Assembly: GCF_000327285.1 (NCBI RefSeq)
Contig: NZ_HE998568.1
Coordinates: forward strand, 607,898 to 654,342
DNA length: 46,445 bases
Origin: Holdemania massiliensis AP2
GTDB taxonomy: Bacteria > Bacillota_I > Bacilli_A > Erysipelotrichales > Erysipelotrichaceae
Direction: 5' to 3'
A program made the position numbers and the translations under genes. Under the pieces are notes generated by a model that was given only the letters and a program-made list of their open reading frames with translations, ran no database searches and was not told the DNA's origin. Position 1 is the stretch's first letter, and every line of letters starts with the position of its first letter. Of the stretch, positions 1-46,445 are shown one piece after another.

Positions 1-12
1 TTTTATCCTTGA

Positions 13-822
13 TTAAGATCCCGGCTCCGCCTGCAGCTTGGCCATTTCCAGCTCCAGTGCCGCCGCAACGGAACGAACTGTCTGAACGGCCTTCTGCTGA
101 ATCTGCGGTTCTGCATCAGCCATGCAATAGCTCATCTTTACGATGTTAAACATGCCCACGTCATTCTCAGAATCGCCGATCACGATGACCTCACTCAACG
201 GCACCTTATAGCGTTCAGCTAATAAAGCCAGCGCCGCCGCTTTGGAACAATCCGGACGAATCACATCCAGATTGTCCCGATCCGAGCTGACGATATTCAG
301 CTGTGAACCCAGTTTCAAACGCAGTGCCTGTTTTACGGCGTCGCGCTGATCCGGATGCAGAATAATGCCTAGATTGACAATTTCCGCATCCGGCAAAATC
401 GTCACCTCATCCCGAGTCAGGGACTGCCGCAGAGAATTGCGGATTCGTTCAGGATAACCATACGGATAATGCTTTCTGTCGCTGCTGATCCAGCGCCCCT
501 GGCAATTCATCTTAACCGTTCCATCGACGTCATGTGCGTTTAACCAGTCCGCAAGTTCAAGAAAGACTTCCGCTTTGATCGTACGCAGGATCCGAGTTTG
601 ATCACTGAAAATCAGTTCTGCACCATTGCCGCCCAGATAATCCACCGCAAATCCCAGGTCCTCCGCGACCTTGGGATAAGACTGATGAATTCGTGCTGTC
701 GCGACCGCAAACACATTGCCTGCTTCGCGCCAGCGGCGAATCGCCGCGCGGTTTTCCTCACCGCTGTCCGTGACATTGGGCGGATACAGCGTACCGTCCA
801 AATCAGAAACAAACACTTTCAT
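13..822 (-). CDS. HAD-superfamily (Cof-type) phosphatase
   Basis: A 269-residue protein of the Cof/YidA group of haloacid dehalogenase hydrolases, which usually dephosphorylate sugar phosphates or nucleotides in the cytoplasm. The N-terminus carries motif I as DLDGT (residues about 7-11, with the nucleophile Asp and the acid/base Asp), and the C-terminal part has motif IV as GDSENDVGMF, typical of this group; the region between them is the right size for a C2 cap. Length is typical. The ATG at 822 has a GAGGA ribosome site about 8 bases upstream. It starts 21 bases after the MATE gene and is probably the last gene of that operon. Substrate cannot be told from the sequence; proximity to phospho-glycosidases only hints at sugar phosphates. 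Confidence 0.9.
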   Translation of the reverse strand: MKVFVSDLDGTLYPPNVTDSGEENRAAIRRWREAGNVFAVATARIHQSYPKVAEDLGFAVDYLGGNGAELIFSDQTRILRTIKAEVFLELADWLNAHDVDGTVKMNCQGRWISSDRKHYPYGYPERIRNSLRQSLTRDEVTILPDAEIVNLGIILHPDQRDAVKQALRLKLGSQLNIVSSDRDNLDVIRPDCSKAAALALLAERYKVPLSEVIVIGDSENDVGMFNIVKMSYCMADAEPQIQQKAVQTVRSVAAALELEMAKLQAEPGS

Positions 823-843
823 CGCTCTGTCCTCTTTTCTTCA

Positions 844-2211
844 TCACGATGTTTTCAATTTCGGCGCAAGCAAGTGAATATATGGATGAGTGACAAAGGC
901 ATAGATCAGCTGCACCGTCATCAGACACCAAATCACCGGCTCGCAGAAAATCACAGCGAGATAGGCAAACTTGGGAATGAACAGGAAGGCAAACACGACC
1001 TTGCCCACCAGCTCGATCACACTGGAAACCAGCGGAATCATTTTTGCGCCTAAGCCCTGCAGGGCAAACCGCGTTTCCAAAAGCACCCCCAGCACCGCGT
1101 AAAAAGGACCGACAACCTGCAGATACAACGCGCCGTTATTCAGCACGACTGCTTCCTGGGATCCGGAAATCAGCTGAACAAGATCCTTCGCGAACAAACC
1201 GAGAATCACCGTGACTAACGCCGCCATCACAAAATCATAAATCACCGCGCAGCGCATTGCCTTTAAAATCCGGCCGCGCTGGTCGGCCCCGCGGTTCTGC
1301 GATACAAACGTTGAAATTGCCATTGCCATCGCTGAAAACGGCATGTTGAAAAACATAAACAGCTTGCGGGCAGCGGTATGCCCGGCAATGATCAGGGTTC
1401 CCAGATTGTTGATGCCATACTGCAGCACAACGGATCCGGCAGCGACAATGCTGCCCATGAAGCCCATCGACAGACCCTGACCGACCATCTCCGCATAGAT
1501 TTCCCGTCCGATCTTGAAATGCCGTGACTGCGGAATCAAGGCCGGCGTTTTTTTCAGGATGTAAATCAGGCACAGCACCACGGAAATTCCCTGTGCGATG
1601 ACCGTCGCAATCGCCGCACCTCCGACGCCCATATTCAGCTGGGCGATGAAGAAGATATCCAGTCCGATATTCAAACACGAGGACAGAATTAAAAAGATCA
1701 GCGGCATAAAGCTGTTGCCAATCGCCCGCAGCAGCCCCGCGCACAGATTATAAGCAAACATCACAAGCGTAAAGCGCGTGATGATCGAAATATAGCTGAA
1801 CGCTTCCGCAAGGATCTCCGGCGGGGTATCCAGCATTTTTAACAGCGGCATTAAGATGATCTCCGCTCCCACGGTTAATACCAGCGAAGTGACCAGTCCG
1901 ATCACAATCGAAGCCGCAACCGACTTTTTCAGCAGCTCCTCATCCTGTGCCCCATAACTGCGGGCAGTGACAATCGCCAGTCCGTTGCCGATCCCCAATG
2001 CAAATCCGATCAGCAGATCATAAATCGCCGCGCAGGAGCCGATCGCCGCCAGCGACAAATCTCCTAACACATGTCCGACGATCATCGTATCTACAGTATT
2101 GTATAATTGCTGGAACACATTGGAAAAAAACAGCGGGATCGCAAATAAAAGCAGCGACTGAAAGATCGGTCCCCGAATCAGATCGACCTTGAACTGAAGT
2201 TTATTCGTCAT
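844..2211 (-). CDS. MATE family efflux transporter
   Basis: A 455-residue polytopic membrane protein of the MATE (NorM/DinF) family, which exports organic cations or drugs in exchange for Na+ or H+. It starts with the family pattern of a short polar N-terminus followed by IPLFFSNVFQQLYNTVDTMI and shows about 12 hydrophobic segments in two related halves. The open frame continues upstream to 2424, but the ATG at 2211 is preferred: it is followed at once by the family-typical N-terminus and has an AAGGGGGA ribosome site, while the extension is charged, atypical and overlaps the upstream gene. It follows the AEC carrier by 14 bases and precedes the HAD gene by 21. Substrate unknown. Confidence 0.92.
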   Translation of the reverse strand: MTNKLQFKVDLIRGPIFQSLLLFAIPLFFSNVFQQLYNTVDTMIVGHVLGDLSLAAIGSCAAIYDLLIGFALGIGNGLAIVTARSYGAQDEELLKKSVAASIVIGLVTSLVLTVGAEIILMPLLKMLDTPPEILAEAFSYISIITRFTLVMFAYNLCAGLLRAIGNSFMPLIFLILSSCLNIGLDIFFIAQLNMGVGGAAIATVIAQGISVVLCLIYILKKTPALIPQSRHFKIGREIYAEMVGQGLSMGFMGSIVAAGSVVLQYGINNLGTLIIAGHTAARKLFMFFNMPFSAMAMAISTFVSQNRGADQRGRILKAMRCAVIYDFVMAALVTVILGLFAKDLVQLISGSQEAVVLNNGALYLQVVGPFYAVLGVLLETRFALQGLGAKMIPLVSSVIELVGKVVFAFLFIPKFAYLAVIFCEPVIWCLMTVQLIYAFVTHPYIHLLAPKLKTS

Positions 2212-2225
2212 GGAAAATTTCCCCC

Positions 2226-3158
2226 TTATCCCATGGACATTGTAACCGAAACCAGCACTAACGTAAATAAGGACAACACCGTGGAGAAGAAGACACAGCG
2301 GCTGGTGTAGCGGATGTTTCCGTTGTATTTGCGGCAGAAGATCGTTGCCGTGGAAGCTACCGGCGTGGCGTTGACCAGAACGGCGGCGATAATCTGCGGG
2401 GTACTGAGGCGCAGCGCAGCGCACACAAAGTAGGTCAGAAGCGGAGCGATGATCAGGCGGAACACGCTGATTTCAACGATGTCCTTTGAAACATTCTCTT
2501 TTTCCGAGCCGCTTTCCAGCAAGGTTGAGCCGACCAATAACAGCGCCAGTGGACTCATGCAGCCCGACAAGGAACTGAATACCGCATCAATCCCTGCCGG
2601 TATTCCAAGCTGGGCAAGATTGAAAAGAAATCCCAGGATCATCGCCAGGGTGATCGGATTGAAAAAGAACTTCTTCGCAACGGTCAACGCTCCACCCGAT
2701 TTCCACTCCGTATTGAAATATTTTTCACCCGAAGAAAAGGACAGAATGCGCGTCGGAATCATGAAGATGTTGGCATACACGACGCCGGTGCTGCCGCACA
2801 AGCCTTCGATCAAAGGCAGGCCGATCAGCGAGCCATTGGAAATCAACATCGAATACTGTGCGATCCGCCGCTTTTCCAACGACATGGACTTGGGCAGCAG
2901 GCGCGACAGCGCCAATACAAGCACGGCGACGATCACCCCCGCCAGAACTAACAGAAAGCTCTTCTGCAGCATCGCAACCGAAACATTGCGGTAAAACGAC
3001 AGAAAGATATTCACTGGCATGATCAGATTCAGAATCAATGTGGATAAAAATTCGTCGATGTGACTGTCAGTGATCTTCTGCTTTTTTAAAAGCGCGCCGA
3101 GCCCGAAAAAAATCAGGATCTGCATTTCAACATGAAACAGGACCGCAAGATCAAACAT
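2226..3158 (-). CDS. AEC (auxin efflux carrier) family transporter
   Basis: A 310-residue membrane protein of the AEC/Mem_trans family, secondary carriers of organic acids such as malate in bacteria. About ten hydrophobic segments are visible in two halves separated by a polar stretch near residues 150-165; the family asparagine-rich pattern SNGSLIGLPLIEG is present around residue 107, and NATPVASTATIF in the second half. Length matches the family. The ATG at 3158 has a GGGGGA ribosome site. It lies 91 bases downstream of the GH1 pair and 14 bases upstream of the MATE gene. A second AEC gene is at 45050-45988. Substrate not inferable. Confidence 0.9.
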   Translation of the reverse strand: MFDLAVLFHVEMQILIFFGLGALLKKQKITDSHIDEFLSTLILNLIMPVNIFLSFYRNVSVAMLQKSFLLVLAGVIVAVLVLALSRLLPKSMSLEKRRIAQYSMLISNGSLIGLPLIEGLCGSTGVVYANIFMIPTRILSFSSGEKYFNTEWKSGGALTVAKKFFFNPITLAMILGFLFNLAQLGIPAGIDAVFSSLSGCMSPLALLLVGSTLLESGSEKENVSKDIVEISVFRLIIAPLLTYFVCAALRLSTPQIIAAVLVNATPVASTATIFCRKYNGNIRYTSRCVFFSTVLSLFTLVLVSVTMSMG

Positions 3159-3249
3159 AACAATTCCCCCTGGTTTTCACTTTGGAAAAAAGCATCCGGC
3201 TGACCGCAAGAAACAACGCTGATCAGGGTCGGAATGCCTGTGTTGATAA

Positions 3250-4662
3250 TTAAAGATCCTGATGATCCTGAATGAACTGCTTATACCAATAGTAGCTCTT
3301 TTTCGGCGTGCGCTTGCGGGCTGGATCATCGTAATCAACCCGTACCAGTCCATAGCGTTTCTTATAGCCATTGATCCAGGAATACAGATCCATCGTACTC
3401 CAGACGTAATAGCCTTTGACATTCACGCCATCCTGTTTCGCTTTGAGAATATAGTGAAGATAGTTGGATAAAAATTCAATCCGCTCGTCATCTTCCACAA
3501 ATCCGTTTTCATCGGCGACATCATAACAGCCATGTCCGTTTTCGGTGACGTAAATCGGGATATTCCCATAACGCCGCTTGCGTTCCATCAGCGTGTTGTA
3601 AGCACATTCCGGAAAGATTTCCCGTCCCCAGTGATTCAGTTTGGTGTTGGGATCGCGGTCCGATTCAAACCAGCCGGCGATGGCCCGGGTTTCCCTCGCG
3701 GCCTGGGCAGATCCATCGTTGTTGCCGGCGTTGTTGACAGTAAAGGCGGTTATCCCCGAAGTATTCGGCTTCACCAGCATGCGGCTGTAGATGTTTTGGC
3801 CGAGAAAGTCGATCGTATTGTCCTTCATCACAGCCAGATCTTCTTCTTTGACAAAACTGAGGTCGATGCCGCGGGATTGGACAGCCGCGATCAGCTGCGG
3901 ATCATATTCCCCCTTGATCGCTGGATCAAGAATCCAGTCGTTGCAGAAGTAATTGCAGTATTTGACTGCTTCCTGATAGTCCGGCGTGTCCAAGAGCGAC
4001 GTCGCCGGGCCGCAGCCCTGCACGACGCCGATCTGCGCTTTCAGTCCCAGTTTGCGGAACTCGCGGATCGCTTTGGCCGTACAGACCGCCATGTTGTAAG
4101 CACATTGACAATAGTGCTGCAGATTGGTTTCATTGGGCGGATAGTTGCCGACGCAGTAGTTGCAGTAGGCGTTGTGATTCGGTTCATTGATCGTGACATA
4201 CAGCGGAATCCGGTCGCCGTAATGGCGGAAGACCACTGCTGCGTAATAGGCAAATTCGTCTGCCACCCCCGGATAACACCAGCCGCCCTGGGCGCCGATG
4301 TAGTCCGGCAGATCGTAATGAACTAAGGTAACGTTGGGAATGACATGGTATTTCTCACAGGCATCCAGCACCCTGTCGTAAAAAGCCAGTCCTTTTTCGT
4401 TGACAACCCGGTCCGCCTTCGGTACGATGCGCGACCAGCTGATCGAGAAGCGGAATGTGTTCTGTCCCCCTTCTGCCAGCATGCGGATGTCTTCCTCGAC
4501 ATGATGATAGAAATCACAGGAAACATCGCCGGTGATGCCGGTTGTATTCTTGTCGCTGTGGCAGAACTCATCCCAGATGCTGGCGCCTTTGCCATCCTCG
4601 TTCCAAGCCCCTTCGCATTGATAAGCGGCGGTTGCCGATCCCCATAAAAACTGCTCGGTCAT
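3250..4662 (-). CDS. GH1 6-phospho-beta-glycosidase (downstream copy)
   Basis: A 470-residue glycoside hydrolase family 1 enzyme. The acid/base Glu is in TINEP (E160) and the nucleophile in YVTENG (E374). Near the C-terminus the pattern SWINGYKKRYG places Ser, Lys and Tyr where LacG-type enzymes bind the substrate 6-phosphate (S, +7 K, +9 Y), with the Trp after the Ser that is found in 6-phospho-beta-galactosidases. From family knowledge it should therefore hydrolyse PTS-imported phosphorylated beta-glycosides in the cytoplasm; gluco- versus galacto-specificity is undecided. It begins 2 bases after the stop of the upstream GH1 gene, and its GGAGGA ribosome site lies over that gene's end, so the two are translationally linked. 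No PTS is directly adjacent; the nearest is the beta-glucoside-type PTS at 15.6-18.6 kb. Confidence 0.92.
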   Translation of the reverse strand: MTEQFLWGSATAAYQCEGAWNEDGKGASIWDEFCHSDKNTTGITGDVSCDFYHHVEEDIRMLAEGGQNTFRFSISWSRIVPKADRVVNEKGLAFYDRVLDACEKYHVIPNVTLVHYDLPDYIGAQGGWCYPGVADEFAYYAAVVFRHYGDRIPLYVTINEPNHNAYCNYCVGNYPPNETNLQHYCQCAYNMAVCTAKAIREFRKLGLKAQIGVVQGCGPATSLLDTPDYQEAVKYCNYFCNDWILDPAIKGEYDPQLIAAVQSRGIDLSFVKEEDLAVMKDNTIDFLGQNIYSRMLVKPNTSGITAFTVNNAGNNDGSAQAARETRAIAGWFESDRDPNTKLNHWGREIFPECAYNTLMERKRRYGNIPIYVTENGHGCYDVADENGFVEDDERIEFLSNYLHYILKAKQDGVNVKGYYVWSTMDLYSWINGYKKRYGLVRVDYDDPARKRTPKKSYYWYKQFIQDHQDL

Positions 4663-4664
4663 CG

Positions 4665-6074
4665 TTAGTCCTCCGTATGTTCCTTGATGAAATCCCGGTA
4701 CCAGTAGTAACTCTTCTTCGGAATCCGTTTCAGATCATGATCATAATCAATGTAGATCAGACCATAGCGCTTCTGATAACCGTTGATCCAGGAATAACAG
4801 TCGGTTGTTGACCAGGCGTAATAGCCCTTCACGTTGCAGCCTTCGTTCTGCGCTTTGATCAGCCATTCCAGATAGGACTTCAAAAATTCAATTCGTTCGT
4901 CATCGTTGACTTCTCCGTTTTCATCCGGTTCTTCATATAAGGCATGGCCGTTTTCCGTGATGTAGACCGGAATATCGCCATAATCCTTCTTGATGCCCAT
5001 CAACATGTCATACACCGTCTTTGGATAAATTTCCCGGCTCCAGGCATTTTTCGGCGTGTTCGGATCCACGTCAGTCTGAAACCAGCCCTTGACCGTATAG
5101 CCTTCGATGGTTTTCTGTCCGGCGCCGACATTATTCGGATAGTAATTGGTTTCCCCGGATTCATACGGTTTGACCAGCGCGCGGGTGTAGCAGTTCTGAC
5201 CTAAGAAATCAATCGTGTTGTGGGCGATGATATCGAGATCCTCCGGTTTGACAAAGGACAGATCAATCCCGCTTTCTTCCAGCAGCGGAAACAGATCCTC
5301 CGGGAACTTGCCCAGAATGGCCGGATCGGTGACCCACTTATTTTTAAACAGATCCCCGCGCCGCTGCGCAATCCGATATTCCGGAGTATCCTTCAAAATC
5401 TGAACAGTATTGGTTGTATGTACGATGCCGACCTGCGAGGTCAGATTGAGCTTGCGGAACTCCCGAATAGCTTTGGCATTGGCAACGACGAGATTGTAGC
5501 ACACCTGCACCAACGTCTGAACGTTATGAATGTTCGGCGGATAGTTGCCGGTCAGATAGGAACAGTAAGCGTTGTGCGTCGATTCATTGATCGTCACATA
5601 CAGCGGAATCTCATTGCCGAACTGTTCAAAGACGACCTTGCAGTATTTGGCAAATTCATCCGAGAAGATCGGATTGGCATAACCGCCCAGATCTTCCAGC
5701 CAGGCTGGGATGTCATAGTGCAGCAGTGTCACATTCGGCGTAATCCCGTTTTCACGACATTCCTTCAGCACATCTTTATAAAAGGCGACACCTTCCGGAT
5801 TGACCTTGCCGCTTTGATCCGGCAGAATCCGCGTCCAGCTGATCGAAAAGCGCAGGGTATTGTGTCCGCCTTCTTTTAACAGCCGGATATCTTCCTTGTA
5901 GCGATGATAGAAATCGGCGGCGACATCGCCGGTGTAGCCTTTGACGTTCTTCGGGCCATGACAGAACTGATCCCAGTTGCTTTCGCCCTTGCCGCCTTCA
6001 TTCCAGCCGCCTTCACATTGATAGGCCGCGCTGGCAGTTCCCCATAAGAAACCTTTTTTGACTTTTCCGTCCAT
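4665..6074 (-). CDS. GH1 6-phospho-beta-glycosidase (upstream copy)
   Basis: A 469-residue GH1 enzyme, tandem paralogue of the downstream gene. The nucleophile motif is YITENG (E374). The acid/base motif reads TINES (E164) where nearly all GH1 enzymes have NEP, a change that leaves the Glu intact. The phosphate-binding pattern SWINGYQKRYG is present, so a phosphorylated substrate is expected. The ATG at 6074 has an AAAGGAGG ribosome site. It is the first gene after a good -10 box (6120-6125) and is probably first in an operon with the second GH1 gene and perhaps the AEC, MATE and HAD genes. Two diverged copies suggest two phospho-glycoside substrates. Confidence 0.92.
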   Translation of the reverse strand: MDGKVKKGFLWGTASAAYQCEGGWNEGGKGESNWDQFCHGPKNVKGYTGDVAADFYHRYKEDIRLLKEGGHNTLRFSISWTRILPDQSGKVNPEGVAFYKDVLKECRENGITPNVTLLHYDIPAWLEDLGGYANPIFSDEFAKYCKVVFEQFGNEIPLYVTINESTHNAYCSYLTGNYPPNIHNVQTLVQVCYNLVVANAKAIREFRKLNLTSQVGIVHTTNTVQILKDTPEYRIAQRRGDLFKNKWVTDPAILGKFPEDLFPLLEESGIDLSFVKPEDLDIIAHNTIDFLGQNCYTRALVKPYESGETNYYPNNVGAGQKTIEGYTVKGWFQTDVDPNTPKNAWSREIYPKTVYDMLMGIKKDYGDIPVYITENGHALYEEPDENGEVNDDERIEFLKSYLEWLIKAQNEGCNVKGYYAWSTTDCYSWINGYQKRYGLIYIDYDHDLKRIPKKSYYWYRDFIKEHTED

Positions 6075-6140
6075 TGTTTTCCTCCTTTCAGTCTTTTCGA
6101 CTGAGTCTTTCTGCCCTTCATTATATTGCTTTTTCAGTGT
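6075..6140 (-). promoter_or_regulatory. Promoter and leader of the GH1 operon
   Basis: Read on the minus strand, a TATAAT -10 box lies at 6120-6125, with a weak TTAAAA -35 candidate 16 bases upstream. A small hairpin (CAGTC/GACTG, 6087-6101) sits between the start of transcription and the AGGAGG ribosome site. No RAT element or cre site is evident. Confidence 0.55.
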
Positions 6141-6218
6141 TTTTTAAGGGCTTCAAAAAGCTTTGAATAAAATTCTCAAACCGGCTTTTGTCCTGCCTGT
6201 CCGGGTGAGAAATTGTTG

Positions 6219-7418
6219 TCAACGAGCCGTGGTTTTCGGGTTGTTTAACAATCGGTTCAGGCCGAAGAACAGCCCCAGCGCGATCAAAGCATACGCGATC
6301 AGATAGCTGTAGGAAAGCGGGTAGCTTTGAGTTGCGGTAAACAGGGCGCTGAACAGCATTGTACCTAAAAATGGACTGAACAGCGTATAGGTTCCCTGGA
6401 TGCTGAAATTGCTCGGATAATACTTCTTGCCGAAGGTGGTCAGGATGTAAGCGGAAGAAATCGTCGGCACCGCGCCGAAGCTGAGGCCGACAAAAATAAA
6501 GCTGACCGCTAACAGCGCTGTGCTGCCAAGGGTAAAGGCGCAATAGAGAATGATGACCGCGATGATAAACAGCGTCGTGGCGATCCCCATCGCTGTTTTC
6601 CGGCCGATCTTGTCATAAATAATGCCGTAAAAGACGCGGCTGACGGAATTGAACAGCGAGATGATCATCGAGAGCGTGGCCGCCATCGTCGCGCTGATGC
6701 CGAAGCTGATGCCGCAGCTGACCGCCGTGCCAGTCAGTGAACTGCAGCCAGCCAGCACTAAAACACTCCAGATGAAATACACGTAGAAACGGGTGCTTTT
6801 CATCATCTGTCCGGTCGAAACCTGACCTTCTTCCTCCCCTTCCTCCAGCTTTCCCGCTTTGCAGACGATGCCGCGCGGGCGCACGATCAGCGATACGACC
6901 AAGGAAAGAACAAAGGCGATCAGCGCCAGCAGAAGCATCGCCGTCCGCCAGCCCAGACTTTCAATGATCAGCGAGGTCGGGACATTGAATACAAACGCCG
7001 TCAGTCCCGCGCCCATCACCAATACGCCGCTGGCTAAGCCTGGTTTATCGTTAAACCAGGTCATGACCGTCGTCAATAACGCCTTATACGCAAACCCAGC
7101 GCCCAGAGAAAACAACACGCTGTAGCAGGCGTAGATCATCGCTACCTGATCTGCCCGGCTGGTCAGAAACAAACCCACGCCGATCATCAGACTGGCGATC
7201 AGCATGCTTGCGCGAAACGGAACGCGGTAATAAATAAAACCGCTCAGCACCCCGCCGGCACAGAAACAGATCTGACAGACCGAGAAAACATTGGCGACAC
7301 TGGCAGCTGAGACGTTCAGCTGAGCGCTGACGGCCGGAGAAAACACCGTCCAGTTATACATCAGTCCAAAGACGCACATCGCCAATGAACCCAGACCTAA
7401 ATAAAAATAACGTTTCAT
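6219..7418 (-). CDS. MFS transporter, oxalate/formate antiporter-like
   Basis: A 399-residue major facilitator superfamily protein with about 12 hydrophobic segments and a charged central loop around residues 185-205 containing a run of acidic residues (EEGEEEG). The N-terminal pattern with YNWTVFSPAVSAQL and the loop-2 region resemble the OFA (oxalate/formate antiporter-like) group of monocarboxylate carriers. Its start lies 17 bases after the AbrB-family gene, so the two are co-transcribed, probably at the end of the M24-M81-M81 operon. The position suggests uptake or exchange of a small acid connected to that operon; this is inference. Confidence 0.85.
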   Translation of the reverse strand: MKRYFYLGLGSLAMCVFGLMYNWTVFSPAVSAQLNVSAASVANVFSVCQICFCAGGVLSGFIYYRVPFRASMLIASLMIGVGLFLTSRADQVAMIYACYSVLFSLGAGFAYKALLTTVMTWFNDKPGLASGVLVMGAGLTAFVFNVPTSLIIESLGWRTAMLLLALIAFVLSLVVSLIVRPRGIVCKAGKLEEGEEEGQVSTGQMMKSTRFYVYFIWSVLVLAGCSSLTGTAVSCGISFGISATMAATLSMIISLFNSVSRVFYGIIYDKIGRKTAMGIATTLFIIAVIILYCAFTLGSTALLAVSFIFVGLSFGAVPTISSAYILTTFGKKYYPSNFSIQGTYTLFSPFLGTMLFSALFTATQSYPLSYSYLIAYALIALGLFFGLNRLLNNPKTTAR

Positions 7419-7435
7419 CTTCTACTCCCTCATTC

Positions 7436-8497
7436 TTATCCCCACAGCCGGATGAAGCCGAGGATCAGCGGCGGCATCACCGCCACCACATACGCTGCCC
7501 GCAGCACCTGAATCAAGGCGATCTGCGAAAGATCCGCTCCCAGATCGGCGGCGATTAACGACATGTCCGTCGCCCCGCCCGGCGCTGACGCAAACATCGC
7601 GGATTTCAGATCCAGCAGATGCCGGTGTTTGCACAACAGGCTGTAGATCAGATTCACAACCCAATAGCTCACTAACAGAATCCCCACCGGCACCAAGGTC
7701 GAGGACAGACTGCCAAAGGTCGCCGCGGTGATGCTGACGCCCACCAGGGAACCCGCTAACAGCTGCGCGAGATTCTTAATCTGAACGGGTACGGCGCAGA
7801 CCGAGGTCGTACAGTTGAAGCCAACCACGCCGATCATCGGAAAGACCATCGACGCTGCCGGCAGACCGCTGGCATTGCCGATCATCCCCAAACCCAGACT
7901 GAGCAATAAGGTAAAGGCAATCTTTCCGCTGCGATGGTGAATCAGGCGATCCAAAAATGTAATCCGCATTGGCTGCGGGATTTCTGTCTCCGCTGGTTTT
8001 TCGGCGTCGGGTTCATGACGGGTCAGAAACTGAATCCAGTAGGGAAAAAACAACAGCACTCCTACCAGCCGTGAGGTCTGCATCATCGCCACCGTTCCGA
8101 CGTCCGCGCCCATCTCCATCGCGATCAGCGAAATATCCGTCACCCCGCCGGCCACACAGGCCAGCAGCGCCGTCATCCAGTCCCAGCCGCACAGCTGCCG
8201 GATCACAATCCCGACAACAAACGTATTGGCCGTCAGCAGAACCGCCAAAATCAGAAACGGGATGATCAGCGACTTGAGCCGGCCTAAATCCGAACGGTTG
8301 ATCTGCATGCCGATAAACGCCCCGGAAATCGCCTGGGCAAACACCTTAACGGCCAGCGGCAAAGCGGCGTAATCAAACAAAATATTCGTAAGCCCGACGG
8401 CGATCATACTGCCTAGCATCGCCGGTGCCGGCAGCTTCAGACGCGCCGCGATTCTCCATCCCATAATTCCCGCCGCCAACGTCAGTAAAGCATTCAT
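7436..8497 (-). CDS. AbrB family membrane protein (AbrB-duplication type)
   Basis: A 353-residue polytopic protein of the membrane AbrB family (Pfam AbrB, often mislabelled ammonia monooxygenase regulator). It has two homologous halves of roughly five hydrophobic segments each; each half contains the repeat hallmark, GGVTDISLIAMEMGADVG in the first and GGATDMSLIAADLGADLS in the second. The function of the family is poorly known; transport is presumed from topology. It follows the second M81 gene after a 60-base gap holding a hairpin (8520-8553) and precedes the MFS gene by 17 bases, so it probably moves a substrate or product of the M81/M24 enzymes. Confidence 0.88.
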   Translation of the reverse strand: MNALLTLAAGIMGWRIAARLKLPAPAMLGSMIAVGLTNILFDYAALPLAVKVFAQAISGAFIGMQINRSDLGRLKSLIIPFLILAVLLTANTFVVGIVIRQLCGWDWMTALLACVAGGVTDISLIAMEMGADVGTVAMMQTSRLVGVLLFFPYWIQFLTRHEPDAEKPAETEIPQPMRITFLDRLIHHRSGKIAFTLLLSLGLGMIGNASGLPAASMVFPMIGVVGFNCTTSVCAVPVQIKNLAQLLAGSLVGVSITAATFGSLSSTLVPVGILLVSYWVVNLIYSLLCKHRHLLDLKSAMFASAPGGATDMSLIAADLGADLSQIALIQVLRAAYVVAVMPPLILGFIRLWG

Positions 8498-8519
8498 GAA
8501 TCCATCCCCCTTTACAGAA

Positions 8520-8553
8520 AGCTTCCTGCCTCCGCAATCGGAAACAGGAAGCT
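8520..8553 (-). terminator. Intercistronic hairpin between M81 and AbrB genes
   Basis: A 9-bp perfect stem (AGCTTCCTG/CAGGAAGCT) follows the M81 gene on the minus strand and is trailed by TTTCTGTAAA, not a strong T run. It could be a partial terminator lowering expression of the two membrane proteins downstream, or an RNA-stability hairpin. Confidence 0.5.
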
Positions 8554-8557
8554 GCGT

Positions 8558-10015
8558 TTAAATGTTGTCTAACGGATAAATCGGACGAATGACCTTCTTG
8601 TAGCTCAGCCGTTCTGTCCGCTGCATGCACGCTCCATCGGTCAGTGACATGACGTAATGCGAAGCCATCGCTTTCAATTCTGGGTACAGATAGCCCTGTT
8701 TGACGATAATCAGATCATACCCGTCCAGATCCACATTCGCCTGTTCATACTGAGCCCGTTCCGCAAAGGAAACCGGATAGCTCTGAATCACCAGCGTCAC
8801 CGGGCGATCATCCAGCTTCACTGTCCAGCATGTGCCAACCACCTTCGGATCATGATAATGATTGTGCAGATCCCCGGTGGAAAGAATCGTACCGCTGACC
8901 GTGACCTTCGCCGACAACTCATCAATTTCCGGTCCGACCGCAAAGGTTACATGATCGCCGACATGCTGATGGACAAACACCTGTTCACACAGTTTTTTAT
9001 CGGTGATCCCCGCCAACAGAATAGATTTGCCATGATAATCGGTTTCCGCCAGAACCTGCCGCAGTACGACGGTATTGCCGCCCGGCGCGCCGGCGGTAAC
9101 GTTATCCCCGGAATCCGTCAGGAAACAAGGCCGGCCTTCGTGCTTCAGCATCGCTGCCCAAGCCGCTTCCGGCTCATCGGCATAGCCGGTAAAATGGAAC
9201 TCCTTATGCCGCGCCCAGACAAAGTCATAGATCTCATCCGCTTTGCTTTGCGCATAAGCTGCATCTTCCGGCTGATTCGGCACAACGACAACGGCGGCGC
9301 CGCACTTGGCGCTGTCATGACGCAGATAGCCGATGTGATAGGAACAGCTTAAAATCCGCGGATCGGCTTCAATTTGATCGAGCAGCTTGTTGATCGAAAC
9401 CAGCGGTTCATCGGTTGAAACACACCGTTCCCCACCTAAGAGAATCGGGACTTTGCGGTAAACCGGATGGACTTCCCGACGATTTTGAAGCAGATCGACT
9501 AGGCAGCGGAAAACATATTGGTGGGCTTCCTTGCGGTCCGTATGCGGACTGTGGCGGAAGGTCCGCAGCACATTAAGGCGGTCAGCATATTCCTGATCGA
9601 CATTGCCGTGCGGATCGCAGACGACCGCAATCGGCATGTACGGGCCGACGATTTTGCGGATTTCCTCAATGATCTTGTGATCCCCGGAGCCGCCTTCCAG
9701 GTCGATGACGTTGCTTGCCCCATGCAGGAAGAAAAACATGCCGTCCAGTTCGTGCTGATGGGCTTTGACCTTGCGCAGAAACTGCTTGAGAATATAATCA
9801 AAGGTATCGTAGGCAACCCGGCCAGCCCCGGCGCCATAGGCGAAAATTGCCGGAATCAGTTCAATTTGATTGGCCTGCAGTTCATCCTGCAGTTCATCCA
9901 GATACATGCGATGGGCGATATCCTCTCCCGTCTGAATGACGAAATCCTGAATTTCGCAGGGTTTTGCGACATAAGCGTTGGATTCAGCGACTAAGCCGCC
10001 AATTAATATTTTCAT
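8558..10015 (-). CDS. M81 family metallopeptidase-like protein (MlrC-like), copy B
   Basis: A 485-residue member of the M81 family, named after MlrC, which degrades linearised microcystin. The N-terminal domain has the LHGA motif and the metal-site motifs DPHGN (about residues 133-137) and SPHTD (about 156-160) that carry conserved Asp/His ligands; the C-terminal domain contains DSGDNVTAGAPGGN. The open frame extends to 10081, but the ATG at 10015 has an AAGGAGGA ribosome site and a start matching the paralogues (MKILIG), so it is preferred. It follows copy A by 55 bases. The substrates of gut-bacterial M81 proteins are unknown; hydrolysis of peptides or other amides is only a family-based expectation. 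Confidence 0.88.
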   Translation of the reverse strand: MKILIGGLVAESNAYVAKPCEIQDFVIQTGEDIAHRMYLDELQDELQANQIELIPAIFAYGAGAGRVAYDTFDYILKQFLRKVKAHQHELDGMFFFLHGASNVIDLEGGSGDHKIIEEIRKIVGPYMPIAVVCDPHGNVDQEYADRLNVLRTFRHSPHTDRKEAHQYVFRCLVDLLQNRREVHPVYRKVPILLGGERCVSTDEPLVSINKLLDQIEADPRILSCSYHIGYLRHDSAKCGAAVVVVPNQPEDAAYAQSKADEIYDFVWARHKEFHFTGYADEPEAAWAAMLKHEGRPCFLTDSGDNVTAGAPGGNTVVLRQVLAETDYHGKSILLAGITDKKLCEQVFVHQHVGDHVTFAVGPEIDELSAKVTVSGTILSTGDLHNHYHDPKVVGTCWTVKLDDRPVTLVIQSYPVSFAERAQYEQANVDLDGYDLIIVKQGYLYPELKAMASHYVMSLTDGACMQRTERLSYKKVIRPIYPLDNI

Positions 10016-10070
10016 ACATTCCTCCTTGTGCGCACATCGTAGCGCAGCTCTCTTCATTCTGATCCTGATC

Positions 10071-11522
10071 TCAGATCGCATCCAGCGGGTAGATCGGACG
10101 GCTGACCTTTTTGTATGTCAGCTTTTCTGTCCGCTGCATGCAGGCTCCGTCAGTCAAGGCCATGACATAGTTTGCCGCCATTGCTTTCAGCTCCGGATAC
10201 AGATAGCCCTGTTTGACGATGATCAGATCATAGGCGTCTAAATCCACATGGGCTTTTTCATATTGAAGCCGTTCGGAAAAGGAAACCGGAGCGCTGGCAA
10301 TCACCACGCTGACCGGCAGATCTTCCAGCTTGACCGTCCAGGCACTGCCGGCGACCGCTTCATCGCCATACCGCCGATGCAGATTCCCGACAGCCGCGAC
10401 CGTTCCGCGGATTCTGACGGGCGCTGAATTGGAATCCAGCTGCGCACCGATTTCGACATCCACCTTCTCGCCGGCCCGAACATGAATCAACGTTTTAGCA
10501 CAAAGCTCAGGATCGCAGATAGCCGCAAACAGGATCTGCTTGTTGTGAAAATCGGAAAGCGCAAGCACTTGTCTGAGCATCGTCGTGTTTACGCCCGGTG
10601 CGCCGGCGGTGACATTATCCCCCGAATCAGACAGGAAACACGGCCGCCCGTCAAACTCAAGCATCGCCGCCAACGCCGCAGCGGGTTCCGACGCGTTGCC
10701 GGTAAAATGAAACTCGGTATGGCGCTGCCAGACATAATCATAAATTTCATCGGCTTTTTGTTCAGCATAGGCTTCATCTTCCGGCTGATTCGGCACGACG
10801 ACAATTCCCGCCCCGCAGTGCTCGCTGTCATGGCGCAGATAGCCGATATGATAGGAACAGCACAAAATCCTCGGATCCGCTTCAATTTGATCAAGCTTCT
10901 GATTGATCGAGCATAACGGTTCATCCGCCGAAACACAGCGTTCCCCGCCTAAGAGAATCGGAACCTTCCGATAAACCGGATGAATCGGACGCCGATCCTG
11001 TAATACATTTAAAAGACATTGGAAGACAATCTGACTGGCTTGGTCCCGATCTGAATGTGGGGAATGGCGGAAGGTACGCAGCACCGTGCATTCATCGACA
11101 TATTCCTGCGCCAGATTGCCGTGCGGATCGCATAGAACCGCAATCGGCAGATACGGCCCGACAATTTTGCGGATCGCGTGAAGCAGGAAATGATCGCCGG
11201 AGCCGCCCGGCAAATTCCGCACATGACTGGCGCCATGCAGAAACAGATAGATCCCATCCAGCTCTTCCTGATGAGCCTTTACGGCTTGGATGAATTTTTT
11301 CTGTAAATAGTCAAACGTATCTTCATCCACGCAGCCGGCTGCCATGCAGCTGGCATGCAGCGATGGGATCAGCTGAACGTCATGCGCTTCAGCCAGCTCG
11401 CGGATCGCCAGTTTGTCCGCCATGGCCGGGCCGGTCAAAATCGTAAAGTCCTGAATTTCACAGTCTTTCTGCACATAGGCGTTGGATTCCGCCAGCAGCG
11501 CTCCGATCAAAATTTTCTTCAT
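10071..11522 (-). CDS. M81 family metallopeptidase-like protein (MlrC-like), copy A
   Basis: A 483-residue paralogue of the adjacent M81 protein. It keeps LHGA, DPHGN (about residues 130-134), SPHSD and the C-terminal DSGDNVTAGAPG. Its ATG overlaps the stop of the M24-fold gene as ATGA, a sign of translational coupling. Copies A and B are visibly similar along their whole length, for example in the shared segment VYRKVPILLGGERCVS, so they are a tandem duplication; copy C at 13931 is more distant. Proximity to an M24-fold protein suggests stepwise breakdown of one compound or family of compounds. Confidence 0.88.
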   Translation of the reverse strand: MKKILIGALLAESNAYVQKDCEIQDFTILTGPAMADKLAIRELAEAHDVQLIPSLHASCMAAGCVDEDTFDYLQKKFIQAVKAHQEELDGIYLFLHGASHVRNLPGGSGDHFLLHAIRKIVGPYLPIAVLCDPHGNLAQEYVDECTVLRTFRHSPHSDRDQASQIVFQCLLNVLQDRRPIHPVYRKVPILLGGERCVSADEPLCSINQKLDQIEADPRILCCSYHIGYLRHDSEHCGAGIVVVPNQPEDEAYAEQKADEIYDYVWQRHTEFHFTGNASEPAAALAAMLEFDGRPCFLSDSGDNVTAGAPGVNTTMLRQVLALSDFHNKQILFAAICDPELCAKTLIHVRAGEKVDVEIGAQLDSNSAPVRIRGTVAAVGNLHRRYGDEAVAGSAWTVKLEDLPVSVVIASAPVSFSERLQYEKAHVDLDAYDLIIVKQGYLYPELKAMAANYVMALTDGACMQRTEKLTYKKVSRPIYPLDAI

Positions 11523-12922
11523 TGCTGCTCCGTACCCGGCTTTAAAACAAAAGCACTATCCTTATTTAATAAGAACGGGCGAAGATAAGCCACAGTACTG
11601 CACATCGGCAAAACGTCCTCGGATACCTCGATGCCCAGCTCGGATTTCAGATAAGCCCGACGCTGCTGCATCCGTTCCCACATATCCGGATATTGTTTTT
11701 GAATTTCCTGTTTCAGCTGTTCATCAGCCAGCACGACCGTGCTTTCCGCGCTTGTGCCGGGATAGCCGGCCACCGACGGAATGATGTCGATCTGAAAGAG
11801 CATTCCGCTTTCCAGTTTTTCCTGACTGCCTTCATACACCGGTGAGGACATCCATTCCTCCTCAGCGCTCAGATGCCCCGGACATAACGACCAGCCGTAT
11901 TGCGCCCGCGGCAGAACGGCTTCAATCGTATCGAACAGCGCGCCGCCGCACTGACCGATGTGAATCGCCTGCAGCCAGGCGCAGTATGCTCTAAAGTACG
12001 GCCCGGCGACACGGTCAAGATAATCCTGCGTCGCTTCCGGCAGCTGCGCCGCTTCCTGAATTGCCAGACCGGAACGGCTGCTGGACCCACCGCGGTAACC
12101 GACGGTCAAAGCGATCGGATCGCCGAGCTTAACGGTGTTGGCGGTTGGAAACATGTTGGCCTTGACAAACCGCGGACCGCTGGCCGCAATCGTAACGATG
12201 CTGGTATGCTGCCCGTTTCGCACCAGCGCATCGCCCAACTCCAGTTCGCTGACGCCGATCTCCAATTTATCCATCGCATCCAGCACACAGTCGGAAGCCA
12301 AGGCCGCGGCATATTCATAATGTGCGATCTCATTGGCATTGTTGATCGTACGCACGCCCTGTTCACCAATGAACAGGTCGGTTTCATTGCTCAGCTGATC
12401 TTCGCCGACAATCGCCTTGACCGCATCGACGACGTATGAAGGAACATCATAGATTTTTTTGTTGTCCTCCAGACTGCTCGTAAACATTTTCCAGCCGACT
12501 AAGCCGGTGCGTTTTCCCGCCGCAATTCCCGCTTCCTCTAACAGCTGCTTCAATGTTTTATCGCTGCGGTTGGGCTGATTGGGCAGCGAGAACAAGCTCA
12601 CATGGACTGCCGCCGCTTCAATCCGTGACTTGGACGCTTTGTTCAGATTTTCATTGCCCAGCACCAATGTGGCTTTGCCATCCGCATTCAGCACCAGCAG
12701 CGCTTCTTCAAAACGCGTGAAGTAGCCGACCAGATATTCAAAGTTGCCGCCGTGCTCAACATCGCCATAGATCACCAGCTGATCCAGACCACGTTCCTGC
12801 ATCTTTTTCAGGACTTTGTCTTTACGCTGCTGAATCGTAGCGTCGCTCAGGGCTACCGGGATCCCGGTACAGTCCTTCTGCGGCGCTTTAACCTGTTTTA
12901 AAACAACATTTCCTTTAACCAT
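11519..12922 (-). CDS. M24-fold (creatinase/aminopeptidase P-like) protein lacking most metal ligands
   Basis: A 467-residue protein with an N-terminal creatinase-type domain (about residues 25-190) and a C-terminal pita-bread domain. In active M24 peptidases five ligands (Asp, Asp, His, Glu, Glu) hold two metals. Here the first Asp position reads ALTVGY (about residue 269), the second falls in GGSSSRSG without Asp, the fourth is Asp in FQIDI (about 376), while a GH near 346 and the Glu of SAEST near 392 remain. It is therefore probably not a normal dimetal aminopeptidase; creatinase is a known metal-free member of the fold. It is the first gene of the M24-M81-M81 operon. The ATG at 12922 has an AAGGAG ribosome site. 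Confidence 0.82.
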   Translation of the reverse strand: MVKGNVVLKQVKAPQKDCTGIPVALSDATIQQRKDKVLKKMQERGLDQLVIYGDVEHGGNFEYLVGYFTRFEEALLVLNADGKATLVLGNENLNKASKSRIEAAAVHVSLFSLPNQPNRSDKTLKQLLEEAGIAAGKRTGLVGWKMFTSSLEDNKKIYDVPSYVVDAVKAIVGEDQLSNETDLFIGEQGVRTINNANEIAHYEYAAALASDCVLDAMDKLEIGVSELELGDALVRNGQHTSIVTIAASGPRFVKANMFPTANTVKLGDPIALTVGYRGGSSSRSGLAIQEAAQLPEATQDYLDRVAGPYFRAYCAWLQAIHIGQCGGALFDTIEAVLPRAQYGWSLCPGHLSAEEEWMSSPVYEGSQEKLESGMLFQIDIIPSVAGYPGTSAESTVVLADEQLKQEIQKQYPDMWERMQQRRAYLKSELGIEVSEDVLPMCSTVAYLRPFLLNKDSAFVLKPGTEQQ

Positions 12923-13017
12923 AAATTCTTTCTCCTTCTCTTTTTCGCAGCTTTTTTTCTTCCGTCTTTCTGATTAAAATGTGATATAGTGGAATTAACA
13001 GAAAAGGAAGATGCGCT
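12923..13017. promoter_or_regulatory. Divergent promoter region between M24 operon and rpiR gene
   Basis: A 95-base spacer between divergent genes. On the plus strand TATAGT at 12985-12990 is a fair -10 box for the regulator; no convincing -35 is seen. A palindromic operator was looked for and not found, though RpiR-type regulators usually bind near such divergent promoters. Confidence 0.45.
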
Positions 13018-13887
13018 GTGAATATTCTTAAAAAACTGGAAAACCTTGAAAATGTGACGCCCAACGAGCGAATTCTGATCGAAACGATTTTAAACGATCC
13101 GGAACGCTTCCTTGCCGCCAAGCCGAAAGAAATCGCCTCGCTGACTTATGTTTCCGTACCAACGCTTTACCGCCTGATCAACAAGCTGGGCTTAAGCGGC
13201 GTCAACGATCTGAAGCTGCAGCTGCAGGATGCGCTGCATACGGAAACTGAAACGGCGGTGGAAAGCTTTGACTTTCCGATCTCACCGACGGATACGGTCA
13301 ACGAAATCCAGCAGCATTTAAAGGACGTGTATGCCCAGACGATTGACGATACGCTGAAGCTTTCCGATCAGCAGGTTTTAGTCGAGGTGTCACAACTGAT
13401 GCAAAAGGCCGCTCATATCGACGTCTACGCCTCCGCCGGCAATCTCTTTTTTGCCCAAAACTTTGCGTTTCAGATGCAGGAAATCAACGTCAGCGTCCAT
13501 GTTCCGGAAGCGGAATACATGCAGAAGCTCTCGGCTGGCAATGCCGACGCCACGCATCTGTCGATCGTGATTTCCTTTGGCGGACGGGGCGGCTCGATGA
13601 ATACGGTCTGTCAGATTTTAAGCGATAATCAATCGCCGATCGTGCTGATTACCTCAACGCAGAAAAATCCGCTGACCCGCTTTGCCAAATACCGCATCTT
13701 CATGTCGTCTTATGAAAATCACTATCAGAAGATTTCTTCCTTCTCCACACGGCTGACTTTGCTTTACATTCTGGATACGCTGTATTCGATCTATTTCCGG
13801 CTCAACTACCAAACGCTGTTAGACCGCAAGCTGTCCACTTACGAAAAGATTCACCGGCGGTTAAACCGCCGGGAACCCGAAATTTAA
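13018..13887 (+). CDS. RpiR/MurR-type transcriptional regulator (HTH + SIS)
   Basis: A 289-residue regulator with an N-terminal RpiR helix-turn-helix (about residues 1-75, with SVPTLYRLINKLGLSGVNDL) and a C-terminal SIS domain (about 110-245, with VISFGGRGGSMNTVC) that in this family binds a phosphosugar or related ligand. The start is GTG with an AAAAGGAAG ribosome site. It is divergent from the M24-M81-M81-AbrB-MFS operon and is its most likely regulator; it also abuts the third M81 gene tail to tail. The SIS segment reads GGRGGS where sugar-phosphate binders more often have SxSGxT, so the ligand may differ. Confidence 0.9.
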   Translation: MNILKKLENLENVTPNERILIETILNDPERFLAAKPKEIASLTYVSVPTLYRLINKLGLSGVNDLKLQLQDALHTETETAVESFDFPISPTDTVNEIQQHLKDVYAQTIDDTLKLSDQQVLVEVSQLMQKAAHIDVYASAGNLFFAQNFAFQMQEINVSVHVPEAEYMQKLSAGNADATHLSIVISFGGRGGSMNTVCQILSDNQSPIVLITSTQKNPLTRFAKYRIFMSSYENHYQKISSFSTRLTLLYILDTLYSIYFRLNYQTLLDRKLSTYEKIHRRLNRREPEI

Positions 13888-13899
13888 AAGGGAGGTTGG

Positions 13900-13922
13900 G
13901 CAGCGGTGAAATTCACCGCTGC
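13900..13922 (+). terminator. Convergent terminator, rpiR / M81 copy C
   Basis: An 11-bp perfect stem (GCAGCGGTGAA/TTCACCGCTGC) with a one-base centre lies between the two converging genes, followed on the plus strand by ACTTTTGTTT. It most likely ends the regulator transcript and may also work for the minus-strand M81 transcript. Confidence 0.75.
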
Positions 13923-13930
13923 ACTTTTGT

Positions 13931-15382
13931 TTATATCTGGTCGACAGGAAACATCGGACGCATAATTCGTTTAAATGGAATCGAAGCCGTATCCTGCGGC
14001 GTCGCGCCGTCGGTTAACGACATCACATAGCCCTTCGCCTGTTCTTTGAGATACGGGAAGATGTAGCCTTGTTTAACGACGGTGATATCGTAATTCATCC
14101 AGTCCGCTCCCGCCTTTTCAAACTGAATGGCATGGGCGTAAGACTGGCGGTGATTGGCGATGATGATGTCGATCGTTGTCCCTTCGACATGCACCAGCAC
14201 GCATTTGCCGAAGGTTTTAACGATATCCTCGCTGCCGATGCCGATCGGCCGGACAATCTCGCCTTTGGCCTTGACGCTCACCTTCAGCGCAACCTTTTCC
14301 GACATCGCATCATAGCCCATTCCCAATTCGATCTGGGCTGTTTCCCCGATCGCTGTGGTTTCCAACTGATCGACGGTCTTCGGATCACAGATCGAAGCAA
14401 ACAGAATGGTTTTCTCTAAGTTCTTTACCGCTAAAGCCTGCCGCAGAATAAAGGTATTCCAACCGGTAGCCCCGGAGGTGGTGTTATCGCCGGAATCCGT
14501 GATTACAAACGGCCTGCCGTCAAACTCCAGCGCCATCTGCAGCGCCGCCTCCGGCTTGGCTGTCGTGCCGGTATAATGGAACTCATGCCGCTTGTCCCAG
14601 ACATACGCCGCCAGCTGATCGGCGATCGTTTCAGCATATTGCTGATCGGCTTCGGTTGCCGGAACCACGACAATGCCGCAGCCTGCGACATCACAGTCAT
14701 GCCGGATATAGCCGACATGCCACGAACAGCTCAGGATTCTCGGATCTATTTCCAGTTCGTTCATATACGCATTGATTGACCGTACCGGCTCATCCGCGGA
14801 AACGCTCTGTTCCCCGCCTAAAATCATCGGCAGCTTGCGGTAGACAGAATGAATATTCTGCCGGTTCTTGACTAAATCAATCGCCATCTGCGCCATTTTC
14901 CGCCAAGTATCACGGGAATCTGTATGCGGCGATTCCCGGTAGCTGCGGATTGCGGTTGTCGCATGCACATATTCTTCACACAGGTTGCCATGCGGATCGC
15001 AGGCGACGGTGATCGGAATATACGGTCCAACCAATTCGCGGATTGTCTTTAAAATATGATGATCCCCGGAACCCAAGCCCTCGACTTCACTGGCGCCGTG
15101 AAGCATCAGGTAAATTCCGTCGATTTCATGCAGATGTTCCTTTACGGCATTGACGAAACAAGCCTCGATATAATCAAACGTGTGGCGTTTGATCACCCCG
15201 GAAGCTCCGGAAACGGCATAGACGGACGGAATGATTTCAATTCCGGCGCTTTCAAAGAGATCGCCGACCTGCATCTTTTCAATCAGCTCATCACCGAAAG
15301 CAATATCGAAGGTCGTGATTTCATCCTTCACTGGAATGTTGGCATTGGCTTCATTAATAAACTGTCCAATTAATATTTTCAT
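13931..15382 (-). CDS. M81 family metallopeptidase-like protein (MlrC-like), copy C
   Basis: A 483-residue M81 protein with the same layout as copies A and B: LHGA, DPHGN (about residues 127-131), SPHTD, and DSGDNTTSGATG in the C-terminal domain. It differs more from A and B than they do from each other, and sits on the other side of the RpiR gene, downstream of the PTS operon. The ATG at 15382 has an AAAGGTGAG ribosome site; just before it a 7-bp hairpin (TTAAGGG/CCCTTAA) could affect translation. The 191-base gap to the PTS gene contains a strong hairpin, so it may be read through from the PTS promoter or have its own unseen promoter. Substrate unknown. Confidence 0.86.
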   Translation of the reverse strand: MKILIGQFINEANANIPVKDEITTFDIAFGDELIEKMQVGDLFESAGIEIIPSVYAVSGASGVIKRHTFDYIEACFVNAVKEHLHEIDGIYLMLHGASEVEGLGSGDHHILKTIRELVGPYIPITVACDPHGNLCEEYVHATTAIRSYRESPHTDSRDTWRKMAQMAIDLVKNRQNIHSVYRKLPMILGGEQSVSADEPVRSINAYMNELEIDPRILSCSWHVGYIRHDCDVAGCGIVVVPATEADQQYAETIADQLAAYVWDKRHEFHYTGTTAKPEAALQMALEFDGRPFVITDSGDNTTSGATGWNTFILRQALAVKNLEKTILFASICDPKTVDQLETTAIGETAQIELGMGYDAMSEKVALKVSVKAKGEIVRPIGIGSEDIVKTFGKCVLVHVEGTTIDIIIANHRQSYAHAIQFEKAGADWMNYDITVVKQGYIFPYLKEQAKGYVMSLTDGATPQDTASIPFKRIMRPMFPVDQI

Positions 15383-15526
15383 AACTCACCTTTAAGGGCT
15401 GCCCCTTAATCCTTTCCTTTTCTTCAATCCCGTAAAACAAAATCGTTGAGTACACTCCTGTCTTGAAACAGCGGCATGGAAATAGATCTGATTCTGATCC
15501 AGCATTTCTTGAAACAGGCTTATAGA

Positions 15527-15559
15527 ATTTCTGCCGGAATGATACATTCCGGCAGAAAT
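15527..15559 (-). terminator. Strong hairpin after PTS EIIBC gene
   Basis: A perfect 15-bp stem (ATTTCTGCCGGAATG and complement) with a 3-base loop lies 14 bases after the EIIBC stop. The minus-strand 3' side continues TCTATAAGCC, with no long T run, so it may be a weak terminator or a 3'-end stabiliser separating the PTS from the M81 gene. Confidence 0.6.
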
Positions 15560-15573
15560 CAAATGACTGAATG

Positions 15574-16962
15574 TTAGTGAACTGCCTTTTTCGCGTCGCG
15601 GCTGAGAATAATCTTCGTAGCGACGAAGGAAACAATCGTTGCAATCGCGGCGACCAAAATAGCGATAAAGACATAGTATAATCCGCCGTTTTGATCAACG
15701 AAGAACAACAGTGTCAGATAGCCTGGACAGCCGCCCTGAACAAAGGTTCTCAATCCGAAGATGCCCGCGACCAAACCTGCCGAAAGAGCTCCGATTGCCG
15801 TACCGATCAACGCCTTCGGACGAGACAGCAGCGCGCCGTAGAAGGCCGGTTCGGTAACGCCGCACAGCGCGGTAACACCGAAGGAAGCGATCATGCCCTT
15901 CTGTGCCTTGTTGTCCTTGATCGTCGTGGCCACAGCCAGAGCGGTGCCGCCGATGCAGATATTGGAAACAAAGCCCATAACGCCGGTGACCGAGTTGTAG
16001 CCGAGGTTGGCAATCAATTCGATGCCGATTGGAGACAGACCTTTATCCAGACCGAACATAACCATGTATGGATAGATCGCGGACAGGATTGGCTGCGCAA
16101 TAAAGCCGAGGGTGTCAGTCAGCCAGATACAGAAGGCGGCGATGTAGCCGGACAGCTGGTTGCCTAACGGACCTAAAACAATCAAAGTTACCGGAACGAC
16201 GACGATCATCGTTAACAACGGTGTTAAGAAGAACGTTAAGGCTTCCGGAATGATCTTTTTCAGCACCTTCTGCACATAGTACATAAAGAACACGCCCAGC
16301 ACGATTGGAATGACCGTCGAGCTGTAAGAAACCTGCGGAATGCCGATTCCGAAGAAATCCGTTACCGTTCCCGTTCCAAAACGCGGAGCAATCAGGGTCG
16401 CACCTAAGAACGCACCCATGATCGGCTGCATTTTCAGCTGAGAAGCTAACGTGTAGCCGACATAGACTGGCAGGAAGGCAAAGCCGGCATCGAAGATCAT
16501 CAGCATCAGCTGCGCTGTGCCGCTGTCGACGCCCATACCGAAGTAGTTGACCAGCAGGTTTTTCATCGCTAAGATCATACCGCCGGTAATCATTGCCGGA
16601 ACAACCGGCATGAAGATCGGGGCGACGAAATTGCCGAACTTATTCAGATAGTACATGGCGTTTTTCGGTCCGGTTTCTTCCTCTTCTTCCACCGCGACAG
16701 CGCCGCCTTCTTTCCATCCGGAAATTTCCAGGAATTCCTCATAGGCATCATGGACGCCCGGGCCGATGATCAGCTGAACCTGCTTGTCTTTGTTGACTAA
16801 GCCGGCGGATCCCGGAAGATCTTTTAAACCTTCTTCATTGACAAGACTCTTGCGGGCATAGCTGATCCGCAGCCGAGTCGCGCAGTGTGTGACGTGCGTG
16901 ATATTCTCAACGCCGCCTAAGCTTTCCAGAGCTTTTCTGGATAACTCTTCATATTTCCCCAT
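15574..16962 (-). CDS. PTS EIIBC component, glucose/beta-glucoside superfamily
   Basis: A 462-residue fused EIIB-EIIC. The EIIB part (residues about 1-90) has the phosphorylation Cys in THCATRLR (near residue 27); the EIIC part has about ten hydrophobic segments and the family segment GVTEPAFYGALLSRPKA. There is no EIIA part; a separate glucose-type EIIA is encoded at 18161-18604. The ATG at 16962 is chosen over the open-frame start at 17001 because it gives the canonical EIIB start and has an AAAGGAGA ribosome site. With a LicT-type antiterminator in the operon, beta-glucosides are the likely substrate, and the GH1 phospho-glycosidases at 3.2-6.1 kb could process the product. Trehalose- or sucrose-type specificity is not excluded. 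Confidence 0.9.
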   Translation of the reverse strand: MGKYEELSRKALESLGGVENITHVTHCATRLRISYARKSLVNEEGLKDLPGSAGLVNKDKQVQLIIGPGVHDAYEEFLEISGWKEGGAVAVEEEEETGPKNAMYYLNKFGNFVAPIFMPVVPAMITGGMILAMKNLLVNYFGMGVDSGTAQLMLMIFDAGFAFLPVYVGYTLASQLKMQPIMGAFLGATLIAPRFGTGTVTDFFGIGIPQVSYSSTVIPIVLGVFFMYYVQKVLKKIIPEALTFFLTPLLTMIVVVPVTLIVLGPLGNQLSGYIAAFCIWLTDTLGFIAQPILSAIYPYMVMFGLDKGLSPIGIELIANLGYNSVTGVMGFVSNICIGGTALAVATTIKDNKAQKGMIASFGVTALCGVTEPAFYGALLSRPKALIGTAIGALSAGLVAGIFGLRTFVQGGCPGYLTLLFFVDQNGGLYYVFIAILVAAIATIVSFVATKIILSRDAKKAVH

Positions 16963-17305
16963 ATTGGTAATTTCTCCTTTCAAATCTAACGCTAAGTTCA
17001 AGCTTGAAAATGATCGGACTGATCCATTCGGTACAATCAGGATCGATTCCCCTGCGATCTTTGCAGTTCTCTGCCTCGCTGGTCGGTACGGTCATCGCTT
17101 TGATCGCCGTCCGCTTCCTCATCCCTTTTGGCGTTGGTTTTACGGTCTGCCCTTTTCGTTCCGAATTCCGCCTGCCGTCTATAGCCGGCTAGGCAGACAG
17201 GCCAGCTGAGCCTGTCAGAAGTAGGAAGCAGCCCGTTTCAGCCGCCAATCATTTTTCAAATTTATTTATTACACAGACCGTTTCCCAGGTCTGGCAATAA
17301 CCCGT
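16963..17305 (-). other. 343-base spacer between antiterminator and EIIBC genes
   Basis: No convincing gene is seen. On the minus strand, a CAGACC/GGTCTG hairpin (loop 8) follows the antiterminator stop and leads into TGTAATAAATAAATTT, a weak terminator candidate; a second hairpin GACAGGC/GCCTGTC lies near 17198-17218. No second RAT element, cre site or clear promoter was found. A plus-strand frame at 17004-17192 is hydrophobic but lacks a ribosome site. Confidence 0.4.
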
Positions 17306-18133
17306 TTATTCCGTCAGCCGGATCAGATGAATCATAATGTACAGTTTTTCATCGGTGCTGACTTCGTAGTGATAACGTTCTTGGATCCGCTGGGCGATTC
17401 GCTCGATGCATGCCGTTTCCCGCGGATGGGTGTCTTCAAAAACGCGATAGGTGCTCAGATTCATATCGGACTTCGTACTGAGATATTCGTTATTCACCAC
17501 CCGCTGAGCAAAGAAGCGGCAATGCGTGATGAATCGGTCACACTGACCATTTTCCGGTTCAAGCTGGAAATCTTCCCGGACGATATTTAGAATCTCGTCG
17601 ATCACCGCGGTGATTTCATACATCTGCTGCATGTTGGAATCCAGTTCGGCGTTGATGATGTGCAGGGCGATGAAGCTGGCCTCGCCATCGTCAATCTGAA
17701 TCTTCAATTTCTGCCGCAGCAGTTCCGTCACTTTTAAGCCGAGCCGGTATTCTTCTTTATACAGCGACTTGACGTTCAGCAGCAGCGTCGTATCAAAGAC
17801 GATGCCCATCTTGATCCGTTCAATCATATTGGCAATGTGATCTGTCAGCGTAACATAAATGGAATCATTGATCCGCTTGTTGGACTGAGTCTTGATATAA
17901 TCAATGATTTCTTCGGAAACCATAATTGTTTTATACGGAACTTCCTGAGCCAGCTTTTTAAATTTCTGACCCACGTCATCCTGAAGCTCAAACTTCTTTT
18001 CAATTCGGCCTTCTACTACTTTGCTTCCGCGGGACATCCCGAAAGCTATTCCCCGGCCAACTAAAATGATCTCGTCACCCGCTTCGTTTTCCGAGAGGAT
18101 GACATTGTTATTGTAAATCTGTTTGATGATCAC
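17306..18133 (-). CDS. BglG/LicT family transcription antiterminator
   Basis: A 275-residue antiterminator. The N-terminal CAT RNA-binding domain (about residues 1-55, with NNNVILSENEAGDEI and GRGIAFG) is followed by two PTS regulation domains. All four conserved regulatory histidines are recognisable: LTDHIANM and ALHIINAEL in PRD1, ITHCRFF and IMIHLIRL in PRD2. From the family, it binds the RAT hairpin in its own operon leader and prevents termination; EIIB phosphorylates PRD1 when no sugar is present, and HPr phosphorylates PRD2. Its target is visible at 18672-18704. It lies between the EIIA gene and the EIIBC gene. Confidence 0.95.
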   Translation of the reverse strand: MIIKQIYNNNVILSENEAGDEIILVGRGIAFGMSRGSKVVEGRIEKKFELQDDVGQKFKKLAQEVPYKTIMVSEEIIDYIKTQSNKRINDSIYVTLTDHIANMIERIKMGIVFDTTLLLNVKSLYKEEYRLGLKVTELLRQKLKIQIDDGEASFIALHIINAELDSNMQQMYEITAVIDEILNIVREDFQLEPENGQCDRFITHCRFFAQRVVNNEYLSTKSDMNLSTYRVFEDTHPRETACIERIAQRIQERYHYEVSTDEKLYIMIHLIRLTE

Positions 18134-18160
18134 AGAGCCACCTCGCTTTCAGCGCATGCT

Positions 18161-18604
18161 TCACGCTTCGATTTCAAATAAAGCTTCGCCGGGTTTTACC
18201 GTTCCCTTGCTTTTCAGCAGCTTTACTTTGTGGTTGATTGCCAAAATCGGCACGATCGTATCACAGCCCTTTTCTTTGATATAATTCCAATCCACAATGG
18301 TCAGCAGATCTCCGGGCTGAACGTGATCCCCAACCTGAACCTGAGTGTCAAACGGCGTACCGTTAAGCATGACCGTATCAATCCCGATATGCAGCAGAAT
18401 TTCATTGCCGCCCTCGGTTTTAATCCCAATTGCGTGCTGTGTTTCATACACCATCGTAATTTCACCAGCAACCGGACTGTAAATTTCACGGGCTTCCGGC
18501 TGGACTGCCATGCCATCCCCCAGCATTCGCTGAGAGAACATCTCATCCTGAACCTGATCCAAATTCACGGCTTTTCCTGCCAGCGGGCTATAACAGATTT
18601 CCAT
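18161..18604 (-). CDS. PTS EIIA component, glucose type
   Basis: A 147-residue EIIA-Glc-like protein. It contains the family segments SPLAGKAVNLDQVQD and SPVAGEI and the active-site His in EILLHIGIDTV (about H72); the C-terminal part has the VKPGEALFEI ending. It should pass phosphate from HPr to the EIIB domain of the EIIBC protein in this operon. The open frame extends to 18706 but that part covers the RAT/terminator leader; the ATG at 18604 has a perfect AAGGAGGT ribosome site. First gene of the operon, under antitermination and probable CcpA control. Confidence 0.94.
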   Translation of the reverse strand: MEICYSPLAGKAVNLDQVQDEMFSQRMLGDGMAVQPEAREIYSPVAGEITMVYETQHAIGIKTEGGNEILLHIGIDTVMLNGTPFDTQVQVGDHVQPGDLLTIVDWNYIKEKGCDTIVPILAINHKVKLLKSKGTVKPGEALFEIEA

Positions 18605-18611
18605 CGTATAC

Positions 18612-18677
18612 CTCCTTGGAAAATAGAAAAAACCAATTTGCAGAGAAGACATAAAAGTCCTCTTGCAAATTGGTTTT
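18612..18677 (-). terminator. Leader terminator of the beta-glucoside-type PTS operon
   Basis: On the minus strand a long imperfect stem (AAAACCAATTTGCA pairing with TGCAAATTGGTTTT, plus a GAGGAC/GTCTTCTC extension) ends in TTTTTTCTATTTT, just ahead of the EIIA ribosome site. Its 5' arm overlaps the 3' end of the RAT element, the arrangement that makes terminator and antiterminator mutually exclusive. Confidence 0.92.
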
Positions 18678-18704
18678 GCTTGTTTTATTGAACAATAACA
18701 ATCC
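18672..18704 (-). promoter_or_regulatory. RAT (ribonucleic antiterminator) element
   Basis: The minus strand reads GGATTGTTATTG, a short middle part, then AAGCAAAACC, agreeing closely with the BglG/LicT RAT consensus (GGATTGTTACTG...GGCAAAACC) and overlapping the leader terminator's 5' arm. The cognate protein is encoded two genes downstream. The middle part is about 3 bases longer than in the classic 30-base RAT. Confidence 0.9.
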
Positions 18705-18716
18705 AATTACACCGTC

Positions 18717-18746
18717 ATTGTAAGCGATATCATCCGTCGTTGTCAA
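18717..18746 (-). promoter_or_regulatory. Promoter of PTS operon overlapped by cre site
   Basis: On the minus strand TTGACA (18741-18746) and TACAAT (18717-18722) are separated by 18 bases. On the plus strand 18718-18733 reads TTGTAAGCGATATCAT, which fits every position of the Bacillus-type cre consensus WTGNAARCGNWWWCAW. The overlap with the -10 box and spacer predicts CcpA repression when a preferred sugar is present. Confidence 0.85.
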
Positions 18747-18749
18747 CAA

Positions 18750-19448
18750 CAAATTTTACTTTTTTTTGCTTTCGATTCCTGTCGGATTTCCCCGTTGGGA
18801 CTTCATAGGTAAGAATAAACGCAACGATATTATTGCTTAAAAATAATGAATCCAAGAAACGAACCGCGGCCTCCTTTCCCACTCGATCGCCCCTTTTCCC
18901 AAGTCTTTTATTTATTAAGGGTGGACAGACACCTGTATTCCTTCACCATCAATTTTGATCTCCATCCCATTTTCAGTTCTTAAAAATTTTATCTTAATAT
19001 CGCTGTATTTTTTATCATAATCCATTCATTTTTTTCGTTTTTTCCAAAGTAAAAAAAATTGGAAATGAACGGCCAGCCCCTCAGTGAAAATCTTTTTCTT
19101 TCGTTTTTCGTTTGATGTCCGCTGTCAGTCAATCCGCCTTTGTTTCCACAATAATTTCAACCAAAAGGCAAAACTTTCGTCAAGGACAAAAAGTTCGATT
19201 TCATTGGCTGGGAAGCAGTCATTCTTTTCTTCAAGCGGCAACTGTTCTTCTCTAGGATTTCGATTATTCTTCCGTTCTCACTGCTGAATGAAAAATTCAT
19301 GATTCTTTAATAATTTATAGTCAAATTATTTATAAAATTAAATTTGTTTCAAAAATCTGCTATAATAAAGAAAATCAAGGAAATCGAACAATTTATTCCC
19401 TTATCCCGGAGCGTTACGCTTGCAAGCGGATCGAAAGGAGCACTCATT
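18750..19448. other. AT-rich spacer ahead of two-component genes
   Basis: About 700 AT-rich bases between the PTS promoter and the response regulator gene. It holds a possible 36-codon frame (18915-19025, listed separately) and, near the end, an extended -10 box TGCTATAAT (19358-19366) that probably drives the two-component operon; no good -35 accompanies it. No autoinducer-peptide gene could be recognised. Confidence 0.5.
18915..19025 (-). CDS. Possible 36-residue peptide, unrecognised
   Basis: An ATG-to-stop frame encoding a short acidic/basic peptide without a membrane segment; the C-terminal half (ending GEGIQVSVHP) looks like an ordinary beta-strand-rich protein fragment. There is no strong ribosome site (only GGAAAAAAC upstream). 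It could be a remnant of a longer gene or chance. No function suggested. Confidence 0.2.
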   Translation of the reverse strand: MDYDKKYSDIKIKFLRTENGMEIKIDGEGIQVSVHP

Positions 19449-20165
19449 ATGAAAATTGCAGTGATCGATGACTCAGCTGCAGATCGGAAGCTGCTGTCTG
19501 AAAAAATTCAAAATTTCTGCCTGCGCGAATCCCTGATCTATGAGATCCGTCTTTTTCCTTCGGGCAGTGAATTTCTGCAAGCTTCACACGGGGATTGGGA
19601 CATCATTTTCCTCGATATTTTTATGAATGAGATCGACGGAATGACACTGGCCCGGACCTTGCGCCAGAACAATATCAACTCATTAATTATTTTCACAACA
19701 TCCAGTCCTGATTATGCGGTTGAGAGTTACGATGTGCAGGCTTTCCATTATCTTTTAAAGCCGATCCCTCAGGACAAGCTGGACCATGTCATGCGGTTGA
19801 GTGAAAAGTCGATTCGTTCCCGCAATCATTACATCGACGTCAAAGAAGGCCGGATTATGGCACGGATTTTGGTTCGCGACATCATGTATACAGATTACTA
19901 TAATCATTACATTCAAATTCACACGGCAAATCGGATGGTTAAAACCTATATGTCCTTTGCGGAATTCTCCCCGCTGCTTTTAAAATACAAGCAGTTTATC
20001 AGCCCTTACCGCAATTGCATGATCAATATGGATTATGTCTTGCAGATGGATGATCACTATTTTCTAATGAAAGACCAGGTCCAGATTCCGATCAATCGCA
20101 CACGCAAAGCGGAAATCCGGCAGGCTTATGCCGATTATTCGTTTAAGCGTCTGAACGAGGGGTAA
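19449..20165 (+). CDS. LytTR family response regulator
   Basis: A 238-residue response regulator. The receiver domain (about residues 1-120) has the acidic pair in VIDDSA, the phosphoacceptor D56 in FLDIFMNEIDG and the conserved Lys in LLKPI. The C-terminal LytTR domain (about 135-238) includes ILVRDIMYTDYYNHYIQIHT, typical of AgrA/LytR DNA-binding domains. The open frame extends to 19344, but the ATG at 19449 has a GAAAGGAG ribosome site and gives the canonical receiver start. It is followed 5 bases later by its histidine kinase. Such pairs often control peptide-pheromone, cell-wall or bacteriocin genes; targets here are unknown. Confidence 0.94.
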   Translation: MKIAVIDDSAADRKLLSEKIQNFCLRESLIYEIRLFPSGSEFLQASHGDWDIIFLDIFMNEIDGMTLARTLRQNNINSLIIFTTSSPDYAVESYDVQAFHYLLKPIPQDKLDHVMRLSEKSIRSRNHYIDVKEGRIMARILVRDIMYTDYYNHYIQIHTANRMVKTYMSFAEFSPLLLKYKQFISPYRNCMINMDYVLQMDDHYFLMKDQVQIPINRTRKAEIRQAYADYSFKRLNEG

Positions 20166-20170
20166 GCATC

Positions 20171-21520
20171 ATGTCCATTCTGGATTATTTTTTAAGCTTG
20201 GGCACCCGACTGGCGCCCTATTTGTTTTTGATTTTAATCCCGTTCCGAAAGCATCTGCGCTGTTCTTTTGGCCGCGGCATTTTATATGCGCTGGTGTTTT
20301 ATTTAGCGACTACACTAAGCGTTTGTTTTTTAGGTGAAACTTACGGATTAGATTCTATATGGATGTTTTCATTCACATGTTTCTTTCTCGTATTCTGTCT
20401 CTTTCTTGCCTATCGGGTTTTGCGTACCTCGCTGCGCAAGCTGTTGTTTCTAATCTTGTTGATAGAAAATTATTCGGATATCGTTTTGATGTTTTCAGAG
20501 ATTTTAGAAGCTCACCTCACCCCCTGGCTGGTTGGACTTTCTGCCGTCGCCTCCATCTCTCTGTGCCGGATTGTGATTTTCACGATCAGCGTGCCGTTGA
20601 TCTGGTACTTCCTTGTTCATCAGGTACTGCCGGTATGGGAGCATGAAGACACACCGGAAATCTGGAGTATGCTGTGGCTGATTCCGGCAGCGTTCTATCT
20701 AATTTATCGGCTGGGCTTCACGTCTTCGCTGGCGGTTCTCAACACGGAAATTACCTGGCCGCTGTTATTGGCCATTGTGTGGACAGCCGGAACCTTTCTC
20801 TCCTATTATGCGACGCTGAGCATGATCAACTTCAGCGAAGAAAAGCAGCAGCTCCAGCAGCAGCTGCAGGTTCAGGAATATCAGGCGCTGATTCGGGATA
20901 AACAAGCGGAACGCCTGGCTGCCAGCATCACCAGTACACGCCAGACCCGCCATGATCTGCATCATTATCTTTTAACCTTAAAAACCTACATGGATCAGGG
21001 GGAAACAGACAAACTGCGAACGTCGCTGAATCAGTTTATCAGTACCTTTGAGTCCTCGGTTAAAACTCCAGTCTGCGAAAATCTGTTATTCAGCGCCATT
21101 GTGCGGTATTACATGGATATGGCTGAAGAAAACGGAATCGCGTTTACCACGTCAATCGTCCTGCCGTCAGCCTTGATGATCCGGGATACCGACCTGACGG
21201 TCATCTTAGGCAATATTTTAGAAAATGCCATGGAAGCCTGTCTGCGTCAAAAAGCAGGGGAACTGCAGTTTATTGAAGTAAAAAGCCAGATGCAGGGTGA
21301 GAATGGATTGGTACTGCAGTGCCGCAACAGCTATAACGGCCAAATCCGGAAGCAGGACGATATCTTTCTGTCATCGAAGCGGGAAGGGGAGGGCATTGGT
21401 TTATCTTCCATTCAGTCCTTATGCGCAAAATATCATGGAATTTTAAAAATCACCCCCAACGAGCATGTCTTTACTGTCAATCTCCTGTTAAATCTGCCGA
21501 CAGATTCCCTTCCAGCCTGA
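20171..21520 (+). CDS. GHKL sensor histidine kinase (AgrC/LytS-like)
   Basis: A 449-residue sensor kinase. The N-terminal 210 residues are hydrophobic with about six membrane segments, followed by a Gln-rich coiled coil (about residues 216-250). The phosphoacceptor is H261 in RHDLHHYL; the GHKL ATPase follows, with N box LGNILENAMEAC and G box EGEGIGLSSI. It has the layout of peptide-sensing kinases such as AgrC and ComD. GAGGGG precedes the ATG, and it is co-transcribed with the LytTR regulator. No signal-peptide precursor or AgrB-like processing gene is nearby, so the signal is unknown. Confidence 0.93.
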   Translation: MSILDYFLSLGTRLAPYLFLILIPFRKHLRCSFGRGILYALVFYLATTLSVCFLGETYGLDSIWMFSFTCFFLVFCLFLAYRVLRTSLRKLLFLILLIENYSDIVLMFSEILEAHLTPWLVGLSAVASISLCRIVIFTISVPLIWYFLVHQVLPVWEHEDTPEIWSMLWLIPAAFYLIYRLGFTSSLAVLNTEITWPLLLAIVWTAGTFLSYYATLSMINFSEEKQQLQQQLQVQEYQALIRDKQAERLAASITSTRQTRHDLHHYLLTLKTYMDQGETDKLRTSLNQFISTFESSVKTPVCENLLFSAIVRYYMDMAEENGIAFTTSIVLPSALMIRDTDLTVILGNILENAMEACLRQKAGELQFIEVKSQMQGENGLVLQCRNSYNGQIRKQDDIFLSSKREGEGIGLSSIQSLCAKYHGILKITPNEHVFTVNLLLNLPTDSLPA

Positions 21521-21545
21521 GTCTGTTGTCTTGGTTATAAGAATA

Positions 21546-21597
21546 AAGTCCTGCCGGATCAATGCAGACTGCACTGATCAGACAGGACTTTTCTCTT
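21546..21597. terminator. Bidirectional terminator, kinase gene / glyA
   Basis: A long stem with three mismatches (AAGTCCTG...TGCA paired with TGCA...CAGGACTT, 21546-21590) lies between converging genes and runs into TTTTCTCTTTT on the plus strand. It can end the two-component transcript and, from the other side, glyA. Confidence 0.85.
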
Positions 21598-22830
21598 TTA
21601 TGCTTCGCGAATTAGTGGATAACGGGAAGTCATTGCGATGACCTCCTGACGCAGCTGGTTCTTAAGCGCTTCATTTTCAGGATCTTTCAGAATCATCGTC
21701 ATCCAGCGAGCGACTTGGCGGAATTCTGCTTCTTTGAATCCACGCGTTGTCATCGCTGCTGTACCCAGACGAATACCGCTGGTCACAAAGGGTTTTTCCT
21801 GATCAAAAGGAATGGTGTTCTTATTGCAGGTGATGTTGATTTCGTCCAACAGGGCTTCGGCTTTTTTCCCAGTAAGGCCGTAAGAAGATTTTACATCTGC
21901 CAAAATCAAATGATTGTCCGTTCCGCCGGTCACAATCCGCAGGCCTTCCTGCTTCAGTGTTTCACAGAAAACCTGACAGTTTTTGACAATCTGCCGAGCA
22001 TAATCGTTAAACTCCGGCTTCAGCGCTTCACCAAAGCACACCGCCTTTCCTGCGATGACATGCATCAGCGGTCCGCCTTGGATCCCTGGGAAAACATTAC
22101 GGTCAAGGTCCTTTGCGAATTCCTGTTTGCAGAGAATGATGCCGCCGCGCGGTCCGCGGAGCGTTTTATGTGTAGTTGAAGTCACAAAATGGGCGTAAGG
22201 AACCGGACTGCCATGCAGACCAGCGGCAACCAAACCGGCGATATGCGCCATATCCACCATTAGATAAGCACCAACTTCATCCGCAATTTCGCGGAATTTC
22301 TTAAAATCAATTTCGCGCGGATAAGCACTGGCCCCAGCCACTATCAGTTTCGGCTTCACTTCCATCGCAATCCTGCGCACTTCCTCATAGTTAATGCATT
22401 CGGTTTCCTGATCGACACCATAGCTGTGAAACTCATAGAGCCGGCCAGAGAAATTCAGCTGATGGCCATGGGTCAAATGTCCCCCAGAGTTCAGATCCAT
22501 GCCTAATACTTTATCACCTGGCTGCAGGATTGTCATATAGACTGCCATATTGGCCTGGGAACCGGAATGCGGCTGGACGTTAGCATGTTCCGCCTGAAAC
22601 AACTCGCACACGCGCTCACGCGCCAGGTTCTCTATTTTATCCACATCGACACATCCGCCATAATAACGCCGGCCTGGATATCCTTCAGCATATTTATTGG
22701 TCAAAATGGAGCCGACAGCCTCCAATACATCACGGGAAACATAATTTTCTGAAGCGATCAGTTCAATGTTATGGGTCTGTCGTTCTGTCTCTAATTCAAT
22801 CGCATGGCGCACTTCGGCATCAATCATCAA
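21598..22830 (-). CDS. glyA: Serine hydroxymethyltransferase
   Basis: A 410-residue cytoplasmic PLP enzyme interconverting serine and glycine with transfer of a one-carbon unit to tetrahydrofolate. The N-terminal signature [11 protein letters not shown], the PLP-lysine motif [12 protein letters not shown] (Lys near residue 222) and GGHLTHG are all present; length is standard. Two successive ATG codons are possible starts (22830 or 22827), with a GAGAGG ribosome site. It is a single-gene unit between two terminators and unrelated to its neighbours. Confidence 0.98.
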
Positions 22831-23018
22831 TAGGATCCTCTCTTTCTCAATTCATAGATAATCTGATTATATCATGCTTTAAGTCGATAGGAAGAAAAAT
22901 GCTTCGACATTCTCTCGTGTTGGAATTGATTTTTTGTCACATGTTTAAGAGATGGATCTGCGCCTCTCCGTTTTCTTATTTTTGGAGAGAAAATAAAGAT
23001 AAAATTGATAAAAGAGTC

Positions 23019-23158
23019 TTGTCTTAACTCAGAAAAGGACTATAATAAAAGCGTAGGGTCGCTTGCAACAGCGATACCCGTCATTCACTACCTCTTACGA
23101 GGGAAGTGGTGGACAGATAAACGCCGAGAATCTTTGTGAGAGTTGACGGCGTTTTTTC
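23019..23158 (+). ncRNA. Candidate antitoxin RNA (RatA-like), with promoter and terminator
   Basis: A promoter TTGTCT (23019-23024), 16-base spacer, TATAAT (23041-23046) would start an RNA near 23053. It would fold into a hairpin (GGGTCGC paired with GCGATACCC, 23056-23079), a second stem around 23081-23113, and a terminator (AACGCCG/CGGCGTT, 23120-23153) followed by a T run ending near 23158, giving about 106 nt. It has no open frame with a ribosome site. It is convergent with, and overlaps by about 70 nt, the 3' end of the small hydrophobic peptide gene on the other strand, as in txpA/RatA. A second copy of the RNA lies at 33034-33160. Confidence 0.75.
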
Positions 23159-23270
23159 TTTTTCGGTCTATAATTTTCAATCTGTATTCAAGAAACAGGA
23201 TCGTTGTTTGGACGATCAGTATGAATTCAGAAAGAGAAATAGAGCTCAAAAGTTTTATGAATAGCTTCAT
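23088..23270 (-). CDS. Candidate type I toxin, 60-residue hydrophobic/basic peptide
   Basis: A 60-residue peptide with one predicted membrane segment (about residues 11-29, with SEFILIVQTTILFLEY) followed by a strongly basic tail (IDRKRKN...RR...PRKR). This is the architecture of TxpA/BsrG/Hol_Tox type I toxins, which insert in the membrane; homology was judged by layout, not by search. The ATG at 23270 has an excellent AAAGGAGGGG ribosome site 8 bases upstream, which strongly favours real translation and this start over the open-frame start at 23363. The stop and last third of the gene are overlapped by the convergent RNA. The RNA's first hairpin, read on this strand, is followed by TACGCTTTTATT and can be the toxin's terminator. 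No clear toxin promoter was found. Confidence 0.72.
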   Translation of the reverse strand: MKLFIKLLSSISLSEFILIVQTTILFLEYRLKIIDRKRKNAVNSHKDSRRLSVHHFPRKR

Positions 23271-23495
23271 AAAAAGCCCCTCCTTTCCTAAGCTCAGAAA
23301 ATCGAACTTGAAAAACAATGAATCAAACAATGATCCATCCGGACGGGCAACCGCTGTTAACAAGAAATCCTACATTTCTAATATTGCGGAAAATTGGAAA
23401 AAGCCCCGCCAAAAATTGAAAAAAGTAAGGTTACAGCACAGATTTTCTGATCCCCTTATGTAAATCTTATGAAACAATCAATTGAAAAAAGCATG

Positions 23496-23527
23496 AATCT
23501 TGAGTTAGCTCAGAAAAACTCAAGATT
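23496..23527. repeat. Inverted repeat downstream of toxin region
   Basis: A perfect 11-bp inverted repeat (AATCTTGAGTT/AACTCAAGATT) with a 10-base loop, no T run on either side. It may be an RNA hairpin or a protein site; function unknown. Confidence 0.45.
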
Positions 23528-23535
23528 ATGCTAGA

Positions 23536-23568
23536 ATTACAAACAAAAAGGCGCTCTTGATTGCGCCT
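23536..23568 (-). terminator. Terminator of the MATE gene
   Basis: On the minus strand, AGGCGC/GCGCCT with an 8-base loop (23549-23568) followed by TTTTTGTTTG; a standard intrinsic terminator 43 bases after the MATE stop. Confidence 0.85.
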
Positions 23569-23611
23569 GTAAAATTAAAGGAAAACCTATAGGAATGAAG
23601 TCTTATACAGC

Positions 23612-24973
23612 TTATTGCGTCAGATTGACCAGCCATTTTTCTTTCCGTACTAAATGATAAGCTATGGAAAGTTTAGCCAGTTCAGTCATTTGGCCAATCA
23701 GATACATCTGCATAATATTCATTGAGGTAAAGCAGGTCAGTAATCCGATCAGCGGAATATTAACCAGCCACATGAAGCCCGAATCCACAAATAACGTTGA
23801 ACGGGTGTCCCCGCCGGCCCGCAGAATAAAATAGCACTGCGTATTCGCGGTATATGTCCAGAACATCACAGCCATCACCTGCAGCATCTGAGCTGCAATC
23901 TGCCTAGTCTGTACGCTCACTTGATACCAAGCAGGCACAATAAACGAAGCGCCGAACATAGCCATGGAAAATAAGACAGCCAGAAAAATCGAAAAAGCCA
24001 GCAGTTGATAGGCTCGTTCTCGTGCTTCTTCCATCTGATTGGCACCCAACGGTTTGGAAACAAGTATGGTCGTTGCGGTTGCCAGCCCGCCGAATAAAAC
24101 AAAAAACAAATCACTGATTGTATTCGCAATCGAATAGCCCGCCATGATTTCCGGTCCTCGCTGTGAATAAAGCATAAATAACGTTGCCATTCCCAAAGAC
24201 CACAGGAACTCATTCAAGGCTAAAGGCAGCGCTTTTTTCAAGATCGACCAGGCAAGAGATCGAGGGATCACAAACAGTTCACGAAGTCGGGTTGTAAATG
24301 GAAAGGATTTCCGTACTAAGAAATAAAGATGAAGAAGCGCTTCGATCAGCCGCGCCATGACTGTCGCCAGCGCCGCTCCCTGAACCCCCATAACCGGGAA
24401 ACCACCCTTTCCAAAAATCAAAAGATAATTCAGCAGCGTATTGATGAGTACCGCTCCCGCACTAATCCCCAAAGGCAATCGCGGTTGCCCGGCAGCCCGC
24501 ATCGCGCTGGCTGTGCTCAATGAGAATGCGGTGAATGGCAGCGCCCATGCCGCGATCACCATGTATTGACTTCCGGTTTTGATCACATCCTGAACATCGG
24601 TAAAAAATGACAGCAACTGCTCCGGAATCAGGGTTTCCCCAAGCCAAAATGGAACAAGAATAAGAAAAGCGGCAAGCAGCGAGAAACGAAAAGTCTGCTT
24701 CATCGGCTCCCGATCTTCGGCTCCCCAGAACTGAGCAATAAAAATCGCCGCCGCGGCCAGCAATCCGTTCACTGCAAAAATTGCGACCATCGTCAAGCGA
24801 TTAACCGCCGCTACGCTGCTGAGCGCCGTATTTCCTAACTGTCCTACCATCAGATTATCCACCAGATTCACCGAGCTGGTAATCAGCTGCTGAAACATCA
24901 ACGGAATACCGAGTGCCATTGCGGTTCGGTAAAACTGCCTGTTTCCCAGCCAATGAATTTTCTTCTTTTGCAT
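23612..24973 (-). CDS. MATE family efflux transporter
   Basis: A 453-residue MATE protein with about 12 membrane segments; the N-terminus FYRTAMALGIPLMFQQL and the segment VNLVDNLMVGQLG are typical of the family. It starts about 90 bases after the SIS deglycase of the sigma-54 PTS operon, from which it is separated by a hairpin (25006-25038), so it may be a partly uncoupled last gene of that operon. It could export a product or a toxic part of the operon's substrate, but this is speculative. The ATG at 24973 follows an AGAGG ribosome site. Confidence 0.91.
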   Translation of the reverse strand: MQKKKIHWLGNRQFYRTAMALGIPLMFQQLITSSVNLVDNLMVGQLGNTALSSVAAVNRLTMVAIFAVNGLLAAAAIFIAQFWGAEDREPMKQTFRFSLLAAFLILVPFWLGETLIPEQLLSFFTDVQDVIKTGSQYMVIAAWALPFTAFSLSTASAMRAAGQPRLPLGISAGAVLINTLLNYLLIFGKGGFPVMGVQGAALATVMARLIEALLHLYFLVRKSFPFTTRLRELFVIPRSLAWSILKKALPLALNEFLWSLGMATLFMLYSQRGPEIMAGYSIANTISDLFFVLFGGLATATTILVSKPLGANQMEEARERAYQLLAFSIFLAVLFSMAMFGASFIVPAWYQVSVQTRQIAAQMLQVMAVMFWTYTANTQCYFILRAGGDTRSTLFVDSGFMWLVNIPLIGLLTCFTSMNIMQMYLIGQMTELAKLSIAYHLVRKEKWLVNLTQ

Positions 24974-25005
24974 TCATCCATCCTCTCTTCTTCCTTAAAC
25001 AAGCA

Positions 25006-25038
25006 AAGGCAGCCTGGACAATGCGCCCTGACTGCCTT
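25006..25038 (-). terminator. Terminator-like hairpin after SIS gene
   Basis: On the minus strand AAGGCAG/CTGCCTT forms the outer stem, with a weaker inner pairing, and is followed by TGCTTGTTT. It probably ends or weakens transcription between the sigma-54 PTS operon and the MATE gene. Confidence 0.65.
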
Positions 25039-25062
25039 ACCCTTCAAGTCTGTTAAAAAGCT

Positions 25063-26133
25063 TTATGCTTCATTATGCGTGTTGAAATATTTCGTTTCCG
25101 AATGATAAGACATATCCGTCAGATCAATGCCGTAATCGATTGCCAGACGGTAAGCCAGAACCTGAACAACCGGGGACAGCTCCAGGAAAATGAATTCTCC
25201 GCCAGTCAGATGAATAGCCAGATCGTTTTCGTCAACCGGATTTTCTCCTATCAGATAACCATAGCCGAGTTCATTTTTGGCAAAACGAACCAGCTGATGA
25301 GCACGCAGATCCTCACGTCCGCCGTCATGCAGCACAATGACACAGTTTGAAGATGTATATCCCATCGTCGGGCCGTGCATTCCATCATCAAATTCGTAGC
25401 CCACACCAATTCGGCGTTTTGAGATTTCCAGGATCTTCAAAGCCCCTTCCAACGCGACTCCCCAGAGTGAATCAAGGCCATAAATCGTAAAGGTTTCGGC
25501 CGCCATCAGCTTTTCTTTGTTGCGGTCAAACCAAGTCATCGCTTCATCTACAATCGCAGGATGATGCGCGATTCCGGCTTGGGCCTGTTCCAAATACGCA
25601 GTTTCCTGATCTGCACTGATCACACCGCGGGCTTTCCCGATTGCCAACCCCATCAACATCTGCGTCAAAACACTCGAACAATAACCGATCGTCCGCATCA
25701 GATATTCTTCAACACCATTGCGCTGATTGATAAACACATCTACCATCTTGGCAATCGGACTGTCCGCACCATCAGTAACCGCAGCCGTCAGAAATCCAAG
25801 CTGAGTAATCTTTTCAGCAGCTTCACATGTCAACGTTGAAGTGCCGGAATGCGAGGTAAAGACATACAGAGCCTGCGGATTGTAGGCAAAACAATTATGC
25901 AGCAGCTCATTGGGCAGCACACAGATCGTCTGCAGTCCTGAAGTTTTTTCAATGAAACGACGGGCTGTAACCGCACTGGTATTCGAGGTGCCAGATCCGA
26001 TCAACAAAATCTGATTGATTTCTGGATGAGCTTTTACTGTGTCAACTAAAGCCGCAAAAGTGGCTTCCCGATGATTCAGAATATCTGTGCAGACGGTTGG
26101 AATCCGGTTGATGACTTCAAGCATGGTAACCAT
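25063..26133 (-). CDS. SIS-domain sugar-phosphate deglycase/isomerase (FrlB/GfrE/GfrF-like)
   Basis: A 356-residue protein with two SIS domains, as in the isomerase half of GlmS and in FrlB-type deglycases. Domain 1 has LLIGSGTSNTSAV (about residue 45) and FTSHSGTSTLTCEA (about 92-105); domain 2 has YGLDSLWGVALEGALKILE followed by the Glu/His-containing EFDDGMHGP. Its place at the end of a mannose-family EIIABCD operon under a sigma-54 activator is the same as in the Salmonella gfr operon for fructose-/glucose-asparagine- or lysine-type Amadori compounds. The likely reaction is cleavage or isomerisation of a phosphorylated glycated amino acid or amino sugar; the exact substrate is not known. 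Start at 26133 has a GGAGGA ribosome site. Confidence 0.85.
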   Translation of the reverse strand: MVTMLEVINRIPTVCTDILNHREATFAALVDTVKAHPEINQILLIGSGTSNTSAVTARRFIEKTSGLQTICVLPNELLHNCFAYNPQALYVFTSHSGTSTLTCEAAEKITQLGFLTAAVTDGADSPIAKMVDVFINQRNGVEEYLMRTIGYCSSVLTQMLMGLAIGKARGVISADQETAYLEQAQAGIAHHPAIVDEAMTWFDRNKEKLMAAETFTIYGLDSLWGVALEGALKILEISKRRIGVGYEFDDGMHGPTMGYTSSNCVIVLHDGGREDLRAHQLVRFAKNELGYGYLIGENPVDENDLAIHLTGGEFIFLELSPVVQVLAYRLAIDYGIDLTDMSYHSETKYFNTHNEA

Positions 26134-26183
26134 AGAATAAATCCTCCTTTATAAAATTGTGATAAACGTACCCTGACTTCAAC

Positions 26184-27005
26184 TTAAACCAAACCGATGA
26201 ATCGGCCTAAAATACTGAAGGCAATAATGCCGAGAATGATCGTGATCGGTTTAATATCCTTTTTCAAGAAATAGAAACAGACAAAGACCAGCGCCAGCGG
26301 CAGAGCCGACGGCATAATCGAATCAATCAGGGATTGAACAGACATTTCTACTTCATTCATCGTAAAAACATAGGCGATATTCAAGCTGACCATGGAACTG
26401 GTCATCGCTCCTACCGTCATCAAACCGACGATCGTAGCACACTTGGTCAAAAACTGCATCAGACCCGATTCAGAAACCTGACTCAAGAATTTAGAACCTA
26501 AGCCAAAACCCAGGAACGGCCCGTAATAACGGCAGAAATGAGCTGGGATGTTGAAGATGACCAGCATCAGAATCGGTCCCAGAACATTGCCCTGCAAAGC
26601 AAGTGATAAACCGATGCCGGTCGCAACAATCCGCCACGATCCCCAGAAAATCGAATCACCAATTCCCGCAAAGGGTCCCATTAAGGAGGCCTTTACCGCA
26701 TTGATTGATTTTTTATCCATCGTCGGATCTTCTGATGCCTGCTTTTCCATGGCCGCAGATAACCCGGTGATAAAGCCGGCCACGGTCGGTGTTGTGTTAA
26801 ACAACTCCCAATGCCGCTTATACCCTTCGATCCGTTCTTCTTCCGTATGATAATAACGATTGATCACCGGAATCATGACTCGGACATAGGCTAAAGCCTG
26901 CATTTTTTCCATTTCCATAATGGAGCACAGTGATAAAGTACGAAAACCAATCTGTTTGCACATTTTAACGTCTTCGTCAGATAAATTCAGTTTTTCCTTA
27001 ATCAT
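26184..27005 (-). CDS. PTS EIID component, mannose family
   Basis: A 273-residue EIID of the mannose-fructose-sorbose PTS family, which together with EIIC forms the membrane channel. It has the family markers ALMGPFAGIGDSIFWG (about residues 110-125) and a hydrophobic C-terminal half with several membrane segments, preceded by a soluble N-terminal part. It overlaps the EIIC gene by 8 bases and its GAGGAGG ribosome site is inside that gene, indicating coupled translation. Fourth structural gene of the sigma-54-controlled operon. Confidence 0.95.
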   Translation of the reverse strand: MIKEKLNLSDEDVKMCKQIGFRTLSLCSIMEMEKMQALAYVRVMIPVINRYYHTEEERIEGYKRHWELFNTTPTVAGFITGLSAAMEKQASEDPTMDKKSINAVKASLMGPFAGIGDSIFWGSWRIVATGIGLSLALQGNVLGPILMLVIFNIPAHFCRYYGPFLGFGLGSKFLSQVSESGLMQFLTKCATIVGLMTVGAMTSSMVSLNIAYVFTMNEVEMSVQSLIDSIMPSALPLALVFVCFYFLKKDIKPITIILGIIAFSILGRFIGLV

Positions 27006-27780
27006 TGAATAATTCCTCCTCTTCTGAAGCTTCCGGGGCAGCTTTATTCATCTTAAAATTACCTTCAAAGTACAGAATAACGCACAGGATGACGCCGAAG
27101 AAGGCAACCGCCAGGATCGGCAGGTTCAGATAGGCAACGGACAAAAATCCCAGAAAATAATAAACGCACATTTTTTTCGACCACATCATCTTCAGCAGCA
27201 TCGCAAAGCCTACCGCCACCATCATTCCGGCGGCGACGCCCAATCCACCCGTTACAAATTCCGGAATAATCGATATCATCTTTTCAACAACGGTGGATCC
27301 AGCCATGATCGCAAAGGTAACCAGCAAGGCTTTGGGTATATACAAAGTCAGCGCGACGACATAGAACATCCGTTCCAGACCTTTGTAGTCCCCTTTGTTC
27401 ATCATTTTCTCAATTGTCGGATGCCAGAAGGTACGCAAAGTCAGCCAGATCGAACTGGTCATCGAAACCAGCAGGGCCACTGGAACAGCCAGAGCCAGCG
27501 CTACTTCCACATCCGCATGCATAATGATCGCAAACGCTGTGCCGACCGCCGTGCCGACCAGCGAATCCGGGGGAGTGGAAGCGCCGATCTGAACCGCTCC
27601 CATAAACACCAATTCCAGGGAAGCACCGATCATGACGCCGGTAGTCAGATCGCCCAGAAAGAATCCGATCACCGTTCCGACAACCATCGGCCGGGAGCAC
27701 ATCGGGAATGACAGATATTCTTCGAGAAATCCCAAAACCAAATAAATCACCCCGACGATGACGCTTTGATAAATCAACAT
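26998..27780 (-). CDS. PTS EIIC component, mannose family
   Basis: A 260-residue integral membrane EIIC of the mannose-sorbose family. The early pattern RPMVVGTVIGFFLGDLTTGVM and the segment FMGAVQIGASTPPDS are characteristic. About six to eight hydrophobic segments are visible and the C-terminus is acidic and soluble. GAGGAGG precedes the ATG at 27780; it follows EIIB by 15 bases and overlaps EIID by 8. Confidence 0.95.
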   Translation of the reverse strand: MLIYQSVIVGVIYLVLGFLEEYLSFPMCSRPMVVGTVIGFFLGDLTTGVMIGASLELVFMGAVQIGASTPPDSLVGTAVGTAFAIIMHADVEVALALAVPVALLVSMTSSIWLTLRTFWHPTIEKMMNKGDYKGLERMFYVVALTLYIPKALLVTFAIMAGSTVVEKMISIIPEFVTGGLGVAAGMMVAVGFAMLLKMMWSKKMCVYYFLGFLSVAYLNLPILAVAFFGVILCVILYFEGNFKMNKAAPEASEEEELFND

Positions 27781-27795
27781 AAACTTTCCCTCCTC

Positions 27796-28269
27796 TTATT
27801 TTAATAGCTTCTCATAATCCACTTTGGGTTCGTTGGGAATCATCCGGAATTCCAGATAATCCACTTTTTCGTGCAGCTCTTTGAGATGCGTCCGATCTTC
27901 CTCGGTTAAAAAAATCCCAGAGCTAAAAGAACGGCTGTTTTCCCGCTTGCGGATACCGCCGATATTCACGCGGTGTATTTCTGCAGTTTGTCTGACCAAA
28001 CGTACGGCATCAGCCAGCGTTCTGACGATCACAAAGATCCGAATTTTTTGGGCGTGCGGGTTATTCAGCAGTTTCGCCCCATCGTCAATAGATTTAATCG
28101 CCAGCTTCACCCCGTCCGGTTTCGCCATTTTGAAGGCCAGTTTGGCCATGTCGTTTTCCGCCGCTTCGTCATTGGCGATCAGAATGGCTTCCGGATGGAC
28201 CTCGTTGACCCAGGTCAGCGCTACCTGTCCATGAAGCATTCGTTCGTCGATCCGCATCAGAACTACCAT
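27796..28269 (-). CDS. PTS EIIB component, mannose family
   Basis: A 157-residue cytoplasmic EIIB. The phosphorylated His is H13 in RIDERMLHGQV, the signature of mannose-family EIIB proteins, and the segment SRSFSSGIFLTEED is also typical. Length is standard. The ATG at 28269 overlaps the EIIA stop by 7 bases and has an AAGGAGGA ribosome site. It transfers phosphate from EIIA to the sugar bound by EIIC/EIID. Confidence 0.95.
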   Translation of the reverse strand: MVVLMRIDERMLHGQVALTWVNEVHPEAILIANDEAAENDMAKLAFKMAKPDGVKLAIKSIDDGAKLLNNPHAQKIRIFVIVRTLADAVRLVRQTAEIHRVNIGGIRKRENSRSFSSGIFLTEEDRTHLKELHEKVDYLEFRMIPNEPKVDYEKLLK

Positions 28270-28682
28270 AATTCATCCTCCTTCATCTCTCTGATGGATC
28301 TGAAATTAAATCCGAGCATATTCTCCTTTGTCGATTCCACGGCTTTTCTTACCGTTTCCTCAATCTTTTCCTGCGGATCAGCCAGCAGGATTTCCAGGAC
28401 CATCGACAAGCACATGCCCGTTTGAACGTAAACATTGGGGCAAAGGCAGAGCTGCATCATCTGATGATGAACGCTGCCGTTGTTGATATCGGTCAGAATG
28501 ATAAATTCATCGTCCGGCTGTTTTTCAACCCGTTTTCTTACTTGTTCCAAGATCATGTCGGGCTCTTCATAGTGATCCAGGTCATATACTTCAAGATCAG
28601 CCTGACATCCTAAGATCATGTTGACGGCACTCTGCATGCCCTCCGCCAGATGACCATGGGAAGTCAGTATCATCTTCCGCAT
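28263..28682 (-). CDS. PTS EIIA component, mannose family
   Basis: A 139-residue EIIA of the mannose family with active-site His in TSHGHLAEGM (about residue 9) and the segment ILTDINNGSVHHQMM. A GTG at 28691 would add three residues, but the GAGGTG ribosome site sits there, correctly spaced for the ATG at 28682. It is first in the PTS operon; the sigma-54 promoter at 28714-28729 would start transcription about 20 bases ahead of this ATG. Confidence 0.93.
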   Translation of the reverse strand: MRKMILTSHGHLAEGMQSAVNMILGCQADLEVYDLDHYEEPDMILEQVRKRVEKQPDDEFIILTDINNGSVHHQMMQLCLCPNVYVQTGMCLSMVLEILLADPQEKIEETVRKAVESTKENMLGFNFRSIREMKEDELW

Positions 28683-28713
28683 CCGCTTCACCTCGTTTCT
28701 TCACCCTCTTATC

Positions 28714-28729
28714 AGCAAAAAAAGCGCCA
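28714..28729 (-). promoter_or_regulatory. Sigma-54 (-24/-12) promoter of the PTS operon
   Basis: The minus strand reads TGGCGCTTTTTTTGCT, matching the RpoN consensus TGGCACNNNNNTTGCW except for one base, with GG and GC correctly spaced. Predicted start near 28703, about 20 bases before the EIIA ATG. RpoN and a LevR-type activator are encoded just upstream. The -24 element is part of the preceding terminator stem. Confidence 0.9.
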
Positions 28730-28752
28730 AGTTCATCACTTAGCGCTTTTTT
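28717..28752 (-). terminator. Terminator of the sigma-54 activator gene
   Basis: On the minus strand AAAAAAGCGC..AAGT pairs with AACTT.GGCGCTTTTTT around a short GATG loop and ends in TTTTTTT. It lies about 40 bases after the activator's stop. Its 3' arm and T run are the same bases as the -24 to -12 region of the next operon's promoter. Confidence 0.88.
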
Positions 28753-28790
28753 GTTTGAAATTCAGTGAAAAAAATTTTTTATTCTAGGAA

Positions 28791-31616
28791 TTATTCTGTA
28801 AAACCGACACTTTCCATCAATTCGGATTTTGAAGTTTCGACACATTCCGCCTGCTTTTCGACAGATTCTCCCTGATAGATGTAATTGTAAAGATAGCCGA
28901 TTTCCGCGGTTGGAATCTCCACATTGTAGGCTCGGCAAACATGTCCGAATACCTTCCGGATCATCGCGATAAAATCGCCGTGTTCCGCTTCAAATTGTTC
29001 CAGGTTGAGATAATATACAAACCGCTTGTCAATGATCAGCCGCTCGATCAGACAGCTGATATGCAGATACAGTCCGATTAAGATGTTATTGGATAAGGTA
29101 AACTCCAACTGCTTTTGTATCTGTTCAAGGATTTCTTCAACATAAACAATTATTTTTTCGGGATTGAGAATGGTCAGGTAATCGATCAGATTATCGAGTG
29201 AGAAGTTCCGCACCAGATTTTGTGTAAACACCACGAGTTCCTGTTTGCTCATCAGACCGCCCAGTTTTTCCTGCAGCTGGTCGCTTTGGCTCTGATTGAT
29301 GATATCCTCAATCGAGATAAACGGTATTCCCTGCGGTTTTAAATTTAACGTTCCCAGAATTAAAATGACATTGTACTTATCAAATATTCCAGAAGCCTGT
29401 CGATGCTGCAAGGTATCAGCAGCAATCGGGATAACGGTCAGATCCATTTTCTTTGGGAAACTGTTTTCCACCAGAGCAGCAATTTTACCGGCGATTCCGA
29501 TGCCCGATGAACAAACGGTAAGTATCGCTTTCGGCCGAACGCGGTTTTTGACAATCACATAATTAGGAAGGGAACGCTGCTTCGCGTTTTCAAGAACAGC
29601 CTCCAGAGAATTTCCTTCCATGATCATCGCGCCGACATCCAAGGCCAGCTTGGTTGTCACATTGTTGATAATTCCAATGTCAAGATCAGCAGTCTGATCA
29701 ATATACTTTTGAATTCCTTCCAGCGAACCCATGTCCACCATCACGATAATCTCATGACAGTTTCTGATTTCGCTTAAATATTGTTTTAACTTGTTGGTGA
29801 TGGTTTCAAAATGGCTTTCTATCGGCATGTCAATCGCTGTAAAAATATTTTGATGCAGCAGCTGATTCGCCAGTTCAGCAATCCCACTGGCGATCGAATA
29901 GCCATGCGCCATAATGACGACAGGAATCGGCGCTGGCTGATAGCCATGATTGAAATACAGGAAAAACAAGGTGACTGTAATTTCTTCAAAAGAACCTAAG
30001 GATAAATTGAGTCCTGTTTTAAGCAGCGGCAGAATTTCTTCAACAATTGAAACCAGCTTGGCATTCACCGATTTTAAAGTTTCCTGAAAATCCTGAATCG
30101 TCCGGCTGCGGCGGCGTTGCTCAACCAGGCTGATCGGCTCGTTCTGCATTAAATCCGTAAAGTAGCGAGCCAGAATTTTAATTTCATTATTGGATAATTC
30201 CGGCATGCCCAATTTCTTGCACAGCAGCCGGTTGATATTCGCCAGCATGCTTTGCACAATTTCCTCCTGCGGAGAATTGAAATTTTCATTATTGAAAAAC
30301 AGGAAGTCAACATATTGTTCCAGCTGCAGCGTTGTCGTTGCCAAAAAGGTGTCTAAAGTCAGCTCATGCTTTTGGAAACGTTCGTAATTCTGCATCGCGG
30401 CCTGATAAAATAACAGATATCGGTTTTCTCTTCCGCCATAAGGCAGCAGTTCATTTAGCGGCAGCAGGCGGCTCATGCTGCCCTGATCCAGCCCGGAATT
30501 CTGCAGCGGATTGCGGACCAGCGCAGACGGCAGATCACTGATATGCAGATCCAAGGTGGGACTGGCATTGCTGATAGCCTTCATATACGCGCCTGCCATG
30601 CCAACCTGGATATCGTTTTTTAATTCTCCGATGTTGTGCCGGAATTCATGCTGCTCCAGCAGCCGATAGGCGGATTCACTGATCCGCACCGGCATTTTAA
30701 ACTTTTTCTGTTCACCTTCCAGAATATGCCGGATTAATTCCCGCTTTTCCGTGAGCGGCCGTTCTTTCAGCGAAGGAATCTGAATCACGATCGGAATTCT
30801 CCGAAACAGTGTTTTTAATAAGGCCTGATCCGGATTTTCAGTTGTCGCGAATACAAAACGAACTGCACTGGCATACCATTTCTGATTATCGCCGACCCGA
30901 TGATAGATGCCCTTATCCATAAACAGGAACAGCTTTTCCTGACATTCCGGCGTCAGACTGTGGATTTCATCCAGAAACAGCAGGCCTTGATCGGCGAGGG
31001 TCAGCAACCCTTCACTGTCCTTTTCCGCTCCGGTGTACGCACCTTTTGTGTAGCCAAACAAGCTGGTCAGAAAAAAATCCGGATTGTCGGAATACTCCGC
31101 GCAGTTCACCGTGATCAGCTGCCCTTTCTCAGCGATCAGCCGCTGCTGCCGGCAGTAATCATACAGCTTCGCCGCAAGCAAGCTTTTGCCGCTGCCGGTC
31201 GGTCCATGAAGCAAAACCGCTAATCCGCTGCCCGGATAGTTCATCGCTGCTTTGCATTGTTCGATCGCATAATGCAGACTGCCGCTGCTTCCGATTAAAT
31301 CGGAGAAGACTGAACGTTTTTCCTGCAGCTGTTCAGCCTGAATCCGCAAATCTTCAGCATTGGCATAGACGCTGGCATAGCCATCGTTCAACAGCTTGCT
31401 GCGGGCTAAAAAACAGGTTGGATGAGCCCCGATTTTAATCAGCAGGCCTTGATAAAACAACTCATTGAGATATTGAGATGCCAAATTGCGGGAAATTTCC
31501 ATTTTCTCCGATAAGCTTCGGGCACAGAACAAATCCAGATTGAGATCCCGGACTTGCTTCCCATTCATCTGTTTTTCAATGAGTTCATAGAGTTGACGCT
31601 TTGTTTTCTTTTCCAT
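28791..31616 (-). CDS. LevR-type sigma-54-dependent activator with PRD and EII-like domains
   Basis: A 941-residue regulator. An N-terminal winged-helix region (about residues 1-70) precedes an AAA+ sigma-54 interaction domain with Walker A GPTGSGKS (about 137-144), the sigma-54-contacting GAYTGA motif (about 191-196) and Walker B LLFLDEIHS. The C-terminal half has a PRD, an EIIA-Man-like domain (VVIMAHGYSIASG), an EIIB-Gat-like domain (TVCSSGIGIAGK) and a final PRD with LHISCLIERL. PTS phosphorylation of these domains normally tunes activity to sugar supply. The ATG at 31616 is chosen because of its GAGGAG ribosome site. It is divergent from rpoN and directly upstream of its presumed target operon. 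Confidence 0.95.
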   Translation of the reverse strand: MEKKTKRQLYELIEKQMNGKQVRDLNLDLFCARSLSEKMEISRNLASQYLNELFYQGLLIKIGAHPTCFLARSKLLNDGYASVYANAEDLRIQAEQLQEKRSVFSDLIGSSGSLHYAIEQCKAAMNYPGSGLAVLLHGPTGSGKSLLAAKLYDYCRQQRLIAEKGQLITVNCAEYSDNPDFFLTSLFGYTKGAYTGAEKDSEGLLTLADQGLLFLDEIHSLTPECQEKLFLFMDKGIYHRVGDNQKWYASAVRFVFATTENPDQALLKTLFRRIPIVIQIPSLKERPLTEKRELIRHILEGEQKKFKMPVRISESAYRLLEQHEFRHNIGELKNDIQVGMAGAYMKAISNASPTLDLHISDLPSALVRNPLQNSGLDQGSMSRLLPLNELLPYGGRENRYLLFYQAAMQNYERFQKHELTLDTFLATTTLQLEQYVDFLFFNNENFNSPQEEIVQSMLANINRLLCKKLGMPELSNNEIKILARYFTDLMQNEPISLVEQRRRSRTIQDFQETLKSVNAKLVSIVEEILPLLKTGLNLSLGSFEEITVTLFFLYFNHGYQPAPIPVVIMAHGYSIASGIAELANQLLHQNIFTAIDMPIESHFETITNKLKQYLSEIRNCHEIIVMVDMGSLEGIQKYIDQTADLDIGIINNVTTKLALDVGAMIMEGNSLEAVLENAKQRSLPNYVIVKNRVRPKAILTVCSSGIGIAGKIAALVENSFPKKMDLTVIPIAADTLQHRQASGIFDKYNVILILGTLNLKPQGIPFISIEDIINQSQSDQLQEKLGGLMSKQELVVFTQNLVRNFSLDNLIDYLTILNPEKIIVYVEEILEQIQKQLEFTLSNNILIGLYLHISCLIERLIIDKRFVYYLNLEQFEAEHGDFIAMIRKVFGHVCRAYNVEIPTAEIGYLYNYIYQGESVEKQAECVETSKSELMESVGFTE

Positions 31617-31638
31617 CGTTCTGCTCCTCTTCCAGTCC

Positions 31639-31667
31639 ATTGTAAATTCATTCAATAATTTTTACAA
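31639..31667 (-). promoter_or_regulatory. Promoter of the sigma-54 activator gene
   Basis: Minus strand TTGTAA (31662-31667), 17-base spacer, TACAAT (31639-31644), placing the transcript start about 16 bases ahead of the 31616 ATG. This is a housekeeping-type promoter. Confidence 0.65.
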
Positions 31668-31768
31668 TTCCTTTATTTTTGCGGATTTCCTAATTTCTAG
31701 CATTATGAATGAAAGCGGTTGCCAAGAAGTGCGAACAGGACTACACTGAAAAGCAGGAGCGTCATGAC

Positions 31769-33037
31769 ATGAAAAACAAGCAAAGCTTAAAACTGCATCA
31801 AGCTCAGCATCAGCGGCAGGCGTTCTCTCCTGCACGCGGACGTTTTGTCGAAACCTTAACAAAAAACCGGCAGGAGCTGAACGTACAGCTGCGTTCTTTG
31901 ATTGCGGCCAATCCTTTTCTGCACACCGTCAGTGATGAAGTCTTATCGATCCAGCCGGCCGCGGCCTCGGACATCCGGGAAGACTTGTTGCTGCAGCTGC
32001 ATACCGGCAGCTGGCCTTGCAGGACTGAAGCCGCTGAATATATCATTGAATCCCTGGACGATCATGGCTTTTTTGATCCCCAGCTTCCTGCCCCTGGATT
32101 TTCAGCCAGTCAGATTGACGATGCGCTGAGGGTCGTTCAGCAATTTGAACCCTTCGGCGTTGGTTTGCGCAGCAGTGTGGAATATCTTGTCAGACAGCTG
32201 GAAAGCCGTCAGGAAGCGCTGGCGCTTCGTATTTTAACCGAAGGCGCACAGGAATTAACCGCTCATCAAACTGCCGCTTTATGCCAGAAATTGAAAATCA
32301 CTGAGGATCAGCTTACGCATCAGCTGAAGATCATCCGAAGCTGCCAGCTCTATCCCTGTCAGCTGAATCCTGCTTCTGAATCCTATATTCAGGCGGATGT
32401 TTTGCTGGAGCTGGAAGACGATGAATTCCGGATCACATCGCTGACGCCGCAGGTTGTTGTGGATCGGCCGCAGGGCCCGTTGAGTCCGGAATTAAAACGT
32501 TATCTCAATGAGGCTCAGCTGACCTTGGATTTGATTGATCAGCGTAATCTCACTTTACAGCTTGTTTTTCGCTGTCTGGTGCGTTATCAACAGAATCATC
32601 TGATGAAGGGGGCTCCGCTGGCTATCTGCCGTCTTAAAGATATTGCCGAAGATACAGGTCTTCATATTTCAACGGTATCCCGTGCCTGCGCTCATAAATA
32701 TTTTGAATATCAAGGGCATATCCGCCCGGTATCCGATCTCCTATGCAAATCCATTCATCATGTCAGCTATTCCGAGATAGAACTTCATCTGCGTACCTGG
32801 ATAGCCGCTGAAAATTCAGCTGATCCGCTGGACGATGATCAGCTGGCCCGACGTTTCGCCTCGCTGGGAGTTCCGCTTTCCCGCCGCCGGATTGCCGCGT
32901 ACCGCAAACGCCTGAACATCCCCAATTCCTATCAGCGCCGTCAGATTAGCAAGACACAGTTCTGTTCTGCAAAGACTTTTTCCCGGCAGAGCAATAAAAC
33001 AGAGGTTAAGGTTGAAAAAACTGGGAAAGCACCTTGA
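31769..33037 (+). CDS. rpoN: RNA polymerase sigma-54 factor
   Basis: A 422-residue sigma-54. A Gln-rich activator-contact region I at the N-terminus is short and divergent; the core-binding region follows, then the HTH segment LKDIAEDTGLHISTVSRACA and, near the C-terminus, the RpoN box SRRRIAAYRKRLNIPNSYQ that reads the -24 GG. The ATG at 31769 has a CAGGAG ribosome site; an earlier in-frame ATG at 31709 would add 20 residues of less typical sequence. It is divergent from the LevR-type activator, so this locus carries factor, activator and target together. No other -24/-12 promoter was noticed in the window. Confidence 0.95.
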   Translation: MKNKQSLKLHQAQHQRQAFSPARGRFVETLTKNRQELNVQLRSLIAANPFLHTVSDEVLSIQPAAASDIREDLLLQLHTGSWPCRTEAAEYIIESLDDHGFFDPQLPAPGFSASQIDDALRVVQQFEPFGVGLRSSVEYLVRQLESRQEALALRILTEGAQELTAHQTAALCQKLKITEDQLTHQLKIIRSCQLYPCQLNPASESYIQADVLLELEDDEFRITSLTPQVVVDRPQGPLSPELKRYLNEAQLTLDLIDQRNLTLQLVFRCLVRYQQNHLMKGAPLAICRLKDIAEDTGLHISTVSRACAHKYFEYQGHIRPVSDLLCKSIHHVSYSEIELHLRTWIAAENSADPLDDDQLARRFASLGVPLSRRRIAAYRKRLNIPNSYQRRQISKTQFCSAKTFSRQSNKTEVKVEKTGKAP

Positions 33038-33160
33038 AATCACTCAGAAATGGACTGTAATAAAAGCGCAGGGTTGCTTGCAACAGCGATACCGTCATTC
33101 ACAACTCTTGAACAGAACAACGCCGGTCATCTATGGAAGAGAACGGCGTTTATTCTTTTT
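33034..33160 (+). ncRNA. Second copy of the antitoxin-like RNA
   Basis: TTGAAA (33034-33039, overlapping the rpoN stop codon), a 16-base spacer and TGTAAT (33056-33061) would start an RNA near 33068. Its first part matches the RNA at 23019-23158 almost base for base (shared GCTTGCAACAGCGATACC and GTCATTCAC). It has the same terminator stem AACGCCG/CGGCGTT (33119-33150) with a T-rich tail. A C-to-T change in the first stem keeps pairing as a wobble. The middle stem of the first copy is missing, so the RNA is about 92 nt. The -10 box is weaker. Confidence 0.65.
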
Positions 33161-33237
33161 CGGTCTATAAAATTTCGGTCTGCATTTAGAATTTCTTCCT
33201 GTTGAGAGTTTACAAAATAATGCAGCGACTGATCCTT
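33127..33237 (-). pseudogene. Toxin remnant opposite the second RNA copy
   Basis: On the minus strand an open frame without any start codon encodes a tail containing IDRKRINAV, matching IDRKRKNAV of the 23088-23270 peptide at the same position relative to the RNA terminator. The upstream part that should encode the membrane segment and ribosome site is not recognisable, and a stop lies just before this frame. It looks like a decayed toxin gene. Confidence 0.5.
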
Positions 33238-33317
33238 TTAAATGAAACTCTGATCCGACAAATTGATAAAAGCAGAAGAATCGGTAAGAATGGTAGAATT
33301 CACGTATTCTTTCGCGG

Positions 33318-33323
33318 TATAAT
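33318..33323 (+). promoter_or_regulatory. -10 box ahead of lipoprotein/kinase operon
   Basis: TATAAT lies about 50 bases before the lipoprotein ATG; a matching -35 is poor (TAGAAT at 18 bases). Plausible start for the two-gene operon. Confidence 0.45.
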
Positions 33324-33372
33324 AAACATACAATAAAGAAGTTACAAAGACGGATACAGAGGGGGAAACACA

Positions 33373-34335
33373 ATGCGAAAAAAATGGGGAAGCCTGGGAA
33401 TTGGTTTATGCCTAGTGCTGAGTCTGTCCGGCTGTACGCTGTTCAATATGGATAAAGAAACGCCAATAGAGGAACCCGTTACTTTTGGATTTACGGGGAT
33501 GGATCTAACCGATCCCGCCTATCGGGCAGCGCTGGCAGAAGTTCAAAGCGCGGCAGAAGCCAACGGCGATGCGGTGATTACTTTTGATCCGCAGCTGGAT
33601 AATGAACGGCAGATTGAAGGAATCAAACAGATGCTGGATCAGGGAATTGATCTGTTATTTCTCGGTCCGGTGGATGTTGACGGTATTTTACCTGCTTTGA
33701 AAGCATGCCGGGAAGCTCAGGTACCGGTCATTTGTTTTGATTCCCAGGTCAGTGATTCTGAATATACCGCCGCCTTTATCGGCGGTGACAATTATCAGCT
33801 GGGTGTGCTCATTGGCGAACAGATTTTAAAGGATCATCCTGAAGGCGGAAAGCTGGGTATGCTGAACAATCCGCTGGCTCGCTCTGTGACAAGCCGGGTT
33901 CAGGGAATTCTTGATACGCTGGAAGGTTCCGCGGTAGAAGTCGTTGCCAGCGCTGAAGTTACGCTGTATGAAGAAGTGCTGCCGGCGGCTGAAACGCTGC
34001 TGAGCGAATATCCGGAAATCAATATTCTATGGGGATTTAACGATGATATTACGCTGCTGATGCACAGTCTGGTCTTGGCTGCCGGACGTCAGGATCGCAT
34101 CTCGTTATATGGAACAGGCAGTCTGTATCACGATGCCGGCACGGATATTCTGCTTCAGGCCGTTGAAAAAGGCTTTGTGCGCGCTGCTTCAGTGCAGTCG
34201 CCTGCGCAATGGGGCGTGCTTCTTCAGCAGCTGGGTTATCAGCTGCTCAGCGGAAAAACGCTGAAAGCTGAATATTTAACCGACTCGCAGATCATTAATC
34301 AGGATAATTTAGACAATTATGAAACAGAAGAATAA
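33373..34335 (+). CDS. Sugar-binding-protein-like lipoprotein (periplasmic-binding-protein fold)
   Basis: A 320-residue secreted lipoprotein: signal peptide with lipobox LSGC (Cys21), then an RbsB-like two-lobed binding domain (about residues 38-310) with the family-typical segments DQGIDLLFLGPVDVDG and VPVICFDSQVSDS. Transporter genes are absent; instead the gene overlaps the following hybrid histidine kinase by 17 bases, so it probably presents a ligand, likely a sugar, to that kinase at the outer membrane face. GAGGGGG precedes the ATG. An orphan ABC binding protein is the alternative. Confidence 0.87.
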   Translation: MRKKWGSLGIGLCLVLSLSGCTLFNMDKETPIEEPVTFGFTGMDLTDPAYRAALAEVQSAAEANGDAVITFDPQLDNERQIEGIKQMLDQGIDLLFLGPVDVDGILPALKACREAQVPVICFDSQVSDSEYTAAFIGGDNYQLGVLIGEQILKDHPEGGKLGMLNNPLARSVTSRVQGILDTLEGSAVEVVASAEVTLYEEVLPAAETLLSEYPEINILWGFNDDITLLMHSLVLAAGRQDRISLYGTGSLYHDAGTDILLQAVEKGFVRAASVQSPAQWGVLLQQLGYQLLSGKTLKAEYLTDSQIINQDNLDNYETEE

Positions 34336-37261
34336 ACACACCCTTTCCCGTGTTTTTGAAGGTCTGCTGCTCGCCGTCTTAATCGGACTGATTTTGCTGA
34401 CCGGTTTGATGATCCGGCATGTTCAGCAGCAGATGGAAAACAACGCGGTGGATGCCGTTAAGAATATTTTTCAAAAATCTGAAAACCTGATCGATTCGGA
34501 TATTCTCGCGGATCTTAACAGTGTCAAGCGGTTTGCCGCCTACATAAGCTGGGATGACCCTGAAAAAGCCACGGTAACCATGCAGGCATTTCTGCAGGAA
34601 TATGATTATCGGTTTGCGATTTATCTGAATGCAGAGGGAATTGGCTATGACAGCCAGGGACAAACTATGACAGCGGATCAGCTTCCTTTCCCGCCGCAGG
34701 CACCGCTGTCCGGCAGCACCGCTTACTCAGCCATGTTCGTGGATGAAACCGGGATGAGCTTAACTGTAATTGAGATGCCGCTGGAAAAAGACAATCAGAA
34801 TCTGGGTGCTTTTTACGTCGGTGTTCCGATGGAGCGTTACAGCAGCAATGCCATCGCAAAATCCTTTCGCAGCGACGGTTATTACTTTCTTGTCGATACG
34901 CTCAGCGGCCGGGCTGTCAGCGCCGCGATACAAAGCGGGGAAAATGAAACTCAGATTATTCAGTTTGCCGATTTGATCGAAGCTGCCGGCTATCGCGGTG
35001 ATGATCAGCAAAAGCTTAAAAACCGGCTTATGAATCAGGAAGAATTCAGCATTCGCTGCAAGATTGAAGGGAAAGAATATTATCTGTATTTTATTCCGGT
35101 TCAGGAAAATCCTCAATGGATTCTGTGTGGGATTATTCCCAGCGAAGTGATTCAGGCGGAATCACAAAGTGTGCTGGCAATCATTACCGGGATCATCGAA
35201 ATGCTGATCGTCATCTCGGTTCTGACTGTTACCGTCGTGCTGTACTTCCTGGTTCGCCGCCGCAACAATGAACGCCGGCAGTTAGTCGAACGGGAAATTC
35301 AGAATGCAACCTATGACGCCCTGAGTGAAAAGAGCGACTTGGTCGTCTGTTTGTTCGATCAGAATCAGCATCGTTTGGAACAGGTTTTCCGCAGCAGCAA
35401 GCGGATTTTAGGCCATGACAGCCAGGCTTATCTGACGAATCCCGAACTGTTGGAGGAGCTGTGTTCCAAAGCTTCGCCCGATCTGTACCATCGGCTGATG
35501 GCGGAAACAATCGAAAAAGATGAAAGTTATCAGCTCCAGATCGAACATGCGCAAACCCATCAGCTGCTGGATCTGCGGTTTACGATTAAAACCGGCATCA
35601 TGATCGCCGGCCGAAAGAAAATGATGTTTTATTGGGAAGACATCACGCAAAACATGCGAGTTCAGGAGTCTTTGCGAACAGCCGCTCAGGCGGCCCAACA
35701 GGCCAATCGGGCCAAATCGGAGTTTCTCTCCAATATGAGTCATGAAATCCGAACACCGATGAACGCGATTATCGGAATGGTGGAAATTCTTGACCGCAGC
35801 GCGCAGGATCCGGTACATGTTCATGAATCCGTGCGCAAGCTTCGTTTATCCGCAGCTCACTTACTGAGCATCATTAATGATATTTTGGATCTGTCGCGGA
35901 TTGAAAGCGGAAAGGTTTCGATTAAAGAGGAACCCTTCTGCCTTTCTGAGCTGATTGACAATGTATCCGGCATCATCCGCACGCAGGCGGACGCCAAGCA
36001 TCACACATTCGATATTCATATTCATGATCTCTGGAATGATCATCTCTGCGGCGACTGGACGCGGCTCAATCAGGTGCTGATTAACATCTTGAACAACGCT
36101 GTCAAATATACCCGGCCGTTTGGCCAGATCAATTTTGAAATCATGGAAAGTCCCTCGCAGCGGGAAGGTTATGTAAGTCTGTGCTTTCAGGTACGGGATA
36201 ATGGAATCGGCATGTCCAAAGAGTTTATGCAGCGGCTCGGTTCACCTTTTGAACAAGAACAAGGCGAGCTGCATATTCAGGAAGGCGGAACAGGTTTGGG
36301 CTTATCCATTGTTTACAACATTGTGGAAATGATGGGCGGTACCCTTTCCGTCGAAAGTGAATTGGAAAAAGGCTCAGCCTTTGCGATCCGCCTGGATCTG
36401 AAAAAAGCGGATTATCCGGAATTCAGGCCGCAGGAAATTGCCGGAATGCGCGTGATCATCATTGACGATGATCCGCAGGTTTGTGAAGATGTAACAGCGA
36501 TTTTAGAAGCGGCGGCAGTCTTTGTCGACAGTGCGCTCGATGCGCCTGAAGCGCTGCGGAAAATTCGGTCAGCTCATCAAAATCAAGCGGATTATGATGT
36601 TGCGATTGTTGACTGGGTTCTGCCGGGAATGGACGGCTTAACGCTGACACAAACAATTCACGAACAGATCAGTGAGGAACTGCCGGTGATCTTCGTTTCT
36701 GCTTACGATTGGTCGCAAATTATGGATAAGGCGCAGGAAGCCGGAATTGAACACTTCATTGAGAAACCGCTGTTTCGCAAGCGGCTGTACAGTGCGCTGT
36801 CTGAGATCCGCAGCGGCCGCATTGGAAAACCGCAGACTGCGGATCCGTTAAGTGTTCCGGAATTATCCAGCTGCCGAGTTCTGTTAGTTGAAGATAATGA
36901 ACTCAACCGGGAAATTGCCGTTGAATATCTGAAAATCGGCTTGATTGAAGCCCAGATCGCGGTGAATGGCCAAGAAGCTCTCGATCAGTTTTTGGCCGCT
37001 CCGGCCGGCACCTTTGATGCGATTTTAATGGATCTGCAGATGCCGGTTATGGATGGCTTAACAGCGTGCCGCAGAATCCGTCAAAGCGAACATCCGCAGG
37101 CTCAGACGATTCCGATTATTGCGATGACGGCCAATGCCTTTGAAGAAGATGTGCAGCGATGTCTGCGCGCCGGAATGAACGCTCATATGGCAAAACCGCT
37201 TGACTGCGCACGGCTGCTGCGAATTCTTGAACAATGCGTTAGGAAGAAAGAAGAAGAATAA
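34319..37261 (+). CDS. Hybrid sensor histidine kinase with two receiver domains
   Basis: A 980-residue membrane kinase. TM1 (about residues 12-32) and TM2 (about 288-311) enclose an extracytoplasmic sensor region of Cache-like size; then a PAS-like region (about 330-445), HisKA with phosphoacceptor H475 in MSHEIRTP, a HATPase domain (DNGIGMS, GGTGLGLSI) and two receivers: REC1 with D765 in IVDWVLPGMDG and REC2 with D905 in LMDLQMPVMDG. There is no DNA-binding or other output domain and no phosphotransfer domain, so output must go through another protein or through phosphate exchange. It overlaps the binding lipoprotein gene and ends ahead of a bidirectional terminator. Confidence 0.94.
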   Translation: MKQKNKHTLSRVFEGLLLAVLIGLILLTGLMIRHVQQQMENNAVDAVKNIFQKSENLIDSDILADLNSVKRFAAYISWDDPEKATVTMQAFLQEYDYRFAIYLNAEGIGYDSQGQTMTADQLPFPPQAPLSGSTAYSAMFVDETGMSLTVIEMPLEKDNQNLGAFYVGVPMERYSSNAIAKSFRSDGYYFLVDTLSGRAVSAAIQSGENETQIIQFADLIEAAGYRGDDQQKLKNRLMNQEEFSIRCKIEGKEYYLYFIPVQENPQWILCGIIPSEVIQAESQSVLAIITGIIEMLIVISVLTVTVVLYFLVRRRNNERRQLVEREIQNATYDALSEKSDLVVCLFDQNQHRLEQVFRSSKRILGHDSQAYLTNPELLEELCSKASPDLYHRLMAETIEKDESYQLQIEHAQTHQLLDLRFTIKTGIMIAGRKKMMFYWEDITQNMRVQESLRTAAQAAQQANRAKSEFLSNMSHEIRTPMNAIIGMVEILDRSAQDPVHVHESVRKLRLSAAHLLSIINDILDLSRIESGKVSIKEEPFCLSELIDNVSGIIRTQADAKHHTFDIHIHDLWNDHLCGDWTRLNQVLINILNNAVKYTRPFGQINFEIMESPSQREGYVSLCFQVRDNGIGMSKEFMQRLGSPFEQEQGELHIQEGGTGLGLSIVYNIVEMMGGTLSVESELEKGSAFAIRLDLKKADYPEFRPQEIAGMRVIIIDDDPQVCEDVTAILEAAAVFVDSALDAPEALRKIRSAHQNQADYDVAIVDWVLPGMDGLTLTQTIHEQISEELPVIFVSAYDWSQIMDKAQEAGIEHFIEKPLFRKRLYSALSEIRSGRIGKPQTADPLSVPELSSCRVLLVEDNELNREIAVEYLKIGLIEAQIAVNGQEALDQFLAAPAGTFDAILMDLQMPVMDGLTACRRIRQSEHPQAQTIPIIAMTANAFEEDVQRCLRAGMNAHMAKPLDCARLLRILEQCVRKKEEE

Positions 37262-37278
37262 AGACCATTAAAGATATT

Positions 37279-37329
37279 AAAAAGCATCAGCTTGGAAGTT
37301 TTCCCGCTTCCAGTACACTGATGCTTTTT
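37279..37329. terminator. Bidirectional terminator, hybrid kinase / SIS gene
   Basis: AAAAAGCATCAG pairs with CTGATGCTTTTT (12 bp) with an inner GGAAG/CTTCC stem; A-rich on one side and T-rich on the other, it can act on both converging transcripts. Confidence 0.9.
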
Positions 37330-37351
37330 CCTTTATAAGTTAAGAAACCGC

Positions 37352-38056
37352 TTAAATCCGATACAGACGATCGATGTATTTGGCCTCCAACGCTTCGTTG
37401 AACTCCCGGCCGCCGTCGATGTTCTGTGATTTGTAGATCGGCGGAGTAATCCCTTTTTCGATCAGGATTTCGGCTGCCCGATAGGTCACCGCCTGAACCA
37501 GAACCGAGGTCGTGATCATCGACATGCCGCAGATCTTGCCGTCAAAGCCTTCCAGATCGATGCAGCAATCGCCTTCCGGCGTGCAGTTGTCCAATACAAT
37601 ATCTGAAATTTCATACAGATTCTTGCCGCAGGAATGCTTTGGCGACAGATGGGAAGAAGCTTCCAGCGCTGTGATCGCGATCAGCTTGGCACCCTTCTTC
37701 TTGCAGCCCAGCGCAATATCCATGCACAGCGGATTACGGCCGGAATTGGAGATGATAAAGACAACATCACCCGGACGGACATCAACCTTCTTCATAAAAA
37801 TCTCGCCGGCTCTTTCAACCGTTTCATAAGCATTGTTGGACGGTTCTACAATTTTCTTTGTCGGAATGAATCCGCCTGCTCGATGGGCTACTTCCATGGC
37901 TCCCGCTAAGGAATGTCCGCCGCCCCAGGCCTGGACGATACCACCGTCGATAATGCATTGGGCAACCGCCTGCGCTGCGGCTTCGATGTTATCCTGCTGC
38001 GTTGCTTCAACTTGATCGACAAGCTGGCGAACCGTTGGAAATACTTTATTGTTCAT
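37352..38056 (-). CDS. SIS-domain phosphosugar-binding protein (UPF0309-like)
   Basis: A 234-residue single SIS-domain protein. The N-terminal helical part is followed by WGGGHSLAGAMEVAHRAGG and the phosphosugar-binding segment FIISNSGRNPLCMDIALGC. It resembles the UPF0309 group of presumed sugar isomerases. The ATG at 38056 has a GTGGAGGAA ribosome site; the upstream GTG start would place the initiation codon inside that site. Last gene of the EIIC-EIID-NanE operon, so a role with N-acetylmannosamine/glucosamine phosphates is likely but not proven. Confidence 0.82.
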   Translation of the reverse strand: MNNKVFPTVRQLVDQVEATQQDNIEAAAQAVAQCIIDGGIVQAWGGGHSLAGAMEVAHRAGGFIPTKKIVEPSNNAYETVERAGEIFMKKVDVRPGDVVFIISNSGRNPLCMDIALGCKKKGAKLIAITALEASSHLSPKHSCGKNLYEISDIVLDNCTPEGDCCIDLEGFDGKICGMSMITTSVLVQAVTYRAAEILIEKGITPPIYKSQNIDGGREFNEALEAKYIDRLYRI

Positions 38057-38137
38057 TTTCAATTCCTCCACTTTCTGTTCCCATTGTAAACTTTTTATTC
38101 AAAGTTTACAATACTTTATGAATAATTTAACCTGTTT

Positions 38138-38860
38138 TTATTCTGTAATCTTTTCCTGTTCTTTAAGGCGGGCGATCGCCTGCGTGAATTCTCGGGTAAT
38201 GCAGTGCGGCCGGGTGATCGCACTGCCGACCGTGACCGTCCAGGCGCCCAGCTGGAATGCTTTCACCACCTGATCCGGATGGTGAAAACGGCCCTCGGCA
38301 TTGATCGGCAGTGAGGTCAGAGCGCATAATTCCTCAATCAGCTGATAATCAGGCTCTTCCAGATGCCGGGAATACGGCGTATAGCCGGCAATCGTCGTCG
38401 ACAGAATATCCGCGCCGCCCTCAGCTGCAATTTCCCCTTCCTCAGCGGTACTGATTTCCGCCATGATCAGTACGTTCAAATGAGTTTTGTATTCCTGAAG
38501 CAAATCCAGGACAGCCTGCGGCGTCCGTCCCTGACGCAGAGTACAGTCCACCGCCACAATATCCGCACCGGCTTCCGCCACAGCCCGCGCGGATTGTAGC
38601 GTCGGCGTGATGATCACATCGCGCAGTTTATCATAGGTCTTCGGCATGATTTTATTGATGCCGAAGACCGGCAGATCCACGTCCTTTTTGATCGCCCGGA
38701 TATTCTCCGGCCAACTGGCACGAATCGCCGCAGCTCCCCCCAATTTGGCGGAAACGGCCATTTTGGCCATAAAATCAGCGCCGTAGAAAGGTTCGTAGTC
38801 AAATGCCTGGCAGGAAACGACCAAACCTCCCTGCAGCTGTTCAATCAGTGACTTGTTCAT
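38138..38860 (-). CDS. nanE: N-acylmannosamine-6-phosphate 2-epimerase
   Basis: A 240-residue TIM-barrel enzyme of the NanE family that converts N-acetylmannosamine-6-phosphate to N-acetylglucosamine-6-phosphate. The start MNKSLIEQLQGGLVVSCQA, the segment GAAAIRASWPENI, the strand VAVDCTLR and the C-terminal EGRFHHPDQV and VGSAITRP patterns are characteristic. The open frame reaches 38965, but the ATG at 38860, 5 bases past the EIID stop, gives the canonical N-terminus. No good ribosome site is visible there, so it probably depends on translation of EIID. Together with EIIC/EIID it implies PTS uptake of N-acetylmannosamine. Confidence 0.93.
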   Translation of the reverse strand: MNKSLIEQLQGGLVVSCQAFDYEPFYGADFMAKMAVSAKLGGAAAIRASWPENIRAIKKDVDLPVFGINKIMPKTYDKLRDVIITPTLQSARAVAEAGADIVAVDCTLRQGRTPQAVLDLLQEYKTHLNVLIMAEISTAEEGEIAAEGGADILSTTIAGYTPYSRHLEEPDYQLIEELCALTSLPINAEGRFHHPDQVVKAFQLGAWTVTVGSAITRPHCITREFTQAIARLKEQEKITE

Positions 38861-38865
38861 AAAGT

Positions 38866-39687
38866 TTAAGCAAGGATTCCGAAGAATCGGCCGATGAAGG
38901 CAATCACAAAGATCAGAATGAAGACCCGTCCCATCTTCCACTGCTTTTTCTCCATCAGCGCCCATGCGCCCAGTGTCAACAGCAGCGGCAGTAAGCCTGG
39001 CATAATTCCATCCAAAACTCCCTGAATATTCATTGTCATCTCGCCGGAAACGTATTGCCAGCCGATCTTCACACTGACATACTGAGCGCTGATGCAGCCG
39101 ACGATGATCATCCCAACGATGTTGGCAAAACGGACTGCGATATCCTTCATGCCGCTTTCAAACAGAGTATGAATGGCGTTAATCCCGGAACGGTAGCCGA
39201 AGCGGAAAGTCAGCCAGGTGAACGGAAGCATGATGCCTAACCAGGCCACGATGTAGAACAACGGACCGGCCAAACTGCCCTGCTCACCGACTAATCCCAG
39301 CCCTATGCTTAACAGAATTGGAATCAGCGTGCCGATAAACAAGGAGTCACCAACCCCTGCGAATGGCCCCATTAAAGCGGTTTTGGTCGAGGCGATCAAT
39401 TCGTCCGGAACATTTTCGCCGCAGGCCCGCTGTTCTTCCATGCCCAACGCAATCCCGTTGATCATCACGCCGACCATCGGCTGGGTATTGTAGAACTGCG
39501 TATGCCGAAGCATCAATGCCTTCTGTTCTTCAGGATCTTCGTAAAGCTTATCCGCGGCCTTGCCCATCATTCCCGCAAAGGCCGGAGCTTCCATCCGTTC
39601 CATGTTCTGCGCGGCCAGCGCGAACATCATCCAATAAGCATAAGCGTTGAATAAGTCCCGATTCGATAATTTTTTCGTGTTACTCAT
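38866..39687 (-). CDS. PTS EIID component, mannose family (amino-sugar operon)
   Basis: A 273-residue EIID with the family motif ALMGPFAGVGDSLFIG and a hydrophobic C-terminal half. The ATG at 39687 is chosen because of its GGAGGT ribosome site and typical start; it overlaps the EIIC stop by 8 bases. The longer frame start at 39777 lies inside EIIC. It pairs with the EIIC just upstream. Confidence 0.94.
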   Translation of the reverse strand: MSNTKKLSNRDLFNAYAYWMMFALAAQNMERMEAPAFAGMMGKAADKLYEDPEEQKALMLRHTQFYNTQPMVGVMINGIALGMEEQRACGENVPDELIASTKTALMGPFAGVGDSLFIGTLIPILLSIGLGLVGEQGSLAGPLFYIVAWLGIMLPFTWLTFRFGYRSGINAIHTLFESGMKDIAVRFANIVGMIIVGCISAQYVSVKIGWQYVSGEMTMNIQGVLDGIMPGLLPLLLTLGAWALMEKKQWKMGRVFILIFVIAFIGRFFGILA

Positions 39688-40459
39688 CGACTTCAACCTC
39701 CAGTTCATTTTCCTTTTTTGCCGTATAGCGGATATCCAGATAAGCCAGGAAGCAGGCAACCATCGTTGCGGCCACAATCGGCATCTTCAAGACCGCGATC
39801 ATGATGAAGCCGACGAAGAAATAGACCAGCTCGATATTTTTGCTTAAGACAAACCGCAGCAGCATCGCAAACCCGACTGCCGGCAGCATCTTGCCGAAAA
39901 TCACAAAGGTATCGCCAAGCCAGGTCGGAATCGCCTGAACAACTGAAATAATGAAATCTTGTCCGAAATAACAAGCCAGAAAGATCGGAACAAACCGTGC
40001 GATGAATTGAGAGATTGAAGCATAGACCGGTGCATTCGCCGCTTTTTTAATCTTTCCCTGTTCAATCCATTGTTCCTGTTTGCGCACCCAGTAAACGTTC
40101 ACGGAAGCAACGACATAAACCAGCGATACGCCTAAGAAGCTTAATGGAACGGATAAGCTGAGCGCGTATTCTGTGGATGCCCCGGCGACCATTGCCAGCG
40201 GTATCCCCATATAGGCCGCAAAATTGAGATCAGCCGGCATCGATAATCCCGGCGTTACCAAACCAATGTATAATGTCTGAACCGCGGCGCCCATTAAAAT
40301 TCCCGTGCGCACGTCCCCAAGAATCAGACCGATGATCAAGCCGGAAACCAATGGGCGGCCCATCGTATACCAGCCACCCAGCTGGCCGAAGATCCAAGGT
40401 GAATAATTGGAAGAGAGATAGCCGCATAAAGCTATCAGCAGAGCTTGAATTAAAGTCAT
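39680..40459 (-). CDS. PTS EIIC component, mannose family (amino-sugar operon)
   Basis: A 259-residue EIIC with the family pattern GRPLVSGLIIGLILGDVRTGIL near residue 35, a hydrophobic body and an acidic C-terminus. AAGGAGGG precedes the ATG, with a palindrome TTGCGAT..ATCGCAA (40472-40487) immediately upstream of the ribosome site. First gene of the operon EIIC-EIID-NanE-SIS. No EIIA or EIIB gene lies in or near this operon. Confidence 0.94.
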   Translation of the reverse strand: MTLIQALLIALCGYLSSNYSPWIFGQLGGWYTMGRPLVSGLIIGLILGDVRTGILMGAAVQTLYIGLVTPGLSMPADLNFAAYMGIPLAMVAGASTEYALSLSVPLSFLGVSLVYVVASVNVYWVRKQEQWIEQGKIKKAANAPVYASISQFIARFVPIFLACYFGQDFIISVVQAIPTWLGDTFVIFGKMLPAVGFAMLLRFVLSKNIELVYFFVGFIMIAVLKMPIVAATMVACFLAYLDIRYTAKKENELEVEVDE

Positions 40460-40471
40460 AAAACGCCCTCC

Positions 40472-40568
40472 TTGCGATCCATCGCAATAACTCTTTAATT
40501 CATTACTTTGCGCAAATAAAATGAATTAACACACCCAGATCATAATCTTTCCGCTTCCTTTTTGTCAA
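40472..40568 (-). promoter_or_regulatory. Promoter and nested palindromic operator of the amino-sugar operon
   Basis: Minus strand TTGACA (40563-40568), 18-base spacer, TATGAT (40539-40544). Just downstream, TTAATTCATT (40495-40504) and AATGAATTAA (40520-40529) form a perfect 10-bp inverted repeat whose centre coincides with an inner palindrome TTTGCGCAAA (40507-40516). A further palindrome lies at 40472-40487. Position over the start of transcription suggests a repressor site, most likely for the divergent RpiR protein. Confidence 0.75.
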
Positions 40569-40639
40569 TGATATTAAGTCATTAATTTAAAAATAAATTA
40601 TTTTGCGAAGACTTTCCGAGTCATTTGTGAATAATCAAC

Positions 40640-40668
40640 TTGTTCTTTCATATTGGGTTCGCTATAAT
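40640..40668 (+). promoter_or_regulatory. Promoter of the rpiR-like gene
   Basis: TTGTTC (40640-40645), 17-base spacer, TATAAT (40663-40668), 26 bases before the ATG at 40695. Confidence 0.75.
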
Positions 40669-40694
40669 AAATTCAGAAGAATGAGGTGGATTTC

Positions 40695-41528
40695 ATGTAT
40701 CAGGAAAAATTAAAACAAGTTCAAAATGAATTGACGCAGACCGAAAAAGTCATTGTGGAATTCTTTGAAAAGCATTCGCTGGAAGCGCGCAGTTTTACGT
40801 CATATCAGCTTGCGGACAGGCTGAATATCGGCCAATCCACCATTATCCGCTTTTCCAAGAAACTGGGCTACCGCAGCTTTCGGGAGCTGTTGGAAGATTT
40901 ATCGATTTCTTTAACCGAGGAAAAGGTTAAGGAAGAAATCGTCGTCAACGAAGGCACCTCTTCCACCAATCAGAAGATCATCCAGCAGTATCAGAAGATG
41001 GCGGAACTGACTCTTGAATTCAATCCGCCGCAAGTCATTGATCAGACTGTATCCGCGCTGAGAAATGCGCGGAAAATCATGGTTTTTGGTTTTGGCAACT
41101 CGAATTTATTTGCGGAGTATATTTCCAATCAGTGGCTGAAAATGGGTCTGGATTCCTTTTGCAGCGCTAATTCGCACATTATTTTTTCTATGCTCAGTCA
41201 ATTTGGACCGCAGGATGTTTTGTTTTTGATTTCCGAATCCGGTGAAACACCGGAAATCTTAAAGGCCGCAAGAATTGCCGGACATCAAAATGTGACGGTC
41301 ATCGCTATGACGCGAATTCAAAAAAACCGCCTTCACGGTTATTCAGATATTGTATTAAAGACCGTAAACTACGAAACCAACACCCGGCTGAACGCCATGA
41401 CGCTGCGGTGTTCACAGCTGTGTCTTTTGGATATGATCTATTTGAATTTGTATAAGACAGATTTTGAGCATTATGAAAAAATCATCGCGGAATCTGAGAA
41501 ATTATTGGATTATAAATATAACGGGTAA
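40695..41528 (+). CDS. RpiR/MurR-type transcriptional regulator (HTH + SIS)
   Basis: A 277-residue regulator with an N-terminal RpiR HTH (about residues 1-75; QLADRLNIGQSTIIRFSKKL) and a C-terminal SIS domain (about 120-245; FLISESGETPEILKAA) that keeps the normal ESGxT phosphosugar-binding pattern. The ATG at 40695 has a GAGGTG ribosome site; the GTG at 40686 lies within that site and is unlikely. It is divergent from the EIIC-EIID-NanE-SIS operon and presumably responds to an amino-sugar phosphate made by that pathway. Its stop is one base from the stop of the converging small gene. Confidence 0.93.
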   Translation: MYQEKLKQVQNELTQTEKVIVEFFEKHSLEARSFTSYQLADRLNIGQSTIIRFSKKLGYRSFRELLEDLSISLTEEKVKEEIVVNEGTSSTNQKIIQQYQKMAELTLEFNPPQVIDQTVSALRNARKIMVFGFGNSNLFAEYISNQWLKMGLDSFCSANSHIIFSMLSQFGPQDVLFLISESGETPEILKAARIAGHQNVTVIAMTRIQKNRLHGYSDIVLKTVNYETNTRLNAMTLRCSQLCLLDMIYLNLYKTDFEHYEKIIAESEKLLDYKYNG

Positions 41529-41529
41529 G

Positions 41530-41889
41530 TCAATGCGTTTCCTGTTCTTCACGATAGAAAGTAAATCCCTGTGTTTCCAACGCCTGACGCAAAGCCTGAA
41601 CATTCCCTACATCCCATGCGAATCGAATTGTCAGCTGAACATTCTGGGAGCTTGCTGAAAGGGCCTGAACGATTAAAAGATCGCCGTCATACCGCAGCGA
41701 GACTGTCAGCGTTTCCAACAGAATTGTTGCAGGCGTAAATTCATGCGCATAGACCACCAGCCAGGCATTTTCTGAGCTGAATTCCTCAGCTTTTCTCAGC
41801 CTGTCATCGATTTGAAGCAGCTGATGCTGAATCCAGATTCGCGTCTGCGGCAGCGATGCGCCGCGCCGACAAAGACTCATTTTAGCCAT
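41530..41889 (-). CDS. Hypothetical protein, 119 residues
   Basis: Unrecognised soluble protein. There is no signal peptide or membrane segment; the middle reads like alternating beta strands (AWLVVYAHE, ILLETLTVSLRYDGDLLIVQAL, VQLTIRFAW). The ATG at 41889 has a GGAGGAA ribosome site, and a good promoter lies upstream (TTGTTG at 41934-41939, 17 bases, TACAAT at 41911-41916), so it is very probably expressed as a single gene. It converges with the rpiR-like gene with only one base between stops and no terminator between them. Confidence 0.72.
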   Translation of the reverse strand: MAKMSLCRRGASLPQTRIWIQHQLLQIDDRLRKAEEFSSENAWLVVYAHEFTPATILLETLTVSLRYDGDLLIVQALSASSQNVQLTIRFAWDVGNVQALRQALETQGFTFYREEQETH

Positions 41890-41910
41890 TCTAATTCCTC
41901 CGTTTTATTT

Positions 41911-41939
41911 ATTGTAAGGGATTGCCACAAAACCAACAA
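41911..41939 (-). promoter_or_regulatory. Promoter of the 119-residue orphan gene
   Basis: Minus strand TTGTTG (41934-41939), 17-base spacer, TACAAT (41911-41916), about 22 bases before the ATG. Confidence 0.65.
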
Positions 41940-41953
41940 GGCAAATTGAGGTC

Positions 41954-41987
41954 AAAAAAACCAGTCGATCAAAACTGGCTTTTTTTA
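41954..41987. terminator. Terminator downstream of third MATE gene
   Basis: ACCAGT/ACTGGCT stem with an 8-base loop, flanked by A7 on one side and T7 on the other, so it works in either direction. It ends the MATE transcript coming from the right, about 120 bases after its stop. Confidence 0.88.
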
Positions 41988-42108
41988 TAAACTCTTCGCT
42001 ATAATTTTAAGTCTTCAAGCTGCCTGCGTTTTCTGAATCAGTCAAGCCAAACAAAGAAACGAACAGTAAATGTGTGGTCTTGCGGCTCTGCAGCTTTCTT
42101 TTGTCATT

Positions 42109-43464
42109 TTATTGGGCCGAAGCCAGTGAGGCATTTTTCTTTTCTTTTCGGCTTAAGACAAAGAAATAGAGAACGCAGAGGATGATCTGCACAAAGGTCG
42201 AACACGGCGTTGCCAGACCGATCCGAAACAGTGTAACTGGTACGCATTTGCTGGCTAGGTAAGAAACCGGAATCCGCACACAGAAAGCGCCGATCAGTCC
42301 CTGAAACATCACGAAGGTCGTCTTGCCGCAGCCGTTGAAGTACCCGACAAAGCAGAACATAAACGACACCAGCAGCGTATCGATTGCATAAGCTTTCAGA
42401 TAATCTGCCGCAGCATAAATGACCTGCGCGTCCCGTGCGAACAAGCCGGAAAGCAGATGACCGTGAAAGAATGCGAAATAACTCATGAAGATGCCGAATA
42501 ACAGCGATGTCGCAATGCCGCAGACCATGCCGCGCTTTGCCCGCTGGGGTTGATTCGCGCCGATATTCTGAGCGACATAGGCCGAGATGGACTGCGCATA
42601 GGCCGAAGGCACCAACAGAATAAAGGTACAGACTTTTTCCGCGACACCCACGCCCGCAGAAGCGATAACGCCAAGCTGATTGACGATGGCCGTAATCGCT
42701 AAAAAGGAAATGCTGACAAGCAGGTCCTGCAGCGCTACGGGCGCGCCCAGTTTAACGATTTCCTTGATCGTCGAGCCGTGAAATCGAATATGCCGCCAGG
42801 AAAAAGGAAACGGCAGGCCCTGACGGGCAACCACCATCAGCGACAAAATCACACTGATTGCCTGGGCCATGACCGTGGCCAGCGCCGCGCCGGCCGCGCC
42901 CATTTTAAATCCGGCAACCAGAAGCAGATCCAGAACAATATTCGCAGCACAAGCAATCGCGACGGCTAAAAGCGGCGTGCGCGCATCCCCCAATCCGCGG
43001 AAAATACTGCCCAGCGTATTGTAGGCGGCGATAAACAAAATCCCGCCGGAGCATATCAGAACATATTGATTGGTAAACGCGACCGCTTCCGCCGGTGCCT
43101 GCATCAGCGTAACCAGAGCCGGCGTTGCGAACAACATGATCCCGGTCAGAATTAAAGCCAGGCAGCCAAACAGAAAAACACCGCTTTCCACAGTCTGACC
43201 CACTTTTTCCGGTTCGCCCCGACCAAACTGCTGCCCGATTAAGACCGTGATGCCCATCGCCAGTCCCGTGATAATCACCATCATCGTGTGCATCACCTGA
43301 CTGCCCGTCGCTACCGCAGACACAGCTTCCGGCGAAGCAAACTGACCGACAACCAGTAAGTCCACCGCCCCATACAGTGCCTGTAAAATTAAGGCGATCA
43401 TAATCGGCACCGTAAATTTCATCAGCGGCGCTAAAATTTTTCCACTCGTAAATTCAGCTCTCAT
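42109..43464 (-). CDS. MATE family efflux transporter with attenuator-like leader
   Basis: A 451-residue MATE protein with about 12 membrane segments; FTVPIMIALILQALYGAVDLLVV at the N-terminus is typical (shown by its first residues FTVPIMIALI). It is the third MATE gene in the window and is transcribed alone. The ATG at 43464 has a GGAGGAG ribosome site and is preferred over the frame start at 43482. Its expression is probably conditional: a strong promoter feeds an 80-nt leader with a terminator hairpin ending 21 bases before the ATG. Substrate unknown. Confidence 0.91.
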   Translation of the reverse strand: MRAEFTSGKILAPLMKFTVPIMIALILQALYGAVDLLVVGQFASPEAVSAVATGSQVMHTMMVIITGLAMGITVLIGQQFGRGEPEKVGQTVESGVFLFGCLALILTGIMLFATPALVTLMQAPAEAVAFTNQYVLICSGGILFIAAYNTLGSIFRGLGDARTPLLAVAIACAANIVLDLLLVAGFKMGAAGAALATVMAQAISVILSLMVVARQGLPFPFSWRHIRFHGSTIKEIVKLGAPVALQDLLVSISFLAITAIVNQLGVIASAGVGVAEKVCTFILLVPSAYAQSISAYVAQNIGANQPQRAKRGMVCGIATSLLFGIFMSYFAFFHGHLLSGLFARDAQVIYAAADYLKAYAIDTLLVSFMFCFVGYFNGCGKTTFVMFQGLIGAFCVRIPVSYLASKCVPVTLFRIGLATPCSTFVQIILCVLYFFVLSRKEKKNASLASAQ

Positions 43465-43484
43465 TGAAACTCCTCCAATCAATC

Positions 43485-43600
43485 AAAAAAGGATAAGACA
43501 CTGACGCTTCCGTCAGCCATCTTATCCAGCAAATCACCCGAATGTGATTTCCCCTCCGATGAATACTGTCATTATAGTTGAAATCTGCGGTCAATGTCAA
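43485..43600 (-). promoter_or_regulatory. Strong promoter, structured leader and terminator ahead of MATE gene
   Basis: Minus strand TTGACA (43595-43600), 18-base spacer, TATAAT (43571-43576); start near 43564. The leader holds a hairpin AAATCAC/GTGATTT (43533-43552) and then GGATAAGA/TCTTATCC (43491-43527) with inner CTGACG/CGTCAG, followed by TTTTTT, all before the MATE ribosome site. This is the layout of a transcription attenuator or riboswitch. I cannot match it to a known class, and no leader peptide start lies after the transcription start. Confidence 0.72.
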
Positions 43601-43604
43601 CGTT

Positions 43605-43882
43605 TCTTCACCACATTTGTACGCAGCTGCATCCGGGAAAAAACAGATTCCGCGGATGATCGACGCCTCGATTGAACTTACCGTGATCATTCAGGACTTT
43701 TCCCTGCATTCCCGCGGCTCTTTTTAATTCCGCTTGCAGCCTTGCTCAAAAGCCTAACCGGGAGGCAGAGCCGGCACACAGCAAATCCATTTTTTCTTCC
43801 GCTTCAGTCTTCATATCAATCATGAAGAACCCCGGACGCTTCTTCTTAACAGCCGGTTCTGCAAATCAGACGAAAAGATTCC
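43605..43882. other. Spacer between transglutaminase-like and MATE genes
   Basis: No gene supported. A 25-codon minus-strand frame starting with ATG near 43822 has no ribosome site. No clear terminator for the transglutaminase-like gene was seen. Confidence 0.4.
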
Positions 43883-45031
43883 TCAGTTGCCGGCGCTTTC
43901 CCGCAATCCGGCTATCACCTCCGCCGCAGAATTTCCAACACTCAGCCGCACGCAATCCGATGGATATCCCAAAGTCTGTGTCGAGATATCCAGCTTCAGC
44001 CATTCACACGGCGTAGCTTCAAGTTCCAGCCAGACTGCCGGCTGCCCTGTAATCCAATTCACACCGGAAGCGATGCGCACAGCGAAGCCAGACTGTCTTA
44101 ACGATTCGCAAAGTTGTTCCCATACTTGCATTGCAGCCTCTGAACTGGTTTCGAGCTGTGTAAGCAGTTCAGTTTGAGTGAAACTCGAAATTTTTTCAAA
44201 CACAGCCGGCGACAACGCCGTGTTTGACGTTGATGAATAAGCCTGAAGATGTACAAGACATCGAACTCCGAATTCATTCCGCCACGCTTTCAAAAGAAAC
44301 TGCCCTGCCCCCTCCAACGCTTTCGGCATTTTCTTAAAATGGAGATAAACCTGCCGATCCTGCTGAATTGCCAGAGGTTCAGTAATTTTAAGCTTTAACA
44401 CAGACGGCATCGGCAATTCGCTGATCGTTTCCGCAATCCGAAGCGTCACACGATTTCCCCAATATCCGATCAAGCCGGATAGCGCATCCACAGCCAGCCA
44501 GCCTGTCGGATCAAAATAAACTTCATTCCACACGTGCAGCTGATTCGGGGCGCTGATTCCCTGAACATAACGAACAGGAATCCCCTGTTCCCGGCAAAGC
44601 GCCGCCATCTCCATCGCAAATTCCCGGCATGTTCCCCGACCGCGGAACCAGGCTTCCTTTAAGGATAAACCTGAATCTCTGCCGCGGCTGTAATCCTCTG
44701 CCAATTGCGGATCATAAGTCATTCGCTGCTGGATGAAAGTGATCGCTGCCGCAAGCCATTCCACATCATCCTCAGTCTGCCGGCTTAACCGCCGGGCCGC
44801 TTCTTGCAGCTCAAGAAGAGCGCCGAAATCGGAGCTTTGCGGAAGAACCTGCCGATGCTTTGCGACTTTCTGCAGCTGTTGGATTAAGCCTTCTAAATTC
44901 TCTTTCCCGGATTCGACAGTCCAGCTTCTCCACTGCGGATTCTCCGGCACTGAATTCATTTCAATGATCCGTTGTCCGGCATGCCGGATATCCGGACAAT
45001 CTTTGGGATCCAGCTGAAAACAAACCATCAT
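43883..45031 (-). CDS. Transglutaminase-like domain protein
   Basis: A 382-residue protein with a transglutaminase-like core (about residues 85-190). The catalytic triad is visible: C135 in GRGTCREF, H166 in QLHVWNEV and D174 in FDPTGW. There is no signal peptide or membrane segment, so it should be cytoplasmic; such proteins are usually proteases or amidases, sometimes linked to peptide modification. The C-terminal 170 residues are not recognised. AAAGGAGA precedes the ATG at 45031. It follows the AEC carrier by 18 bases and is probably co-transcribed with it. Confidence 0.85.
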   Translation of the reverse strand: MMVCFQLDPKDCPDIRHAGQRIIEMNSVPENPQWRSWTVESGKENLEGLIQQLQKVAKHRQVLPQSSDFGALLELQEAARRLSRQTEDDVEWLAAAITFIQQRMTYDPQLAEDYSRGRDSGLSLKEAWFRGRGTCREFAMEMAALCREQGIPVRYVQGISAPNQLHVWNEVYFDPTGWLAVDALSGLIGYWGNRVTLRIAETISELPMPSVLKLKITEPLAIQQDRQVYLHFKKMPKALEGAGQFLLKAWRNEFGVRCLVHLQAYSSTSNTALSPAVFEKISSFTQTELLTQLETSSEAAMQVWEQLCESLRQSGFAVRIASGVNWITGQPAVWLELEATPCEWLKLDISTQTLGYPSDCVRLSVGNSAAEVIAGLRESAGN

Positions 45032-45049
45032 TTGCTTCTCCTTTCCAGC

Positions 45050-45988
45050 TTATATGAAGCCGAACTGACTAAAACAGAAAATCCACAGAAATATAGTCGG
45101 AATGCAGAACACCGTACTGAACAAAAGTCCCTGACTGGCCAGTTCGCTGTCGCTGCCCATTCCTTCAGCCATCGAATAAGACGATACCGCGTTGGGTGAA
45201 GCAAAGATCGCCAGAAGACTGACCAGTGCCACGCCGCGGATGCCCAGAACAACCGCCGTTCCCAGGGCCGCCAGCGGTGTCCATACCAATCGGGCAGAAA
45301 CCGAGGCGATCAGCTCCTTCTTATTCTCAGCGACTTTTTCCGCCTGAAAGCCAGCTCCTAAAATGATCAACGCCAACGGCGTCGATACTTTCCCCATATC
45401 GCTGATGACAGAAGCCAGCGGTTTCCACAAATGAATTCCGGTAAATAAGCAAAGCAAGCCAAGCCCTGACGCAAGGATTAGGGGATTGGTCACAATCCCT
45501 TCAGCTAATTTGGATAACCGCGCTTTTCCCCCGCGGAACGACTCCAGCACAATCACCGATAAAATATTAAACAAAGGCACAATCACAGCGATCAGCATCG
45601 ACATCACACCCAGCTGAGCGTCGCCGTAAATTAGCTGCACAATCGGCATGCCGAACAACACCGCGTTGCTTCGATATGTATTCATAATCATGACGCCCTG
45701 TTTCCGCGGATCAGGACTGATTCGCGGCATGATCAGCCATCCTGCCGCACAGGCGATCAGCACGCCGGAAGCAGCATAGATTAACAATTGCGGCTGCAGT
45801 ACCGTTTTTAAGTCAGTCGCCAGTATATTATTGAATAATGTACACGGCAAAAACAATTTAAAGACCCACTGATTCATCTGTTTTAATGTCCGCTCATCAC
45901 AAAGATGCCGCCGGCGCACGCCCTGACCTACCAAAATTAAAAATAACAGCGGCATCACCACATTCAATGATAAAATAAGACTCTCCAT
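45050..45988 (-). CDS. AEC (auxin efflux carrier) family transporter
   Basis: A 312-residue membrane protein of the AEC family with about ten hydrophobic segments; NTYRSNAVLFGMPIVQLIYG in the first half and ASPNAVSSYSMAEGMG in the second are typical. It is followed at 18 bases by the transglutaminase-like gene. The ATG at 45988 has a modest GGGGATAGG ribosome site. Likely an organic-acid carrier; substrate unknown. Confidence 0.9.
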   Translation of the reverse strand: MESLILSLNVVMPLLFLILVGQGVRRRHLCDERTLKQMNQWVFKLFLPCTLFNNILATDLKTVLQPQLLIYAASGVLIACAAGWLIMPRISPDPRKQGVMIMNTYRSNAVLFGMPIVQLIYGDAQLGVMSMLIAVIVPLFNILSVIVLESFRGGKARLSKLAEGIVTNPLILASGLGLLCLFTGIHLWKPLASVISDMGKVSTPLALIILGAGFQAEKVAENKKELIASVSARLVWTPLAALGTAVVLGIRGVALVSLLAIFASPNAVSSYSMAEGMGSDSELASQGLLFSTVFCIPTIFLWIFCFSQFGFI

Positions 45989-46204
45989 TTCCTATCCCCA
46001 CTCTCTACCCCAATATTGTAAAACGATGAACTTCATTGTCCAGCTGAAAAAGGATAAAAAAAGGAAATTTTTATCCAATAACAGCTGTTTTTGCCTTTTT
46101 TTCGTCCCGCAACTTCAAGTTGCTGAAAAACGCAAACACAACTTGGTAGCTTTCCCTGTCAATATCCCCTACAATATAGACATCAAATAAAGGTTAGGTG
46201 AACA
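45989..46204. other. Divergent spacer, AEC gene / XRE gene
   Basis: Contains a hairpin GGATAAAAA/TTTTTATCC (46051-46075) and a palindrome GCAACTT/AAGTTGC (46110-46124). On the plus strand TACAAT (46171-46176) is a likely -10 for the XRE gene; the nearest TTGGTA is too far for a standard -35. Confidence 0.45.
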
Positions 46205-46336
46205 ATGATGAATTTTGCCCAAAAACTCCAGAAAAAAAGAAAAGATGCCGGTTTTTCCCAGGAACAGCTGGCTTTTGAACTCAACGTTTCACGTCAGGCC
46301 GTTTCAAAATGGGAAAGCGGGGTATCACTTAGATAA
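46205..46336 (+). pseudogene. XRE-family HTH regulator truncated after the HTH
   Basis: The frame encodes 43 residues: a normal XRE/HTH_3 start and HTH (LAFELNVSRQAVSKWESG) followed by VSLR and a stop. Intact relatives continue after SG.SLP with 20 or more residues of the domain and often a second domain. The family match ends at 46330, exactly where unrelated sequence begins, so the gene appears interrupted. An AGGTGA ribosome site precedes the ATG codons at 46205 and 46208. Confidence 0.75.
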
Positions 46337-46445
46337 AGATACCACACCATTCCCACGCTGACTTTTGCTCAACCGATACAGCCGGAGGGCTGGATAACAA
46401 GAAAAGGCGGTATGCGCCCCGTGGAGGGGGGTAGCGTACCGCCTT
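46331..46445. mobile_element. Probable end of an insertion element, running off the window
   Basis: Sequence interrupting the XRE gene. It has a GGTATC/GATACC inverted repeat across the junction (46321-46343) and a large hairpin AAGGCGGTA/TACCGCCTT (46404-46445) with an inner CCCC/GGGG stem, ending at the last base. Subterminal hairpins without long terminal repeats recall IS200/IS605-type elements. No transposase is in view, so the type is uncertain. Confidence 0.45.

Follow-up and report, generated by a model that had tools for sequence, protein, structure and literature searches.

In the bsrG/SR4 and txpA/RatA systems of Bacillus subtilis, the toxin mRNA and a convergent antisense RNA overlap at their 3' ends, and the toxin is a hydrophobic peptide with a basic tail. 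The antitoxin SR4 starts pairing at its terminator loop (PMC6562991), as does the antitoxin of the par system (PMC7472228), and in both systems the first contact involves a YUNR motif in a terminator loop. The type I antitoxins of Clostridioides difficile are highly cognate-specific (PMC7699646), and in aapA and hok the toxin mRNA is closed by pairing of its 5' and 3' ends (PMC6733600).

The same convergent layout, with a peptide of similar size and kind, is found in a 46,445-nucleotide stretch of the Holdemania massiliensis AP2 chromosome (hereafter, the window), between glyA and a MATE-type exporter gene, both on the minus strand (names read from their translations). Here the gene of a small hydrophobic peptide is overlapped by an antisense RNA gene (Table 1), and the locus probably belongs to a new family of type I toxin-antitoxin modules that are chromosomal and present in many copies. 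A sequence-only reading of the window had proposed a type I module by analogy with txpA/RatA and bsrG/SR4; the comparisons described below support this proposal for a putatively functional and toxic pair, and add to it a multicopy family, a hypervariable YUNR loop, a repeated 5' hairpin and a toxin promoter element shared with other genes. A literature search found no type I system reported for Holdemania. If correct, the assignment places a type I family beyond the peptide and RNA families known so far in a genus common in the human gut.

Table 1 Features of the candidate module, numbered by position in the window
Feature	Position	Strand	Remarks
Antisense RNA promoter, TTGTCT-16-TATAAT	23019-23046	+	Scores 10/12
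Antisense (putative antitoxin) RNA, ~105 nt	23053-23157	+	Start inferred from promoter, end from terminator T run
5' repeat / hairpin 1 of RNA	23053-23082	+	In a full-length toxin mRNA, its 3'-terminal complement can pair with 23339-23374
Hairpin 2 of RNA (GUC...GAC)	23080-23114	+	Covarying pairs; antisense to toxin stop and last codons
Terminator hairpin (ACGCCG/CGGCGU) and T run	23121-23157	+	Stem covaries across copies
Hypervariable terminator loop	23127-23146	+	YUNR at 23133-23136; proposed to confer specificity
Putative toxin gene, 60 codons and stop	23088-23270	-	Homologues, purifying selection outside overlap, hydropathy, tail charge
Shine-Dalgarno site AAAGGAGGGG of putative toxin gene	23277-23286	-	Just before ATG
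5' repeat of toxin mRNA (TGTAGG...GCCCGTCCGG)	23339-23374	-	Homologous to 5' hairpin of antisense RNA
Toxin promoter-like element GCGGGGCTTTTTCCAATTTTCCGCAATAT, 29 bp	23381-23409	-	Recurs before other genes of the same genome
Second, degenerate RNA copy	33065-33156	+	Opposite toxin frame lost

The putative toxin gene and its antisense RNA

The 60-residue frame singled out in the sequence-only reading encodes the peptide MKLFIKLLSSISLSEFILIVQTTILFLEYRLKIIDRKRKNAVNSHKDSRRLSVHHFPRKR. A second full copy of the module in the 3.8-Mb source genome (G000) is 92% identical to it in DNA and 97% in peptide, differing by an in-frame deletion of one codon, and this degree of identity argues that the window module is not a chance arrangement. 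The ribosome site that had been recognized next to the ATG is a family trait: AAAGGAGGG or a close variant serves as Shine-Dalgarno site before every intact homologue, across 12 intact modules. An alternative start that would lengthen the frame to 91 codons (TTG at 23363) was rejected; its ribosome site is weak and the upstream part of the frame is not kept in the second copy.

Aligned peptides begin with a hydrophobic or amphipathic helix, continue through II-x-x-K-x-K and a variable linker, and end in a conserved basic stretch, RLSVHxF..KR or RSSVRRH.KR. The single membrane segment originally described is modest in the window copy (Kyte-Doolittle 19-residue mean of 1.7) as in Holdemania copies at large (1.3-2.0), versus 2.9-3.0 in copies from a second genus; its weakness in the window subfamily counts against a toxin. 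No credible match to the peptide was found in Pfam, NCBIfam, PHROG, PADLOC or the PDB, in agreement with the earlier view that it belongs to no described family. PHROG returned only matches with E-values of 0.01-0.1 to families of unknown function, which were not taken as homology, and the NCBIfam models of type I toxins had no sequence match to the peptide. The comparison with Hol_Tox that had been suggested was carried out, and the model (PF16935) has zero matches in the source genome.

The antisense RNA gene likewise has the promoter and terminator first ascribed to it, and in relatives the -35 and -10 hexamers are conserved as TTGAAA and TATACT. It overlaps 70 of the 183 nt of the toxin frame (the final 38%), where its complementarity to the toxin mRNA is, by position, perfect. 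The fold is more stable than that of dinucleotide shuffles (z = -3.9). An alignment of 19 RNA copies contains three hairpins, with 92.5% of cells paired and two-sided changes at nine pairs; its covariation score of 0.282 compares with 0.175 +/- 0.011 for shuffled alignments (reached in 0 of 500) and with 0.146 or less in slid registers. Helices 3-5 are well supported, and hairpin 1 less so, because subfamilies use different registers in it. The suggestion that this first hairpin, read on the opposite strand, terminates the toxin mRNA appears doubtful, as the U-rich run TTTTATTATAG is not kept in relatives. No Rfam family, described antitoxin RNA families included, matches the RNA; at permissive E-values the sole matches were chance-level ones, to eukaryotic families and to SIB_RNA, the latter at 13.6 bits against a gathering score of 56.

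Copies, toxin loss and selection

A covariance search for the pair in related genomes, proposed alongside the original description, revealed strict co-occurrence: a toxin profile and an RNA covariance model, searched independently, identified the same 6 of 273 family genomes, in 2 of 60 genera (Holdemania and an Erysipelotrichaceae genus known from MAGs). Two other species of the Holdemania genus hold 13 and 11 RNA copies, 13 being the maximum per genome, a fourth (2.0 Mb) holds zero, and three species of the second genus have one or two each. Samples of the class (395 genomes) and phylum (392 genomes) contained no RNA match beyond the source genome. Among named genomes, the RNA pattern matched Holdemania filiformis DSM 12042, Holdemania sp. 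Marseille-P2844 and three Erysipelotrichaceae MAGs, and a degenerate pattern made from a single toxin found nothing. Phages and plasmids searched by tblastn and blastn, and viral contigs, gave no match, and thus no phage or plasmid link is seen. By layout and conservation the pairs are a new family of type I-like modules, with a hypothetical function.

For about a third or more of the RNA copies the opposite toxin is missing or disrupted, and the RNA can thus be retained on its own. The same IS110-type element (Pfam DEDD_Tnp_IS110, 3e-25) interrupts at least four modules of genome G173 between codons 38 and 39, leaving the toxin halves 1.8-1.9 kb apart, and several copies in genome G172 have assembly gaps at this position. 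The element (L036:1643-3142, also in L038, L040, L069 and L078) encodes a transposase with DEDD_Tnp_IS110 and Transposase_20 domains. Its insertion point lies between the hydrophobic part and the tail of the toxin, just after the RNA terminator, and these repeated insertions make the toxin genes a natural multi-site target for a bridge-RNA transposon. Two diverged RNA copies without a recognizable toxin frame, L065 (G000:C3:190179-190287) and L081 (G173:C12:300508-300617), are either solitary antitoxin-like RNAs or remnants. The degenerate copy in the window adjoins a 442-codon frame (31709-33037, plus strand) that by eye resembles RpoN (sigma-54).

A broken frame opposite a retained RNA had been named as an observation that would speak against the module if general. 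It occurs at single loci, by decay or IS110 insertion, and is not general, given the 12 intact pairs. Such loci (the degenerate window copy, L065 and L079) are what would be expected if the RNA were a free-standing structured sRNA or a structured repeat and the opposite peptide frame a by-product, and conservation of the tail codons could be explained by the RNA alone. For the latter reason, dN/dS was computed on the first 36 codons only, which lie outside the RNA overlap. Values were 0.07-0.34 inside the MEHFLELF subfamily (G172 and G173), 0.35-0.38 among the second-genus copies and 0.6-0.65 between the window copy and its nearest foreign relative, indicating purifying selection on the non-overlapping part of the peptide among related copies. 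The strong Shine-Dalgarno site and the start are also conserved, and the sole indel between the two source-genome copies is in frame. The by-product explanation is accordingly left with very little probability, and the peptide is treated below as the product of a module.

The terminator loop and the repeated 5' ends

The terminator loop of the RNA is hypervariable. Same-genome RNA pairs with 1-3 changes among the other 65-74 nt carry 4-12 among the 20-22 loop positions (lowest Fisher p, 5e-7), and within this loop a YUNR motif occupies one alignment column in 17 of the 19 RNAs. At one locus (L011, G207:C90), two complete modules stand in tandem and are near-identical apart from the terminator loop, which has seven changes, versus one synonymous and one non-synonymous change in the first 37 codons. 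In the clearest case, one pair of cross-species orthologues (L070/L071) has an identical loop, with three synonymous changes. A variable loop with a retained YUNR U-turn suggests a specificity loop for each pair, and a kissing loop that gives every pair its own identity is the simplest reading of the pattern.

The loop may instead be variable from lack of constraint alone, with no function in specificity and with paralogous RNAs silencing each other's toxins. In older pairs its divergence is about equal to synonymous divergence, and on the toxin side it encodes the variable linker. Since only the youngest paralogs have loops that outpace the synonymous rate, relaxed constraint does explain part of the variability. 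In those recent same-genome pairs (L011/L011b and L009/L019), however, 15 of 41 loop positions have changed compared with 3 of about 48-53 synonymous sites (p ~4e-4), a contrast that gene conversion of the flanks could mimic. YUNR is retained inside the loop, and just 1 of 75 same-genome pairs shares a loop, both of its toxins being interrupted by IS110. Unconstrained drift as the whole explanation is hence somewhat unlikely, and a specificity loop is the reading kept here. If so, the family would be unusually well suited to studying the insulation of antisense pairs, as it includes nearly identical paralogs that diverge mainly in a single 20-nt loop.

The 5' ends provide a second repeated feature. 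Each of the 12 toxin mRNAs examined is predicted to begin with a homologue of the 5' repeat of the RNA (TGTAGGG...GCCCGTC), placed at the same distance from a -10-like AATATT as the RNA repeat is from TATACT. A unit of about 300 bp found at many unrelated sites and bounded by inverted repeats of about 34 nt resembles a small mobile element of the MITE type, whose terminal repeats would have no regulatory role. Against this, each repeat begins where transcription is inferred to start, the promoters outside the two repeats differ, and the copies remain homologous beyond the repeats and into both promoters; a purely mobile unit is on these grounds very unlikely, and the repeats are taken to be the 5' ends of two transcripts of a toxin-antitoxin module.

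As the transcripts converge and have homologous 5' ends, a toxin mRNA that is read through the RNA gene would be complementary at its 5' end to its own 3' end. With this 3' end assumed, a fold-back helix of -29 to -47 kcal/mol is predicted in 12 of 12 modules, and the long-distance helix is present in every predicted full-length fold, with 13-28 expected pairs. Repeats of one module or clade are the best match for each other, and 5' and 3' repeats of one module pair better than those of different modules (mean of -39 versus -32 kcal/mol; 0 of 20,000 permutations, uncorrected for ancestry). In most shortened mRNAs, the GCCCGTCC arm is predicted to mask the Shine-Dalgarno site. This site is predicted to be mostly paired both with and without the mRNA 3' end, and any effect of the fold-back on translation is hypothetical. 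Fold-back inhibition as in hok and aapA is plausible, given the assumed mRNA 3' end.

The toxin promoter-like element and relation to known systems

A variant of the GCGGGGCTTTTTCCAATTTTCCGCAATAT element, which has the form GGCTTTTT-N8-CCGCAATATTA, is located at about -110 of every Holdemania toxin and is not evident before the toxins of the second genus. The element occurs in three Holdemania genomes (the window copy, L082-L111 and L121-L150), 15 times in the source genome, 11 in G173, 6 in G172 and 0 in G174, and the reversed pattern has zero matches in the same genomes. Elsewhere its distance to the following start codon is about 18-30 nt. The genes concerned are, by Pfam, a ComFA-like helicase gene and many PDDEXK_2 genes and, as read from the sequence, a gene for a Flp-like small protein heading an operon with CpaB/SAF-containing (Tad pilus) genes, a second SAF-domain gene and a WXG100-like gene. 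A classical sporulation sigma-H is one candidate for recognizing the element, and several sigma factors match TIGR02859 below its cut-off. The element resembles a promoter read by an alternative sigma factor, which would serve a DNA-uptake or surface regulon, and such an alternative-promoter regulon in Holdemania appears to be undescribed; in L. sakei, sigma-H activates com genes, comFA included (PMC3364868). At two further sites (G000:C3:106907, L139, and G173:C13:181532, L140), the element stands before a stretch without a clear gene (…AGAGGGACGATT…) that may specify another non-coding RNA of the regulon.

A promoter element common to the toxins and to comFA, Tad-pilus, WXG100-like and many PD-(D/E)XK genes would also fit a small membrane protein of the DNA-uptake or cell-surface regulon that is tuned by a cis-antisense RNA and is not a toxin; conserved small membrane peptides are common. 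The many copies duplicate rapidly, often lose the toxin while keeping the RNA, and appear insulated from one another, a pattern characteristic of toxin-antitoxin modules and not of a single-purpose structural protein; this makes such a role quite unlikely for the peptide. Returning to the type I module, a wider role is conceivable and is put forward tentatively, its probability being below even: the dispersed family would be wired into a DNA-uptake (competence-type) regulon, in which the alternative promoter induces the paralogous toxins together with comFA, Tad pili, WXG100 and PD-(D/E)XK nucleases, each toxin is held by its own RNA through the diversifying YUNR loop, and the fate of the cell changes as copies are newly taken up or lost. 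Through the promoter element that they share, a link between induction of the toxins and DNA uptake lends itself to direct testing.

In the mechanism that we infer, transcription of the toxin mRNA would start at the special promoter about 100 nt upstream and yield a toxic peptide of about 60 residues, in which a single hydrophobic helix is followed by a strongly basic tail. The convergent RNA of about 105 nt would be made constitutively from its vegetative-type promoter and pair with the 3' part of the toxin mRNA, with first contact probably a kissing interaction at the YUNR U-turn of the terminator loop. This contact would then zip into a full duplex that is degraded (by RNase III), left untranslated or both. 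As terminator loops differ among paralogs of the same genome, each RNA would silence mainly its own toxin, and the full-length toxin transcript would fold back 5' to 3' and stay inert until shortened.

Compared with bsrG/SR4 and txpA/RatA, neither the toxin nor the RNA has a sequence match, the RNA is shorter (~105 nt versus 163-222 nt), inverted 5' repeats and many paralogs are present, and the RNA loop contains a YUNR motif that the txpA/RatA loops lack. The par system of pAD1 (Fst/RNA II) and the Fst/Ldr group share convergent promoters and repeats near the 5' ends (PMC7472228). In par, initial contact at a terminator loop with a YUNR U-turn and sequestration of the Shine-Dalgarno site by 5' structure are described (PMC7472228), and a likeness in both is predicted here. 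YUNR is carried by the antitoxin RNA here and by RNA I in par; in par, direct DNA repeats produce complementary RNAs, whereas the repeats here are inverted and produce homologous 5' ends of the same sense. The peptide lacks the PXXXG(C) and tryptophan pattern by which Fst is defined (PMC7472228) and is about twice the length of Fst.

The 5'-3' closure of the toxin mRNA in hok/Sok and aapA/IsoA (PMC6733600) has a predicted counterpart here, and these systems likewise have many chromosomal copies, some inactivated by insertion elements. Their peptides and RNAs are different, and the closure predicted here relies on the 5' hairpin of the antitoxin being repeated in inverted orientation. C. difficile also has several convergent type I pairs in one genome (CD0977.1-RCd11 and relatives; PMC7699646); those reported in that study are prophage-linked, whereas no prophage link is seen here and no family is shared in the libraries searched. 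In the multicopy ibs/Sib family of E. coli, the RNA has defined target-recognition domains (PMC4147584); Sib covers the ribosome site and the whole frame, whereas the RNA described here covers only the 3' third, and its variable site is the terminator loop.
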